Shown: positions 1 to 63,872 of the stretch, in pieces
Numbering within the stretch: the stretch's first letter is position 1
Layout of the letters: each line of letters opens with the position of its first letter
Source: an uncultured Pelagibacteraceae bacterium
Lineage (GTDB): Bacteria > Pseudomonadota > Alphaproteobacteria > Pelagibacterales > Pelagibacteraceae
Assembly: GCA_902595115.1 (NCBI GenBank)
Contig: CACJOS010000006.1
Span: 1-63,872 of the forward strand
DNA: 63,872 bases
Reading direction: 5' to 3'
Program-made: the position numbers and the translations under genes
Notes under the pieces: model-generated
Databases searched by the model: none
What the model was told of the DNA's origin: nothing
What the model saw: the letters and a program-made list of their open reading frames with translations, nothing else

Positions 1-710
1 ATTATATTTTGGCCAGAAGTGGCATCCAAAACTAATAATACCTCGTGAGGAGCTTTTGGGTCAATTTTTTTTGTTACATTTGCTATTTTTTTATACTCTT
101 CCATTAAATTCTTCTTATTTTGTAATCTTCCAGCAGTATCTATTAAAACATGGGTAAAATTTTTACCTATCGCTTCTTCAATAGCTTTATATGCAACAGA
201 AGCCGGGTCAGAGCCTTGAGAAGATTTAATGATATCGACATCAATTTTTTTTGCCCAATTTTCTAACTGTTCAATTGCTGCAGCTCTAAAAGTATCTGAA
301 GCCGAAAAAATTACTTTATTACCATTATTTTTTAAAATTTTTCCAATTTTTCCTATCGTAGTTGTCTTACCTACACCATTAACACCAGAGACAAGTACAG
401 CATTCAAGTCAGTTTTATTGGAGAAAAAATTACTTTTTTCGAGAGGTGACATTAAGCTAATAATGTAATTCTTAAGAATTAAATTAATTTCTTCTAATTT
501 ATCTTTATTTGGATCAATCTTTTTTTCTGCAATTATTTTTTTTATTTCTTCTGAAGCAGTAACACCCACATCCGATTGTATTAAAAATTCTTCTATTTCA
601 TCTAAAGTTTTATCATCAATCTCTTTTTTAATAATTATTTCCTTTAGTCCAGAAGAAAAACTTGAGGCAGTTTTTTGTAAGCCTAGTTTGAATTTTTCAA
701 AAATACCCAT
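1..710 (-). CDS. ftsY: FtsY, signal recognition particle receptor GTPase (3' part outside window)
   Basis: SRP receptor that docks Ffh-bound ribosomes at the inner membrane by paired GTP hydrolysis. I translated the minus strand from the ATG at 708-710. The first about 236 residues are present and the C-terminal half of the GTPase lies beyond position 1. The N domain covers about residues 1-90, then the P-loop GVNGVGKTT at about 109-117, the DTFRAAA motif, and DTAGRLQNK in the G domain. The long acidic N-terminal extension of E. coli FtsY is absent, giving the short alphaproteobacterial form. It begins one base after the dapF stop, so the two are probably cotranscribed. The partner gene ffh lies divergently about 1 kb away. 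Identification is secure. Confidence 0.95.
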   Translation of the reverse strand, partial: MGIFEKFKLGLQKTASSFSSGLKEIIIKKEIDDKTLDEIEEFLIQSDVGVTASEEIKKIIAEKKIDPNKDKLEEINLILKNYIISLMSPLEKSNFFSNKTDLNAVLVSGVNGVGKTTTIGKIGKILKNNGNKVIFSASDTFRAAAIEQLENWAKKIDVDIIKSSQGSDPASVAYKAIEEAIGKNFTHVLIDTAGRLQNKKNLMEEYKKIANVTKKIDPKAPHEVLLVLDATSGQNI

Positions 711-711
711 T

Positions 712-1527
712 TTATAATTTCAAATTTATATTTTTGACCTCTGAAACTGGTCCAGTCATAAAAATATTATTATATTTATCTACCTCAATATTCAAAACAC
801 CTTTTTTAAAATTTATGTTAACTTTATTATTAACTAAATTTTTCTCTATAGCAGCAACAGCAGATGCGCACGCTGCCGTACCACAGGCTTTAGTAAGTCC
901 CGCTCCTCTTTCCCATACATTCACAGTTATATTATTTTTATCTGTGACTTCAGCAAATGTTACATTTATTTTTTCGGGAAACAGATCATGATTTTCAATT
1001 TGAGGACCTATTATTTTTAAATCATAGTCAAAACAATTTTTTACAAAAAAAATTATGTGTGGGTTCCCTACATTGACACAAAATCCATTAGAAAATGTTT
1101 TATCATTTATTTTTAAAGTTACATCAGCAGGATTTATTGTCTTTGATAATGGAATATCCTCAAAACTAAACAAAGGTTTTCCCATTTCAAGTTCAACTTG
1201 TAAATCTCCAACTATTTTTGCATTAAGCACTCTATTGTTTGTCTTTAACTTTATTTGTTTGGTATTTAATTTTTCACCCAAAAGATAAGCTACGCATCTT
1301 GACCCGTTTCCACAAGCGCTTACCTCACCTCCATCAGAGTTAAATATTTTTATAGGAAAAGAACTTTCTTGTTTTTTATCTATGAAGATAATTTGATCAA
1401 ATCCAATATTAGATCTGTCTCCTAATTCAATAATTTTTTCCTGTGTCAAATTAATTGAATTTTCTCTTCTATCTATGATGATAAAATCGTTTCCTAAACC
1501 ATCCATTTTGTAAGCATTAAATTCCAT
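712..1527 (-). CDS. dapF: Diaminopimelate epimerase
   Basis: Converts LL- to meso-diaminopimelate, the last common step toward lysine and the peptidoglycan cross-linking residue; cytoplasmic and cofactor-independent. The 271 residues match the usual family length. Both catalytic cysteines are visible: C72 in ACGNGSRC and C215 in KACGTAACA, the two-base mechanism pair. The ATG at 1525-1527 opens the protein with the typical YKMDGLGNDF segment. It is followed after one base by ftsY on the same strand, and its promoter must lie in the 158-base divergent gap shared with ffh. Confidence 0.96.
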   Translation of the reverse strand: MEFNAYKMDGLGNDFIIIDRRENSINLTQEKIIELGDRSNIGFDQIIFIDKKQESSFPIKIFNSDGGEVSACGNGSRCVAYLLGEKLNTKQIKLKTNNRVLNAKIVGDLQVELEMGKPLFSFEDIPLSKTINPADVTLKINDKTFSNGFCVNVGNPHIIFFVKNCFDYDLKIIGPQIENHDLFPEKINVTFAEVTDKNNITVNVWERGAGLTKACGTAACASAVAAIEKNLVNNKVNINFKKGVLNIEVDKYNNIFMTGPVSEVKNINLKL

Positions 1528-1549
1528 ATATTTATACTTAACTTATTTA

Positions 1550-1575
1550 TTGACTTTTTGAACCTCTATTATAGT
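1550..1575 (+). promoter_or_regulatory. Possible promoter for the ffh leader RNA
   Basis: TTGACT at 1550-1555 and TATAGT at 1570-1575 resemble sigma-70 elements, but the 14-base spacer is shorter than ideal. Transcription from here would begin at about 1581-1582, just at the first predicted hairpin of the leader RNA. Weak by itself; position relative to the structured RNA is the main support. Confidence 0.3.
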
Positions 1576-1580
1576 TTATC

Positions 1581-1685
1581 GCCACTTCCGCAAAAGTAAG
1601 CAATTTGCGGTGTCTTTGGAAACAAAGAGATCGACACCAGTCAGCGAGGGTTCGCCCACTGGTGCGATTGCTGCTGTGTAAAATT
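1581..1685 (+). ncRNA. Structured RNA leader immediately upstream of ffh (candidate ffh RNA motif)
   Basis: This GC-richer island in an AT-rich gap has several pairings. CCGCAAA (1588-1594) can pair TTTGCGG (1604-1610). AGCAAT (1599-1604) can pair ATTGCT (1667-1672). GGTGTC (1609-1614) can pair GACACC (1633-1638), enclosing a GAAA-capped hairpin. CACCAGT (1635-1641) can pair ACTGGTG (1658-1664), enclosing GGG-TTCG-CCC. Some pairings exclude each other in part, as in a switch or a three-way junction. The RNA ends only about 13 bases before the ffh ATG. I recall that comparative work on Pelagibacter reported a conserved RNA upstream of ffh; whether this is the same motif is not verified. The conserved 4.5S/SRP RNA core (GGAA-capped helix with AGCAG) was not found here. 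Confidence 0.65.
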
Positions 1686-3044
1686 ATGTTTGAAAATTTG
1701 ACAAATAAATTTGAGGAAATTTTTTCTTCTTTAAAAAAAGCCCCATCACTTGATGAAAAACAAGTGGATGAAGGATTAAGGTCTGTTCGGCTAGCTCTTC
1801 TTGAAGCAGATGTATCCTTAGATGTTGCAAAGCAGTTTATAGAAAATGTTAAGCCAAAGGCATTAGGAAAAGAAATTGTTAGGTCAACTTCACCTGGTCA
1901 AATGGTTGTTAAAATTGTCTACGATGAATTAGTCAATTTTCTAGGAAGCAAATCTGAAAAAATAAATCTTAATGCAGTTCCACCAGTTTCAATGATGCTA
2001 GTGGGTTTACAAGGATCAGGTAAAACCACCTCTGCTGCAAAAATCGCAAAGTATATTGAGAAAGTAAATAAAAAAAAAATTATGATGGTGAGCTTAGATG
2101 TTTACAGGCCAGCTGCTCAAGAACAATTAAAATTGCTAGGTGAACAAAATAATATTTTAACATTACCTATAGTCGAAGGACAACAACCTTTGGATATTTG
2201 CAGACGTGCTCTTAGCGCTGCAAATTTAAACGGATCAGAGGTAATAATTTTCGATACAGCAGGTAGAACGCAAATAGATCTGCAAATGATGAGTGAAGTT
2301 AAACAAATTGAGCAAACAATTAATCCATCTGAAACTTTACTTGTTGCTGACTCTCTTACTGGGCAAGTAGCAGCAAATGTTGCTAAAGAGTTTAACAGCA
2401 CTGTCAATTTAACAGGAATAATTCTTACAAGATCTGATGGTGACGCAAGAGGCGGTGCTGCTTTAAGTATGAAATATGTATCGCAAGTTCCAATTAAATT
2501 TTTAGGTGTGGGTGAAAAAATCGATAACTTAGAAGAATTTCATCCCGACAGAATTGCTAACAGAATCCTTGGTATGGGAGACATAGTTTCCCTAGTTGAA
2601 AAGGCCACTCAAGACTTAGACGAAGAGAATTTAAAAAAAACAGAGGAGAAATTGAAGAAAGGTCAGTTTTCATTAGATGATTACCTTTCTCAATTGCGAC
2701 AGATGAAAAAGATGGGAGGAATTGAGGGTATTATGTCTTTTTTACCTGGTGTGTCAAAAATAAAAAATCAAATGGATCAAGCTGGAGTAGATGAAAAAAT
2801 TGTAAGTAAAAATGAGGCTGTAATTTTATCTATGACAAAAAAAGAGAGATCAAATCCAAAAATAATAGATGGATCAAGAAAAAAAAGAATTGCTAATGGC
2901 TCAGGTACTGACATTGCCACTATCAATAAATTGTTAAAACAATTTAAAATGATGTCTGAAATGATGAAGAAGATGTCTAAAGGAAATATGAAAGGTTTGG
3001 AGGATAAAGGAATTCCGCCAGAACTTTTTAATCAACTAAAATAA
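1686..3044 (+). CDS. ffh: Ffh / SRP54, signal recognition particle GTPase
   Basis: Protein component of SRP; binds signal sequences and 4.5S RNA and delivers ribosomes to FtsY. From the ATG at 1686 it has 452 residues. Domains in order are the N domain (about 1-95), the G domain with P-loop GLQGSGKTT (about 107-115), DTAGRTQ and [10 protein letters not shown], and the methionine-rich M domain from about 300 with repeated MM/KM segments. The reading frame stays open upstream to 1605, but those 27 codons read through the structured RNA and do not resemble Ffh, so I chose 1686. No clear Shine-Dalgarno precedes the ATG, so initiation may depend on the leader. It leads the rpsP-trmD-rplS group. 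Confidence 0.96.
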
Positions 3045-3057
3045 TAAAAGGAGAAAA

Positions 3058-3489
3058 ATGTTAAAGTTAAGATTATCAATGGGTGGAACAAAAAAAAGAC
3101 CTGTTTATAAAATTGTGGTTGCAGATAGCAGATTCCCAAGAGATGGAAGATTTATTGAGAAACTTGGTTTTTTCAATCCACTTTTACCAAAGGAGAAAAA
3201 GGAAAGAGTTGGTTTACAATCTGAGAGAATTAAATATTGGTTAAGTCAAGGTGCTAAACCAACAATGCGTGTAGCAAGAATTCTCGGAGAAAATCAATTA
3301 ATGGAAATGCCGGCGAAGGGTAATAATCCTTTAAAAGCAGTTCCAAAAAAAGACAGAAAAAAAGAAGCTAAGGATGATGCTCCTAAAGATGGAGAAAAAA
3401 AAGCTGAGGCTCCAAAGGAAGCTCCTAAACAAGAAGAGAAAAAAGCTGAGGCTCCAAAGGAAGCTCCTAAACAAGAAGAGAAAAAATAA
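3058..3489 (+). CDS. rpsP: 30S ribosomal protein S16 with a repetitive Lys/Ala/Glu/Pro tail
   Basis: S16 is needed for 30S assembly. Residues 1-80 are the conserved domain ([18 protein letters not shown] onward). The 143 residues far exceed the usual 80-90. After about residue 95 the chain becomes charged and low-complexity, and it ends in two near-perfect 42-base repeats (3394-3435 and 3436-3477), each coding a 14-residue [14 protein letters not shown] unit, then EKK. The start follows a clear AAAGGAG box. It sits 13 bases after ffh and 2 bases before trmD. The tail is likely a disordered, RNA-friendly extension that grew by tandem duplication (inference). Confidence 0.95.
3394..3486 (+). 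repeat. Tandem 42-bp coding repeat at the 3' end of rpsP
   Basis: Two adjacent 42-base units (3394-3435, 3436-3477) differ essentially in one Glu codon (GAA or GAG), followed by the first 9 bases of a third unit before the stop. They encode the 14-residue Lys/Glu/Ala/Pro unit at the S16 C-terminus. The near-identity suggests recent slippage or duplication, or possibly selection for repeat homogeneity. Confidence 0.9.
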
Positions 3490-3491
3490 AA

Positions 3492-4181
3492 ATGTTTATT
3501 GCCAAAGTATTTACTCTTTATCCAGATTATTTTCCTGGACCACTTAACAAAGGTCTTTACGGAAAAGCTATGGAAAAAAAAATTTGGGGTTTAAAAACTA
3601 TAGATATTAGAGAATACGCATTGGATAAGCACAAAACAGTTGATGACACACCTTATGGAGGTGGATCAGGAATGCTTCTTAAACCAGATGTTATTGCAAA
3701 ATCAATAGATGCAAATACTAAAAATGGAGAAAAAATTTATTACCTTTCTCCAAGGGGCAAAGTATTTAATCAAAATATTGCAAAAGAAATATCTAAAGAA
3801 AATAAGGTAAATATAATTTGCGGACATTTTGAAGGTATCGATCAAAGAGTTTTAGATAATAGAAAAATAGAGGAAATAAGTATTGGTGACTTTATATTAT
3901 CTGGAGGTGAAACTGCTTCGTATGTTTTTTTAGACTCCATTTTGAGATTGATACCAGGCGTTATTGGCAACGAAGATTCCAAAAACGAGGAAAGCTTTGA
4001 AAATGGCTTACTAGAGTATCCTCAGTATACAAAGCCACAGATTTGGGAGGAAAAAAGCGTTCCAAATGTACTTTTATCAGGTGATCATGCGAAAATTAAA
4101 GACTGGCGTTTAACGCAATCAAAGGCTATAACACGCGACCGAAGACCAGATTTATGGCAAAAATATAATAAAAAGAATTAA
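3492..4181 (+). CDS. trmD: tRNA (guanine-37-N1)-methyltransferase
   Basis: Methylates G37 of tRNAs for Leu, Pro and Arg with SAM, preventing +1 frameshifts. The 229 residues match the SPOUT family. Visible motifs are FTLYPDYF at the N-terminus, [35 protein letters not shown] and [11 protein letters not shown], which form the trefoil-knot SAM site. It starts 2 bases after rpsP and ends 16 bases before the rplS ATG. In most bacteria rimM lies between rpsP and trmD; here there is no room for it. Confidence 0.96.
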
Positions 4182-4197
4182 ATTGATTAATTTAAAC

Positions 4198-4740
4198 ATG
4201 AAAAATATCGAAGAAATTAACCAAGCAAATGTAAAAAAGATTGCTGCTGAGAAGAAACTCCCAGAGTTCTTTACTGGTGACATAGTAAAGGTTGGAGTAA
4301 GAATAACTGAGGGAAAAAGAGATAGAATTCAGTATTTCGAAGGAGTTTGTATTGCAAAAAAAAATAGAGATATTAATTCTTCATTTACGGTTAGAAAAAT
4401 ATCTTTTGGCGAAGGTGTAGAGAGAACTTTTGCATTATATAGCCCAATAGTTGATTCAATTAAAGTTGTTAGATCTGGTAAAGTAAGAAGAGCAAAATTA
4501 TATTATCTTAGAGATAGAACTGGTAAATCAGCAAGAATTGCTGAGAAAATTAGAAAAAAAATAGGTATAGATGTTGATACAAAACCAGAAACTGTAACCG
4601 AAGAAAATGTTGTAGTTTCTAAAGATGAAAAATCAGCAGATAAAGAAACTTCTTCAACTGAGACAACTAAAAAAGATGAAAAAAAAACCGAGTCTCTAAA
4701 AGTAGAGAGTAAAAAAGAAAATCTAGAAGACAAAAAATAA
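4198..4740 (+). CDS. rplS: 50S ribosomal protein L19 with an acidic/basic C-terminal extension
   Basis: L19 sits at the 30S-50S interface. Residues 1-115 are the conserved protein ([20 protein letters not shown] and [15 protein letters not shown]). From about 125 on is a low-complexity tail rich in Lys, Glu, Thr and Ser, for 180 residues in all against the usual 115-130. I chose the ATG at 4198 because MKNIEEINQ is a typical L19 start; the frame remains open to a TTG at 4183. It closes the ffh-rpsP-trmD-rplS group. Like S16 from the same operon, it carries an added charged tail. Confidence 0.95.
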
Positions 4741-4752
4741 TTTTTTTTCTAA

Positions 4753-6156
4753 ATGTCTAAAACTTTATACGATAAAATCTGGGATGATCATCTTGTTCAT
4801 GCACAAGAAGATGGAACATCATTACTCTATGTAGATAGACATTTAGTTCATGAAGTTACGAGCCCGCAAGCATTTGAGGGATTAAGAAACTCAAATAGAA
4901 AAGTTAGAAAACCAAATCTGACACTAGCCGTTGCAGATCACAACGTGCCAACATCTGATAGATCAAAAGGCATCTCAGATGAAGAGTCTAGACTTCAAGT
5001 AGAAACTTTAGAAAAAAACTGTGAAGAGTTTGGAATAAAGCTTTTTGGAATGGATGATAAAAGACAAGGAATAGTTCATATAATTGGACCTGAACAAGGT
5101 TTCACACAGCCAGGGAGTATAATAGTCTGTGGAGACAGTCACACAGCAACCCATGGAGCTTTTGGATCTTTAGCTTTTGGCATAGGAACTTCCGAAGTAG
5201 AGCACGTATTAGCCACGCAAACCTTAGTTCAAAAAAAATCAAAGAACTTTCGAATTAAAGTCGATGGAAAGTTATCCATCGGTGTAACATCTAAAGATGT
5301 TATTTTACAAATTATTGGCAAAATTGGAACTGCGGGTGGAACTGGTTATGTAATTGAGTATGCAGGAAGTTTAATCTCATCACTAAGTGTAGAGCAAAGA
5401 ATGACAATTTGTAATATGACTATTGAGGGAGGTGCAAGAGCAGGATTAATTGAGCCTGACCAAAAAATATTTGATTATTTAAAAGGTAGACCAATGGCAC
5501 CTAAAAAAGAAAATTGGGATAAAGCTTTAGATTATTGGAGCAAATTAAAATCTGATAATGATGCTAGCTTTGACAAAGAAGTTACTTTAGATGGAAAAGA
5601 TATTATGCCAATGGTAACGTGGGGAACCTCTCCACAGGATGTTATTTCGATAGATGGAAGGATACCAAATCCGGACAATGAAGCAGATGAGGATAGAAAA
5701 AATTCAATAGAAAGATCTTTAAAATATATGGGTTTAAAACCTGGTACAGCTATAAAGGATGTTAAAATAGATAAAGTGTTTATCGGTAGTTGTACAAATG
5801 GTAGAATTGAGGACTTAAGAGACGCAGCAAAAATAATTAAGAACAAAAAAATTGCACAACACGTTTATGCCATGGTGGTTCCTGGTTCTGGATTAGTTAA
5901 ACAACAAGCCGAACAAGAGGGTTTAGATAAAGTCTTCAAAGAATCAGGTTTTGATTGGAGAGAACCTGGATGTTCAATGTGTTTAGCCATGAACGCTGAT
6001 AAATTAAAACCAGAAGAAAGATGTGCATCTACTTCAAATAGAAATTTTGAAGGTCGTCAAGGCAGAGGTGGGAGAACACATCTTGTAAGTCCTGGAATGG
6101 CTGCAGCGGCAGCAATATCAGGATCTTTAGACGATGTGAGAAAATATCAAAATTAA
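4753..6156 (+). CDS. leuC: 3-isopropylmalate dehydratase, large subunit
   Basis: Aconitase-family subunit that isomerises 2- to 3-isopropylmalate in leucine synthesis, with LeuD. The 467 residues are the normal length. Fe-S ligand cysteines appear in FIGSCTNGR and in GCSMCLAMN; substrate-site motifs are [13 protein letters not shown] and DHNVPT. It starts 12 bases after rplS and its stop abuts the leuD ATG. No rho-independent terminator is seen between rplS and leuC, so it may be cotranscribed with the ribosomal group, or have a promoter within the rplS tail. Confidence 0.97.
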
Positions 6157-6762
6157 ATGCAAAAATTTAAAACCATAAAAAGTATACCTGCATATCTTCC
6201 AATAGTTAATATTGATACGGATATGATAATTCCTAAGCAGTTTTTGAAAACTATTAAAAGAACAGGTTTAGGAAAAAATTTATTTTATGAAATGAGATAT
6301 AATGAGAAAGGTGTACCAATTGAAGATTTTATTTTAAATACAAGCCCATTTAATAATTCAGAGATTTTAATTGCTGGAAAAAATTTTGGTTGTGGTTCCT
6401 CACGAGAACATGCACCATGGGCATTACTTGATTTTGGAATAACTTGCGTTGTCAGTTCAAGTTATGCAGATATTTTCTACAATAATTGTTTTAAAAATGG
6501 AATTTTACCAATTGTACTTCCAGAAGCAAAAATAAAAGAACTCTCTGAATATTCAAAAAGAAAAGAGGAAATTATTGTAAATCTTGAAGAACAAAAAATT
6601 ACTTTTGGAAATAATGAGATTGACTTTGAAATAGATCAATTCAAAAAGAAGTGTTTGCTTGAGGGTTTAGATGATATCGCTCTTTCATTAGAAAAAAATC
6701 CAAAAATTACTGAATTTGAAAAAAAATTATCCTCAAACAAGCCGTGGATTTTTAATGATTAA
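6157..6762 (+). CDS. leuD: 3-isopropylmalate dehydratase, small subunit
   Basis: Swivelling domain partner of LeuC; together they form the heterodimeric isopropylmalate isomerase. The 201 residues match the bacterial LeuD length. Motifs are [14 protein letters not shown] near the N-terminus and [17 protein letters not shown] at about 75-91, which binds the substrate carboxylate. The ATG directly follows the leuC stop, and the last 8 bases overlap the start of leuB, so the subunits are translationally coupled. Confidence 0.97.
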
Positions 6763-7864
6763 AGTAAAGAAAAGAAAAATCTTACTATTACCTGGAGATG
6801 GAATAGGTCCAGAAGTTGTATCGGAGGTAAAAAAAATAATTAATTGGTTTAATAGTAAAAGATCCTTAGATTTTGAAACAGATGAAGATCTTGTAGGTGG
6901 TGCTGCCTATGATAAACATGGAACACCTATCACTGATGAGGTGTTTTATAAAGCACTTGAAAGTGAGGCAGTTATTTTAGGTGCAGTCGGCGGTCCCAAA
7001 TGGGATAACTTAGATTTTTCAAAAAAACCCGAAAGAGCGTTATTAAAATTGAGAAAAGAATTAAAATTATTTGCTAATCTAAGACCAGCAATTTGTTTTA
7101 GTCAGCTTGTAGAAGCATCGAGCCTTAAACCCGAAATTGTTTCTGGACTTGATATTATGATAGTTAGAGAGCTTACTGGTGGAATCTATTTTGGGGAGCC
7201 AAGAGGAATTAAGCCTATAGATAACGGCGAAAGAAAAGGTGTTAACACTCATACATATACCTCAAGTGAAATTGCAAGAGTAGCAAGAGTTGCTTTCGAT
7301 TTAGCAAAAAAAAGGAATAACAAAGTAACGTCGTGTGAAAAATCCAATGTTATGGAGGCTGGGCAATTATGGAAAGAAGAAGTTGCAGAAATTCACAAAA
7401 ACGAATTTAAGGATGTCAAACTCGAGCACATGTTGGCTGATAACTGTGCTATGCAATTATTAAGAAACCCAAAACAGTTTGACGTAATTGTAACAGATAA
7501 TCTATTCGGAGATATACTTTCTGATGAAGCTGCGATGTTAACAGGATCTCTTGGTCTTTTGCCATCAGCTTCCTTAGGAGCTAAAGATAAAAATGGAAAA
7601 ATGAGATCAATGTATGAACCTGTTCATGGTTCTGCCCCAGATATAGCAGGGAAAAATCTTGCAAATCCAATTGCAACAATTTTAAGTTTTTCTATGGCGC
7701 TAAGGTATTCTTTAAATTTGGAAAAAGAAGCTAAAGAACTTGATTTAGCAGTGCAAAGCGTTTTGGACATGGGATTAAGAACAAAAGATATATATTCTAA
7801 GGGAAATAAGGAAGTTTCAACTAGTGAAATGGGAGATGCAATTATTGCGCAATTGCAAAAATAA
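6755..7864 (+). CDS. leuB: 3-isopropylmalate dehydrogenase
   Basis: NAD-dependent oxidation and decarboxylation of 3-isopropylmalate to 2-oxoisocaproate. The 369 residues match the family. Motifs are [28 protein letters not shown] with catalytic Tyr, the [15 protein letters not shown] metal site and [13 protein letters not shown] for NAD binding. I used the ATG at 6755, which overlaps the end of leuD by 8 bases; the frame extends 13 codons further up to a TTG at 6716, but that segment is not LeuB-like. It completes a leuCDB group; leuA is not in the window. Confidence 0.97.
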
Positions 7865-7897
7865 ATAATTTCACATATTTTATAGCTATTAAAAATT

Positions 7898-9664
7898 ATG
7901 ACTACTTATACAGCACCAATTGAAGATATGATGTTTCTCTATGAAAAGTTGAGAAATAACAAAAACTATAATGAGATTGAAAAATATAAAGAAATAACTC
8001 CAGATTTAGTAAAAGATATATTAGATGAGGCGGCTAAAATTAATCAAAATATTATTTTACCATTAGCTAAAGCAGGGGATGAGAATCCAGCAGTGCTTGA
8101 AAATGGTGTTGTAAGAACACCTCCAGGCTATAAAGAAGCGTACAGTAAATTTATTGCGGATGGATGGATGTCTTTATCTTGTGATCCAAAATATGGTGGT
8201 CAAGGGATGCCCAAAACTGTTAGTGCCTTTTTTGATGAAATGCTTTCTTCGGCAAGTTTAGCTTTTAAGCTTTATACAGAACTCACATTAGGTGCTTATA
8301 ACTGTATTCGTCACCATGCATCTGATGATATAAAAAACATGTATTTACCAAAAATGGTTGAGGGAAAATGGAGTGGAACAATGTGCCTTACAGAACCAGT
8401 TTGCGGCACTGATCTTGGAATCCTGAAGACAAAAGCGCATGAGCAAGAAGATGGCACATATAAAATTTCAGGTCAAAAAATATTTATTACATCTGGTGAT
8501 CATGATTTAACTGAAAATATTATACACCTAGTTCTTGCAAGAGCCTCTGACTCACCTTCAGGAACTAAAGGCATTAGTTTGTTTCTTGTTCCAAAATATA
8601 TTGTTAAAGAAAATGGATCAGTTGGTCCAAAAAACGGTATTTCCACAGGATCAATAGAAAACAAAATGGGAATAAAAGGATCTGCAACTTGTGTTTTAAA
8701 TTTTGATGAAGCAACTGGATATATGATTGGACCAAAAAATAAAGGACTTAATTCAATGTTCACTATGATGAACTTAGAAAGAATAATTGTAGGAATTCAA
8801 GGCTTAGGACTTTCAGAGATTGCTTATCAAAATTCTTTAAACTACGCTAAAGAAAGAAAGCAAGGCAAGAGCAATTCCAACAAGTCTCAAAATGGAAGTG
8901 CAGATTTGATTATAGAACACGCAGATATCAGAAGATCATTACTTAACATGAAATCAATTATTGAGGGTGAACGAGCCTTATGTTTTTGGTTATCACAACA
9001 AACGGAAGTTAGTCTAAATCACAATGAGCCCAAAATAAAACAGGAAGCATCAGATTTAGTTTCACTAATGACACCAGTGGTAAAATCTCTATTTTCAGAT
9101 TTAGGAATGGAAATAACAAGTGATGCAATGCAAATTCATGGAGGGTATGGTTATACAAAAGATCAGGGTATAGAACAGCTTTATAGAGATAACAGAATTA
9201 CACCAATTTACGAAGGTACCAACTCAGTTCAGGCTATAGATCTAGTTTTTAGAAAACTTATAAATAAAAATGGAGATATTGTTGAAAATTACATCAATAT
9301 TTTAAGAAAAGATATAGAAACAGAAAGTTCAGAATTAAAACCCTACCAGGAAAAATTAAAAATTTATTTAGAAAAACTTATTGATTTTACTACTTGGATT
9401 AAAGAGAAGATTAAGGACTCAAAAGACGATGCTAATGCTGCATCTAATGATTATTTAAAAGTTCTTGGTTATGTTGCACTAGGTCATTCATGGTTGAAGG
9501 TTTTAGAGGTTAGTTTTAAAGAAGTGTCAAATAATAAAAAATTCTATGAAGATAAAATACAAACAGCTAAATTTTATTTTCATAGAGTGCTACCAAGAGT
9601 AGAGAGTCATTATTCTAGTGCAATTTCTGGTAGTGGTTACATAATGGATTTTAAATTTAATTAA
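7898..9664 (+). CDS. dmdC: 3-methylmercaptopropionyl-CoA dehydrogenase (acyl-CoA dehydrogenase family)
   Basis: FAD enzyme expected to oxidise methylmercaptopropionyl-CoA to methylthioacryloyl-CoA in the DMSP demethylation pathway. The 588 residues match the long DmdC subfamily rather than the about 380-residue fatty-acid enzymes. Motifs are MCLTEPVCGTDLG (FAD/substrate), GQKIFITSGDHD, MQIHGGYGYTKDQG and IYEGTNSVQAIDL, whose E439 is at the position of the catalytic base. A C-terminal helical extension begins after about 460. It lies 3 bases before dmdB and in the same operon as dmdA, which makes DmdC more likely than a general beta-oxidation enzyme. The assignment is homology plus context. 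Confidence 0.88.
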   Translation: MTTYTAPIEDMMFLYEKLRNNKNYNEIEKYKEITPDLVKDILDEAAKINQNIILPLAKAGDENPAVLENGVVRTPPGYKEAYSKFIADGWMSLSCDPKYGGQGMPKTVSAFFDEMLSSASLAFKLYTELTLGAYNCIRHHASDDIKNMYLPKMVEGKWSGTMCLTEPVCGTDLGILKTKAHEQEDGTYKISGQKIFITSGDHDLTENIIHLVLARASDSPSGTKGISLFLVPKYIVKENGSVGPKNGISTGSIENKMGIKGSATCVLNFDEATGYMIGPKNKGLNSMFTMMNLERIIVGIQGLGLSEIAYQNSLNYAKERKQGKSNSNKSQNGSADLIIEHADIRRSLLNMKSIIEGERALCFWLSQQTEVSLNHNEPKIKQEASDLVSLMTPVVKSLFSDLGMEITSDAMQIHGGYGYTKDQGIEQLYRDNRITPIYEGTNSVQAIDLVFRKLINKNGDIVENYINILRKDIETESSELKPYQEKLKIYLEKLIDFTTWIKEKIKDSKDDANAASNDYLKVLGYVALGHSWLKVLEVSFKEVSNNKKFYEDKIQTAKFYFHRVLPRVESHYSSAISGSGYIMDFKFN

Positions 9665-9667
9665 TTA

Positions 9668-11296
9668 ATGAATCATTACGAGACAAATCTTGATAAAAAC
9701 AAGGCCAATCATGTACCTTTGACCCCTCTTACATTTTTAAATAGAGCGAAAGATATTTATCCAAATTATGAAGCAATTATTTATGAAGATAGAAAATATA
9801 CCTGGATGCAGGTTTATAAAAGGTGCCTTAAATTTGCAAGCGCGTTAGAAAAAATAGGAATTAAAAAAGGAGACACAGTTTCATTCTTAGCTTTTAACAC
9901 TCCTGAGATTTTCGAAGCACATTATTCAGTCCCGATGACTGGTGCAATTCTTAATACAATTAATATTCGTTTAGATGCCAAAACAATTGCATATATTTTA
10001 GAACACAGTGAAGCTAAAGTATTAGTTGTTGATAGACAATTACATACAGAAGTTAAAAAAGCTTTATCCACTTTGAATAAAAAAATTACTATAATCGATA
10101 TAAATGATAAATATGCTGATCAGTCTAAGTTAGAGAAAATTGGTGATCTAGAATATGAGGAATTCCTTAATTCTGGAGATGAAAATTATAAGTGGAGAAT
10201 GCCGGATGATGAGTGGGAAGCAATTACACTTAGTTATACTTCAGGGACAACAGGAAACCCTAAAGGAGTAGTTTATCATCACAGAGGTTCATATTTAATG
10301 TCAACAGGAAGCGCTACGGCATGGAATATGCCTAACAGATTAAATTTTTTAACTATTGTTCCTATGTTTCATTGTAATGGATGGTGTTATCCATGGACTG
10401 TACCAATGTTAAATGGAAGAACAATTTGTTTAAGAAATATTGATGTCAAAAAAATATTTGAATTAATAGATAAATATAATGTAACTCACTTTGGTGGTGC
10501 TCCAATAGTATTAAATATGATTACAGGTGCTCCAGAATCAGACAGAAAAAAATTAAAAAATAAAGTTTATGTTCTCACTGCAGGCGCACCTCCTCCAAGC
10601 ATAATTTTCAAAAAAATGAAAAGCTTGGGTTTTGAGGTTATGCATGTTTACGGTCTAACCGAAACCTATGGTCATGTAACACAATGTGCTTGGAATGATG
10701 ACTGGAATGCATTTGAAGAAGAAAAACAAAACGAAATAAAAGCAAGACAAGGAGTAAGATATCCAAACACTGAAGGTGTTACAATTATGGATCCTGAAAC
10801 CATGAAGGAAGTTCCAAGAGATGGAAAAACCATTGGAGAAATAATGATAAGAGGAAATGTTGTTATGAAAGGATATTTTAAAGATAAAGATGCAACTGAT
10901 AAAGCAATGAAGGATGGATGGTTTCACTCAGGAGATTTAGCAGTAATGCATCCAGATGGTTATATAAAAATACAAGATAGATCAAAAGACATAATTATTT
11001 CTGGGGGTGAAAATATTTCATCTATTGAAATTGAAAATACATTAGCCAAACATCCTTCAGTGTCAATTGCTGCGGTAGTGGCAAAACCGGATGAAAAATG
11101 GGGAGAAGTACCGTGCGCATTTATAGAAGCTGTAAAAGATAAACCAACGACAGAAAAAGAATTAATTGATTTTTGTAAAGAAACACTTGCAAAATTTAAA
11201 GTTCCAAAAAAAATTGAATTTTGTGAATTACCAAAAACATCTACAGGAAAAATCCAAAAGTTTGAATTAAGAAAAAAGGCTAAGGAGCTAAACTGA
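9668..11296 (+). CDS. dmdB: Methylmercaptopropionate-CoA ligase (AMP-forming)
   Basis: Activates 3-methylmercaptopropionate with ATP and CoA. It has 542 residues. The adenylation motif SYTSGTTGNPKGV, the GLTETYGHV region, SGDLAVMHPDGYI, DIIISGGENISSIE and the catalytic STGKIQKFEL (K528) are all present, as in ANL-superfamily ligases. It lies between dmdC and the hydrolase, so the natural substrate is most likely MMPA, though medium-chain or short-chain fatty acids are possible. Its TGA stop is embedded in the CTGA that starts the next gene, and an AAGGAG box at 11282-11287 sits inside its last codons. Confidence 0.87.
   Translation: MNHYETNLDKNKANHVPLTPLTFLNRAKDIYPNYEAIIYEDRKYTWMQVYKRCLKFASALEKIGIKKGDTVSFLAFNTPEIFEAHYSVPMTGAILNTINIRLDAKTIAYILEHSEAKVLVVDRQLHTEVKKALSTLNKKITIIDINDKYADQSKLEKIGDLEYEEFLNSGDENYKWRMPDDEWEAITLSYTSGTTGNPKGVVYHHRGSYLMSTGSATAWNMPNRLNFLTIVPMFHCNGWCYPWTVPMLNGRTICLRNIDVKKIFELIDKYNVTHFGGAPIVLNMITGAPESDRKKLKNKVYVLTAGAPPPSIIFKKMKSLGFEVMHVYGLTETYGHVTQCAWNDDWNAFEEEKQNEIKARQGVRYPNTEGVTIMDPETMKEVPRDGKTIGEIMIRGNVVMKGYFKDKDATDKAMKDGWFHSGDLAVMHPDGYIKIQDRSKDIIISGGENISSIEIENTLAKHPSVSIAAVVAKPDEKWGEVPCAFIEAVKDKPTTEKELIDFCKETLAKFKVPKKIEFCELPKTSTGKIQKFELRKKAKELN
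11282..11296 (+). promoter_or_regulatory. Strong Shine-Dalgarno followed by a CTG start (CTGA overlap)
   Basis: AAGGAG at 11282-11287 lies 5 bases before CTG at 11293-11295, and that CTG shares bases with the dmdB TGA (11294-11296). Ideal spacing and the 4-base CTGA overlap, equivalent to the common ATGA, decide the hydrolase start. Confidence 0.6.
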
Positions 11297-12069
11297 ATTT
11301 AGAGGTAGACAATAAAAATGTGTTTATCTCTACAGGAGGTATGGATATTGATAAGTCTAAACCAACAATACTTTTGATGCATGGAAGCGGACTAACACAT
11401 ATTGTTTGGTCTCTTCACGAACAATTTTATGCTTCTCAAGGATTTAATGTTTTATCAGTAGATTTACCTGGTCATGGAAACTCAGATGGTCCTTCGATAA
11501 AATCAATAGAAGAAATATCTGATTGGGTTGTAGGTTTAATTAATAAATTAGATTTGAAAAAAATTAATTTTATTGGTCATTCCCAAGGTTGTCTAATTGG
11601 AATTGATTTTGCATCAAAATATCCAAAATTAATAAATAAATTAGTTCTTGTTGCAGGTTCTTATATGCTGCCAGTAAATCAAGATTTGTTGGATTTAGCA
11701 GAAGCAGGTGATGATAAAGCGATTCATTTAATGATGAAATGGGGCTATGAAGGTTCAAAAGCCTTTATTGGAGGAAATCCAGTAAAAAAAATTATTAATT
11801 CAACACGAGAAATTCGAGAAATTTTGTCTGTAGACTTAAGCGCTTGTAACAACTATAAAGCCGGAAAAGAATCTCTAGATAAAATAGAATGTCCAACTCT
11901 ATGTATATTTGGAGATTTAGACAAAATGGTGCCTCTCAAAGTAGGAAATAAAATGGCTGAAATTATAAAAAACTCACAAGTAAAAGTAATTCAAAATTGT
12001 GGTCATATGATTATTTATGAGAAAGCTTTCGAGATGAGAAAACTAGTTAAAGAATTTTTATTGAATTAA
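11293..12069 (+). CDS. Alpha/beta hydrolase inside the dmd operon, probable CTG start
   Basis: Serine hydrolase of unknown substrate, 258 residues if it starts at CTG 11293. Visible parts are the oxyanion segment [17 protein letters not shown], the nucleophile elbow GHSQG (S97), an acid in FGDLDKMVP (D210) and the base in NCGHM (H238), so the triad is complete. No signal peptide is evident, so it is probably cytoplasmic. CTG has an AAGGAG box at ideal spacing; GTG at 11320 is the next candidate and would remove the first predicted strand ([11 protein letters not shown]). Its stop overlaps the dmdA ATG by one base. By position it may hydrolyse a thioester or ester of DMSP breakdown; that is inference. 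It is not a crotonase-type DmdD. Confidence 0.8.
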
Positions 12070-13178
12070 TGAGTAATTTTTATATTGCAAAATCAAGAAG
12101 ACTTAGAGGCACAAAATATACCTCAAGAGTTGAGAAACAAGGTGTTACTCATTACACAGTCTATAATCATATGTTACTACCAGCTGCATTTGGACCACTC
12201 GATGAATTATATCATCATCTTAAAGAGCATGTTCAAGTTTGGGACGCAGCGGTGCAAAGACAGCTTGAAATTTCAGGAAAAGACTCATCTAAACTCGTGC
12301 AATTAATGACTTGTAGAGATTTATCAAAATCGAAAGTTGGCAGGTGTTATTATTGCCCAATAATTGATGACAACGCTGGATTAATTAATGATCCAGTAGT
12401 TTTAAAACTTTCGGATACACGTTGGTGGATATCATTATCAGACTCAGATGTTGGACTATTTGCAAAAGGACTTGCAATAGGAAGAAATTTTGATGTTAAA
12501 ATCTCAGAGCCTGATGTAGATATATTTTCAGTTCAGGGACCAAAATCATTTAAACTAATGGAAAAAGTTTTAGGTCCTAAAATTACTCAATTAAAGTTTT
12601 TCGGTTTTGATTACTTTGAATTTGGTGGAGCGAAACATCTTATTGCTAGATCAGGATGGTCTAAACAAGGTGGCTACGAAGTCTATATGGAGCATACTGA
12701 GGCTGGATTAGCTTTGTATGATAAACTATTTGAGGTTGGTGATGAATTTAACTTAAAACCAGGGTGCCCAAACTTAATTGAAAGGATAGAAAGTTCGTTG
12801 TTATCATATGGAAATGATATGGATTTAGGCGATAACCCATATGAATGTGGATTTGATAATTATATAAATCTTGATAACGATATTGAATTTTTAGGAAAAG
12901 AAGCACTAAAGCGAATAAGGTCTGAGGGTGTTAAGAAAAAACTAATGGGAGTAAAACTTGATATCGATAATATTTCCGTTACTGGATCAATGAATTTGTA
13001 TGATAGTAAAAATGAAATAATTGGCGAACTTAGGTCAGGATCATATAATCCAATGTTTAAACAAGCTATTGGAATAGCTATGATCAAAAAACCTTACTTT
13101 AAACCTTCTCAAGAATTTAAGGTCAAAATAAACGGTAAAAACGTAAGCGGAAAAGTTTGCGATTTACCTTTCATTTAG
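12069..13178 (+). CDS. dmdA: Dimethylsulfoniopropionate demethylase
   Basis: Transfers a methyl group from DMSP to tetrahydrofolate, giving methylmercaptopropionate; a GcvT-fold enzyme. The 369 residues are the length I know for DmdA. The N-terminal [13 protein letters not shown], the TVYNHMLLP segment, LKEHVQVWD and the [12 protein letters not shown] block resemble known DmdA far more than GcvT, sarcosine or dimethylglycine oxidases. The C-terminal domain holds the barrel with GELRSG. The ATG overlaps the hydrolase stop. Neighbouring dmdB and dmdC supply the next two steps. The demethylation provides reduced sulfur and one-carbon units, both important to SAR11 bacteria, which lack assimilatory sulfate reduction (established knowledge). 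Confidence 0.93.
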
Positions 13179-13199
13179 TATAAATTCACAAAATATACT

Positions 13200-14198
13200 A
13201 TGAATATTGCAATCGTCGGAGCTACCGGAAATGTAGGAAGAAAGATCCTTGAAGTTTTAGAAAAAAAAAATTTTAAGGTAGATAATTTATATCTATTAGC
13301 TTCAAGTAAAAGTTTGGGATCATCTTTAAATTTTAAAGGCAAAGATATTAAAATTGAACTACTAGATGATTTTGATTTTTCAAAAGTTGATTTGACTTTC
13401 TTTTCTGCAGGTGGAAAAATTTCAGAAAAGTTTGCCCCAAAAGCCGCTAAAAATTCTATTGTGGTTGATAACTCTAGTTTTTTTAGGATGGACCCAGAGG
13501 TTCCACTAATAGTACCACAAGTGAATCCAAATGACATGAAGAATATACCAAAAAATATAATTGCTAATCCCAATTGTTCTACTGCTCAGTTGGTGATAGT
13601 TCTAAAACCACTTCATGATTCATATAAAATAAAAAGAGTTGTTGTATCTACATATCAATCAACATCAGGTGCAGGAAAAGCACCGATGGATGAAATGGTT
13701 GAACAAACAATGGCTATAATAAATAGTAAAAAAGTTTCTTCAGAAAATTTTACTAAACAAATAGCTTTTAACGCAATACCCCACATAGATACTTTTGCAG
13801 AAGATGGATATACAAAAGAAGAATTAAAGATGATACATGAAACAAAAAAGATTTTAGATGATAAAATTGAACTAACAGCAACATGTGTGAGAATTCCAGT
13901 AAAAGTTTCTCATGCAGAGTCTGTTAATATTGAATTTGAAAAACCTTTTACTGTAAAAAAAATAAGTGAAACTCTTAATAACTCACCAGGTTGTAAAGTT
14001 TTTGATAAAAGAGAAAATGCAGGTTACATTACCCCAGTAGATGCAGAAGGTAAAAATGAGACTTTTGTATCAAGAATAAGAGAGGATAATTCAAAAAATA
14101 ATTCTTTGAATTTATGGATTGTTTCAGATAACTTATTAAGAGGTGCGGCTCTTAACGCTGTAGAAATTGCAGAAACATATTTTAGGATGGGAAAATGA
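13200..14198 (+). CDS. asd: Aspartate-semialdehyde dehydrogenase
   Basis: Reduces aspartyl phosphate to aspartate semialdehyde at the head of Lys/DAP, Met and Thr synthesis. It has 332 residues. The NADP motif GATGNVG is at 7-13, the active-site Cys in NPNCSTAQ is at about 128, then TYQSTSGAGK and the substrate Arg/His region RIPVKVSHAESV. It follows dmdA by 21 bases and ends overlapping sdhC by 4 bases (ATGA), so it is coupled to the succinate dehydrogenase genes. Confidence 0.96.
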   Translation: MNIAIVGATGNVGRKILEVLEKKNFKVDNLYLLASSKSLGSSLNFKGKDIKIELLDDFDFSKVDLTFFSAGGKISEKFAPKAAKNSIVVDNSSFFRMDPEVPLIVPQVNPNDMKNIPKNIIANPNCSTAQLVIVLKPLHDSYKIKRVVVSTYQSTSGAGKAPMDEMVEQTMAIINSKKVSSENFTKQIAFNAIPHIDTFAEDGYTKEELKMIHETKKILDDKIELTATCVRIPVKVSHAESVNIEFEKPFTVKKISETLNNSPGCKVFDKRENAGYITPVDAEGKNETFVSRIREDNSKNNSLNLWIVSDNLLRGAALNAVEIAETYFRMGK

Positions 14199-14581
14199 AA
14201 AATGACAATCCATTATCACCACATATTCAAATATATAACTGGCACATATCTTCTTTAGTCTCAATTTCACACCGAATTACAGGAATAATAAACTTTGTAT
14301 CTTTAACTTTGATATGTTTCTGGGTTTCCTATTTGGTTTTAGGAAAAGATAACTATGAACTTGTATTTGTTTTTTTGAATTCTTTTTTTGGGAAATTTTT
14401 AATCATGGGAATTGTTTGGTCTTTTTCTTTTCAAATATTAAGTGAAATAAGACATTTGTTTTGGGACTACGGCATTGGATTTGATCTAAAAATTGCAAAT
14501 ATCACAGGGTCATTAGTGATAGTTGGTTCATTTATATTAACTATTTTAATTTACATATTAGGAAAAAACTTTTTATTATGA
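14195..14581 (+). CDS. sdhC: Succinate dehydrogenase cytochrome b556 subunit
   Basis: Membrane anchor of complex II that helps bind heme b and ubiquinone. The 128 residues carry three hydrophobic spans (about 28-52, 66-88, 104-125). The family signature NPLSPHIQIYNW is at the N-terminus, followed by SSLVSISHRITG, whose Ser and Arg belong to the quinone site; the heme-ligand His is in EIRHLFWD. ATGA overlaps link it to asd and sdhD. Confidence 0.95.
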   Translation: MKNDNPLSPHIQIYNWHISSLVSISHRITGIINFVSLTLICFWVSYLVLGKDNYELVFVFLNSFFGKFLIMGIVWSFSFQILSEIRHLFWDYGIGFDLKIANITGSLVIVGSFILTILIYILGKNFLL

Positions 14582-14907
14582 TTTCTGCAACAAAAAAGTG
14601 GATATTTCTAAAGTTGAGTGCTGTAGTTATGTTGCCTCTGATGATCTGGTTTATATTTCAATTGGTATCTATATATAGTATGGGTTTTGATGACATTAAT
14701 TCTTTTTTTGTAAAGCAACCAAATAAGTTATTATTCTCTTTATTTGTAATAATTACATACTTTTACTCAGCATTAAGCATAAGTGAGGTATTTGAGGATT
14801 ATATAACGAATGAAAAAATAAAAAATGTCGCAAACAAAACACTCTATTTATTTGCTATTATAATGCCAATTTTTACAATATTTATATTATACAAACTAAG
14901 TTTATGA
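14578..14907 (+). CDS. sdhD: Succinate dehydrogenase hydrophobic membrane anchor subunit
   Basis: Second membrane anchor of complex II. The 109 residues give three predicted membrane helices (about 16-33, 46-64, 86-106). Sequence is poorly conserved, as is normal for SdhD; the position between sdhC and sdhA with 4-base overlaps on both sides makes the call. The segment [12 protein letters not shown] resembles the SdhD loop after helix 2. Confidence 0.92.
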
Positions 14908-16679
14908 GCAGTTACAAAATAATAGATCACGAATACGATGTTGTAGTTCTAGGCGCGGGAGGATCTGGTCTTAGAGCTGCAGTCGGATTAAGTGAAGCTG
15001 GATTAAAGACAGCATGTATCTCAAAAGTATTTCCAACTCGTAGTCATACATCTGCAGCGCAAGGAGGAATTTCAGCAGCATTAGGAAATATGGGTGAAGA
15101 TGATTGGAGATGGCATATGTATGATACTGTTAAAGGATCTGATTGGTTGGGAGATCAGGACTGTATCGAATATCTTTGTAAAGAAGCACCAAGAGCAGTT
15201 TTAGAGCTTGAAAAATATGGGGTGCCATTTAGCAGAACTGAAGACGGCAAAATTTATCAAAGACCATTTGGTGGTATGACAAAAAATTATGGAAATGGAA
15301 CGGTGCAGAGAACTTGTGCAGCGGCTGATAGAACAGGCCATGCAATTTTACATACACTTTATGGACAAGCTTTGAAACATAACACCGAGTTTTTTATTGA
15401 ATATTTTGCATTAGACTTATTAATGAAAAATGGAGAGTGTAAAGGATTGATAGCATGGAATTTAAATGACGGAACAATTCATAGGTTTAGATCACATATT
15501 ACAATAATTGCAACTGGAGGATATGGTAAAGTTTACTATTCGGCAACTTCTGCTCATACTTGTACTGGTGATGGAAATGCAATGGTTTTAAGAGCTGGGT
15601 TACCACTTCAAGATATGGAGTTTGTACAATTTCATCCCACTGGTATTTATGGTCATGGAACTTTGATTTCCGAAGGTGTTAGAGGTGAGGGAGGATATTT
15701 AGTAAATTCTAAAGGCGAAAGGTTTATGGAAAAATATGCACCTAAAGCAAAAGATCTTGCTTCCAGAGATGTTGTAAGTAGATCAATTGCAGTTGAAATT
15801 AATGAAGGTCGTGGCGTCGGCAAGGATAAAGATCATGTTCATTTACATCTTAATCATTTAGACCAAAAAGTAATTGAAGACAGATTGCCAGGCATCTCTG
15901 AAGCTTCAAGACTTTTTGCGAATGTTGATGTAACTAAGGAACCAATTCCAGTAGTACCAACAGTTCATTATAATATGGGTGGAATACCTACTAATTATAA
16001 AGCGGAAGTAATAACAATGAACGGATCAGAAAAAACTGTGCCAGGACTTATGGCAATTGGCGAGGCTGCTTGTGTCTCAGTTCATGGTGCAAATAGACTG
16101 GGATCAAATTCTTTAATTGATTTAGTTGTTTTTGGCAGAGCAGCAGCAAAAAGAGCAGCTGAACTTGTAAAACCTGGCATGAAACACGAAGACATACCTC
16201 AAAGTGAGACAGATAAATGCTTAGACAGATTTGATAAATTAAGAAACTCAAAGGGATCAAATCCTACTGCAGAATTAAGATTAGCAATGCAAAAGACTAT
16301 GCAATCAAAATGTGCAGTATTTAGAACTGAAAAAACTTTAACAGAAGGTGTCAATGAAATTAGAAAACCTTTTGAAGGTATGGAAAATATTTCTGTAAAA
16401 GATAATTCTTTAATTTTTAATACAGATTTAGTTGAAACACTTGAATTTGATAATTTAATTAGACAAGCAATCACAACCATGGATTCTGCCTATAGCAGAA
16501 AAGAGAGCAGAGGCGCCCATGCAAGGGAAGATTTTCCTAAAAGAGATGACAAATCTTTTATGAAACATACTTTGTCTTGGTGTGATGGTACAAAAACTAA
16601 AATTGACTATAGACCAGTAAATATTTCAACACTTACAAGTGATGTTCAGTACTTTCCTCCACAAGAAAGAGTATATTAA
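14904..16679 (+). CDS. sdhA: Succinate dehydrogenase flavoprotein subunit
   Basis: Oxidises succinate to fumarate and passes electrons to SdhB. It has 591 residues. The FAD dinucleotide fold [13 protein letters not shown] is at about 14-26, the covalent-FAD His is in [11 protein letters not shown], the substrate region is [11 protein letters not shown], and [14 protein letters not shown] binds FAD near the C-terminal third; the active-site Arg lies in the [15 protein letters not shown] region. It ends on the first base of sdhB. Length and motifs are complete. Confidence 0.98.
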
Positions 16680-17452
16680 TGGTTCAAATAAGGTTACCTG
16701 AGAATTCAAAGATTGAAAAAGGAAACTATTATAAAGATAAAACAGGGTCGAAAAATTTAAGGAAAGTAAACATTTACAGATGGGATCCTTCGGCAGGAAA
16801 AAATCCGAGAATAGACACTTATGAAGTTGATATGGATAATTGCCCTTCTAAAGTTTTAGACATCTTAAACAAAATTAAAAACGAAATCGACCCATCTATC
16901 GCATATAGAAGATCCTGCGCTCATGGAGTTTGTGGTTCTTGCGCAATGAATATGGATGGAAAAAATGGGCTTGCTTGTACTAAACCACACTCTGAAATCA
17001 AAGGTGATATAAATATTTATCCCTTGCCTCATTTAAAAGTGTTAAAAGATTTAATTGGAGATTTAAGCACATTATACAAACAATACGAGTCAGTAGAACC
17101 TTGGCTTAAAACCTCAAAAAGAAATGATGAAAAAGAAAATCTACAATCCAAAAAAGATAGAGCAAAATTAGATGGTTTGTATGAATGCATAATGTGCGCT
17201 TGCTGTTCAACGTCTTGCCCAAGTTATTGGTGGAATGGAGAAAAATATTTAGGACCAGCTGTCTTACTTCAAGCTTATAGATGGATCATAGATAGTAGAG
17301 ATGAAGATAGAAAAGCCAGACTAAAAAAAGTTGCAGACGAGTTAAAATTATATAGATGTCATACTATCATGAATTGCACAAACGCATGCCCAAAGGGTTT
17401 AAATCCAGCAAAAGCGATTGCATCTATTAAGAAAATGCTTGCAACAAGCTAA
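16679..17452 (+). CDS. sdhB: Succinate dehydrogenase iron-sulfur subunit
   Basis: Carries electrons from FAD to ubiquinone through three Fe-S clusters. It has 257 residues. The 2Fe-2S ligands are in [18 protein letters not shown] plus a later Cys, the 4Fe-4S ligands in [12 protein letters not shown], and the 3Fe-4S/4Fe-4S ligands in [17 protein letters not shown]. It is the last gene of sdhCDAB; 23 bases separate it from mmsA. Confidence 0.98.
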
Positions 17453-17475
17453 TTAGTTATTTAAATAATTTTTCA

Positions 17476-18969
17476 ATGAATTTAATTCAACACTTTGTAA
17501 ATGGAAATTTATCAAAAGGTGACTCCATGAAAAGAGGTAAAGTTTTCAATCCTGCAATTGGAGAACAAACTTCTGAAGTGATACTAGGATCCAAAAAAGA
17601 TTTAGATAATGCAGTTTTAATCGCAAAAAAAGCTTTTGAAAGTTGGTCACTTAAGCCACCACTTCAAAGAGCAAGAGTAATGTTTAAGTTTAAAGAATTA
17701 ATTGAGAAAAACTCCGATGAAATTACAAAAATGATTGTTGCAGAACATGGAAAAGTTTATGAAGATGCGAAGGGTTCTTTGACAAGAGGTTTAGAAGTTG
17801 TTGAATTTGCATGTGGAATTCCCCAAATCTTAAAAGGAGAGTTTACTGAGAATGTTGGCTCTGAAGTTGATAGCTGGTCTATAAGACAACCATTGGGAGT
17901 TTGTGCTGGTATTACCCCATTTAATTTTCCAGCCATGGTTCCCATGTGGATGTTTCCGATGGCAATTGCATGCGGAAATACATTCATACTCAAACCATCT
18001 GAAAAAGATCCATCATGTTCAATAAAACTAGCGGAACTATTTAAAGAAGCTGGTTTACCAGATGGTGTATTTAATGTTGTTAATGGAGATAAAGAAGTTG
18101 TGGATGCAATTTTAGTTAACAAAGATATTCAGGCTGTAAGTTTTGTCGGATCTACTCCAATTGCAAAATATATTTATGAAAATGCCGCTAAAAATGAAAA
18201 AAGAGTTCAGGCCCTTGGTGGTGCAAAAAATCATTGTGTTGTGATGCCTGACTGCGATTTAGATCAAGCAGTAAATGGTTTGATGGGAGCAGCTTATGGA
18301 TCTGCAGGAGAAAGGTGTATGGCTCAATCGGTTGCAGTTGCAGTTGGTGGCATTGGCGATAAATTAGTTGAGAAACTATCAAGAAAAGTAGAAGCCCTAA
18401 AAGTTGGCCCCGGCATGGATAAAAACTCTGAGATGGGTCCATTGGTAACTAGAGAACACTTAGATAAAGTAAAAGGATATGTTGATTTAGGTGTTAAAGA
18501 GGGAGCAAAACTTGTTGTAGATGGAAGAAACTTAAAACTACAAGGATATGAAAAAGGTTTCTTTATTGGAGGATGTTTGTTTGACGATGTTAAAAAAGAT
18601 ATGAGAATTTATAATGAGGAAATATTTGGACCAGTACTATCAGTAGTGCGTGCAAATGATTTTTCTGAAGCTACACAATTAGTAAATGATCACGAATTTG
18701 GAAATGGAGTGAGTATTTTCACAAGAGATGGTGATGCAGCTAGAAGTTTTTCCAGTAAAATAAAAGTTGGAATGGTTGGAATAAATATTCCAATACCTGT
18801 ACCAATGGCGTTTCATAGTTTTGGAGGTTGGAAAAGATCTCTTTTTGGCGATCAACACATGCATGGACCAGAGGGTGTCAGATTTTATACAAAACTTAAA
18901 ACTGTAACGTCGAGATGGCCATCAGGCATAAGATCAAACCCAGAGTTTGTTATGCCTACAATGAAATAA
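17476..18969 (+). CDS. mmsA: Methylmalonate-semialdehyde dehydrogenase (CoA-acylating)
   Basis: Aldehyde dehydrogenase that forms propionyl-CoA from methylmalonate semialdehyde, or acetyl-CoA from malonate semialdehyde. The 497 residues fit the MmsA branch: [33 protein letters not shown], the catalytic Cys C281 in AGERCMAQS and the [14 protein letters not shown] block. It lies between sdhB and mdh (1 base before mdh) in a TCA-cycle run. Known roles are valine, inositol and beta-alanine breakdown, and it could also drain malonate semialdehyde derived from acrylate of DMSP; which applies here cannot be told from sequence. Confidence 0.9.
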
Positions 18970-18970
18970 C

Positions 18971-19936
18971 ATGAAAAAAAAAATTTCACTTATAGGGGCT
19001 GGTCAAATAGGAGGCACCCTTGCGCATTTAATTGGGATTAAAGAACTTGTTTCTGAAGTTGTATTGTTTGATGTTGCCCCGGGTGTTGCAAAAGGTAAAG
19101 CATTAGATATTGCACAATCATCCTCAGTTGATGGTTTCGATGTAAAATTTAAAGGTACTGACAAGTATGAGGATATTAAAGACTCCGATGTTATAATAAT
19201 TACTGCAGGCGTACCTAGAAAACCTGGAATGAGTAGAGACGATCTATTAGGTATCAATTTAAAAATCATGAAGCAAGTTGCACTTGGTGTGAAAAATAAC
19301 TGCCCAGAGGCATTTGTAATTTGTATTACTAATCCGTTAGATGTTATGGTCATGGCATTTCAGAAGTACTCAAAACTACCAACAAATAAAGTTGTTGGAA
19401 TGGCAGGTATTCTAGATAGTTCGAGATTTAAACTTTTTTTATCTTTAGAATTAGGTGTGCCAGTAAAAGAAATAGATGCAATGGTTATGGGCGGTCATGG
19501 AGATACAATGGTCCCACTTCCTAGATTTACTAAAGTCAACGGTAAAATGCTAAATGATTTAATTAGCGAGGGAAAAATTTCAGCAGATAAAGTTGAAAGT
19601 ATTAATCAAAGAACAAGAGATGGAGGTGCAGAAATAGTAAAATATTTAGAAAAAGGATCAGCATATTATGCCCCCGCAGCTTCGGGTGTAGAGATGGCTA
19701 TATCTTTTCTCAATGATGAAAAAAAAGTTTTACCATGTGCTGCACATTTAAACGGCGAGTATGGCATTAAAAACGTTTATGCTGGTGTTCCAGTTTTGAT
19801 AGGAAATAAAGGTGTAGAAAAAATTGAGGAAATCCAGCTCGATGAAAAAGAAAAAAAAGAATTTTTAAATTCAGTAAATGCGGTTGAAAAGCTTTGGGAG
19901 GCAGCCGTAAAAATTGATCCTGAATTGAATAATTGA
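18971..19936 (+). CDS. mdh: Malate dehydrogenase (NAD, LDH-like type)
   Basis: Oxidises malate to oxaloacetate. The 321 residues match alphaproteobacterial MDH of the LDH-like group. The Rossmann motif is [12 protein letters not shown], the substrate loop [14 protein letters not shown] has the Arg pair expected for malate, [10 protein letters not shown] follows, and the catalytic His is in [13 protein letters not shown]. Its TGA shares its last base with the sucC ATG. Confidence 0.97.
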
Positions 19937-21096
19937 TGAATATTCATGAATATCAAGCTAAAGAATTATTAAAAAAATTTGGCGCTCCAGTTCCAAATGG
20001 AGTTCACGGCGAGACTTCTGAAGATCTATTAAATAAATCAAAATTACTTAAGACTGAAAAATACGTTTTAAAAGCCCAAATTCACTCTGGTGGAAGAGGA
20101 AAAGCTGGAGGTATTAAAATTACTAATTCCTTAGAGGAATTAAAGCAAGCTGCTGATCAAATGCTAGGTAAAACTTTAGTCACTAATCAATCAGGACCAA
20201 AAGGCAAAAAAGTTAAAAAATTATATGTAGAGGAATCATCTAACATAGATAAAGAATTCTACTTATCGTGCTTGGTAGATAGAGCAAAATCAAAGATTGC
20301 ATTTATTTCTTGTTTAGAAGGAGGAATGGATATTGAAGAAATAGCAAATAAAAATCCTGAAAAAATAATTACAACAAGAATTGATGTAGAAAAAGAAATT
20401 TCTGATTTAGATTGTGAGAAAGTAATAGATGTTTTTAAATTAGAATATGATGCTAAAGACCAAGCAATTGAACTTATTAAATCTATGTATAGATTATTTA
20501 TAGAAAAAGACGCAAGTTTAATTGAGATAAATCCTTTAGTTTTAACAAAAGAAAACAATATTCTTTGTTTAGATGCAAAAATTAATTTTGACGATAACGC
20601 TATTTTTAGACACCCAGACATTTATGAACTGCGTGATTTAAATGAAGAAGATCCAACTGAAATTGAAGCTAATAAACAAGAACTTTCTTATATTAAACTC
20701 GATGGAAATATTGGATGTATGGTAAATGGTGCAGGACTAGCTATGGCAACAATGGATATAATAAAATTATTTGGTGGCAGCCCGGCAAACTTTTTAGATG
20801 TTGGTGGCGGAGCATCAAAGGATAAAGTCGCAGCTGCTTTTAAAATGATACTCAGTGATAAAAATGTAAAAGGTATTTTAATTAATATCTTTGGAGGCAT
20901 AATGAGATGCGATGTATTAGCTTTAGGTGTAGTTGAAGCTGCTAAAGAAATGAAAATAGACATCCCATTAGTTGTCAGATTAGCAGGTACCAATTATAAA
21001 AAAGGAAAAAAAATCTTAGACGATTCTAAATTAAAAATTATTTCTGCCTCAGATTTATCTGAAGCTGCAAAAAAAGTGGTAGAGGTTACTAAATAA
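19936..21096 (+). CDS. sucC: Succinyl-CoA ligase (ADP-forming), beta subunit
   Basis: Nucleotide-binding subunit of succinate thiokinase, giving substrate-level phosphorylation in the TCA cycle. It has 386 residues from the ATG at 19936, preferred over the TTG one codon earlier because [12 protein letters not shown] is the family N-terminus. The ATP-grasp motif is [10 protein letters not shown], with [13 protein letters not shown] near the C-terminus. It abuts sucD with one base between. Confidence 0.97.
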
Positions 21097-21097
21097 T

Positions 21098-21973
21098 ATG
21101 TCGATACTAGTAAGCAAAAATACAAAACTTATTTGTCAAGGTTTTACTGGTTCTCATGGAACATTTCATTCTGAACAGTCTATTTTATATGGAACCAATT
21201 TAGTAGGAGGAGTAACACCTAGAAAGGGAGGCCAAACACATCTTGGTAAACCAGTCTTTGATACAGTTAAGGAAGCTAAAGAAAAGACTGGTGCAAATGC
21301 CACTATGATTTATGTTCCAGCAAAGTTTGCAGCAAATGCAATTATTGAAGCAATAGAGGCATCTATTGAAATTATAGTTTGTGTTACTGAGGGAATTCCA
21401 ATTATTGATATGTTGAAGGTAAAAAAGTATTTATCTAAATCTAAATCAAGATTAATTGGGCCTAACTGTCCTGGTATTATTACACCTGATGAATGTAAAA
21501 TTGGAATCATGCCTGGAAATATCCATAAAAAAGGGTCAGTTGGAATAGTCTCAAGATCTGGAACACTAACCTACGAGGCTGTTGCACAAACAACAGCTAA
21601 TGGACTAGGTCAATCAACATGCATCGGTATTGGAGGAGATCCAATCAATGGGACAAATTTTATAGATTGTTTGGATTTATTTTTGAAAGACGAAAGTACA
21701 AAATCAATTGTTATGATTGGTGAAATTGGTGGAAGTGCTGAGGAAGAGGCAGCTGAATTTATCTCTAAACATGAAATAAAAAAACCAATGGTTGGTTTTA
21801 TTGCTGGTCTCACAGCACCCAAAGGTAAAAGAATGGGGCATGCTGGAGCTATTATTTCTGGTGGGAAAGGTGGAGCCAAAGAAAAGATAAAAATTTTGCA
21901 AAAAGCAGGTATTACAATTACAGAGTCGCCCGCAGATATTGGAAAAACCTTACTTAATAAATTGTCACTTTAA
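21098..21973 (+). CDS. sucD: Succinyl-CoA ligase, alpha subunit
   Basis: CoA-binding subunit that carries the phosphohistidine. The 291 residues match the family. The CoA site is [11 protein letters not shown] near the N-terminus, [10 protein letters not shown] lies midway, and the phospho-His is in [10 protein letters not shown] near residue 247. It follows sucC directly; 35 bases of AT-rich sequence separate it from sucA. Confidence 0.97.
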
Positions 21974-22008
21974 AATCTGTAGTTAAACATTATAATAAGA
22001 TAATAATA

Positions 22009-24882
22009 ATGACTTCTAGTAAAAATATTGAATTAAAAAAAACATCTTTTTTAAATAAATCAAATAGTGCTTTTATTGAAGAAATGTACATCAAGTATAT
22101 TGAAAAAGATCCAAATTTACCTAAAAGTTGGAGAGAATATTTTGAAGATTTAAACGATGATATTGAGTCAATAATCAAAGAAGTAGAGGGACCTTCTTGG
22201 GCTCAAAGAAAAAAAGTTAATCTAGATAAAATTACTAACGAATTAGCTGGACAAAATCAAAACATTTCAACTTCGCAAAGCTCAATAACTCAATCAATTA
22301 AAGCGATCGCACTTATTAGAGCATATAGAATTAGAGGCCATTTGATAGCTAACCTTGACCCATTAGGAATGATGGAAAGAAATTATATCCATGAGCTTCA
22401 TCCCGAAGATCATGGTTTCAAAAAAGAAGATTATAGTAAAAAAATTTTTATAGGATCTTATCTAAATACTACCTCTGCATCCATAAATGAAATTTTACAA
22501 AAATTAAGAAAAGTATATTGCTCAAATATAGGAGTGGAATATATGCATATTTCAGATCCTGTAGAAAAAATTTGGTTTAGAGAGAGAATGGAAAAAGAGG
22601 AAAATCAAATTAACTTCACAAGTAATGGAAAAAAGGCAATTTTTAATAAAATAGTTCAAGCAGAAGGTTTTGAAAAATTTCTTGCAAAAAAATATGTAGG
22701 GACAAAAAGATTTGGTCTTGATGGTGCAGAATCCTTAATACCTGCTTTAGAGCAAATAATTAAAAGAGGCGGTCAATTAGGTGTAAAAGAAATCAAAATA
22801 GGAATGCCCCATAGAGGAAGATTGAATGTACTGGCAAATGTCTTACAAAAATCCTACAAACGGATATTTAATGAATTTGCTGGAGAAATTTCAAATCTTA
22901 GAAAAGAAGATTCAACTGGAGATGTGAAATATCATTTAGGTGCTTCTTCAGACAGAGAATTTGATGGAAATTCTGTTCACGTAAGTTTAACAGATAATCC
23001 CTCTCATTTAGAGGCTGTTAACCCTATCGTGCTGGGACAGACGAGGGCCAAACAATTTTTTCATAAAGATTTAAAAAGAAAAAAGGTCATTCCAATTCTA
23101 ATTCACGGTGACGCTGCTTTTGCAGGACAAGGTATAGTTGCAGAATGTTTTGCCATGTCTGGATTAAAGGGACATAACACAGGTGGCACGATACATATTA
23201 TAGTTAATAATCAAATTGGTTTTACGACTAGTCCTAGATTTGCACGTTCTAGTCCTTACCCATCTGATTTAGGAAAAATAGTAGACGCACCCATTTTACA
23301 CTGCAATGGAGATGATCCAGAGGCCGTTGTCCACTGTGCTAAAATTGCAATAGAGTTTAGGCAAAAATTTAGCAAAGACGTAGTGATAGACATGATATGT
23401 TATAGAAGATTTGGTCATAATGAAGGAGATGAACCTTCTTTCACCCAACCATTAATGTATAAAAAAATCAGGTCACATCCATCAACATTAAAAATATATG
23501 GTGAAAAATTAATAAAAGAAAAAACTATAAGTAAAAGCGATTTTGAAAATCAAATTATATCTTTTAGATCTTTATTAGATGAACAATTTAAAACAGCAAA
23601 AGATATTAAACCAAAACTAGATTGGTTTGAGGGTACTTGGTCGAGGTACCAACCAAAAAAAGGCAAAGATAGAAGAGGAGCAACTGGAGTTAATATAGAT
23701 AAAATAATTAAGATTTCAGAAAAAATAAATAAAGTTAGTGAAAAAATAAATATACATAAAACAATTAAAAAAATATTAACCAATAGACACAAATGTATTT
23801 TGGATAAAAAAAACATTGATTGGGCAAGTGCTGAAAGTTTAGCTTTTGCAACGCTTTTAGACGAAGGTTATCCTGTTAGATTAGTTGGACAAGATTCAGG
23901 TAGAGGTACTTTCAGCCAAAGACATTCAGTTTTAAGAAATCAAGAGGACAATACAAGATTTATTCCTTTAAACAATATTTCCAAAAAGCAAAAAAATTTT
24001 GAGGTAGTAGATAGTCTACTATCTGAATTAGCAGTTTTAGGTTTTGAGTATGGGTACAGTCTAGTCGAACCTGAAACCTTAACGATGTGGGAGGCACAAT
24101 TTGGCGATTTTGCAAATGGAGCCCAAGTTATTATTGATCAATTCATATCATCAGGAGAAAGAAAATGGTCACGTGCATCAGGGTTAGTTTTGCTTTTACC
24201 ACACGGATATGAGGGACAAGGTCCAGAACATTCATCAGCTAGATTAGAAAGATTTCTTCAATTATGTGGTCAGGAAAATCTTCAAGTTATGAATTGTACA
24301 ACTCCAGCAAATTACTTTCATGCACTAAGAAGACAAATACATAGAGATTTTAGAAAACCACTCGTTATCATGACACCTAAATCATTACTAAGACATAAAA
24401 TTTGTGTTTCAAATTTAGATGATTTTAGTAAAAAAAACTCTTTTCACAGAATTTTAGAAGACCACGCTTTTGAGAAGAAAAATGGTTTTTTAGAATTAAA
24501 AAAATCAAAAAATATTAACAAGGTAATTATGTGCTCAGGAAAAATATATTTTGATCTACTAGAGGCAAGAGAAAAATACAAAAGAAGGGACGTCGTTTTA
24601 CTGAGAATTGAACAGCTTTATCCTTTTCCAGCTAAATCATTAGTAAAATCTATTAAACCATATGCTAAAAATGCTGAATTTATATGGTGCCAAGAAGAAC
24701 CAAAAAATATGGGGGCATGGTCGCATGTGAGAGATTATATACAATGGACATTGGACTTTATTAAAGCTAATAATAAAAATGTTTCTTATATTGGAAGAGC
24801 TCCAGCTGCCTCTCCAGCGACTGGATATGCTAAAAGACATGTTGCTCAACAAAAAGAAATTTTGGAAAAAGTGTTTAATTAA
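22009..24882 (+). CDS. sucA: 2-oxoglutarate dehydrogenase E1 component
   Basis: Thiamine-diphosphate decarboxylase of the 2-oxoglutarate dehydrogenase complex. The 957 residues are full length. The N-terminal E2-binding segment FIEEMYIKYIEKDP is followed by IGMPHRGRLNVLANVL, HGDAAFAGQGIVAECF, and the ThDP motif GDDPEAVVH with NNQIGFTT. The C-terminal transketolase half contains the GQDSGRGTFSQRHSV substrate-site motif. The gene abuts sucB with no spacer. Confidence 0.97.
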   Translation: MTSSKNIELKKTSFLNKSNSAFIEEMYIKYIEKDPNLPKSWREYFEDLNDDIESIIKEVEGPSWAQRKKVNLDKITNELAGQNQNISTSQSSITQSIKAIALIRAYRIRGHLIANLDPLGMMERNYIHELHPEDHGFKKEDYSKKIFIGSYLNTTSASINEILQKLRKVYCSNIGVEYMHISDPVEKIWFRERMEKEENQINFTSNGKKAIFNKIVQAEGFEKFLAKKYVGTKRFGLDGAESLIPALEQIIKRGGQLGVKEIKIGMPHRGRLNVLANVLQKSYKRIFNEFAGEISNLRKEDSTGDVKYHLGASSDREFDGNSVHVSLTDNPSHLEAVNPIVLGQTRAKQFFHKDLKRKKVIPILIHGDAAFAGQGIVAECFAMSGLKGHNTGGTIHIIVNNQIGFTTSPRFARSSPYPSDLGKIVDAPILHCNGDDPEAVVHCAKIAIEFRQKFSKDVVIDMICYRRFGHNEGDEPSFTQPLMYKKIRSHPSTLKIYGEKLIKEKTISKSDFENQIISFRSLLDEQFKTAKDIKPKLDWFEGTWSRYQPKKGKDRRGATGVNIDKIIKISEKINKVSEKINIHKTIKKILTNRHKCILDKKNIDWASAESLAFATLLDEGYPVRLVGQDSGRGTFSQRHSVLRNQEDNTRFIPLNNISKKQKNFEVVDSLLSELAVLGFEYGYSLVEPETLTMWEAQFGDFANGAQVIIDQFISSGERKWSRASGLVLLLPHGYEGQGPEHSSARLERFLQLCGQENLQVMNCTTPANYFHALRRQIHRDFRKPLVIMTPKSLLRHKICVSNLDDFSKKNSFHRILEDHAFEKKNGFLELKKSKNINKVIMCSGKIYFDLLEAREKYKRRDVVLLRIEQLYPFPAKSLVKSIKPYAKNAEFIWCQEEPKNMGAWSHVRDYIQWTLDFIKANNKNVSYIGRAPAASPATGYAKRHVAQQKEILEKVFN

Positions 24883-26190
24883 ATGAATGAAAAAATTGTA
24901 GTACCTGCTTTAGGTGAAAGTGTTACAGAAGCAACAATAGCCAAGTGGTTAAAGAGTGTTGGTGATACTGTAGAAGTTGATGAACCTATAGTAGAATTAG
25001 AAACTGACAAGGTAAATTTAGAGGTACCATCTCCTGTAAGTGGAACAATTGGTGACATCAAACATAAAGATGGTGAAGTAGTAGAAGTTGGAGCCGTTTT
25101 GGGGTCAATTCAAGCTAATGGTAATGAGACTGTTCAAGAAATAAAAAAAATAGAACCAGATGTAAAAATTGATGAGGCAAAAGATCCACCAAACAAAAAA
25201 GTTGAAAAGATTATAGAGGAGGTCAAACCTTTAGAATTAGAGGAAGAAATAGAAGATGAAAATTCTTTAGAAGAAGAACCTTTGGTTCTTACAGAGGAAA
25301 TACCTACAAATGGTTCTAGAAAAAATAACTTGTCAAATACACTTCCTCCGTCAGTAAGAAAAATTGTTGCTGAAAACAAGATAGATTTAAAATCAATACA
25401 AGGATCGGGAAAAGATGGCCAAGTTCTAAAAGGGGATTTAATAAATTTAATGTCAAAATCTCCAAAACCTTCAGAAAGAAAAATTAAATTTGGACAAGAA
25501 GAAAGAATTAAAATGAGCAGATTGAGACAGACAATTGCAAAAAGACTAAAACAAGCACAAGAAAATGCTGCCCTTTTAACCACATTCAATGAAGTTGATA
25601 TGTCTAATGTTATTAAAATGAGAAAAGATTATCAGGATGATTTTTTAAAAAAATACGGAGTTAAGCTAGGATTTATGTCTTTTTTTGTAAAAGCAAGCAT
25701 TGAAGCTCTAAAATTATTTCCAGCTGTAAACGCTGAAATAGACGGCGAAGAAATAGTCTATAAAAATTACTATAATATAAGTTTCGCTGTCGCTACTGAT
25801 AAAGGTTTAGTAGTTCCTGTTTTAAAAAATGCAGATGAAATGTCTTTTGCTCAAATTGAGAATGAAATTAAAACAATCTCTGAAAAAGCTAGAGACGGTA
25901 AGTTAACTATAGAGGATCTTCAAGGTGGTACATTTACTATAAGCAATGGTGGTGTTTACGGCTCAATGCTTTCTACGCCAATTCTAAACTTACCCCAATC
26001 AGGAGTTCTAGGCATGCATAATATTGTTGATAGACCTGTTGTGGTTGATGGTGGAATTAAAGTTAGGCCTGTCATGTATTTAGCGCTTTCATATGATCAT
26101 AGAATAATTGATGGTAAAGACTCTGTTTCATTTTTAAAATTGATAAAAGAAAAATTAGAGAATCCAGAAAAATTATTTTTAGAAATTTAA
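24883..26190 (+). CDS. sucB: Dihydrolipoamide succinyltransferase (E2 of OGDH)
   Basis: Core acyltransferase of the 2-oxoglutarate dehydrogenase complex. It has 435 residues. One lipoyl domain spans about 1-76 with the lipoylated Lys in ETDKVNLEVPSP, then comes an acidic Glu/Pro/Lys linker (about 85-145), a peripheral-subunit-binding domain (PSVRKIVAENKIDL) and a catalytic domain ending in SYDHRIIDGKDSV with the active His and Asp. It overlaps lpd by one base. Confidence 0.97.
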   Translation: MNEKIVVPALGESVTEATIAKWLKSVGDTVEVDEPIVELETDKVNLEVPSPVSGTIGDIKHKDGEVVEVGAVLGSIQANGNETVQEIKKIEPDVKIDEAKDPPNKKVEKIIEEVKPLELEEEIEDENSLEEEPLVLTEEIPTNGSRKNNLSNTLPPSVRKIVAENKIDLKSIQGSGKDGQVLKGDLINLMSKSPKPSERKIKFGQEERIKMSRLRQTIAKRLKQAQENAALLTTFNEVDMSNVIKMRKDYQDDFLKKYGVKLGFMSFFVKASIEALKLFPAVNAEIDGEEIVYKNYYNISFAVATDKGLVVPVLKNADEMSFAQIENEIKTISEKARDGKLTIEDLQGGTFTISNGGVYGSMLSTPILNLPQSGVLGMHNIVDRPVVVDGGIKVRPVMYLALSYDHRIIDGKDSVSFLKLIKEKLENPEKLFLEI

Positions 26191-27590
26191 TGTCTGAAAA
26201 ATTTCAAGCAGTAGTAATTGGAGGTGGCCCTGGTGGCTATGTGTGCGCAATAAGATTATCCCAATTAGGTTTTAAAACGGCATGTGTAGAGGCACGAAAT
26301 ACACTTGGTGGCACTTGTCTTAATGTAGGATGTATACCCTCAAAAAGTTTACTGAACTTGTCAGAAAATTTTCAAAAAGCAAAGAAATTACAAAACCTAG
26401 GAATTGAAGTAGGTGAGGTTAAATTAAATTTAGAAAAGATGATGAAAAATAAGGAAAAATCAGTCTCCATTCTTACAAAAGGAGTCGAATTTTTGTTCAA
26501 AAAAAATAAAGTATCTCATTTCAATGGAACCGGTTCTATAGCATCTGCAAACGAAGTTTTAGTAACAACAAAAGATAATAAAAAAATTTCTTTAAATACA
26601 GATAATATAATTATTTCTACAGGCTCAATACCAGTTGAGCTACCTGGAATTAAGTTTGATGAAAAAATTATTCTATCTTCATCTGGTGCTCTTGATCTTA
26701 AAAGTGTACCAAAAAAAATGGTTATAGTAGGAGGTGGATATATTGGTCTTGAAATGGGATCTGTATGGTCGAGACTGGGCTCGGAAGTGCATGTAGTCGA
26801 AGCATTAAACTATATTACACCAGGAATGGATAAAGAAATCTCCTCAGAGTTTTTAAAAATTCTGAAAAAGCAAGGAATTATTTTTCATCTTGAGACAAAA
26901 GTACAAAACATCAAAAATGAAAAAAATTCTGCAAAAGTTACAATACAAGATAAAACTGGCAATAATAGTGAATTAATTGCAGATGTTGTTTTGATTTCTG
27001 TTGGTAGAAAAGCAAATACGAAAAATCTTAATTTAGATAAAATTGGTGTGAGCTTAGATAATAAAAAAAGAATTAAAGTAAATAAAGAATTTAGAACTAG
27101 TACAAAAAATATTTTTGCAATAGGTGATGTGATCTCAGGTCCAATGTTAGCACACAAGGCTGAAGAAGAAGGTATAGCGGTTGCAGAATTGATAGCGGGT
27201 CAATCAGGCCATGTAAATTATGATTTAATACCTGGGGTAATTTACACATCTCCTGAAGTTGCTGTTATCGGAAAAACTGAAGAGCAATTAAAAGAAGGTA
27301 ATATAAAATACAAAGTCGGCAAATTTCCTTTTATGGCTAACTCAAGAGCTAAAACTGTTAATAATGCAGAAGGTTTTGTTAAAATATTAGCAGATGAAAA
27401 GACTGACAAGGTATTAGGTGTTCATATGATTGGATCGCACGTTGGAGAAATGATTGCAGAAATGGCTGTTGCTATGGAATTTGGTGCAAGTTCAGAAGAT
27501 ATTGCTAGGACTTGCCATGCCCATCCTACTTTTTCAGAAGCAATTAAAGAAGCAGCTTTATCTGTAGAAAAAAGAGCAATACACTCTTAA
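26190..27590 (+). CDS. lpd: Dihydrolipoyl dehydrogenase (E3)
   Basis: Reoxidises dihydrolipoyl groups of 2-oxoacid dehydrogenases, passing electrons to NAD. It has 466 residues. The FAD motif GGGPGGYVCAIR is followed by the redox disulfide in GGTCLNVGCIPSK, the NAD motif VGGGYIGLEMGS, and the dimer-interface catalytic HAHPTFSEA. It closes the sdh-suc run; 21 bases lie before priA and no clear terminator is seen. Confidence 0.97.
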   Translation: MSEKFQAVVIGGGPGGYVCAIRLSQLGFKTACVEARNTLGGTCLNVGCIPSKSLLNLSENFQKAKKLQNLGIEVGEVKLNLEKMMKNKEKSVSILTKGVEFLFKKNKVSHFNGTGSIASANEVLVTTKDNKKISLNTDNIIISTGSIPVELPGIKFDEKIILSSSGALDLKSVPKKMVIVGGGYIGLEMGSVWSRLGSEVHVVEALNYITPGMDKEISSEFLKILKKQGIIFHLETKVQNIKNEKNSAKVTIQDKTGNNSELIADVVLISVGRKANTKNLNLDKIGVSLDNKKRIKVNKEFRTSTKNIFAIGDVISGPMLAHKAEEEGIAVAELIAGQSGHVNYDLIPGVIYTSPEVAVIGKTEEQLKEGNIKYKVGKFPFMANSRAKTVNNAEGFVKILADEKTDKVLGVHMIGSHVGEMIAEMAVAMEFGASSEDIARTCHAHPTFSEAIKEAALSVEKRAIHS

Positions 27591-27611
27591 AAAAAAGCAT
27601 AATATAAATCA

Positions 27612-29567
27612 ATGAAAGTTCCGATTCTTTTACCAAAAATATTCAATCATCCTTTCACCTACGAAACTAATTTAAAATTAAGACTAGGAGATTATGTAGA
27701 GGTACCATTCGGAAAAACAAAAACCGTTGGAGTTGTGTGGGATGAATTTGAAAAGCATACAGAAAAAAAATTTCAAACAAAAAAAGTTATCAAAAAGCTT
27801 AAGATACCAAATCTTAATAAAAAAATGGTCAACTTTATAAATTGGTTTGCGGAATATAATGTTATTCCAAAAGGTATGGCCTTAAAATTAAGTTTATTAA
27901 ATAATAGTAATTTAGAGGAATTTCCAAAAAATGAACTACAAAATTACTCTATAAATTTAAAAAAAAAAATATTTAATTTAACTAAAACTCAGAAAGATAG
28001 TTTAAAAAAAATAGAAAAAAAAAATAACGAATTTAGGGTTCACGTTGTCCAAGGAGTTACTGGGTCAGGTAAAACCATTGTTTATTTCCATGCGATAAAA
28101 AAAATTCTCGACAAGTCTAGACAGTGTTTAATTTTACTTCCAGAAATAGGATTAATATCACAATTTGAAAAAAAATTTACGGAGTTTTTTGGTTTTTATC
28201 CTGCGATATGGCATTCAGGAATAACCCAAAAGAATAGAAAAATTATTTGGAATGGAGTTGTAAATAATAAAATAAAAATAGTAATTGGAGCAAGGTCCTC
28301 TTTATTTCTTCCTTTTAGTGATTTAGGACTTATTATTGTTGATGAAGAGCATGATCAGTCATTCAAGCAAGATGAGGGAGTAATTTACAATGCGAGAGAT
28401 ATGGCCATATCAAGAGCTTTCTTTGAAAATTTTCCAATTAATTTAGTTACATCTATTCCCTCGTTAGAAACTTTTAATAACATAAAAAAAGGAAAATTTT
28501 CTGTTTCTAAAATATCAGAAAGATTTGAAAAGGCTTCTTTACCAAGTTATGAAATAGTCAATTTAAATAAAACAAAGTTAGAACCTAATTCCTGGTTATC
28601 TAAAGAGATAATTGAAAAAGTAAAATACCATTTGTCAATTAATGATCAGGTATTATTTTTCGTAAATCGTAGAGGTTTTGCACCAAACGTTTTTTGTAAA
28701 AAATGCTTAAAAATATTTGCTTGCCCAAATTGCTCAATTAATCTGGTTTACCATAAAACAAAAGAAATTTTGTTATGTCATTATTGCGGATATAAATCAC
28801 AAATTAATTTGGAGTGTAAAGATAATACAAAATGTGATTTAGTTTTTTATGGTCCTGGGGTAGAGAGGATTGCTGAGGAGGTTAAAAAAAGATTTCCTTC
28901 ACAAAATCAATTAATTTTTTCCAGCGACACAATGAATAAAAAAAATTCTAAGGATATATTAAAAAAAATAGTCGATAATAAAATTAAAATTTTGATAGGA
29001 ACACAATTAATTTCTAAAGGTTTTCATTTCCCACATTTAAATTGTATTGTCGTTGTAGATATTGATCTTAGCTCACAAGGACATGATTTAAGAGGTACCG
29101 AAAAAAATTTACAACTCTATCATCAACTTTCAGGCAGAGCAGGCAGAGCAGGAAAACCTGCAATGGTATATTTTCAAACTTATAATTTAAACAAAAATAT
29201 GATTTCGGATATTACAAATGAAAACCCAGAGATTTTTTTAGAAAAAGAGCTGGAGTTGAGAAAAATAAATGGATTACCACCTTTTCAAAGATTTATTTCA
29301 TTGATAGTTACTGGTTCAAACGAAAAGAAAACCGAACAAGAAGCAAAGAGATTTAAAATTTACATTGAAAAAATTTTAGATGGTAAAGTATTAGGACCAG
29401 TAAATTCCCCAATATTTCGTATCAGAAAAAAGTTTAGAGTAAGACTATTAATTAGATCAAAAAAATCTTTAAATATTCAAAAAAAATTGGCAACTTTGAT
29501 CTCAAATTTCAAATTTTTAAATGGAATAAAACTGACGGTTGATGTCGACCCAATAAACTTCAATTAA
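27612..29567 (+). CDS. priA: Primosomal replication protein N' (PriA helicase)
   Basis: Restarts stalled replication forks by 3'-5' helicase activity and primosome loading. The 651 residues are slightly short for PriA. After the N-terminal DNA-binding domain come Walker A GVTGSGKTIVYF, the DEEH box IIVDEEHDQSFKQ, a zinc-binding insert with paired cysteines (CKKCLKIFACPNC and LLCHYCGY) and the motif VI segment QLSGRAGRAGKPA. It lies between lpd and atpH, as in other alphaproteobacteria. The 107-base gap after it holds a promoter candidate. Confidence 0.95.
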   Translation: MKVPILLPKIFNHPFTYETNLKLRLGDYVEVPFGKTKTVGVVWDEFEKHTEKKFQTKKVIKKLKIPNLNKKMVNFINWFAEYNVIPKGMALKLSLLNNSNLEEFPKNELQNYSINLKKKIFNLTKTQKDSLKKIEKKNNEFRVHVVQGVTGSGKTIVYFHAIKKILDKSRQCLILLPEIGLISQFEKKFTEFFGFYPAIWHSGITQKNRKIIWNGVVNNKIKIVIGARSSLFLPFSDLGLIIVDEEHDQSFKQDEGVIYNARDMAISRAFFENFPINLVTSIPSLETFNNIKKGKFSVSKISERFEKASLPSYEIVNLNKTKLEPNSWLSKEIIEKVKYHLSINDQVLFFVNRRGFAPNVFCKKCLKIFACPNCSINLVYHKTKEILLCHYCGYKSQINLECKDNTKCDLVFYGPGVERIAEEVKKRFPSQNQLIFSSDTMNKKNSKDILKKIVDNKIKILIGTQLISKGFHFPHLNCIVVVDIDLSSQGHDLRGTEKNLQLYHQLSGRAGRAGKPAMVYFQTYNLNKNMISDITNENPEIFLEKELELRKINGLPPFQRFISLIVTGSNEKKTEQEAKRFKIYIEKILDGKVLGPVNSPIFRIRKKFRVRLLIRSKKSLNIQKKLATLISNFKFLNGIKLTVDVDPINFN

Positions 29568-29588
29568 TAAGCAAAAAATTAACCTATT

Positions 29589-29617
29589 TTGACAATGAGG
29601 TACTTGAAGACAATAGT
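29589..29617 (+). promoter_or_regulatory. Probable sigma-70 promoter of the atp operon
   Basis: A perfect TTGACA at 29589-29594 is followed after 17 bases by AATAGT at 29612-29617, which matches TATAAT at four positions. Transcription would start near 29624, about 50 bases before the atpH start. Confidence 0.55.
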
Positions 29618-29674
29618 CTCATATGTTACTTAATTTTCGAATTTTTAAGTTCATCAATTCATAAAGGATCTAAT

Positions 29675-30232
29675 TTGAGCAAAAAAAATAGTCTCTCTGA
29701 AGTAACTTTTAGCAGATATTCGCTGGCTCTTTATGAGTTAGCTCATGAATCAGACTCTGTAAATGAGGTAGAGCAACAGGCATTAACAATAGTTGATCTG
29801 ATATCTAAAAGCGAAGATTTAAAGTTTTGCATCAAAAGTCCCACAATAAGCAAGAAAGAGTTGGAAAATTTGATCAATTCTATTTCAGAAAAAACTAATA
29901 TGAATGAGTTGTTAAAAAAATTTCTATTTTTTCTTATTCATAAAAGGAGATTCTTCTATGTTGATAAAATTTTAGGAGAATTTATTGAAACTTGTTCCAA
30001 GAAAAGAGGAGAAATAAAAGCAGAATTAATTTCAGCAAAAGATTTAAGTGAAAGTGATGTAGAAAATATTAAAAATGATCTCTCGAATTCCTTTAATTCA
30101 AAAATAAAACTTACTTATAAAAACGACAAGAGTTTAGTTGGAGGATTAATATTGCAAGTTGGCAGTACTATGATTGACACATCAATTAAAAATAAATTAC
30201 AAAAAATAGAAAAACAAATGGTAGAGGCATAA
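29675..30232 (+). CDS. atpH: ATP synthase F1 delta subunit
   Basis: Links F1 to the peripheral stalk. The 185 residues fit the family; there is an N-terminal helical domain and the C-terminal strand pattern LVGGLILQVGSTMIDTSI. The start appears to be TTG at 29675, with AAAGGA 8 bases upstream and no in-frame ATG between the upstream stop and residue about 75. It opens the F1 operon atpHAGDC. The F0 genes are not in the window, typical of alphaproteobacteria, where F0 and F1 are separate operons. Confidence 0.95.
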   Translation: MSKKNSLSEVTFSRYSLALYELAHESDSVNEVEQQALTIVDLISKSEDLKFCIKSPTISKKELENLINSISEKTNMNELLKKFLFFLIHKRRFFYVDKILGEFIETCSKKRGEIKAELISAKDLSESDVENIKNDLSNSFNSKIKLTYKNDKSLVGGLILQVGSTMIDTSIKNKLQKIEKQMVEA

Positions 30233-31765
30233 ATGGAAATAAATCCTTCAGAAGTTACAAAAATATTAAAAGAGCAAATTAAAAAATTTGGAGATAAAGC
30301 TGAAATTACAGAAGTTGGACAGGTTTTATCTGTTGGAGATGGTATCGCTAGAGTTTATGGTTTAGATAATGTTCAAGCAGGTGAAATGGTAGAGTTTGCA
30401 GATGGATCTAAAGGTATGGCTTTAAATTTGGAAAGTGAAAATGTTGGTGTTGTTATATTTGGAGATGATAAAGCAATTAAGGAAGGTGACACAGTAAAAA
30501 GAACAGGAGAAATCGTTGACACTCCTGTTGGAAAAGAGTTGCTTGGTAGAGTAGTAGATGGTTTAGGAAATCCGATTGATGGAAAAGGTGCTTTAGATAA
30601 AAATGTAAAAAAAAGTAGAGTTGAAGTAAAAGCTCCAGGAATTATTCCAAGAAAATCTGTAAGTGAACCAATGCAGTCTGGTTTAAAAGCAATTGATAGT
30701 TTAGTTCCAATTGGAAGAGGACAAAGAGAATTAATCATAGGTGATAGACAAACAGGAAAAACAGCGGTTGCCGTAGATACAATAATAAATCAAAAAAAAA
30801 TAAATGAAAGTGGAGATGAGAAACAGAAATTGTATTGTATATATGTTGCAATTGGACAAAAAAGATCAACTGTAAGACAAATTCAGAAAACTTTAGAAGA
30901 AGCTGGCGCTATGGAATACACAACTATAGTTGCAGCTACAGCATCAGACGCTGCACCTTTGCAATTTCTAGCGCCATATACAGGATGTGCTATGGGAGAG
31001 TTTTTTAGAGACAATGGCATGCACGCTTTGATAATTTACGATGATCTTTCCAAACAAGCAGTTGCCTATAGACAAATGTCATTATTATTAAGAAGACCTC
31101 CTGGAAGAGAAGCTTACCCTGGAGATGTATTTTATCTTCACAGCAGATTACTTGAAAGAGCTGCAAAACTTGGAGATGAACATGGGGGAGGATCTTTAAC
31201 AGCATTACCAATAATTGAAACACAAGCCGGGGACGTTTCTGCTTATATTCCAACAAATGTAATATCTATTACTGACGGACAAATATTCTTAGAAACAAAT
31301 CTATTTAACCAAGGTATAAGACCAGCTATTAACGTAGGTTTATCGGTTTCGAGAGTAGGATCAGCTGCTCAAACAAAAGCAATGAAAAAAGTTTCTGGAT
31401 CAATGAAGTTGGAATTAGCACAATACAGAGAAATGGCTGCATTTGCACAATTTGGTTCTGATTTAGATGCATCAACACAAAAATTGTTAAACAGAGGATC
31501 GAAATTAACAGAACTTTTAAAACAAAAACAATTCTCACCAATGACAGTTGCTGAACAAGTAGTTTCTGTATTCTGCGGTGTTAGAGGATATCTTGATGAT
31601 ATTGACCAAAAAGATATATCTGATTTTGAAAATAAAATTCTGCAAAAATGTAAATCTGATAAACCAGAAATTTTAGATTCAATTTCAAGTTCAGGAAAAT
31701 TAGAGGAAAATGCAGAAAAAATGCTAATTGATCTAATTAGCGAATTTAAAAAAGGATTGAAGTAA
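30233..31765 (+). CDS. atpA: ATP synthase F1 alpha subunit
   Basis: Non-catalytic nucleotide-binding subunit of the F1 hexamer. The 510 residues are standard. The N-terminal membrane-proximal helix [16 protein letters not shown] is followed by Walker [30 protein letters not shown] and the arginine-finger segment [16 protein letters not shown]. It abuts atpH with no spacer. Confidence 0.98.
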
Positions 31766-31767
31766 GA

Positions 31768-34060
<2,293 letters not shown>

Positions 34061-34061
<1 letters not shown>

Positions 34062-34459
34062 TGAGTGAAGAATTTAAATTAGAAATAGTTAATCCTGAAA
34101 AATCATTTCTCAGCAAAGAAGATGTTACAGAGGTTTTGGTACCTGCTTATGAAGGAGATATGGGTATATTAAAAGATCATATTTCAATTATTTCGTTTCT
34201 AAAACCAGGAATACTAAAAGTTTTTTCAAAGAGTGGAGAAGATAAATACTATGTTGAAGATGGTATAATAGAGTTTAAAGATAATACTTTATCAATTTTG
34301 ACAAGTTCAATATTTAATTTAGACAAAATAGATAGAAATTATGTATCACAGTCATTAAGTGATACAGAAAAACTTTTAAGCAAAGAAGATTTAGATGATC
34401 AAAGTAGATTTTTAATATCTCAAAAAATCGATGTACTAAAATCTATAAGCTCTAATTAG
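34061..34459 (+). CDS. atpC: ATP synthase F1 epsilon subunit
   Basis: Rotor subunit that couples and inhibits F1. The 132 residues contain the N-terminal beta-sandwich (EIVNPEKSFLSKEDVTEVLVPAYEGDMGIL) and a short C-terminal helical part. It ends the F1 operon and its last 8 bases overlap the 3' end of the convergent rppH, so no terminator separates them. Confidence 0.95.
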
Positions 34460-34931
34460 TAACTACTTTTTTTATCTCACTAGTAACTTTTTTGTAAACA
34501 TCTCTTTTAAAATCAACCACAACATCAATTAATTGATCAATTTCTACCCATTTCCACTCTAGAAATTCAGGTTTAGGAGTGTTTACATTAATCTCATCGT
34601 CTGATCCATTAAATTTCATTATAAACCATTTTTGCTTTTGACCTTTAAATTTTCCTCTCCATATAATCCCTAAAAGATGATTTGGAAGTAGGTACGTAAT
34701 AAAATCATCTATTTCTTTTATTAAAGTAACATTTTTAATGCTTGTTTCCTCTTGAAGCTCTCTTATTGCTGCTTCATAATAATTTTCACTTTCATCTTTA
34801 CCTCCCTGAGGCATTTGCCAGAAATTTTTAGGATTATCAATTCTTTTTGCTACAAAAACTTTATTTTTTGAATTTAAAACTACTATCCCCACACCATCTC
34901 TAAGTGGCAGTTTTTGAAAATCAATTTTCAT
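34452..34931 (-). CDS. rppH: RNA pyrophosphohydrolase (Nudix)
   Basis: Removes pyrophosphate from 5' ends of mRNA, starting decay; also cleaves dinucleoside polyphosphates. It has 159 residues. The Nudix box Gx5Ex7REUxEE is seen in GGKDESENYYEAAIRELQEE, preceded by the family motif FWQMPQGG. It is last in the minus-strand run from rplU, one base after ctpA, and overlaps atpC tail to tail. Confidence 0.94.
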   Translation of the reverse strand: MKIDFQKLPLRDGVGIVVLNSKNKVFVAKRIDNPKNFWQMPQGGKDESENYYEAAIRELQEETSIKNVTLIKEIDDFITYLLPNHLLGIIWRGKFKGQKQKWFIMKFNGSDDEINVNTPKPEFLEWKWVEIDQLIDVVVDFKRDVYKKVTSEIKKVVTN

Positions 34932-34932
34932 T

Positions 34933-36078
34933 TTAGCCGTTTAAAAGTTTTACAGCAAAGTCTAATTGATTATCACTTTCAGTATCAATTCTAAACTCAT
35001 CTGAACTTTCCGAGACTTCAATATCTGGATCAACTCCAACTTCAGAAATTGAGACTCCAGATGGAAGATAATATTTTGAAATAGTTAATCTTATAGCCCC
35101 TTTATTTTTCAATGGAATAATTGATTGCACAGAGCCTTTGCCATAAGTGGTTTCTCCAATAAGTATAGCTCTTTTATGATCTTTTAAAGCGCCTGCTAAT
35201 ATTTCAGATGCAGAAGCTGAACCATTATTAATTAATACTACTAAAGTTTTTCCATTTAGTATGTCTCCCTCATTTGCAAACCATTTTCTATTTTCATTCT
35301 CTTTTCTTGATTTAGTAGAAACAATCTCTCCATTTGAAAGAAAGAAGTCAGAAATTTTTATTGCCTGAGATAGTAATCCTCCAGGATTATTTCTTAAATC
35401 TAATATATATCCTTTTATGTTTTTATCTTTATCGAACTCTTTTATTTTTTTTCTTACTTGCGAACTACTATTTTCATTAAAAGCTGTTAATCTTACATAT
35501 CCAATATTTTTATCTATCTTTTTTGATTTAACTGACTGAATTTTGATTATCTTTCTTGTTATATTAAAGACTAAAGCTTTCCTTTCTCCTATTCTTCTGA
35601 CAGTAATTTCTATATCTGAACCAACAGGTCCCCTCATCAAATCTACCGCTTCACTTAAAGTTTTACCTTGAACCTGATGTTCATTTATTTTTACAATATA
35701 ATCTCCTGCTTTTACTCCAGCCTCGTATGCTGGTGACTCGTCTAAAGGTGAAATGACCTTGACAACACCAGCTTCCATACTGACTTCAATTCCTAAACCA
35801 CCAAATTCACCACTTGTCTCAGTTCTCATGCTATCAAAACTTTCTGGAGACATATATGCAGAATAGGGGTCTAAAGACTGAAGTACTCCATTTATTGCTG
35901 CATCCATAACTTCGTTCTGGTTAATTTCATCTACATATTCTTTATTAATTTTATCTAGAACATCACTAAAAATATCTATTTTCTCGTAAATAGTAGTTTC
36001 GTCATTTGCACCATATAAAAATTTTGAATTGATAAATAATATTAAAAATAATAACCCGGCAAATTTTAATAATTTCAT
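34933..36078 (-). CDS. ctpA: Carboxy-terminal processing protease (S41 family)
   Basis: Exported serine protease that trims periplasmic or envelope substrates. It has 381 residues from the ATG at 36076-36078. A signal peptide or anchor covers about 1-24 (LLKFAGLLFLILFINSKFLYG), a PDZ domain about 75-155 (GLGIEVSMEAGVVKV), then the S41 core with the catalytic Ser in NNGSASASEILAGAL and the Lys in TYGKGSVQS. The frame opens 12 codons further upstream inside rsfS; the chosen ATG gives the signal peptide and a 4-base overlap with rsfS. Envelope factors often present beside it in this operon (rlmH, EnvC-like protein) are missing. Confidence 0.94.
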   Translation of the reverse strand: MKLLKFAGLLFLILFINSKFLYGANDETTIYEKIDIFSDVLDKINKEYVDEINQNEVMDAAINGVLQSLDPYSAYMSPESFDSMRTETSGEFGGLGIEVSMEAGVVKVISPLDESPAYEAGVKAGDYIVKINEHQVQGKTLSEAVDLMRGPVGSDIEITVRRIGERKALVFNITRKIIKIQSVKSKKIDKNIGYVRLTAFNENSSSQVRKKIKEFDKDKNIKGYILDLRNNPGGLLSQAIKISDFFLSNGEIVSTKSRKENENRKWFANEGDILNGKTLVVLINNGSASASEILAGALKDHKRAILIGETTYGKGSVQSIIPLKNKGAIRLTISKYYLPSGVSISEVGVDPDIEVSESSDEFRIDTESDNQLDFAVKLLNG

Positions 36079-36425
36079 ATAATTAATTTTTCTTTTGGAA
36101 TAAGTTCTGACCACATTTTCTCTAATTCGTAAAACTTTCTTTTTTCAGGGTTAAAAATGTGAATTATTATATCAATTCCATCAATAAGTTTCCAATCGCT
36201 GCTATCGCTCCCCTCAACTTTACAATTTTTAACTCCACTCAATTTGATTTTATCAACTACCTGTTCGGATAAGGCCTGAATATGCCTTGATGAGGTGCCA
36301 CTAGCAATGATCATATAATCTGCAATTGAACTCTTATTCTTCAAGTCAATACTTACGATATCTAATGCTTTGTTGGTATCTAGTGTTTTGAGTATTAATG
36401 CTTTTAGGTTTGATATTTTATCCAT
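36075..36425 (-). CDS. rsfS: Ribosomal silencing factor RsfS
   Basis: Binds L14 of the free 50S subunit and blocks joining under starvation. The 116 residues carry the Iojap/RsfS signature: ALDIVSIDLKNKSSIADYMIIASGTSSRHI and KVEGSDSSDWKLIDG. I chose the ATG at 36425 over the preceding TTG codon. It lies between nadD and ctpA, the conserved place for rsfS. Confidence 0.95.
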   Translation of the reverse strand: MDKISNLKALILKTLDTNKALDIVSIDLKNKSSIADYMIIASGTSSRHIQALSEQVVDKIKLSGVKNCKVEGSDSSDWKLIDGIDIIIHIFNPEKRKFYELEKMWSELIPKEKLII

Positions 36426-36443
36426 CAATTATAAAACAGACTA

Positions 36444-36971
36444 TCAAATTTTTCTTAATTGAGAAGATGAAATATTAACTTTATTGAATTTAATAAATTT
36501 CAGCCTTTTTCTATCAATTTTTTTGTAAGCTACAGATTTAAGACACCTTTGCTTGTAATTTTCTCTGTCAAAAACTAATATTTTACAAATTTTTGGAATT
36601 TCTTTCCAATTTTTCCATTTATGGAAATTAATAAGATTATCAGCACCCATGATAAAATAAAAATCATTATTAATGTATTTTTTTTTCAAATAATTTATGT
36701 ACCTAAAGGTTCTATTAGACTTACATTTATTGTCTAAGAAAATAACTTTTATAAATTTATTTTTTATACTTAATTTTTTTGCTGTAGCTATTCTACGAGA
36801 TAAACTATAGAAACTTTTTTGTTTAAAGGGATTTTTTTTTGTGACAACCCAAAAAACACTTTTTAGATTAAATCTTTTTTTTGCTTCTTTTGAAATTTTA
36901 ATATGACCTTGATGCGCTGGATCAAAACTACCTCCTAAAATTCCAATTCTTTTTTTCAATTTTTTATTCAA
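36444..36971 (-). CDS. nadD: Nicotinate-nucleotide adenylyltransferase with shortened C-terminus
   Basis: Adenylates nicotinate mononucleotide in NAD synthesis. The nucleotidyltransferase motif GGSFDPAHQGH is at about 14-24, GADNLINFHKW in the middle, and the ISSxxxR motif (NISSSQLRKI) forms the very last residues. Most NadD proteins continue 20-30 residues past this motif; here TGA and TAG follow at once. The 175 residues are read from a TTG at 36971, because no ATG lies between the proA stop and the conserved start. It is in the proA-nadD-rsfS order usual in alphaproteobacteria. Confidence 0.9.
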   Translation of the reverse strand: MNKKLKKRIGILGGSFDPAHQGHIKISKEAKKRFNLKSVFWVVTKKNPFKQKSFYSLSRRIATAKKLSIKNKFIKVIFLDNKCKSNRTFRYINYLKKKYINNDFYFIMGADNLINFHKWKNWKEIPKICKILVFDRENYKQRCLKSVAYKKIDRKRLKFIKFNKVNISSSQLRKI

Positions 36972-36972
36972 T

Positions 36973-38222
36973 TTACTTTCTTATTTGTCCCGATCCAATA
37001 ACTTCATATTTATACGATACTAGTTGGCCTAATCCAACTGGACCTCTTGGCGGTAAGTTGTTTGTAGAAATTCCTACCTCTGCTCCAAAACCAAATTCAC
37101 CACCATCGGCAAATTGAGTCGATGTATTATGCATAGCTATTGAACTTTTTACATTTTTTAAAAAAATTTCAGACGTTTTTTTATTCTTACAAATAATTGC
37201 ATCAGTATGTTGTGTTCCATATTTGTTTATATGATTTATAGCCTCAATTACATTTTTAACTGATTTAATAGATATCTTTGAGGTTAAATATTCGGTCATC
37301 CAGTCTTTTTCAGATGCTAAAAAACTGTTTCCCTTATAAACTTTTCTAATTTTATTATCTGTATAAACCACACATCCATTATTTTCCAATTTGGTAATTA
37401 ATAATTTAGAAAATTTTTTAATTAACTTATCATTTAATAAAATAGTTTCTGTTGCACCACAAATTGCAGTATTTCTCAGTTTAGCATTTAAAACTACTTT
37501 TAGAGCCATTTTTAAATTTGCACTACTGTCAATGTATGTGTGACACAACCCCTCTAGGTGACCAATAACTGGCAATCTTGAAGTATCTTGAACTTTTTTA
37601 ACTAAGCTTTTTCCACCTCTTGGGATTATTATATCAATATATTTTGTCATTTTAGAAAGCATGTGATCAACAACCTTTCTACTCCTCAAGTCTACAAATT
37701 GAACGAAATTAGGATCAATTTTATGAAATTTTAAAGATCTTCTAAACAAATTAGATAAAATTTTATTGGTAAAATAAGCTTCAGAGCCCCCTTTTAAAAT
37801 AACAGAATTGCCTGATTTAAAACACAAGCAAGAAACATCCGAGGTAACATTTGGTCTACTTTCATAAATCACTCCTATTACTCCTATTGGAACTGAAACT
37901 TTTTTGATTTTTAAACCGTTTGGTCTTTTCCACTGCTCTAATATTCTATTAGTTGGATCTTTTAATTTTGATATTGAATTAATCGAACGTGTAATAGCTC
38001 CAAGTTTTTTTGTATCTAATTCTAATCTGGAGATAAAATTGTCTTTTAATCCAATTTTTTTCGCATAATCAATATCTTTTTTATTTTGTAATAATATAGA
38101 TTTTTTGTTTTTTTTAATTGAAAGTGCATAATGATTTAAAACTTTATTCTTCAATTCATTTTTAACTTTATTTTCAAAAGCCTTTTTTGATTTTCTTCCA
38201 ATTATTTCAAGATATCTTTTTA

Positions 38223-38226
<4 letters not shown>
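36973..38226 (-). CDS. proA: Gamma-glutamyl phosphate reductase
   Basis: Second step of proline synthesis, NADPH-dependent reduction to glutamate semialdehyde. The 417 residues match the family. Motifs are VPIGVIGVIYESRPNVTSD, KSGNSVILKGGSEA, IIPRGGKSLVK, the catalytic Cys in NTAICGATETIL and FGFGAEVGISTNNLPPRGPVGL near the end. It overlaps proB by 4 bases. Confidence 0.97.
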
Positions 38227-40333
<2,107 letters not shown>

Positions 40334-40334
40334 A

Positions 40335-40589
40335 TTAATTGGGCTTTACAGATACAAAAGTTCTATCTGATTTTGTTTTTTTGAATTCAACTGTTCCTTT
40401 AATTTTTGAAAAAATTGAATGATCTTTTCCCATTCCAACATGTTCTCCAGGAAATATTTTTGTCCCTCTTTGTCTTACAATTATGTTACCAGGAATTACT
40501 TTTTGACCTGCATAAATTTTGACACCAAGTCTTCTACCAGCACTATCTCTTCCGTTTCTTGACGATCCACCTGCTTTTTTTGTTGCCAT
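40335..40589 (-). CDS. rpmA: 50S ribosomal protein L27
   Basis: Small 50S protein whose N-terminus reaches the peptidyl-transferase centre. The 84 residues carry [23 protein letters not shown] and [19 protein letters not shown], the family hallmarks. It follows rplU by 16 bases and precedes obgE, the usual rplU-rpmA-obg order. Confidence 0.98.
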
Positions 40590-40605
40590 AATTTACTCTC
40601 TATAT

Positions 40606-40995
40606 TTACTTCTTAACTTCTTCTTTCTTTGTTTTTTCTTTTACTACTTTTTTATATTTCTCAGCTTCTGATAGTACTTTGCCATCTTTAGCAAAAATCT
40701 TACTTATTCTTACCAATGTAAATTCCTGTCTATGTCCATTTTTTCTTCTTGAATTTTTTCTTCTTCTCTTCTTAAAAACTAAAACAGTTCTATTTTTACC
40801 ATTTTTTAAAATCTCGGCTTCAACTTTTGCACCTTCAATTTTTGGAGAACCAACTTCTGCATTTTTTTCATCTCCATAAGCCAAGATATTCTTAAATTCA
40901 ACTTTATCTTTGTCGATCAATTTCTCAACTTTAAGAATTTCTCCAGCTTTAACTTTGTACTGTTTTCCACCGGTTTGTATAACTGCAAATGACAT
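40606..40995 (-). CDS. rplU: 50S ribosomal protein L21
   Basis: Binds 23S rRNA. The conserved domain (FAVIQTGGKQYKVKAGEILKVEK, then RRRKNSRRKNGHRQ and TLVRISKI) covers about 1-105. A Lys/Glu-rich tail completes the 129 residues, again longer than usual as for S16 and L19 here. It is first in the long minus-strand run to rppH and has a good promoter just upstream. Confidence 0.97.
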   Translation of the reverse strand: MSFAVIQTGGKQYKVKAGEILKVEKLIDKDKVEFKNILAYGDEKNAEVGSPKIEGAKVEAEILKNGKNRTVLVFKKRRRKNSRRKNGHRQEFTLVRISKIFAKDGKVLSEAEKYKKVVKEKTKKEEVKK

Positions 40996-41019
40996 AAAAT
41001 TTATCCTAAATAATGCTGC

Positions 41020-41047
41020 AATATAGATCCAACGTATTTTTAGTCAA
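41020..41047 (-). promoter_or_regulatory. Probable sigma-70 promoter of the rplU operon
   Basis: Minus strand TTGACT (41047-41042), 16-base spacer, TATATT (41025-41020). Transcription would start near 41013, giving a short leader with AGGAT before the rplU ATG at 40995. It lies in the 62-base gap after gloB. Confidence 0.6.
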
Positions 41048-41057
41048 GGAATATCGA

Positions 41058-41777
41058 TTAAAAATTGTCCTTTAAATCCCTCAATTTTGAAAATTCTTTT
41101 AAGTTTTTTGCTCTCAAAAAAATATTACAATCTAATTCATCTTTTATTGACGATGGAACAGTGGGAAGTCCATCATTTAATTTTTTTTTAATATCAATAA
41201 TTTTTCTATTTAGGTTAGAATTATTTTCATCAAATTTACTACAAAAAATTGAATTATTTAAAGTATATTCGTGTCCGAAATATATTTTAGTTGCCGGAGG
41301 TAAACTTTTTAATTTTAATAATGAATTGAACATATCTTTATGACTTCCTTCAAAAACTCTTCCACATCCTAGGGAGAATAATGTGTCTCCAGTAAATACT
41401 ATTTTTTCATTAAAAAAGTAAAAACAAATATGTCCAAGAGTATGTCCTGGAACTTTAATAACTTTAAACTCAAATATATTATCCTTCCAAATTTGACCGT
41501 CACTTAAAAATATATCAATCATAGGAATTCTTTCTTTATCATTTTCAGATGCAAGAATTTTCGCATTAAATTTTTTTTTTAATATGTTATTACCACCAAT
41601 ATGATCTCCGTGGTGATGAGTATTTAAAATATATTTTAAATTTATTTTATTTTCTTCAATGTATTTCAAAACTGGTTTAGCCTCTCCAGGATCAACTACA
41701 CACGCATCAGAATTTTTTTCATTAATCAGTAAATATGAAAAGTTATCCTGAAGACATTTTATTATTTCTATTTTCAT
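41058..41777 (-). CDS. gloB: Hydroxyacylglutathione hydrolase (glyoxalase II)
   Basis: Hydrolyses S-lactoylglutathione in methylglyoxal detoxification; metallo-beta-lactamase fold. The 239 residues fit. Metal ligands are in THHHGDHIGGN, the GHTLGHICFY His, the FTGDTLFSLGCGRVFEG Asp and FGHEYT. The C-terminal substrate part is short but carries FLRAKNLKEF. It starts one base after metW. The association with metXW is seen in other alphaproteobacteria. Confidence 0.93.
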   Translation of the reverse strand: MKIEIIKCLQDNFSYLLINEKNSDACVVDPGEAKPVLKYIEENKINLKYILNTHHHGDHIGGNNILKKKFNAKILASENDKERIPMIDIFLSDGQIWKDNIFEFKVIKVPGHTLGHICFYFFNEKIVFTGDTLFSLGCGRVFEGSHKDMFNSLLKLKSLPPATKIYFGHEYTLNNSIFCSKFDENNSNLNRKIIDIKKKLNDGLPTVPSSIKDELDCNIFLRAKNLKEFSKLRDLKDNF

Positions 41778-41778
41778 C

Positions 41779-42333
41779 CTATTTCTCCAATATAAAAATT
41801 CCTAATTCTGAAAAAAAATTTTGAAACTTCAAATTTTTTAAATTAATTTTTATATCTCTTTCTTTACAGTAATTTTCAAAATCTTTAATAGTACACATAT
41901 GTAAGTTTGGTGTATTATACCACTCATTTGGTAAATTTTCAGTTACTGGCATCGTACCTTTAAAAAGCAAATGTAATCTAACTTTCCAATGTCCAAAATT
42001 TGGAATTGATACAATTGCTTTTTTTCCAATCCTTAGTAATTCGTTCAATACATTTTCAGGATCTAGAAAAGCCTGTAAGGTTTGACTGAGAATTACAAAA
42101 TCAAAAGAATTATCTGGAAATTGTTTCAAATCTTTTTCTGCATTTCCTTCGATAACTGTTAAACCTTTTTCAACACAAGCTTGTACATTGGATTTTGATA
42201 ACTCAATTCCTCTAATATCCTTACTAATATTTTCTGTAATATATTTCATAAGTTCACCATTTCCACACCCTACATCTAAGACTTTAGAATTGTGAGTTAC
42301 TAATTTAGCAATATTATAAAATTCTTTTTTCAT
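41779..42333 (-). CDS. metW: Methionine biosynthesis protein MetW (methyltransferase fold)
   Basis: Partner of MetX; stimulates homoserine acyltransferase activity in proteobacteria. It has 184 residues. The SAM-binding-like motif VLDVGCGNGELMKYI is at about 19-33, then VIEGNAEKDLKQFPD and FDFVILSQTLQAF, and the MetW signature PNFGHWKVRLHLLFKGTMP at about 115-133. It overlaps the end of metX by 4 bases, indicating coupled synthesis. Confidence 0.94.
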   Translation of the reverse strand: MKKEFYNIAKLVTHNSKVLDVGCGNGELMKYITENISKDIRGIELSKSNVQACVEKGLTVIEGNAEKDLKQFPDNSFDFVILSQTLQAFLDPENVLNELLRIGKKAIVSIPNFGHWKVRLHLLFKGTMPVTENLPNEWYNTPNLHMCTIKDFENYCKERDIKINLKNLKFQNFFSELGIFILEK

Positions 42334-43451
42334 TTAATTTCTTTATAAGAGGTATTTAAAAAATTTCTGACGGTGTTTAAAAAGTCTGGAACATCAAGTA
42401 GAAAAGAGTCATGACCCTTGTCAGAAGAAATTTCAACAAAACCAACATTTTTTCCAATAGCATTTAGTGCAATTACAATATCTCTATTTTCAGAAGTTGG
42501 ATAAAGCCAATCTGAGGTAAAGGATATAATGAAAAACTTAGTATCACTTCTTTCGAAAGCTTTTGATAAATTTCCTCCAAATTTTTTTATTAAATCGAAA
42601 TAATCCATAGCCCTTGTAATATACAAATAGCTATTTGCATCAAATCTATCAACAAAAACTGATCCTTGATATCTTAAATAACTTTCTATTTGAAAGTCAG
42701 CATCAAAACTAAATCTTAAATCGTCTCTTTCTTGCAGTTTCCTTCCAAATTTTTCTTGCAGTCCTGCTTTAGATAAATAAGTAATATGAGCTGCCATTCT
42801 TGCAACAGCAAGTCCTTTATCTGGTTGTTTATTTTGTTCTTCATAAAATCCGTTTTGCCAATTTCTATCGGCCATTATCGATTGTCTGCCAAGTTCATTT
42901 AGAGCTATATTTTGGGCTGAGTGACTTGCAGTACAAGCAATTGGAATTGCAGTAAAAGCCTTATTAGGAAAATTGGATACAAACTGAAGTACTTGCATTC
43001 CACCCATAGACCCTCCAATTACACTAAATAACTTTTCAATTTTAAAATGATCTAATAGATTATATTGAGCATTTACCATGTCATTAATTGTGATAACTGG
43101 AAAGTTTGTACCATAAGGTTTTTTTGTAGCAGGATTAATATCACTTGGACCAAAAGAACCCATACATCCACCTATAACATTTGCTGCAATTACAAAATAT
43201 TTATCAGTGTCTATAGCTTTTCCAGGCCCGAGGGCATAATTCCACCAACCATCTTTTTTTGTAATTGGATTTATTCCCGATGCGAATTGATCTCCAGTTA
43301 AAGCATGAAAAATTAGTATAGCATTGCTTTTGTCGCCATTTAATTTTCCATAAGTTTCATATGCTAATGGGTAATTATTAATTGTTTGTCCGCAGTCTAA
43401 TTTTAAGGGTTTTTCTACAATTATTTTCTTAATATCTTTAAATTTGCTCAT
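42330..43451 (-). CDS. metX: Homoserine O-acyltransferase (MetX)
   Basis: Activates homoserine (O-acetyl or O-succinyl) for methionine synthesis; alpha/beta hydrolase fold. It has 373 residues. The nucleophile is in GGSMGGMQVL, the FHALTGDQ and GPGKAIDTDKYFV blocks are typical, the Asp lies in FTSDWLYP and the His in DKGHDSFLLD. The acyl donor cannot be settled by eye. It is preceded by a SAM-II riboswitch, so expression should fall when SAM is plentiful. Confidence 0.95.
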   Translation of the reverse strand: MSKFKDIKKIIVEKPLKLDCGQTINNYPLAYETYGKLNGDKSNAILIFHALTGDQFASGINPITKKDGWWNYALGPGKAIDTDKYFVIAANVIGGCMGSFGPSDINPATKKPYGTNFPVITINDMVNAQYNLLDHFKIEKLFSVIGGSMGGMQVLQFVSNFPNKAFTAIPIACTASHSAQNIALNELGRQSIMADRNWQNGFYEEQNKQPDKGLAVARMAAHITYLSKAGLQEKFGRKLQERDDLRFSFDADFQIESYLRYQGSVFVDRFDANSYLYITRAMDYFDLIKKFGGNLSKAFERSDTKFFIISFTSDWLYPTSENRDIVIALNAIGKNVGFVEISSDKGHDSFLLDVPDFLNTVRNFLNTSYKEIK

Positions 43452-43482
43452 ATCTATTAGCTGACGAATTGGAGAAAAAAAA

Positions 43483-43536
43483 CTTATTTAGCGGTTTTTT
43501 TTAAGCGCTCGCAATTCAGTTTAAATCAGCGCAAGT
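43483..43536 (-). promoter_or_regulatory. SAM-II riboswitch upstream of metX
   Basis: Read on the minus strand, the segment begins TTGCGCTGATTTAAACTG, continues to TTGCGAGCGC and ends CCGCTAAATAAG. The GCGC/GCGC stem P1, the UGAUUUAA loop, the UUGCnAGCGC arm and the downstream GCUAAA pseudoknot strand reproduce the consensus of SAM-II riboswitches, known before met genes in alphaproteobacteria. It ends about 30 bases before the metX ATG. SAM binding closes the pseudoknot and should hide the ribosome binding region, lowering metX-metW expression. Confidence 0.92.
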
Positions 43537-43545
43537 AGTATTTAC

Positions 43546-43551
43546 ATTATA
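43546..43551 (-). promoter_or_regulatory. -10 element (TATAAT) for the metX transcript
   Basis: Perfect TATAAT on the minus strand. Transcription would begin at about 43539, 3 bases before the first SAM-II base. A TTGACA exists at 43567-43562 but only 10 bases upstream, too close to act as the -35 of this element. Confidence 0.5.
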
Positions 43552-43643
43552 GGATTTTATATGTCAAATTTTAGTAGGAATTTTACTTATTTAATATAAA
43601 TAAATTACAATTTTTATTATATATACCAGGAATACTTAAAATT

Positions 43644-44735
43644 ATGAAATTAGCTAAATTTAAAAAATTAAAATTTCAATCTTATAAACCAGGAAAATAT
43701 GAAATTCCTAATTTAAAGGAAACTAGGAAAATAATCAAATTGTCCGCAAATGAATCTGCGCTAGGTGCAAGTTCAAAAGTAAAAGCAATCTTAAGAAAAA
43801 ATGTTAGCACTTCAAAATATCCAGATTACACTTCTAAATTGTTAAGAAAACAAATTTCAACTAAATTTAAATGTGATTCTAACAAAATAATATGTGGATC
43901 TGGATCTGATGAGATAATTCAAATGCTATGTCAATTGTTTTTGGGCAAAGGTGATCAAGTAATAGTTCCAGAATTTAGTTTTTTAATGTACAGAATTTAT
44001 GCATCTATATCAGGTGCCAAAGTAATCTTTTCAAAAGAGAAAAATTTTAAGATTTCGGTAGATAATATTATTAATAGGGTAAATAAAAAAACTAAAATAG
44101 TTTTTTTAGCAAATCCTAATAATCCTACAGGTACATATCTTTATAGAAATGAATTAATCAATTTAAGAAAAAGATTAAGAAAAGATATTTTATTAGTAAT
44201 AGATGACGCATATTTTGAATATATGAAAGATAATAAATATTCACCAGGATTAGAAATTTTTAAAAATTCTAAAAATGTTTTTATATTAAGAACATTTTCC
44301 AAAATATATGGATTAGCAGCATTAAGAATTGGATGGGGTTATGGAGACAAAAAAATTATTCAAGCTTTAAATTTTATTAAACCACCATTTAATGTAAATG
44401 AAGTTGCGCAGTTATGTGCAATTGAAGCTTTAAAGGATAATAAATTTATCAGTAAATCAGTCAAACATAATTTGTATTGGAGTAAAAAAATTAAAAAAAA
44501 TCTTGAGGAATTTGATATTTACTCAAATAAAATAAGTGCTAATTTTCTTTTACTAAATTTTAATCAGTGTAAACTTTCAGCAACTTCAATTGAAAAAAAA
44601 TTAGAAAGACAGGGAATTATACTCAGAGAAATGGATACTTATGGAATTGATAATCACTTAAGATTAACAATTGGAAACAGTTTAGAAAATAAATTATTTC
44701 TCAAAGAAATAAAAAAAATATTTAAAAATGTTTAA
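43644..44735 (+). CDS. hisC: HisC-type aminotransferase (histidinol-phosphate / aromatic amino acids)
   Basis: PLP fold-type I transaminase with 363 residues. Motifs are SANESALGASSKV near the N-terminus, CGSGSDEIIQML, FLANPNNPTGTYL, DDAYFEYM and the PLP-Lys in RTFSKIYGLAALRIGWGYG; the Arg of FLRLTIG-like LRLTIGNS binds the carboxylate. Being followed by tyrA with an 8-base overlap, it probably serves phenylalanine and tyrosine synthesis, perhaps as well as histidine; sequence alone does not separate these. The gene is very Lys-rich and AT-rich. Confidence 0.88.
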   Translation: MKLAKFKKLKFQSYKPGKYEIPNLKETRKIIKLSANESALGASSKVKAILRKNVSTSKYPDYTSKLLRKQISTKFKCDSNKIICGSGSDEIIQMLCQLFLGKGDQVIVPEFSFLMYRIYASISGAKVIFSKEKNFKISVDNIINRVNKKTKIVFLANPNNPTGTYLYRNELINLRKRLRKDILLVIDDAYFEYMKDNKYSPGLEIFKNSKNVFILRTFSKIYGLAALRIGWGYGDKKIIQALNFIKPPFNVNEVAQLCAIEALKDNKFISKSVKHNLYWSKKIKKNLEEFDIYSNKISANFLLLNFNQCKLSATSIEKKLERQGIILREMDTYGIDNHLRLTIGNSLENKLFLKEIKKIFKNV

Positions 44736-45627
44736 AAAAATTTTAATAGTTGGATGTGGTTTAATTGGATCTTCAATTTTAAGAGCTTCAATTAAAAAAA
44801 AAATATCTAAAAAAATTTATGTTTTAGAAAAATCAAAAATTCACATTAAACAAATTAAAAAATTAAGGTTAAATTGTGAGATTTTAAAAGATCCAAAAAA
44901 ACGAATTACTAATGTAGATATGATAATAATTTGTGCACATTTAAGCGAATATTTAAAAATTTTTAAAAAAATAGAAAAATATATTGATAAAAATACAATA
45001 GTCACTGATGTAGGCTCGGCTAAAGAAAAAGTATCTGGAGAAATAAAAACTAAGATTAAGAGAAATATAAGCTGGATTTCAAGCCATCCAATTGCAGGTT
45101 CTGAAGTGAGTGGTCCCGAATTTGGTAATGAAAAATTATTTTCTGGTAAATGGTGTGTTTTAATAAAAGATAAAAATGTAAATAAAAAACACTTACAAAT
45201 TTTAACTAAGTTTTGGACTAAAATTGGAAGCAATATTGTTTACATGAGTTTAAAAGAACATGATCATATTTTTTCAATTACAAGTCATATTCCACACCTT
45301 GTTGCATACAATATGGTTAAAACAGCAATGAATTTTGAGAAGAAAAAAAAATCGAATATAGTAAAATTTAGTGCTGGTGGTTTGAGAGATTTCACAAGAA
45401 CTGCAGCATCAAATGAGATTATGTGGAAAGATATTTTCCTTAATAATCATAAAAATATTACTAAGGGAATTGACCTTTTCATAAATAATATGCGTCAAAT
45501 AAAAAAATTAATTAGCACAAAAAATGAGAAAAAATTAATTAAAATAATGCAAGAGTCTAAAAAAATTCGAAAAAAAATAGTTTCTGCAAAACAAGACGTT
45601 AATTTACCTGACTTTGGAAGAAGATAG
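44728..45627 (+). CDS. tyrA: Prephenate/arogenate dehydrogenase
   Basis: NAD(P)-dependent oxidative decarboxylation toward tyrosine. The 299 residues match a single-domain TyrA. The Rossmann motif GCGLIGSSILRA is at about 9-20, then TDVGSAKEKV, the catalytic His in SSHPIAGSEVSGPEFG, the substrate His and Arg in SITSHIPHLVAYNMV and the GGLRDFTRTAASNEIMW block. It overlaps the hisC-like gene by 8 bases and the convergent TPR-sulfotransferase by 24 bases at the 3' end. Confidence 0.94.
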   Translation: MFKKILIVGCGLIGSSILRASIKKKISKKIYVLEKSKIHIKQIKKLRLNCEILKDPKKRITNVDMIIICAHLSEYLKIFKKIEKYIDKNTIVTDVGSAKEKVSGEIKTKIKRNISWISSHPIAGSEVSGPEFGNEKLFSGKWCVLIKDKNVNKKHLQILTKFWTKIGSNIVYMSLKEHDHIFSITSHIPHLVAYNMVKTAMNFEKKKKSNIVKFSAGGLRDFTRTAASNEIMWKDIFLNNHKNITKGIDLFINNMRQIKKLISTKNEKKLIKIMQESKKIRKKIVSAKQDVNLPDFGRR

Positions 45628-47136
45628 CGCATTTTCTAAATCTTGAATATAATTTTTAAATTTTGCAGCACCTTTCAATGAGTCTTTATAAATAGGCTTT
45701 CTTGCTTGGCTAAAACTTACAGTCCTAATCGATTTTTTATTCTTGTAGTATTCTAGGCAACTATCTTGCCACTCTAAGCCACAAAAGTTAATGATTTCTT
45801 TAATTTTATCCTGTGGATTATTAATCAAATCCTCGTAATTTAAGTCATAAATTTTATCATCAAAATAACTTTTCCAAAAAATCATTAAATCCTGATAAAT
45901 TTTATAATAGTTTGCTAGGTCCTTAGTATCATTAGAAAATAGAACACCTGAGAAATCATTTTTATAAATTGACCAACTACTTTCAAGAGGATTTCTTTTA
46001 CAATGTATTATGATTGCATTCGGGAACATTATTTTAATTAATCCAATCCATCTAAAATTTAATGGAGCTTTATCCGTAACAACATCCAAATCTGTCATTC
46101 TTGTTATTGTATCTAGGTATTTTTTTTTATAATTAATTAGAGCTTCATCTAAATTTTTTATCTTATTAAAATTACTTACAAATTTCTTTAAGTATTGATC
46201 CAGTAATGGCAATTCTCCAGCACCAAACACTTTATTATGACCAGAAATAATTTGCTCAACTAAAGAGGTTCCAGTTCGTGGCATACCCAAAATAAAAATC
46301 ATTTTTTTTTTATGATCGTTCGTTATAAACTTTAGGTCCTTAGACTTTTTATGAAATTCTTTTATTCTTTTGAAAAGTTCAATTTCATTATTTATATTAT
46401 ATTTTGTCAATTCTTTTTTTAATTCATTACCTTTTTTAATATACAGAAATGATTTTTCAAACTCACCAATATCTTCATATATTTTTCCCAAGGCAAAAGC
46501 TAATTCTTTAGTATCTGACTTATGAAGATTTCTATTTTTAATTTTTTCTTCCAATAAATGAATATGTTCATCATTTTTTTTGTATTTTTTAAGCATCGCT
46601 AAACTTTTATCAGCTTTAGTAAAATTTTGATTTATTTTAAGTGTTTTACGGTAATATTTTTCTGCTTGCTCATATCTGCCTAAAGATTGTAAAAAAGTTG
46701 CATAGTTGAAATTTGTCTCTAAGACATTTTCATTTATGCTTAATGCTTTCAAGAAAAGTTTTTCAGAATCACTGATATTATTTATTTCAGTGTATAAGGT
46801 TGCAAGATTATTAATTGTATTTATAAATCTAGGATTAAGTTTTAAAACTTCTTTAAAATAATTTTCTGCTATAAGATATTCTTTTTTTTTTAAGTAGGCT
46901 AATCCTAAATTATTTAAAAAGTTCGTATTTTTATTACTTCTCTTTAAAGCATCAGTTAATAATGTAATTGATTTGTCATATTCGCCTTTTGCCTGGTAAG
47001 TGAGAGCCAAAAGATTATATAAGGCCTCTTGTTTTGGAAATTTTTTAATTAAATAGTCGGTTTCTAAAATAACCTCATCATAGTGACCTAAATTCATTTT
47101 ATTTACCAAAATATTAAATTTTTCTTCTAAATTCAT
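45604..47136 (-). CDS. TPR-repeat sulfotransferase
   Basis: The 510 residues hold two parts. Residues about 1-250 are tetratricopeptide helices, seen as repeated A/Y/L patterns such as NNLGLAYLKKKEYLIAENYF and NYATFLQSLGRYEQAEKYY. Residues about 278-500 are a sulfotransferase domain with the PAPS P-loop FILGMPRTGTSLVEQ (284-291) and the 3'-phosphate-binding Arg/Ser segment IHCKRNPLESSWS. Such fusions recur in marine alphaproteobacteria; acceptor unknown (protein tyrosine, glycan or lipid). No signal peptide. It is convergent with tyrA and 5 bases after the NlpC/P60 gene. Confidence 0.88.
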   Translation of the reverse strand: MNLEEKFNILVNKMNLGHYDEVILETDYLIKKFPKQEALYNLLALTYQAKGEYDKSITLLTDALKRSNKNTNFLNNLGLAYLKKKEYLIAENYFKEVLKLNPRFINTINNLATLYTEINNISDSEKLFLKALSINENVLETNFNYATFLQSLGRYEQAEKYYRKTLKINQNFTKADKSLAMLKKYKKNDEHIHLLEEKIKNRNLHKSDTKELAFALGKIYEDIGEFEKSFLYIKKGNELKKELTKYNINNEIELFKRIKEFHKKSKDLKFITNDHKKKMIFILGMPRTGTSLVEQIISGHNKVFGAGELPLLDQYLKKFVSNFNKIKNLDEALINYKKKYLDTITRMTDLDVVTDKAPLNFRWIGLIKIMFPNAIIIHCKRNPLESSWSIYKNDFSGVLFSNDTKDLANYYKIYQDLMIFWKSYFDDKIYDLNYEDLINNPQDKIKEIINFCGLEWQDSCLEYYKNKKSIRTVSFSQARKPIYKDSLKGAAKFKNYIQDLENALSSSKVR

Positions 47137-47141
47137 TTTTT

Positions 47142-47873
47142 TTAAATTTTTATTATTTTTTTTACCTTAAGTTTTGCTGTTTCATTAATTAATTCAATAG
47201 TTTTTTTTATATTCATAATTAATACTTTTTTTCTAGGTCCATATGCATGTATAAGTTTATTTCTACTCAAACAAATAGCAACATGACCCTTCCAATAAAT
47301 AATATCTCCTTTAGAAAATTTGATTAATTTTTTTTTACCTTTTTTAAAAGATATTTGATCTTTCGTATCTCTAGGAAAAAATTTATTATTGTAAAGATAG
47401 TATAATTGTATAAGTGCTGAACAATCAATACCCTTGTATGATTTACCTCCCCAGGTATATTTACAATTTGTAAAAGATTTTAAAATTCTTACAAAATTTT
47501 TTTCCTTATGATTTATTAGTTTAATATCTTTTCTTTTTACCCATTTTCCTCTCTCAAATTCTATAAATTTTTTTTTTACACTAATAACCGGCAATCGGCT
47601 ATTAAATGGAAGAAATTTTTTTTTTTTATTTTGAGAAAATATTCTTGTTTTAGATTTATTAGTTTTGAAAATAATTTTTAATCCTTTTTTAAGTTTTTCG
47701 TTTTTAATATAACCAGAGTAATTATCATTAAATGTCCTAATTCGTAGCCATCTATTTTTGATCTTAAGTATTCTTATTTTTTCTCCGTATAATATTTGAC
47801 TTGTAATCTCAGATTTTTTTGATGGTTTTTTATAAATATTTTTTATTATTGAAGTTGAATATAAATCAGTCAT
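47142..47873 (-). CDS. NlpC/P60 peptidase with bacterial SH3 domain(s)
   Basis: Cysteine endopeptidase of the peptidoglycan-stem type, 243 residues. An SH3b domain covers about 8-62 (QILYGEKIRILKIKNRWLRI), a second SH3-like part about 63-122, and the NlpC/P60 domain about 128-243 with catalytic C151 in GIDCSALIQ and H197 in GHVAIC. No classical signal peptide is seen, fitting the cytoplasmic class (YkfC-like) that cleaves recycled muropeptides. It overlaps the AmpG-like permease by 8 bases, which supports muropeptide recycling. Specificity is inferred. Confidence 0.88.
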   Translation of the reverse strand: MTDLYSTSIIKNIYKKPSKKSEITSQILYGEKIRILKIKNRWLRIRTFNDNYSGYIKNEKLKKGLKIIFKTNKSKTRIFSQNKKKKFLPFNSRLPVISVKKKFIEFERGKWVKRKDIKLINHKEKNFVRILKSFTNCKYTWGGKSYKGIDCSALIQLYYLYNNKFFPRDTKDQISFKKGKKKLIKFSKGDIIYWKGHVAICLSRNKLIHAYGPRKKVLIMNIKKTIELINETAKLKVKKIIKI

Positions 47874-49242
47874 TAAGTTTAATTTTATTTTTTATTACGT
47901 ATAGAAGAATAAGTGATGGAATTACCATTAAAGCTGTAATTATAAAAAATATACCCCAATCACCATTTAACCAATCAACCAAAGCTCCGGAGGAAGAAGC
48001 AAGTGTAGTTCTTCCTGCAGTCCCTAAAGAAGCGAGAAGAGCATACTGTGTAGCTGTATAATTTCTATCAACCAATAAAGATATAAAGGCAACAAAAGCA
48101 ACGGTTGCAAAAGCTGCAGCCATATCATCTAAAATAACGGCAATTGCAAATAATAGATAAGATTTATCGCTCCATGCTAAAAAAGAAAAAAGAACATTTG
48201 TTAATGCCATTAATATTCCTGCTAAAAACATTGACTTAATAACCCCTGATCTGATTGCAAACATTCCACCTAATAAAGTAAAAATTACTGTAGTAATCCA
48301 GCCAAAAGTTTTTGAATAGAGTGCAATATCGGATTTAGAAAAACCAATCTCTTTATAAAAAACTACAGACATTCTTCCCAAGAAAGCTTCACCAATTTTA
48401 AATAAAAAAATAAAACTAATAATACCAATAGCTATTCCTTTCCCATTTTTTTTAAAAAAACTTATTAATGGTCCAGAAATTGTTGAGGTGATCCAAGCTA
48501 CAATTTTTGTAAATATATTACTATAAATTAACTTCTCTAAAATATTTTTATCTAGTTCAACATGAGAACTTTTAATATTCAAAAAATTTGTTTCTTTAAT
48601 AAATAAAATTCCTATATTTAATAAAACAATAATCACTCCCAGTCCTAAAAAAGATAATTGCCAATAATTTTCTACTCCCCAATTCTCTAAAAAGTCTGCC
48701 ATTGTTAAAGCTATAACACCTCCTAATTTATAGCCTGACCACCAGCCAACTACTGCAATCGCTGCTCCTGCGGCCATTGCTTCTTTTTCCTCTTTTCCTA
48801 TTTGCTCAATTCTCAAGGCATCAACAGTTATATCTTGTGTTGCGGAGGCCAATGCAATTATAAATCCTGCTGCGATAACTAGATGTAAATTTTGTACAGG
48901 ATTTATAAAGCTCCAGAATACTAGCCCAATTAAAATTATTATTTGCATTAAAAAAATCCATGACTTCCTATGACCAATTTTTTTTGTCAGAAAAGGTATC
49001 TGAACTCTGTCAATTAAAGGTGCCCAAAAATAATTAAATGCATAAACTGCAAAAATTAATCCAGCCCATCCAATGGTGGATCTAGAGAGACCCTCTTCCT
49101 TTAACCACAAACTTAGACCGCTTCCAATAATTACCCAAGGAAAGCCGCTGATAGCCCCAAGCAGTAAAATCTTTAACATTCTCATGTCAAAATAAAATTT
49201 TACAGTATCAAAAAATTTTTTCTCTTTATTTATTTCAATCAT
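47866..49242 (-). CDS. ampG: AmpG-like muropeptide permease (MFS)
   Basis: Inner-membrane transporter expected to import anhydro-muropeptides for wall recycling. It has 458 residues and about 12-14 hydrophobic spans. Family features are LGAISGFPWVIIGSGLSLWL in helix 1, FAVYAFNYFWAPLIDRVQIP and the ASATQDITVDALRIE signature of helix 4-5. I chose the ATG at 49240-49242, overlapping the trkH stop; the frame runs 28 codons further into trkH. Its pairing with an NlpC/P60 peptidase strengthens the call. Confidence 0.87.
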   Translation of the reverse strand: MIEINKEKKFFDTVKFYFDMRMLKILLLGAISGFPWVIIGSGLSLWLKEEGLSRSTIGWAGLIFAVYAFNYFWAPLIDRVQIPFLTKKIGHRKSWIFLMQIIILIGLVFWSFINPVQNLHLVIAAGFIIALASATQDITVDALRIEQIGKEEKEAMAAGAAIAVVGWWSGYKLGGVIALTMADFLENWGVENYWQLSFLGLGVIIVLLNIGILFIKETNFLNIKSSHVELDKNILEKLIYSNIFTKIVAWITSTISGPLISFFKKNGKGIAIGIISFIFLFKIGEAFLGRMSVVFYKEIGFSKSDIALYSKTFGWITTVIFTLLGGMFAIRSGVIKSMFLAGILMALTNVLFSFLAWSDKSYLLFAIAVILDDMAAAFATVAFVAFISLLVDRNYTATQYALLASLGTAGRTTLASSSGALVDWLNGDWGIFFIITALMVIPSLILLYVIKNKIKLND

Positions 49243-50684
49243 TTTTTCCAAAAAGTTGGTAAAAATAAAACTAATATAGCAAACAGTTCTAGTCTCCCTA
49301 ATATCATTCCTACACTTAAAATCCACTTGGAACTATCCGGTAGTGTTGAAAAATTTCCGTTAGAACCAATAATAGAACCTAAGCCTGGTCCAACATTGGA
49401 TATTGATGTTGCTGCTCCAGAAATAGATGTAATAAAATCTAAACCACTTAAAGATAAAAGCGCTGTGATTAAAAAGAAAATTAATACATATAAATATATG
49501 AAAGATATTATTGAAGCTAAAAATTTATCATTCACGTTATTATTCTCATATTTAATTACGAAAATGCCTCTTGGATATATTATTTTTTTTAGCTGTGTAA
49601 TTACAAATTCATATAAAATTTGAACTCTAAAAATTTTTATTCCACATGTTGTAGACCCTGCACAACCTCCAATGAACATTAAAATTAAAAAATAAAACAA
49701 TGAAAAACTACCCCATTGATCAAATTGACCGGTTACATAGCCTGTTCCTGTTAAAATTGATATTGAGTTAAAACTCACTGATCGTAAATCTGTTAAGCTG
49801 ATATTTTCAACTTTGAAAAACAAATATATTAAAATTATAGAAATCGAAAAAATTATTAATTTTACAAAAGTGACGATCTGAGTATCATTTACAAATACTT
49901 TTTTATTACCATTTAAAAATTTTATATACGCAATAAATGGTAAACTACCTAATATAATAAATAACATCGCAGTAATTTCTATTTTTGCATTATTAAAATA
50001 TCCAATAGACTCGTTATAATTCGAGAAGCCACCGGTAGCAATTGTTGTCATTGAATGTGTAATGCTATCAAAAAAACTCATTCCAAATATTTTATATGCG
50101 GATGCACATATCATAGTGAGCACAAAATAAATAAAAACTAATTTTAATGAGATTTCTTTTGAGGAAGGCAAAGTTTCATCAGATGAATCTGTATTTAGAA
50201 CTTTAAATAAAAGCATGCCACCTATATTCATTATAGGCATTAAAGTAATTGCCATTACAATAATACCTATACCCCCAAGCCATTGAAGCAGTGCCCTCCA
50301 TAGTAAAATACTTTTGGGCACAATTTCTAAATTTGTTATTATTGTAGAACCCGTCGTTGTAAGTCCTGACATACTCTCAAAAAATGAATCTGTAAAAGAT
50401 AAACTCAAATTTGAAAAATAAAAAGGTAAAGATCCAAAAATTGCAATTGTTAACCAAGAAAGCGTGGTAAGAAGAAACGCCTGCTGCAGATTAATTTTTT
50501 TATTATAATCTAGATTTGATAAAACGAATAAAACTCCAAATACTAATGTAATTACAGTGGATGTTATGAATGAAGAGTCAAGTTCACCAAGTACTAACTG
50601 TAGTAAAATTGGAATAGTCATAAATATTCCAAGAATTATTTGTAGTACACCAATAATGAAAAAAACTGTTTTATAATTGGACAT
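49239..50684 (-). CDS. trkH: Trk-type potassium uptake protein TrkH
   Basis: Membrane subunit of Trk potassium uptake, 481 residues with the four M1-P-M2 repeats. The selectivity loops are seen in order: SGLTTTGSTII, MTTIATGGFSN, SILTGTGYVTG and ATSISNVGPGLG. The ATPase partner TrkA is not in the window. It is divergent from lysK (79-base gap) and overlaps ampG by 4 bases. Confidence 0.94.
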   Translation of the reverse strand: MSNYKTVFFIIGVLQIILGIFMTIPILLQLVLGELDSSFITSTVITLVFGVLFVLSNLDYNKKINLQQAFLLTTLSWLTIAIFGSLPFYFSNLSLSFTDSFFESMSGLTTTGSTIITNLEIVPKSILLWRALLQWLGGIGIIVMAITLMPIMNIGGMLLFKVLNTDSSDETLPSSKEISLKLVFIYFVLTMICASAYKIFGMSFFDSITHSMTTIATGGFSNYNESIGYFNNAKIEITAMLFIILGSLPFIAYIKFLNGNKKVFVNDTQIVTFVKLIIFSISIILIYLFFKVENISLTDLRSVSFNSISILTGTGYVTGQFDQWGSFSLFYFLILMFIGGCAGSTTCGIKIFRVQILYEFVITQLKKIIYPRGIFVIKYENNNVNDKFLASIISFIYLYVLIFFLITALLSLSGLDFITSISGAATSISNVGPGLGSIIGSNGNFSTLPDSSKWILSVGMILGRLELFAILVLFLPTFWKK

Positions 50685-50763
50685 TTTGTTTGAACATTAT
50701 TTTATGGTAAATAAATATCAACACTATAAGAATTAATAAAAACAACCAAATATACGAATTTTT

Positions 50764-52332
50764 GTGATTGATAAAGCTAATTTAGATAAGACAAATGCCT
50801 GGCCTTTTATCGAGGCAAAAAAAATTCTCAAAGAAAGAGGACCATCAATAAAAAAGAAAGGTAAAATTATATTACAAACAGGTTATGGTCCAAGCGGACT
50901 ACCACATATCGGTACTTTTGGTGAAGTAGCTAGAACTTCTATGATAGTAAATGCTTTGGATCATATCATAGATATTCCCAAAGAAATTATTACCTTTTCA
51001 GATGACATGGATGGTCTAAGAAAAGTTCCGGACAATATCCCTAATGTAAAAAAACTAGAAGATAACTTGCAAAAACCTTTAACGCTTGTACCTGATCCAT
51101 TTGAAAAATATGATAGTTTTGGTGAACATAACAATGAGATGCTAAAAAAATTCTTAGATGAATTTAAGTTTAAATATATTTTTAAAAGCTCAACTAGTCT
51201 TTATAAGTCAGGTTTTTTTAACGAAACACTTAAACTAATTTTGAAAAATTATAATGGAATTATGGATATAATAATACCAACTCTTGGAAAAGAAAGACAA
51301 AAAACTTACTCGCCATTTTTACCCATTTGTCCGAATTCAAAAAAAGTTTTAGAGATACCCGTAATTGAGATAGATGAAAAAAACTCAAAAATTGTTTTTG
51401 ATAACAAAGGTCAAAAACTTGAGTCTAGTATTTTAGATGGAAATTGTAAATTACAATGGAAAGTTGATTGGGCAATGAGATGGTACGCATTAGATGTTGA
51501 TTTTGAAATGTATGGAAAAGATCTTATTGAGAGTGCAATTTTATCTACCAAGATTATTAATTTGCTTGGAAAAAAAAGTCCAAGTGGTTTCGCTTATGAG
51601 TTATTTTTAGACGAAAATGGTGAAAAAATTTCAAAGTCAAAAGGTAATGGTATAACGATTGATCAATGGTTAGAGTACGCCTCACCAGAGAGTTTATCAT
51701 TATTTATGTACCAAAATCCCAAAAGAGCAAAAAAACTTTATAAAGAAATAATACCAAAATCTGTAGACGAGTACTTAGATTTGATTGAAAAAGGAAAATC
51801 TCAGAACGATCTACAAATTCTTATGAACCCAGTTTGGCATGTACATAATTCTAAAATGCCCAAGGAGGACTATATAATGAGTTTTTCAATGTTATTAAAT
51901 CTTGTTGAAACTAGCAATGCAGAAAACAAAGATCTACTTTGGAAATTTGTTAAAAAATATAAAAAAGACATTTCTGAGAATAATCAAACTATTTTTGATA
52001 GTTTAGTCGGATATGCAATTAAATATTTTAACGATGTCATAAAGAAAACAAAAAAATATAAAAAACCAAACAAGAATGAAAAAATTGCCTTAGAATCATT
52101 GATAGAAGCTTTAAATGATTGTGGTGATGATATGAAGCCAGAGGATATACAAACAAAAATTTATTCTGTTGGAAAAGAAAACGGCTATAAGGAAAATTTA
52201 CGTGATTGGTTTAAATTAATTTATGAAGTTGTTTTTGGAGTAGAAAATGGTCCAAGAATGGGTTTTTTTATAAGTTTTTTTGGAGTTAACGAAACTAAAA
52301 ATCTAATAAAAGAAAAAATAAATAATGTTTGA
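50764..52332 (+). CDS. lysK: Lysyl-tRNA synthetase, class I
   Basis: Charges tRNA-Lys using the class I fold typical of archaea and alphaproteobacteria. It has 522 residues. The HIGH-like motif is in GPSGLPHIGTFGEV, TFSDDMDGLRKVP binds lysine or adenylate, and KMSKS appears as EKISKSKGNGI; a C-terminal helical anticodon-binding part follows. The start is GTG at 50764. It overlaps pyrD by 8 bases. Confidence 0.96.
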   Translation: MIDKANLDKTNAWPFIEAKKILKERGPSIKKKGKIILQTGYGPSGLPHIGTFGEVARTSMIVNALDHIIDIPKEIITFSDDMDGLRKVPDNIPNVKKLEDNLQKPLTLVPDPFEKYDSFGEHNNEMLKKFLDEFKFKYIFKSSTSLYKSGFFNETLKLILKNYNGIMDIIIPTLGKERQKTYSPFLPICPNSKKVLEIPVIEIDEKNSKIVFDNKGQKLESSILDGNCKLQWKVDWAMRWYALDVDFEMYGKDLIESAILSTKIINLLGKKSPSGFAYELFLDENGEKISKSKGNGITIDQWLEYASPESLSLFMYQNPKRAKKLYKEIIPKSVDEYLDLIEKGKSQNDLQILMNPVWHVHNSKMPKEDYIMSFSMLLNLVETSNAENKDLLWKFVKKYKKDISENNQTIFDSLVGYAIKYFNDVIKKTKKYKKPNKNEKIALESLIEALNDCGDDMKPEDIQTKIYSVGKENGYKENLRDWFKLIYEVVFGVENGPRMGFFISFFGVNETKNLIKEKINNV

Positions 52333-53374
52333 AAAAATAAGAGGATTAATTTTTAAATTAGACCCTGAAACAGCGCATAATTTGGCAATTAAAGCCTTAA
52401 AGTTTAACTATATCCATAATAAAAAAATTCAGAAAAACAAAATTCTTGAATTAGATATATTTGGTAAAAAAATACCAAACCCTGTTGGTATCGCAGCAGG
52501 TTTTGATAAAGATGCTGAGGTGTATAATTCTTTATTTAAACTAGGTTTTGGTTTTGTTGAAGTTGGAACGGTCACTCCACTTAAGCAATACGGTAATCCT
52601 AAACCTCGGGTGTTTAGACTTGAGGAAGACGAAGCTCTGATAAATAGATTGGGATTTAATAATTCAGGCTCTGATAAGGTGAGATCAAGAATATTATCAA
52701 ATTCTCCTTCTGGTCTTTTAGGTATAAATATTGGACCTAATAAAGATACAAAAGATAGGGTAAAAGACTATTTAGTAGGTTTAAGAAAATTCCATGACAT
52801 CGGTGACTATTTAACTGTGAATATTTCATCTCCTAATACTGAAAATTTAAGAAGCTTCCATAAGGATGAAGAGCTAGATGAACTTCTTAAAGAGATTCAA
52901 GCCGAAAAAACTAGATTGAAAACAAACGTACCTATTGCCTTAAAAATTTCTCCAGATATTGAAAATAAAAATATTGATAGAATATGTGAGATTTTAACAA
53001 ATAATAAAATCACAACAATAATCATTTCAAACTCAACTGATAGGACGAGAGAAAATTTAAAAAATATTAATAAATTAGAAAAGGGAGGTCTTTCAGGTAA
53101 ACCTCTCGAAAATAAGTCAAATTTTCTAATAAATGAATTTTTTAAAAGTTTTAAATCAGATATTACAATAATTGGAGTTGGAGGAGTTGATAGCGGTAGA
53201 TCAGTTTATGAAAAAATAATAAACGGTGCAAAACTTGTTCAACTTTATACTGGAATGGTATTTAAAGGTCCCAATATTGTATTTAAGATAAATGATGAAT
53301 TGATAGAAATTATAAAAAAATTAGGTGTAAATAATATTTCTGAATTGATAGGCTCTAAAAATAAACTTGACTGA
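52325..53374 (+). CDS. pyrD: Dihydroorotate dehydrogenase (quinone), class 2
   Basis: Membrane-associated FMN enzyme of pyrimidine synthesis that reduces ubiquinone. It has 349 residues. The N-terminal quinone-tunnel helices (LDPETAHNLAIKAL) mark class 2. PVGIAAGFDKDAEVYNSLFKLGFGFVEVGTVTP, NRLGFNNSG, and VNISSPNTENLR (with catalytic Ser) follow, then GGLSGKPL and GVGGVDSG. It overlaps lysK by 8 bases and precedes rpmB by 33. Confidence 0.96.
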   Translation: MFEKIRGLIFKLDPETAHNLAIKALKFNYIHNKKIQKNKILELDIFGKKIPNPVGIAAGFDKDAEVYNSLFKLGFGFVEVGTVTPLKQYGNPKPRVFRLEEDEALINRLGFNNSGSDKVRSRILSNSPSGLLGINIGPNKDTKDRVKDYLVGLRKFHDIGDYLTVNISSPNTENLRSFHKDEELDELLKEIQAEKTRLKTNVPIALKISPDIENKNIDRICEILTNNKITTIIISNSTDRTRENLKNINKLEKGGLSGKPLENKSNFLINEFFKSFKSDITIIGVGGVDSGRSVYEKIINGAKLVQLYTGMVFKGPNIVFKINDELIEIIKKLGVNNISELIGSKNKLD

Positions 53375-53407
53375 GTAATTTTCTACTAATATATATTCTT
53401 AGTTTTT

Positions 53408-53689
53408 ATGTCAAAAAAATGCGAATTAACCGGAAAAATACCTTTAAAGGGACATAAGGTAAGTCACGCTAATAATAAAACTAAAAGAAGATTTTTACCA
53501 AACCTGAAAAAAGTAAGATTCAAGAGTGAAATGCTAAATAAAAATTTAAAACTTACTGTTTCAAACTCTGGAATACGATCAGTTGATAAAAAAGGAAGTT
53601 TTGACCAATTTATAAAATCAGCAAAAACGAAAAATCTTTCCTTCAGATTAAAGAAAATTAAAAAAACTTTATTAAATAAATCAGCTTGA
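53408..53689 (+). CDS. rpmB: 50S ribosomal protein L28
   Basis: Small 50S protein. The 93 residues start [29 protein letters not shown] in two blocks, the L28 hallmark, and end in a basic tail usual for alphaproteobacterial L28. The stop TGA shares one base with the next ATG. Confidence 0.95.
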
Positions 53690-54243
53690 TGAATAAAATA
53701 TTTCTTACCCTCGCATTTTTGATGGGATTAGTTGTTTTAGCATCAAATTATCTTGTACAGTTCCCTATTAAATATTATGGTCTTGAAGATATTCTAACAT
53801 ATGGAGCATTTAGTTATCCTATAGCCTTTCTGATAACTGATCTTGCAAACAGATCATTTGGTAAAATAGTTGCTAGAAAAATAGTATATATAGGATTTAC
53901 AATAGGAATTTTATTTACTTTGATATTTGCCACAAACTATTCCGACCTAATTTCTGTAAGAATAGCTATTGGTTCGGGTACAGCTTTTATAATTGCTCAG
54001 TTGCTAGATGTTCAAATTTTTGATCAATTAAGGATGAAGAAGTGGTTTGTAGCTCCATTAACATCTTCGTTAATAGGTTCAACTGTTGATACATTTTTAT
54101 TCTTCTCGATTTCATTCTATGGAACAGGAATACCTTGGGTAACATTATCATTAGGAGATTTGGCAGTAAAAATATTTGTAGCATTAGTAATGCTAATTCC
54201 ATTTAGACTTCTGTTAGGAACGTTAAAGACTGCCAAAATTTAG
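53689..54243 (+). CDS. yhhQ: Queuosine precursor transporter (YhhQ/VUT family)
   Basis: Membrane protein of 184 residues with about five or six hydrophobic helices. The family signature is visible as SYPIAFLITDLANRSFGK at about 43-60, corresponding to the DxxN-x3-GK motif of YhhQ, and FIIAQLLDVQIFD with the Gln and Asp of helix 3; LIGSTVDTFLFF follows. YhhQ imports 7-cyano- or 7-aminomethyl-7-deazaguanine for queuosine in tRNA. I used the ATG at 53689 that overlaps the rpmB stop. It is convergent with the agmatinase-like gene with a 4-base overlap. Confidence 0.85.
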   Translation: MNKIFLTLAFLMGLVVLASNYLVQFPIKYYGLEDILTYGAFSYPIAFLITDLANRSFGKIVARKIVYIGFTIGILFTLIFATNYSDLISVRIAIGSGTAFIIAQLLDVQIFDQLRMKKWFVAPLTSSLIGSTVDTFLFFSISFYGTGIPWVTLSLGDLAVKIFVALVMLIPFRLLLGTLKTAKI

Positions 54244-55115
54244 TATAAAAATTTATACGATAAAATTTTGTAAGCTAATTTAGCGACAAGAAAATTATAA
54301 GAGTTAAAACCTTTTATTGGCGATAGCTCATTAATATCAGCCCCAACAATTTTTGAATTTTTTGCCGCAATTTTTATAATTTCTAAAGTCTCATCCCAAA
54401 ATAAACCACCAGGCTCTGGTGTACCTGTTGCTGGCATAATGCTTGAATCCAAACCATCTACATCAAAGGTTAAATAAACTGTTTTATTTTTTATAAGCTT
54501 TTTAAATTTCTTGAGATCCCACTTGGTTTTATCTTTTGCCCAAAATATTTTTATTTTGGATGAATTTTTTTTTAAATATGGGATTTCACTTTGAGAGATA
54601 TTTCTAATTCCAAAAGAAATTATAGAAATATTAGGATAATCTAGACATCTTCTTATAGCCGAAGCGTGGGAAAATTTTTGTCCATTATAACTTTCTCGTA
54701 AATCTGCGTGAGCGTCAAAATGTAAAATACAAATTTTTTTGAATTTTTTACTAAAAGGCTCAATACATCCTGGGGTAATTGAATGTTCACCCCCGAAAGT
54801 CATAGGAAAAATATTTTTATCTAAAATTTTTTTATTAATTAAAGATATCTGTTTAAGTGCATCATTAATATTATTTTTTATTTTAAATGGTTTTAATGTT
54901 TTTATACCTATTTTTTTAAATGGCTCACAATTCAATTCTTCATCGTAAAGCTCTACTTGATGAGAGGCTTTAATTATTTCTTTTGGACCGTTTTTTGTTC
55001 CTCCTCCATAACTTACAGTTTTTTCAAGACCAAATGGAACTATAACTACTTTTTCTTTAAATTTAAATTTATTGTCAATACCAAGAAAGCCGTATTTGTT
55101 TGATAGATATCTCAT
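54240..55115 (-). CDS. speB: Agmatinase / arginase family ureohydrolase
   Basis: Mn-dependent ureohydrolase of 291 residues. Metal-binding motifs are complete: GGEHSIT, HFDAHADLRESYNG and TFDVDGLDSSIMPATGTPEPGGL. Agmatinase is favoured over arginase by the HADLRESY-like loop and by the polyamine neighbours, but guanidinobutyrase or a similar relative cannot be excluded. It would make putrescine and urea from agmatine. It is the last of three minus-strand genes, 14 bases after the DHS-like gene. Confidence 0.85.
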   Translation of the reverse strand: MRYLSNKYGFLGIDNKFKFKEKVVIVPFGLEKTVSYGGGTKNGPKEIIKASHQVELYDEELNCEPFKKIGIKTLKPFKIKNNINDALKQISLINKKILDKNIFPMTFGGEHSITPGCIEPFSKKFKKICILHFDAHADLRESYNGQKFSHASAIRRCLDYPNISIISFGIRNISQSEIPYLKKNSSKIKIFWAKDKTKWDLKKFKKLIKNKTVYLTFDVDGLDSSIMPATGTPEPGGLFWDETLEIIKIAAKNSKIVGADINELSPIKGFNSYNFLVAKLAYKILSYKFLY

Positions 55116-55129
55116 TTATAAATTCAACT

Positions 55130-56173
55130 TTAATCAAATATCTTTGAAAAGTTTTTTCTATTTCTATTCTTCCATTTACCAGTGTGATAAGCATCACTTG
55201 CAATTAGGGGCAAAACACTCGTAGCCTCAGCAAAGACCATTTGCTCTTTTGTGGTGTCTACTTTACCCCAGGAACTAGCTTCTTTTAATGTTGAACTACT
55301 ACAAGCACCATCTCTAGAGTCTGCAACAGTAATTTGAATAGCATACTTGTGCATACCAACATTTTTTCCTAAAAGTTCAGCACAAATTACAGTATCCTGA
55401 ATAAAATTTTTTGGAACACCACCACCAATCATAAAAAGACCCGATCCCTTCGATTTTATTTTAATTTCAGTTAATTCTCTGAATTCTCTAATCGAGTCTA
55501 TTGTAATATGTTTTTTTGGATTTCTTTCTTGATGCATCACTAGACCAAATCCAGCACTTGAGTCAGTAAAAGCTGGACAAAAAATTGGGACATTATTGTC
55601 ATATGCTACTTCAATTAAAGATTCTTTTTTCTTTGCATTTGTTTTTAGGTATTTTCCAATTTCTTTTATGAATTCTCTAGATGTATATGGTCTTGGTTCT
55701 AGTTTATCTGCAATTTCACCAATAATCTTATCACACTTCTGTAGTTCATCTTCATCAATATATGTGTCGTAAATTCTATCTATGTAATTCTTTCTTAGCT
55801 CATCGTCGTTTTGAAACTGAGAACCCTGATAATGTTTAAAACCAAGTGCTTCGAAAAAATCCATATCAATTATTGATGCTCCAGTTGCAACAATAGCATC
55901 TACCATATTATATTTAACCATATCCCTATAAATATGCATACATCCTGCTGCAGAGGTTGAGCCAGCTAAAGTTAAAAATATTGTACAATCTTTATCTTTA
56001 AGCATTTCATTATAAATATTTGTTGCATTTGAAGTCTCTCTGGAAACAAATGACATTTTTCCCATTGCTGATATAATTTCTCTACTGTCAAATTTGGTAA
56101 TATCAATGTGCTCCACTGGATTTTTTAAAAAATCTTTTTTACTGTTATGACCTAGATTTTTTTTTTCAGACAT
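55130..56173 (-). CDS. Deoxyhypusine synthase-like protein (candidate homospermidine/spermidine-type synthase)
   Basis: The 347 residues match the deoxyhypusine synthase fold: LTLAGSTSAAGCMHIYRDMV, IVATGASIIDMDFFEALG, IFCPAFTDSSAGFGLVM, GLFMIGGGVPKNFIQDT for NAD, and K304 in SSWGKVD at the place of the catalytic lysine that carries the butylimine intermediate. Bacteria have no eIF5A, so the aminobutyl acceptor must be different; bacterial relatives are described as homospermidine synthases. It lies between the decarboxylase (1-base overlap) and the agmatinase-like gene. Function assigned by family and context, not proven. Confidence 0.8.
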   Translation of the reverse strand: MSEKKNLGHNSKKDFLKNPVEHIDITKFDSREIISAMGKMSFVSRETSNATNIYNEMLKDKDCTIFLTLAGSTSAAGCMHIYRDMVKYNMVDAIVATGASIIDMDFFEALGFKHYQGSQFQNDDELRKNYIDRIYDTYIDEDELQKCDKIIGEIADKLEPRPYTSREFIKEIGKYLKTNAKKKESLIEVAYDNNVPIFCPAFTDSSAGFGLVMHQERNPKKHITIDSIREFRELTEIKIKSKGSGLFMIGGGVPKNFIQDTVICAELLGKNVGMHKYAIQITVADSRDGACSSSTLKEASSWGKVDTTKEQMVFAEATSVLPLIASDAYHTGKWKNRNRKNFSKIFD

Positions 56174-57351
56174 TAAGCAACAAGAAATGCTTTATCTTTA
56201 TCTTTGTTGTACATGCTCATTATAGGTTGATCTTGTACTTCATAAATACTATCTGAGTAAAAACCATTAAATTTAGTTCTAAATGTTAATCCATATGCTC
56301 CAAGTTGACCAAGCTCTATATAGTCATTTTCTTTTATATTATTTGGTAAAACAAATGGTCCTTTCATATAATCCATGCTATCGCAAGTCGGACCATAAAA
56401 ATCAAAAGAAGTTAATTTCTTAGAGACTAATCTTCCAATTGGAATCATTCTTGAAGGGTAAACGATATTTGGTACTCCTGCATCAAATAATGTCCCATAA
56501 GTTCCATCATTTATATAAAGTTTTTGTTTTTTTCTTAAAATTACTTTAACAATTGTTGATCCACTTTCAGCCACAATAGCTCTTCCTGGCTCGCATATAA
56601 TTTCAGGTTTTTTTTCAAACTTTAATTTTTCTAAAGCTACTTTAATTTCTCTAAAATAATTATCTAATGATTGCGGTATTAGATCAGGATAGATTGTTGG
56701 AAACCCACCTCCAACATTTATGTAGTCTGGTGAAATTTTAGTCTTTTTTATAATACTTCCAATTTCAGCTACCCCTTTAGAATAAGATATTGGATGCATA
56801 CATTGTGATCCAACATGAAAACTTAAACCAATTTTTTTAGCATTTTGTTTCGTTAATCTTAAAAGACCTAAAGCTTCGCTATGTAAAGCTCCAAATTTTT
56901 TTGATAAATCTATTTCTGCATGTTCATTTGAAACTGCAACCCTAACAAATAATTCTAGATCCTTAGCCTGGTTGGTTGCTTCAATTATTTTAATTAATTC
57001 TTCTTTTGTATCTAATGAGAAAGTTTTTACACCATATTTGAAATATGCTTCCTTTATACTTTCTCTAGATTTAACAGTGTGCATGAAAGAACACTTCAGC
57101 TCTGGATTTATTTTTTTTATTTGGTCAATTTCTTTTAATGATGCTACATCAAAATTTTTAATTCCACTCTCTATTATAGTATCTATTACTAAAGGATGAG
57201 GATTAGTCTTTACTGCGTATAAAATTGTACCTGGAAATTTATTTTGGAAAATCTTTGAAGCTTGTTGTATTGCACTTGTTCTAATGCAATATATTGGTTC
57301 AACAGGTTTTAGTTGACTTACAAGTTCGTCAACGCTTTTAAATTTTTCCAT
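56173..57351 (-). CDS. Ornithine/lysine decarboxylase, alanine-racemase fold (group IV)
   Basis: PLP enzyme of 392 residues making putrescine and possibly cadaverine. PLP-Lys K48 is in YAVKTNPHP, GLSFHVGSQCMHP follows, then the phosphate loop VGGGFPT, CEPGRAIVAESG and the partner-subunit Cys in FYGPTCDSMD. The ATG at 57351 has GAGGGG 7 bases upstream; the frame extends 10 codons into the leader without similarity. Ornithine, lysine or both may be the substrate; DAP decarboxylase is less likely given the neighbours and the CDSMD motif. Upstream lies a leader with hairpins and a small ORF. Confidence 0.88.
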   Translation of the reverse strand: MEKFKSVDELVSQLKPVEPIYCIRTSAIQQASKIFQNKFPGTILYAVKTNPHPLVIDTIIESGIKNFDVASLKEIDQIKKINPELKCSFMHTVKSRESIKEAYFKYGVKTFSLDTKEELIKIIEATNQAKDLELFVRVAVSNEHAEIDLSKKFGALHSEALGLLRLTKQNAKKIGLSFHVGSQCMHPISYSKGVAEIGSIIKKTKISPDYINVGGGFPTIYPDLIPQSLDNYFREIKVALEKLKFEKKPEIICEPGRAIVAESGSTIVKVILRKKQKLYINDGTYGTLFDAGVPNIVYPSRMIPIGRLVSKKLTSFDFYGPTCDSMDYMKGPFVLPNNIKENDYIELGQLGAYGLTFRTKFNGFYSDSIYEVQDQPIMSMYNKDKDKAFLVA

Positions 57352-57374
57352 TTCATAACCCCTCAAAAAAAAAT

Positions 57375-57428
57375 TTAACAAAAAAAATTTGCATAACTTG
57401 TATGCAAATTTGTAATTTCTCCACTCAT
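57375..57428 (-). CDS. Possible 17-residue leader peptide upstream of the decarboxylase
   Basis: ATG at 57428-57426 on the minus strand opens an 18-codon frame translating as MSGEITNLHTSYANFFC and ending TAA at 57377-57375, 23 bases before the decarboxylase ATG. Its codons run through the 11-bp inverted repeat. An AGGGG lies about 12 bases upstream, a loose fit. Whether it is translated is unknown; the arrangement is like known leader-peptide control of ornithine decarboxylase genes in enterobacteria, but the sequence is different. Confidence 0.35.
   Translation of the reverse strand: MSGEITNLHTSYANFFC
57385..57411 (-). terminator. 11-bp perfect inverted repeat with T-tract in the decarboxylase leader (attenuator or operator)
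   Basis: AAATTTGCATA and TATGCAAATTT flank a 5-base loop. On the minus strand the right arm and following bases give eight T residues, as in an intrinsic terminator. Lying 34 bases before the decarboxylase ATG and after the likely promoter, it would act as an attenuator; alternatively it is a palindromic protein site between the divergent decarboxylase and regA genes. The stem is AT-rich, so it is weak as a terminator. Confidence 0.5.
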
Positions 57429-57438
57429 TATGAGAAAT
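57415..57438 (-). promoter_or_regulatory. Second hairpin in the decarboxylase leader
   Basis: Minus strand ATTTCTC (57438-57432) pairs with GAGAAAT (57421-57415); the loop contains the upstream ATG at 57428. It lies just before the 11-bp inverted repeat, so the leader has two stacked hairpins. Confidence 0.4.
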
Positions 57439-57503
57439 GGCCCCTAAAGTAAAGAAAATTTTAATGTTATTAAGCCTGTTAATTCCCCACTTAAAATGAC
57501 ATA

Positions 57504-57531
57504 TTGAAAATATTACTTTAAATCCTATATA
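57504..57531 (+). promoter_or_regulatory. Possible promoter of regA
   Basis: TTGAAA (57504-57509), 16-base spacer, TATATA (57526-57531). The predicted start at 57537-57539 coincides with the regA ATG, implying a leaderless or nearly leaderless mRNA. Confidence 0.4.
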
Positions 57532-57538
57532 GGCTGTG

Positions 57539-58096
57539 ATGACAAATACTGCACAAAAAGCAACAGATTTAGCTGATAAATCGTTATTAATAGTTGATGA
57601 TGATAATACCTTTAGAGAAAGGCTGTCCAGAGCTATGGAAAAAAAGGGCTTCTTAGTCTCTCAAGCTGAGGGTGTAAAATCAGGAATTGCATCAATAAAT
57701 ACAAAAAGCCCAGCTTTTGCAGTTGTTGATTTGAGACTTGGCGATGGCAATGGTCTAGAAATTGTAAAAGAGCTTCAAAAATTAAATTCTAAAAGTAAAA
57801 TTATAATGCTTACAGGATATGGAAATATACCTACTGCCGTTGCAGCAATTAAACAGGGAGCAATTGATTATTTGGCAAAGCCTGCAGATGCTGACGATGT
57901 TGAAAAAGCTCTTCTCGCTGATCCAAAAAGTAAAGCTCAACCTCCCGAAAATCCAATGTCTGCAGACAGAGTAAAGTGGGAACACATACATAGAGTTTTT
58001 GAATTATGTAACAGAAATGTATCGGAAACAGCTAGAAGATTAAAGATGCATAGACGTACTTTACAGAGAATTTTATATAAAAGATCTCCTAAATAA
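57539..58096 (+). CDS. regA: RegA/PrrA/ActR-type redox response regulator
   Basis: Global regulator of respiration, carbon and energy genes in alphaproteobacteria. The 185 residues are the usual length. The receiver has phospho-acceptor D64 in AVVDLRLGDGNG, LTGYGN and the conserved K in YLAKPADADDV; after the proline-rich linker QPPENPMSADRV comes a Fis-type helix-turn-helix NVSETARRLKMHRRTLQRIL. The ATG at 57539 was chosen over the preceding GTG. The kinase RegB is not in the window. It is convergent with bioY, overlapping 8 bases. Confidence 0.95.
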   Translation: MTNTAQKATDLADKSLLIVDDDNTFRERLSRAMEKKGFLVSQAEGVKSGIASINTKSPAFAVVDLRLGDGNGLEIVKELQKLNSKSKIIMLTGYGNIPTAVAAIKQGAIDYLAKPADADDVEKALLADPKSKAQPPENPMSADRVKWEHIHRVFELCNRNVSETARRLKMHRRTLQRILYKRSPK

Positions 58097-58643
58097 CTTT
58101 CCTAATTCTAATAATTTGATTTGCTAAAAAAGTTAGTAATAAAATTTTAAAAAGTTCAGCGTAGACAAATGGTACAACACCAAGTTTAAATATTGGTTTA
58201 TCAAATCCAATTAAAATACCTAACCAAATAATTCCAAAAAAATATATAAAAAATACAGAGAACACAAGTTTTGAGAAAATAAATAGGATATTAGTTTTAA
58301 AATTTAAATAACCAGAAAAAAAAGCTGCAAACAAAAATCCAATTAAGTATCCCATTGTTGGTCCTGTAAAGTAAGCTAACCCAACACCCTTTTCTGGAGA
58401 GTTGGAAAATACTGGCATTCCTAATAAACCTTCAAGCAAATAAACTATAACTGATGCTAATGCCATTTTATATCCTAAAGACATGCCCAATAATAAAACC
58501 ACAAACGTTTGCATAGTCATTGGCACTGGATAAAAAGGTATTTTTATTTTTGCAGATATGGTTAATAAAATAGAAGCAAAAATTACAATAAAAGAATATT
58601 TTAATAATTTTTGGTTATTTGATATGCTTATATTTTCCATCAT
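58089..58643 (-). CDS. bioY: Biotin transporter BioY (ECF S component)
   Basis: Substrate-binding membrane protein for biotin uptake, 184 residues with about six hydrophobic spans. The family signature is clear: IKIPFYPVPMTMQTFVVLLLGMSLGYKMA near residues 35-63 in two blocks, YLLEGLLGMPVF and GPTMGYLIGFL. The start is one of two adjacent ATG codons (58643 or 58640). No ECF ATPase/T component pair adjoins, although an unrelated-looking ABC ATPase gene lies 29 bases upstream. Together with no biotin synthesis genes in view, it fits vitamin scavenging. Confidence 0.93.
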   Translation of the reverse strand: MMENISISNNQKLLKYSFIVIFASILLTISAKIKIPFYPVPMTMQTFVVLLLGMSLGYKMALASVIVYLLEGLLGMPVFSNSPEKGVGLAYFTGPTMGYLIGFLFAAFFSGYLNFKTNILFIFSKLVFSVFFIYFFGIIWLGILIGFDKPIFKLGVVPFVYAELFKILLLTFLANQIIRIRKVI

Positions 58644-58672
58644 AAAGTTATACAATTTCTTTAAAATTTTAG

Positions 58673-59602
58673 CTAGTTTTTTGTTAGATTTGTATAAACA
58701 TCTTCAATGTCAGCATCGTCAGTTGAAATATCTAAAATAATAATATTTTTATTTGAAAAATAGGAGATAATTTCATCAATTTTGAGATTATTTTTCTCAT
58801 AAGATAATGTCAATTTATCATCAGTCTGGGATATTATTTTTAAGGATTTTAAAGGTATTTTATCTATTTTTGTTTTTTGATTAATTGTAAATGTAACGGT
58901 TTTTGTTTGTATTTTATTGATTAAATTTTTAGTAGTATCAAGAGCAACTAAATTACCCTTACTTAAAATTCCTATACGATCACACATTTGTTCTGCTTCA
59001 ATTAAATAGTGCGTTGTTAGAATAATTGTTACACCTATTTTATTTAAAAGTTTGACATTTTCCCAAAGGTTTTTTCTAAGCTCAACATCCACACCCGCAG
59101 TTGGCTCATCAAGTATTAAAATTGGAGGTTTATTTACTAAAGCCTTAGCTATTAATAATCTTCTTTTCATACCTCCAGACAAGCTTCTTGCATAGCTTTC
59201 TGCGTTTTTTTCAAGAGAAACTAATCTTAAAATTTCATCTGTTATTCGGTCCTCTTTTTTAATTCCGTACATACCAGCATGTAGCTCCAAAAGTCTTCTT
59301 GGATTAAAAAATGGGTCTAAATTTAATTCTTGTGGAACTATTCCCAATGAAGCTCTCACTTGTCTTGGGTCTTTATCAATATCGTAACCCCAAACATTTA
59401 CATTGCCACTAGTTTTAATAACAATTCCACCTAAAATATTTATGAATGTAGATTTGCCGGCTCCATTTGGACCCAATAACCCAAAAATTTCTCCTTGTTT
59501 CACGTCTAAGTTTAAATTATTCAGTGCATTTATTGTTCCCGAATTGTTTTTAGAGTAAATTTTGCTTAAATTTTTTACAGATAAAACATCTTTTTTTTTC
59601 AT
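58673..59602 (-). CDS. ABC transporter ATP-binding protein (ABC-2 type)
   Basis: The 309-residue ATPase contains Walker A GPNGAGKST, the Q-loop region VPQELNLDPFF, the signature LSGGMKRRL, Walker B ILILDEPTAGVD and the H-loop TTHYL. The layout with a C-terminal about 80-residue extension matches ABC-2 exporters (YadG/DrrA/NodI-like). The membrane subunit is not adjacent: bioY follows, and BioY is an ECF component which needs a different ATPase type. The substrate is unknown. It is divergent from polA with 50 bases between. Confidence 0.9.
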   Translation of the reverse strand: MKKKDVLSVKNLSKIYSKNNSGTINALNNLNLDVKQGEIFGLLGPNGAGKSTFINILGGIVIKTSGNVNVWGYDIDKDPRQVRASLGIVPQELNLDPFFNPRRLLELHAGMYGIKKEDRITDEILRLVSLEKNAESYARSLSGGMKRRLLIAKALVNKPPILILDEPTAGVDVELRKNLWENVKLLNKIGVTIILTTHYLIEAEQMCDRIGILSKGNLVALDTTKNLINKIQTKTVTFTINQKTKIDKIPLKSLKIISQTDDKLTLSYEKNNLKIDEIISYFSNKNIIILDISTDDADIEDVYTNLTKN

Positions 59603-59652
59603 AATGATTTGTACATTTATAACATTCGTATAAATTAAGTTAACATTTATTA

Positions 59653-62427
59653 ATGAATAAAATAAAAAAAAACGATCATTTTTATTTAATTGATGGTTCT
59701 GGATATATCTTTAGAGCATATTATGCTTTACCGCCTTTAAGCAGAAAAAGCGATGGGATGCCAACAGGAGCCGTAAATGGTTTTTGTAATATGTTGTTCA
59801 AGTTGCTTGAGGACTCAAAATCAAAAGAAAACCTTGAAAAACCAACACACTTTGCAGTTATTTTTGACTCAGCGAGAAAAAATTTTAGAAATGAAATATA
59901 TAAAGATTATAAAGCAAATAGATCTGAAGCACCCGATGATCTAATCCCTCAATTTGATTTTATAAGAAAATCAGTAAATGCATTTAATCTACCATCTATA
60001 GAATTAATAAATTATGAGGCGGATGATTTAATTGCTACTTATGTTGATCAAATTACAAAAATTGGGGCAAAAGTTACTATTGTTTCTTCTGATAAAGACT
60101 TAATGCAATTGTATAATAGAAATGTCAGAATTTATGATCCAATGAAAAATAAATTTCTGGGTGAGGATGATGTAATAAAAAAATTTGGTGTCAAATCTGA
60201 TAAAGTAATAGATGTCCAAGCTCTTGCAGGTGATACTAGCGATAATGTTCCAGGTGTACCTGGTATTGGTGTAAAAACTGCAGCAGAGTTAATAAATAAA
60301 TACGGAAATTTAGAAAAACTTTTATCTAAAGCTCATGAGATTAAACAAAACAAACGAAGAGAGACTATTTTAGAAAATAAAGATAAAGCCATTATAAGCA
60401 AAAAACTAGTCACTCTAAAAAAAGATGTTCCTGTAAAAGCAAAGTTAAGTGATTTCATACTTAAAGATATTGAAAAAAATAAATTATATGAATTTTTAAG
60501 AGAAATGGAGTTTAACAGACTTTTAAGTAGCGTAATTTCACAGTACGGGGAAACTAAATTCTCAGAAAATAACAATATTTCTAAAAAGCAAGAAATTAAT
60601 TTAAAAATAGATAGAAAAAAATATAAATTAGTCACTAATCTTCAAGATATAGACCAGTGGTTGTTAGAAGCTGAGGAGAAAGGAGAATTATCAATTGATA
60701 CAGAGACAACATCTTTAAATCCGCATTTAGCTGAATTGGTGGGGATATCTCTTGCTACCGGTATAGGTAAATCATGCTACATACCTTTAAAGCATATTAG
60801 TAAAGAGGTACTTGATACAGATAAAGTAATAAAAAAAATCAAACCTATCCTTGAGGATAAATCAATAAAGAAAATCGGACAAAATATTAAATATGATTAC
60901 ATAGTTTTTTATCATCAGGGAATAAGAATGAATTCTATGGAAGATACAATGCTTATCTCTTACGTCCTTGATGCTGGAAAAAACAGACATAACATGGATA
61001 CACTTTCAGAAATTCATTTAGGACATAAAACTATCCAATATAAAGATTTGGTTGGCACAGGAAAAAAACAACTTACATTTGATCAAGTAGAAATTCAAAA
61101 GGCTACAGAATATGCTGCAGAAGATGCAGATGTAACATTAAGGTTATATAAAATTTTAAAGAAAAATCTAATAAATGAAAAACTTGAAAATATCTATGAA
61201 TTATTTGAAAAACCATTAATTGAAATTCTAGCAGATATGGAAATCCAAGGAGTAAAGGTAGATAATAAGTTTTTAAGTATTTTATCAAAAAAATTTGAAA
61301 AAAAAATTTCATTAATCGAGGATAAAATTTACAAAATTTCAAAAAAAAAATTTAATATTGCTTCCACAAAACAGCTTGGAGAAATAATGTACGAGGATTT
61401 AAAGATAGCATCACTTAAAAAAACTAAAAAAGGAAGCTTTGCGACAAGTGCATCGGTTTTAGAGGACTTGGCTTTTAAAGGAAATCAATTTCCAAAACTT
61501 GTCTTGGAGTGGAGACAAATTTCTAAATTAAAAAATACATACTCAGACTCTTTACAAGAACATATTAACCCAAAAACAAAAAGAGTTCACACATCTTTTT
61601 TGCTAGCTGCAACAACAACAGGGAGACTGGCCTCGAGCGATCCAAATTTACAAAATATTCCAATTAAAACTGACGATGGAAAAGATATTAGAAAATCATT
61701 TGTATCTGAAAAAGGAAATATTCTTATTTCAGCTGATTATAACCAAATTGAGATGAGAATTTTAGCTGATCTAGCGGATGTAAAAGAACTAAAAAAAGCC
61801 TTTAACGACCAACAAGACATCCACTCACTTACTGCTAGCCAGGTATTTAATGTAGATATTAGCGAAATAAATTCTGATATGAGAAGAAAGGCAAAAGCAA
61901 TTAATTTTGGAATTATTTACGGAATTTCTCAATACGGATTGGCAAAACAAATTATGGTGTCAAATAACGAAGCTGCAGAATTCTTAAGTTCTTACTTTAA
62001 CAAGTTTCCCGAAATAAAAGATTATATGAATGAAACTATTAAATTTTGTAGAAAAAGTGGATATGTGAACAATATATTCGGAAGACGAAGTCACATAACT
62101 GGAATAAATGATAAAAATTTTAATATTAGAAACTTTCAAGAGAGAGCTGCAATTAACGCTCCAATCCAAGGATCTGCTGCAGAAATAATGAGATTAGCAA
62201 TGATAAGAATTTATAAAAAGATGAATGAGACCAAAGAGGAAAAATGCAAGATGTTACTTCAAATTCATGACGAGCTCATTTTTGAGGTTCCAAAGGAAAG
62301 GGAAAAAAAATTTACAAACTTAATTAAACACGAGATGACTAGTGTTAAAGATAGTGACCTCCATTCTTTTTCGACACCATTAACAGTAGATGTAAATAGT
62401 GGAGATAATTGGGGATTACTACATTAA
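59653..62427 (+). CDS. polA: DNA polymerase I
   Basis: Repair and Okazaki-fragment polymerase. The 924 residues give all three domains: 5'-3' exonuclease (about 1-300; LIDGSGYIFRAYYALPPL, NYEADDLIATY, GDTSDNVPGVPGIGVKTA), a 3'-5' proofreading exonuclease with D349 and E351 intact in IDTETTSLNP, and the polymerase (about 530-924; TTTGRLASSDPNLQNIP, SADYNQIEMRI, the O-helix segment RRKAKAINFGIIYGIS and QIHDELIFEVP). It is divergent from the ABC ATPase and 53 bases before chvI. Confidence 0.97.
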   Translation: MNKIKKNDHFYLIDGSGYIFRAYYALPPLSRKSDGMPTGAVNGFCNMLFKLLEDSKSKENLEKPTHFAVIFDSARKNFRNEIYKDYKANRSEAPDDLIPQFDFIRKSVNAFNLPSIELINYEADDLIATYVDQITKIGAKVTIVSSDKDLMQLYNRNVRIYDPMKNKFLGEDDVIKKFGVKSDKVIDVQALAGDTSDNVPGVPGIGVKTAAELINKYGNLEKLLSKAHEIKQNKRRETILENKDKAIISKKLVTLKKDVPVKAKLSDFILKDIEKNKLYEFLREMEFNRLLSSVISQYGETKFSENNNISKKQEINLKIDRKKYKLVTNLQDIDQWLLEAEEKGELSIDTETTSLNPHLAELVGISLATGIGKSCYIPLKHISKEVLDTDKVIKKIKPILEDKSIKKIGQNIKYDYIVFYHQGIRMNSMEDTMLISYVLDAGKNRHNMDTLSEIHLGHKTIQYKDLVGTGKKQLTFDQVEIQKATEYAAEDADVTLRLYKILKKNLINEKLENIYELFEKPLIEILADMEIQGVKVDNKFLSILSKKFEKKISLIEDKIYKISKKKFNIASTKQLGEIMYEDLKIASLKKTKKGSFATSASVLEDLAFKGNQFPKLVLEWRQISKLKNTYSDSLQEHINPKTKRVHTSFLLAATTTGRLASSDPNLQNIPIKTDDGKDIRKSFVSEKGNILISADYNQIEMRILADLADVKELKKAFNDQQDIHSLTASQVFNVDISEINSDMRRKAKAINFGIIYGISQYGLAKQIMVSNNEAAEFLSSYFNKFPEIKDYMNETIKFCRKSGYVNNIFGRRSHITGINDKNFNIRNFQERAAINAPIQGSAAEIMRLAMIRIYKKMNETKEEKCKMLLQIHDELIFEVPKEREKKFTNLIKHEMTSVKDSDLHSFSTPLTVDVNSGDNWGLLH

Positions 62428-62469
62428 TTCTTTCATAACCTTGCCCAATTAAGAACAATTTAGTATTTG

Positions 62470-62475
62470 TATAAC
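62470..62475 (+). promoter_or_regulatory. -10-like TATAAC directly before chvI
   Basis: TATAAC ends 5 bases before the chvI ATG and no Shine-Dalgarno fits between, so a transcript from here would be leaderless. No good -35 lies at 16-18 bases (AATTAA at 62447-62452); TTGCCC at 62441 is too far. Confidence 0.3.
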
Positions 62476-62480
62476 TAGAT

Positions 62481-63182
62481 ATGAATCAAACAATCGCGTT
62501 AATTGATGATGATAGAAATATTCTAACTAGTATAAGTATAGCATTAGAAAAAGAAGGTTTTAAAGTTCAAACTTATTTGGATGGTGAAAGTGCACTAATA
62601 GGCTTAACAAGACAACCCCCCGATTTAGCAGTTATAGATATTAAAATGCCGAAAATGGATGGTGAAGAATTATTGAAGAAGTTAAGAAAAAAAACAACTT
62701 TACCGGTAATTTTTTTAACCTCCAAAGACGACGAAATTGATGAACTACTAGGGTTAAAGTTGGGTGCTGACGATTTTGTAAAAAAATCAGGAGGTTTTTC
62801 TATTAAGGTTTTAATTGAAAGAATAAGAGTTCAACTGAGAAAAAAAAATTTAAATTCTGTAGAAGAGACAAAAAATATTATTTCACATGGAAAGTTAAAA
62901 CTAGACCCATCTCAATTGGAATGTGAATGGGATGGAAAACAATTGCCTGATAAACTAACTACTACTGAATTTTTAATTGTGCAAGAATTAGCAAAACGTC
63001 CTGGAATAATTAAGGAAAGATCCCAACTAATGGATATAGCATATAGAGAAGATACTGATATAGAGGATAGAACTATAGACAGTCATGTGAAAAGAATAAG
63101 AAAAAAATTTAAAAAAGTTGATCAGAATTTTTCTGCTATAGAAACGAGATATGGTAGTGGATACAGATGGAATGTAAGTTAA
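62481..63182 (+). CDS. chvI: ChvI-type response regulator (OmpR family) with altered receiver motif
   Basis: Envelope and acid-stress regulator paired with ChvG. The 233 residues comprise a receiver (about 1-118) with acidic pocket DDD at 9-11, phospho-acceptor D53 in VIDIKMPKMDG and LTSKDDEIDELLGLKLGADDF, and a winged-helix domain (about 135-230; DRTIDSHVKRIRKKF, ETRYGSGYRW). The receiver's usual Lys-Pro-Phe segment (as in TKPFSQ of Rhizobium ChvI) reads K-K-S-G-G-F-S at 101-107, so the cis-proline is lost and two residues are inserted. The gene ends 3 bases before chvG. Confidence 0.92.
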   Translation: MNQTIALIDDDRNILTSISIALEKEGFKVQTYLDGESALIGLTRQPPDLAVIDIKMPKMDGEELLKKLRKKTTLPVIFLTSKDDEIDELLGLKLGADDFVKKSGGFSIKVLIERIRVQLRKKNLNSVEETKNIISHGKLKLDPSQLECEWDGKQLPDKLTTTEFLIVQELAKRPGIIKERSQLMDIAYREDTDIEDRTIDSHVKRIRKKFKKVDQNFSAIETRYGSGYRWNVS

Positions 63183-63185
63183 TTA

Positions 63186-63872
63186 ATGGGTTCATTGTTA
63201 AAGAATTTATCGATTTTAAGAAAATTTTTATTCATAAATTTAATTGTATTTGTAATCATAGGTATTTTAACATTGGTGTATCTAAAGTTTTCTATCCCTA
63301 ATTTAATTTATAAAAAAACGTCTAACCACATAGAAGTTATAAATAATACAACTGATCATATAAAAAGATTGAAAATAGAATTTAATGAGGAAGATCTAAG
63401 AAAATTTTTATTTTCAACTCGATTTTTATTTCAAAGTTTAGATAGAGTTTTGTTTATAAATAAAAATTTTGATATAATTGCCGATACCGATACGTTAGAT
63501 TTAGATCCCAGATCATTTTCACAAAAAATTGAGCAAATCGAATTTGATGATACAGTCTCAATTGATCAGGATAATAAAAAAGATGATAAAAAAGAAAAAG
63601 AAGAAACAATTAAAGATATAGTTAAGGAATATTCGTTATCTAAAGATTACGGAAAACCATTTACCTACACAAAAGAAACTTACAATTTATTTATACTTGG
63701 AACATTAAAAAACTTTATTATTAATGATGAAAATGTTGGTTATATTTTAGTAGTCGAAAAAGCAAACGATGTGAAATCAGCTATAGATGAAAGAAAAAAC
63801 TTTATTATAAGGACTGCTCTATTAGTAACTTTAGTAATATTAGTATTTTCTTTTGTATTAAATAGGTATTTT
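63186..63872 (+). CDS. chvG: ChvG-type sensor histidine kinase (5' part; runs out of window)
   Basis: The first 229 codons are open to the window end. Residues about 12-33 form a membrane helix (FLFINLIVFVIIGILTLVYL). A periplasmic domain of about 170 residues follows, including a charged low-complexity stretch (DNKKDDKKEKEETIKD), and a second membrane helix starts at about 208 (IIRTALLVTLVILVFSFVL). HAMP and kinase domains lie beyond the window. Placement behind chvI identifies it; the visible part alone is not diagnostic. Confidence 0.85.
   Translation, partial: MGSLLKNLSILRKFLFINLIVFVIIGILTLVYLKFSIPNLIYKKTSNHIEVINNTTDHIKRLKIEFNEEDLRKFLFSTRFLFQSLDRVLFINKNFDIIADTDTLDLDPRSFSQKIEQIEFDDTVSIDQDNKKDDKKEKEETIKDIVKEYSLSKDYGKPFTYTKETYNLFILGTLKNFIINDENVGYILVVEKANDVKSAIDERKNFIIRTALLVTLVILVFSFVLNRYF

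Follow-up and report, generated by a model that had tools for sequence, protein, structure and literature searches.

In Meyer et al. 2009 (PMC2704228), the ffh motif is one bulged hairpin that has two conserved cytosines and lies nearly always before ffh; the available part of that paper raises a role in ffh regulation, leaves the partner of the motif unnamed and cites its detection in small-RNA metatranscriptomes. In Rfam, the motif is family RF01793, typed 'Gene; sRNA'; ffh leader RNA is among the expressed RNAs of Bartonella in the accessible portion of PMC7717549, and an ffh RNA is also named in the excerpt of a Mesorhizobium list. A predicted leader of Flavobacteria, thought to bind ribosomal protein S16, is described in the accessible sections of Eckert and Weinberg 2020 (PMC7247131). 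In the partly available literature covered by our search, to which subscription journals contributed little, no assignment of the ffh motif to S16 or another partner was found after Meyer et al. 2009. The structured RNA element analysed here is itself already known as the ffh motif; what is new is that the structure is larger than the Rfam model and that it tracks rpsP, the gene of S16, rather than ffh. Given the linkage that we observe, we consider it probable that the leader is the autoregulatory leader of the rpsP operon and that S16 binds it.

The window, by which we mean the whole analysed stretch of 63,872 nucleotides, carries the plus-strand row ffh-rpsP-trmD-rplS opposite the divergent dapF, with a GC-rich island between dapF and ffh (Table 1). 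The first-pass annotation of the window had pointed to this island and to complementary arms in it, and it was right on both: GC is 0.518 at 1588-1672 compared to 0.303 in the whole window, a value reached by 18 of 63,787 sliding 85-base windows with the island's own neighbours counted in, and the arms CCGCAAA (1588-1594)/TTTGCGG (1604-1610), GGTGTC (1609-1614)/GACACC (1633-1638), CACCAGT (1635-1641)/ACTGGTG (1658-1664) and AGCAAT (1599-1604)/ATTGCT (1667-1672) are all present. The gap of about 13 bases that it gave between island and start codon likewise holds (last arm up to 1672, ffh ATG at 1686-1688, 21 bases after the end of hairpin C), and we agree, judging by eye, that no clear Shine-Dalgarno precedes this ATG. 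A coding leader was also considered, as a reading frame from TTG 1605 of the window stays open into ffh. In this SAR11 window, rimM is absent between rpsP and trmD (3489-3492).

Table 1 Features of the leader and its operon, in positions of the window.
Feature	Position	Strand	Description
dapF	712..1527	-	Divergent neighbour; marks the ancestral leader site, also in the PS1 clade
Promoter-like site	1550..1577	+	TTGACT 1550-1555, 16-base spacer, TAGTTT 1572-1577
Hairpin A	1588..1610	+	CCGCAAA/TTTGCGG; 3' strand CGG common to helix B
Helix B	1608..1633	+	Outer CGGU 1608-1611/AUCG 1630-1633; inner UCUUUG 1613-1618/CAAAGA 1623-1628; GAAA loop 1619-1622
Hairpin C, RF01793 core	1635..1664	+	CACCAGU/ACUGGUG; C.C 1642/1657; A.C 1643/1656; GCGA/UCGC; loop 1648-1651
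3' tail and start-codon approach	1665..1685	+	Seen in aligned leaders, uncounted
ffh	1686..3044	+	452 aa
rpsP, ribosomal protein S16	3058..3489	+	143 aa; proposed ligand; query protein for the S16 searches
trmD	3492..4181	+
rplS, ribosomal protein L19	4198..4740	+	Listed from TTG 4183; ATG 4198 by eye

In an Rfam search, RF01793 scored 58.3 bits over 1620-1672 against a gathering score of 35, the model being covered at positions 1-52 of 52; no other family matched here up to E = 1. A motif that the first-pass annotation mentioned as reported upstream of ffh in Pelagibacter is, as far as the accessible text goes, the ffh motif of Meyer et al. 2009 (PMC2704228). Folding z-scores were -3.29 for 1584-1690 and -3.03 for 1635-1664, with 1 of 200 shuffles equally good in each case. 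Folded for minimum free energy, the window sequence forms helix B and hairpin C, while the 5' part of hairpin A pairs with the tail.

For the analysis of covariation, 74 distinct leaders from 95 loci of the SAR11 order were aligned. Compensatory changes in these leaders support a selected, structured leader RNA in the form of hairpin A, helix B and hairpin C. In helix B, 98.6% of the cells are paired and four of nine counted pairs are changed on both sides; in hairpin C, this applies to two of 12 counted pairs within SAR11 and to many more across the class. Taken jointly, helix B and hairpin C are paired in 94.5% of the cells, compared to 34.0-42.1% in slid controls, and have 80 doubly changed cells compared to 21.2 in shuffles, with a covariation score reached by 0 of 500 shuffles; paired cells, changed cells and score alone exceed every shuffle, the six doubly changed pairs being reached by 22 and the pair types by 359 of 500. 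Hairpin A is paired in 94.7% of the cells with two pairs changed on both sides, a number reached by 213 of 500 shuffles, whereas none of the 500 reaches its nine doubly changed cells or its score. Hence, the leader is larger than the Rfam model, as hairpin A and helix B upstream of hairpin C are also under selection.

Some of the structures named earlier were dropped. The GGTGTC/GACACC helix is paired in 92.1% of the cells, but no pair is doubly changed and the helix performs like its own shuffles; the three inner pairs fail in 9, 22 and 4 of the 74 leaders. Of the two proposed hairpin caps, GAAA (1619-1622) stands, whereas the TTCG tetraloop gives way to the pairing GCGA/TCGC (1644-1647/1652-1655), which is formed in 74 of 74 SAR11 leaders. 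AGCAAT/ATTGCT, i.e. the loop of hairpin A with the tail, is paired when the single sequence is folded by energy, but the aligned positions are kept in just 11 to 53 of 74 leaders, and the pairing was dropped as a general feature; it may belong to part of family f1. As to the tail itself, GCUG[GU] is seen by eye in many SAR11 leaders and a GCUUUGG-like sequence often in other orders (L033-L077 and window positions 1665-1685); a single-stranded motif of this kind appears, again by eye, about 7-9 bases 3' of hairpin C in many lineages.

Two mutually exclusive folds had also been proposed from the window. Such pairings are supported, though not with the arms GGTGTC/GACACC named for them, which are without covariation. 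Those with compensatory support are 1588-1590/1608-1610 and 1608-1611/1630-1633, such that the strand CGG (1608-1610) pairs with CCG (1588-1590) in hairpin A or with UCG (1631-1633) in helix B. At 1590, 1608 and 1633, 69 of the 74 leaders have G-C-G, four have A-U-A and one has G-U-G, and thus both pairings are kept by every leader. In a tree of Ffh N-termini, which holds 62 of the 74 rows (the other 12 were missed by the start pattern), three of the A-U-A rows (L050, L053, L054) form a clade, and the fourth, L178, stands apart from them, nested in the genus of the window with the G-C-G leader L199 as sister. Compensatory support of one strand for two partners is what a switch would leave, and equally what a base triple would. 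An alternation between A and B as the switch is possible on these grounds. G.G-C and A.A-U base triples are isosteric, and the exchange could accordingly mark a triple in which A and B form together and not alternately; the conservation of both pairings in all 74 SAR11 leaders and the two places of A-U-A in the tree would suit this. We nevertheless find such a triple somewhat unlikely, because the minimum free energy fold has helix B and not hairpin A and because the PS1 clade, in which helix B is kept with exchanges of its own (e.g. CAAU/AUUG in L218), has by eye lost the CCG of hairpin A. This is a structural sub-question that is compatible with S16 as ligand and with the rivals discussed below.

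The promoter-like site in Table 1 predicts a transcript start at about 1584, just 5' of hairpin A. The site is conserved at the level of sequence: among the loci found by sequence pattern, to which all promoter counts refer, 128 of 129 distinct leaders have TTGAC 5' of the hairpin C core compared to 9% of shuffles, 65 of the 128 at a distance of 93-94 bases, and TAnnnT at a spacing of 16-17 is also present in 78 of 129 leaders (59 of 73 from SAR11, 19 of 56 others). A generic promoter scan reported no promoter at this site; we infer that it is a working one. The pattern located the motif in 151 loci; the 48 loci that it missed were viewed by eye only and are absent from the promoter and spacing counts. 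According to tblastn alignments extrapolated to the first residue of Ffh, hairpin C (the base matching 1663) is 21-43 bases from the ffh start in 95 SAR11 loci and 18-293 bases in 55 non-SAR11 loci.

In 387 genomes of the class, RF01793 was matched in 112 at E <= 0.001, 86 of them above the family cut-off, and 110 of the 112 loci (not G506 and G298) were fetched. From the SAR11 leaders we built a model, R1. Of 100 class loci presented to this model, it matched 99, with 93 in full length, and it found 123 of the 387 genomes at the E-value at which RF01793 found 112; no R1 match was obtained in the remaining 264, under strict filters that also dropped RF01793 genomes such as G146, G147 and G173. 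RF01793 was not matched in 36 of 150 relatives, including seven of the 33 best assemblies. From the R1 matches that were new relative to RF01793, 40 loci were fetched and the others, mostly weaker, were left out. A class-wide alignment retained 81 of 109 rows after short and antisense rows had been dropped; like a further alignment of this work (A3), it was fitted to the model and is biased to the model's structure. In this alignment, hairpin C is paired in 80 or 81 of 81 rows at 11 of 12 positions, while the twelfth, beside the C.C mismatch, reads A.C in 36 rows, C-G in 19, A.A in nine, U-A in six, G-U in five, G-C in three, U.U in two and A-U in one. The A.C of the window is thus replaced by C-G, U-A or G-U in other orders, and this is a pair position adjoining a conserved C.C mismatch. 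The mismatch together with its alternating neighbour (L032-L140) resembles a protein contact site.

The gene order around the motif was compared in 80 of the 112 RF01793 genomes, taking the best match where a genome had two (G208; G409 for S16). A same-strand rpsP no more than 6 kb downstream was found in 78 of the 80 and such an rplS in 67. The exceptions for rpsP are two: in G288 the motif is at a contig edge, and in G337, which gave no S16 match, the ffh frame has 253 aa, with unrelated sequence after it. rplS is 2 Mb off in G382, on the opposite strand in G415, 7.4-11.6 kb downstream in five genomes of family f21 and on another contig in six. In five genomes of the same family, rpsP is 3.4-5.1 kb from the motif, and ORFs that by eye resemble acetyltransferases lie between ffh and rpsP (L305, L306). 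The 40 further R1 loci have the order motif-ffh-rpsP in 38 cases, and trmD was found in 35. In the other two the motif does not precede ffh: G484 has it, with a TTGACT of its own, after the stop of ffh and ahead of the start of rpsP, with rimM following, and G381 has it 285 bases before rpsP and the SRP54 genes on separate contigs. The two motifs are weak matches (27.4 and 26.7 bits, each the single match in its genome), though at the expected place and with the core retained. In G484, G270, G155 and G268, the 2.4-3.9 kb fetched downstream of rpsP showed neither trmD nor rplS. In a set of 200 motif loci (the window being counted twice), 193 have ffh, five have rpsP and dapF without ffh, and two (L120, L127) have neither ffh nor rpsP, as their contigs end there.

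All five of these ffh-less loci belong to one family, f42 (PS1/OCS116; L206-L219, L221-L224, L308), which we call the PS1 clade and of which 18 genomes were covered. RF01793 is matched in 14 of them, and in 14 of these 14 rpsP follows directly 3' with no ffh in the locus; the four genomes without a match include the 96%-complete G531. In L308, rpsP is followed by rimM, trmD and rplS. Searches for the SRP54 GTPase family (Ffh or FtsY) gave no hit above cut-off in the 18 genomes, apart from one sub-cut-off fragment of 20.5 bits, and neither TIGR00959 (five genomes) nor the SRP RNA RF00169 (18 genomes) was detected; in control genomes, SRP54 was found in 14 of 14 and RF00169 in 11 of 14. In a further SRP54 search, two strong genes were recovered from the 0.9-Mb genome G381, as opposed to just two fragments of 16-17 bits from six PS1 genomes. 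Of the 18 PS1 genomes, six are 93-97% complete. Hairpin C still shows compensatory exchanges in the 12 distinct PS1 rows (one pair GC in eight and AU in four, another CG in six, UA in five and UG in one), at a weak statistic, its seven pairs being reached by 64 of 500 shuffles. PS1 is thus a marine clade with no detectable signal recognition particle (SRP), and seems to have lost it. According to the accessible part of PMC7844537, SRP is conserved in all living organisms and yet dispensable in yeast, in Streptococcus mutans and in E. coli with suppressors; it would be unusual for a natural bacterial clade to lack SRP, and our search for papers on the PS1 clade and SRP found none.

Taken together, the linkage is to rpsP and not to ffh, rimM, trmD or rplS: rpsP is the sole gene common to all informative rearranged arrangements, as would be expected for the gene of the ligand, and a covarying RNA lies upstream of it on what, from strand and spacing, we take to be the same transcript. 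A position upstream of ffh applies to the window, but not to the 14 PS1 genomes, G381 and G484, and the name of the motif is therefore a poor guide to its function. In our model, the transcript of ffh-rpsP-trmD-rplS would start at about 1584 with the leader at its 5' end, free S16 in excess of rRNA would bind the core formed by helix B and hairpin C, and translation of the operon would go down upon binding; in SAR11, the bound or refolded leader, 21 bases from the ATG, would hinder loading of the 30S subunit. The comparisons show the structure and the linkage, whereas S16 as ligand, repression on binding and this direction of control are inferred and probable. The wide spacing between hairpin C and ffh outside SAR11 may speak against one simple occlusion mechanism for all lineages. 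More doubtful, though possible, is a switch in which CGG (1608-1610) alternates between A and B and S16 on the B/C core toggles the operon including the SRP protein; if this were true, SRP supply would be slaved to ribosome supply and the S16 part alone would remain in PS1. A resemblance of the leader to rRNA, which is not obligatory for a leader of this kind, was not seen: R1 scored at most 6.1 bits (E 0.93) in the E. coli rrnB stretch, within 23S, the longest word shared with E. coli 16S has 9 bases compared to a shuffle mean of 8.25, such that shared words are no longer than by chance. We had suspected that one strand of hairpin C might be complementary over 8 bases to helix 15 of alphaproteobacterial 16S; in E. 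coli 16S, the longest antisense word is 7. The rRNA site of S16 is tertiary, and the missing resemblance thus does not settle whether S16 is the ligand.

The first-pass annotation had seen the purpose of the leader in the control of SRP protein synthesis, which we do not uphold, as the motif covaries before rpsP where no Ffh is detected and lies downstream of ffh in G484. The same observations bear on an autoregulation in which Ffh, at times of 4.5S RNA shortage, would bind hairpin C of its own mRNA. The presence of ffh in 193 of 200 loci fits this explanation and, like the many relatives in which the motif is unmatched, counts against S16, and a role in ffh regulation is raised in the available text of Meyer et al. 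2009 (PMC2704228). An Ffh sensor would, though, have ffh as the regulated gene wherever the element occurs; with the motif kept and covarying in PS1, placed after ffh in G484 and in an ffh-less locus in G381, this is not the case, such a sensor fails to explain PS1, and we regard it as very improbable. Another product or signal of the operon (L19, TrmD or a growth-rate factor) might be the ligand instead, S16 being only the commonest passenger. TrmD is an RNA-binding enzyme, and the frequent presence of rplS and trmD near the motif is in line with a role of their products. The unlinked rplS in G382 and G415 and the four loci in which neither gene was found downstream make this unlikely in our view. 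Finally, the motif might act free of any ligand, either as a constitutive mRNA element (for stability, 5'-end protection or initiation without a Shine-Dalgarno) or as a processed small RNA, in agreement with its Rfam type and with its expression in Bartonella (PMC7717549) and in small-RNA metatranscriptomes (Meyer et al. 2009, PMC2704228), as far as both sources are accessible. Conservation of the mismatch and the core seems to exceed what stability would need, and we hold this explanation to be quite improbable.

An assignment to S16 would give the ffh motif a specific and testable partner and would explain why the motif survives where ffh is gone. If it is true, S16 is a leader ligand in Alphaproteobacteria, and in every operon headed by ffh the SRP protein shares its control with a ribosomal protein. 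The L19 leader, reported from Firmicutes and, in the accessible sections of PMC7247131, from Flavobacteria, takes its name from L19, which this operon encodes as well. With the motif described here, however, rplS can be unlinked. The short string GUCAG is probably common to the leader and to helix 8 of 4.5S/SRP RNA. Helix 8 has no resemblance to the ffh motif according to the available part of Meyer et al. 2009 (PMC2704228). The S16 leader of Flavobacteria (PMC7247131) is likewise structured and directly before rpsP, usually with rimM, but it is listed for Flavobacteria, and the accessible main text does not contain 'ffh'; this comparison is one by description and not by structure. The closest known system is RF01793 itself (PMC2704228): hairpin C belongs to the same family, lies in the same place and is the same bulged hairpin with two conserved cytosines. 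It differs from the Rfam model and from the accessible text of Meyer et al., which have one hairpin, in that hairpin A and helix B are also selected here and the bulge is a C.C mismatch by a covarying position, and while RF01793 is named for ffh, the association that we find is with rpsP.
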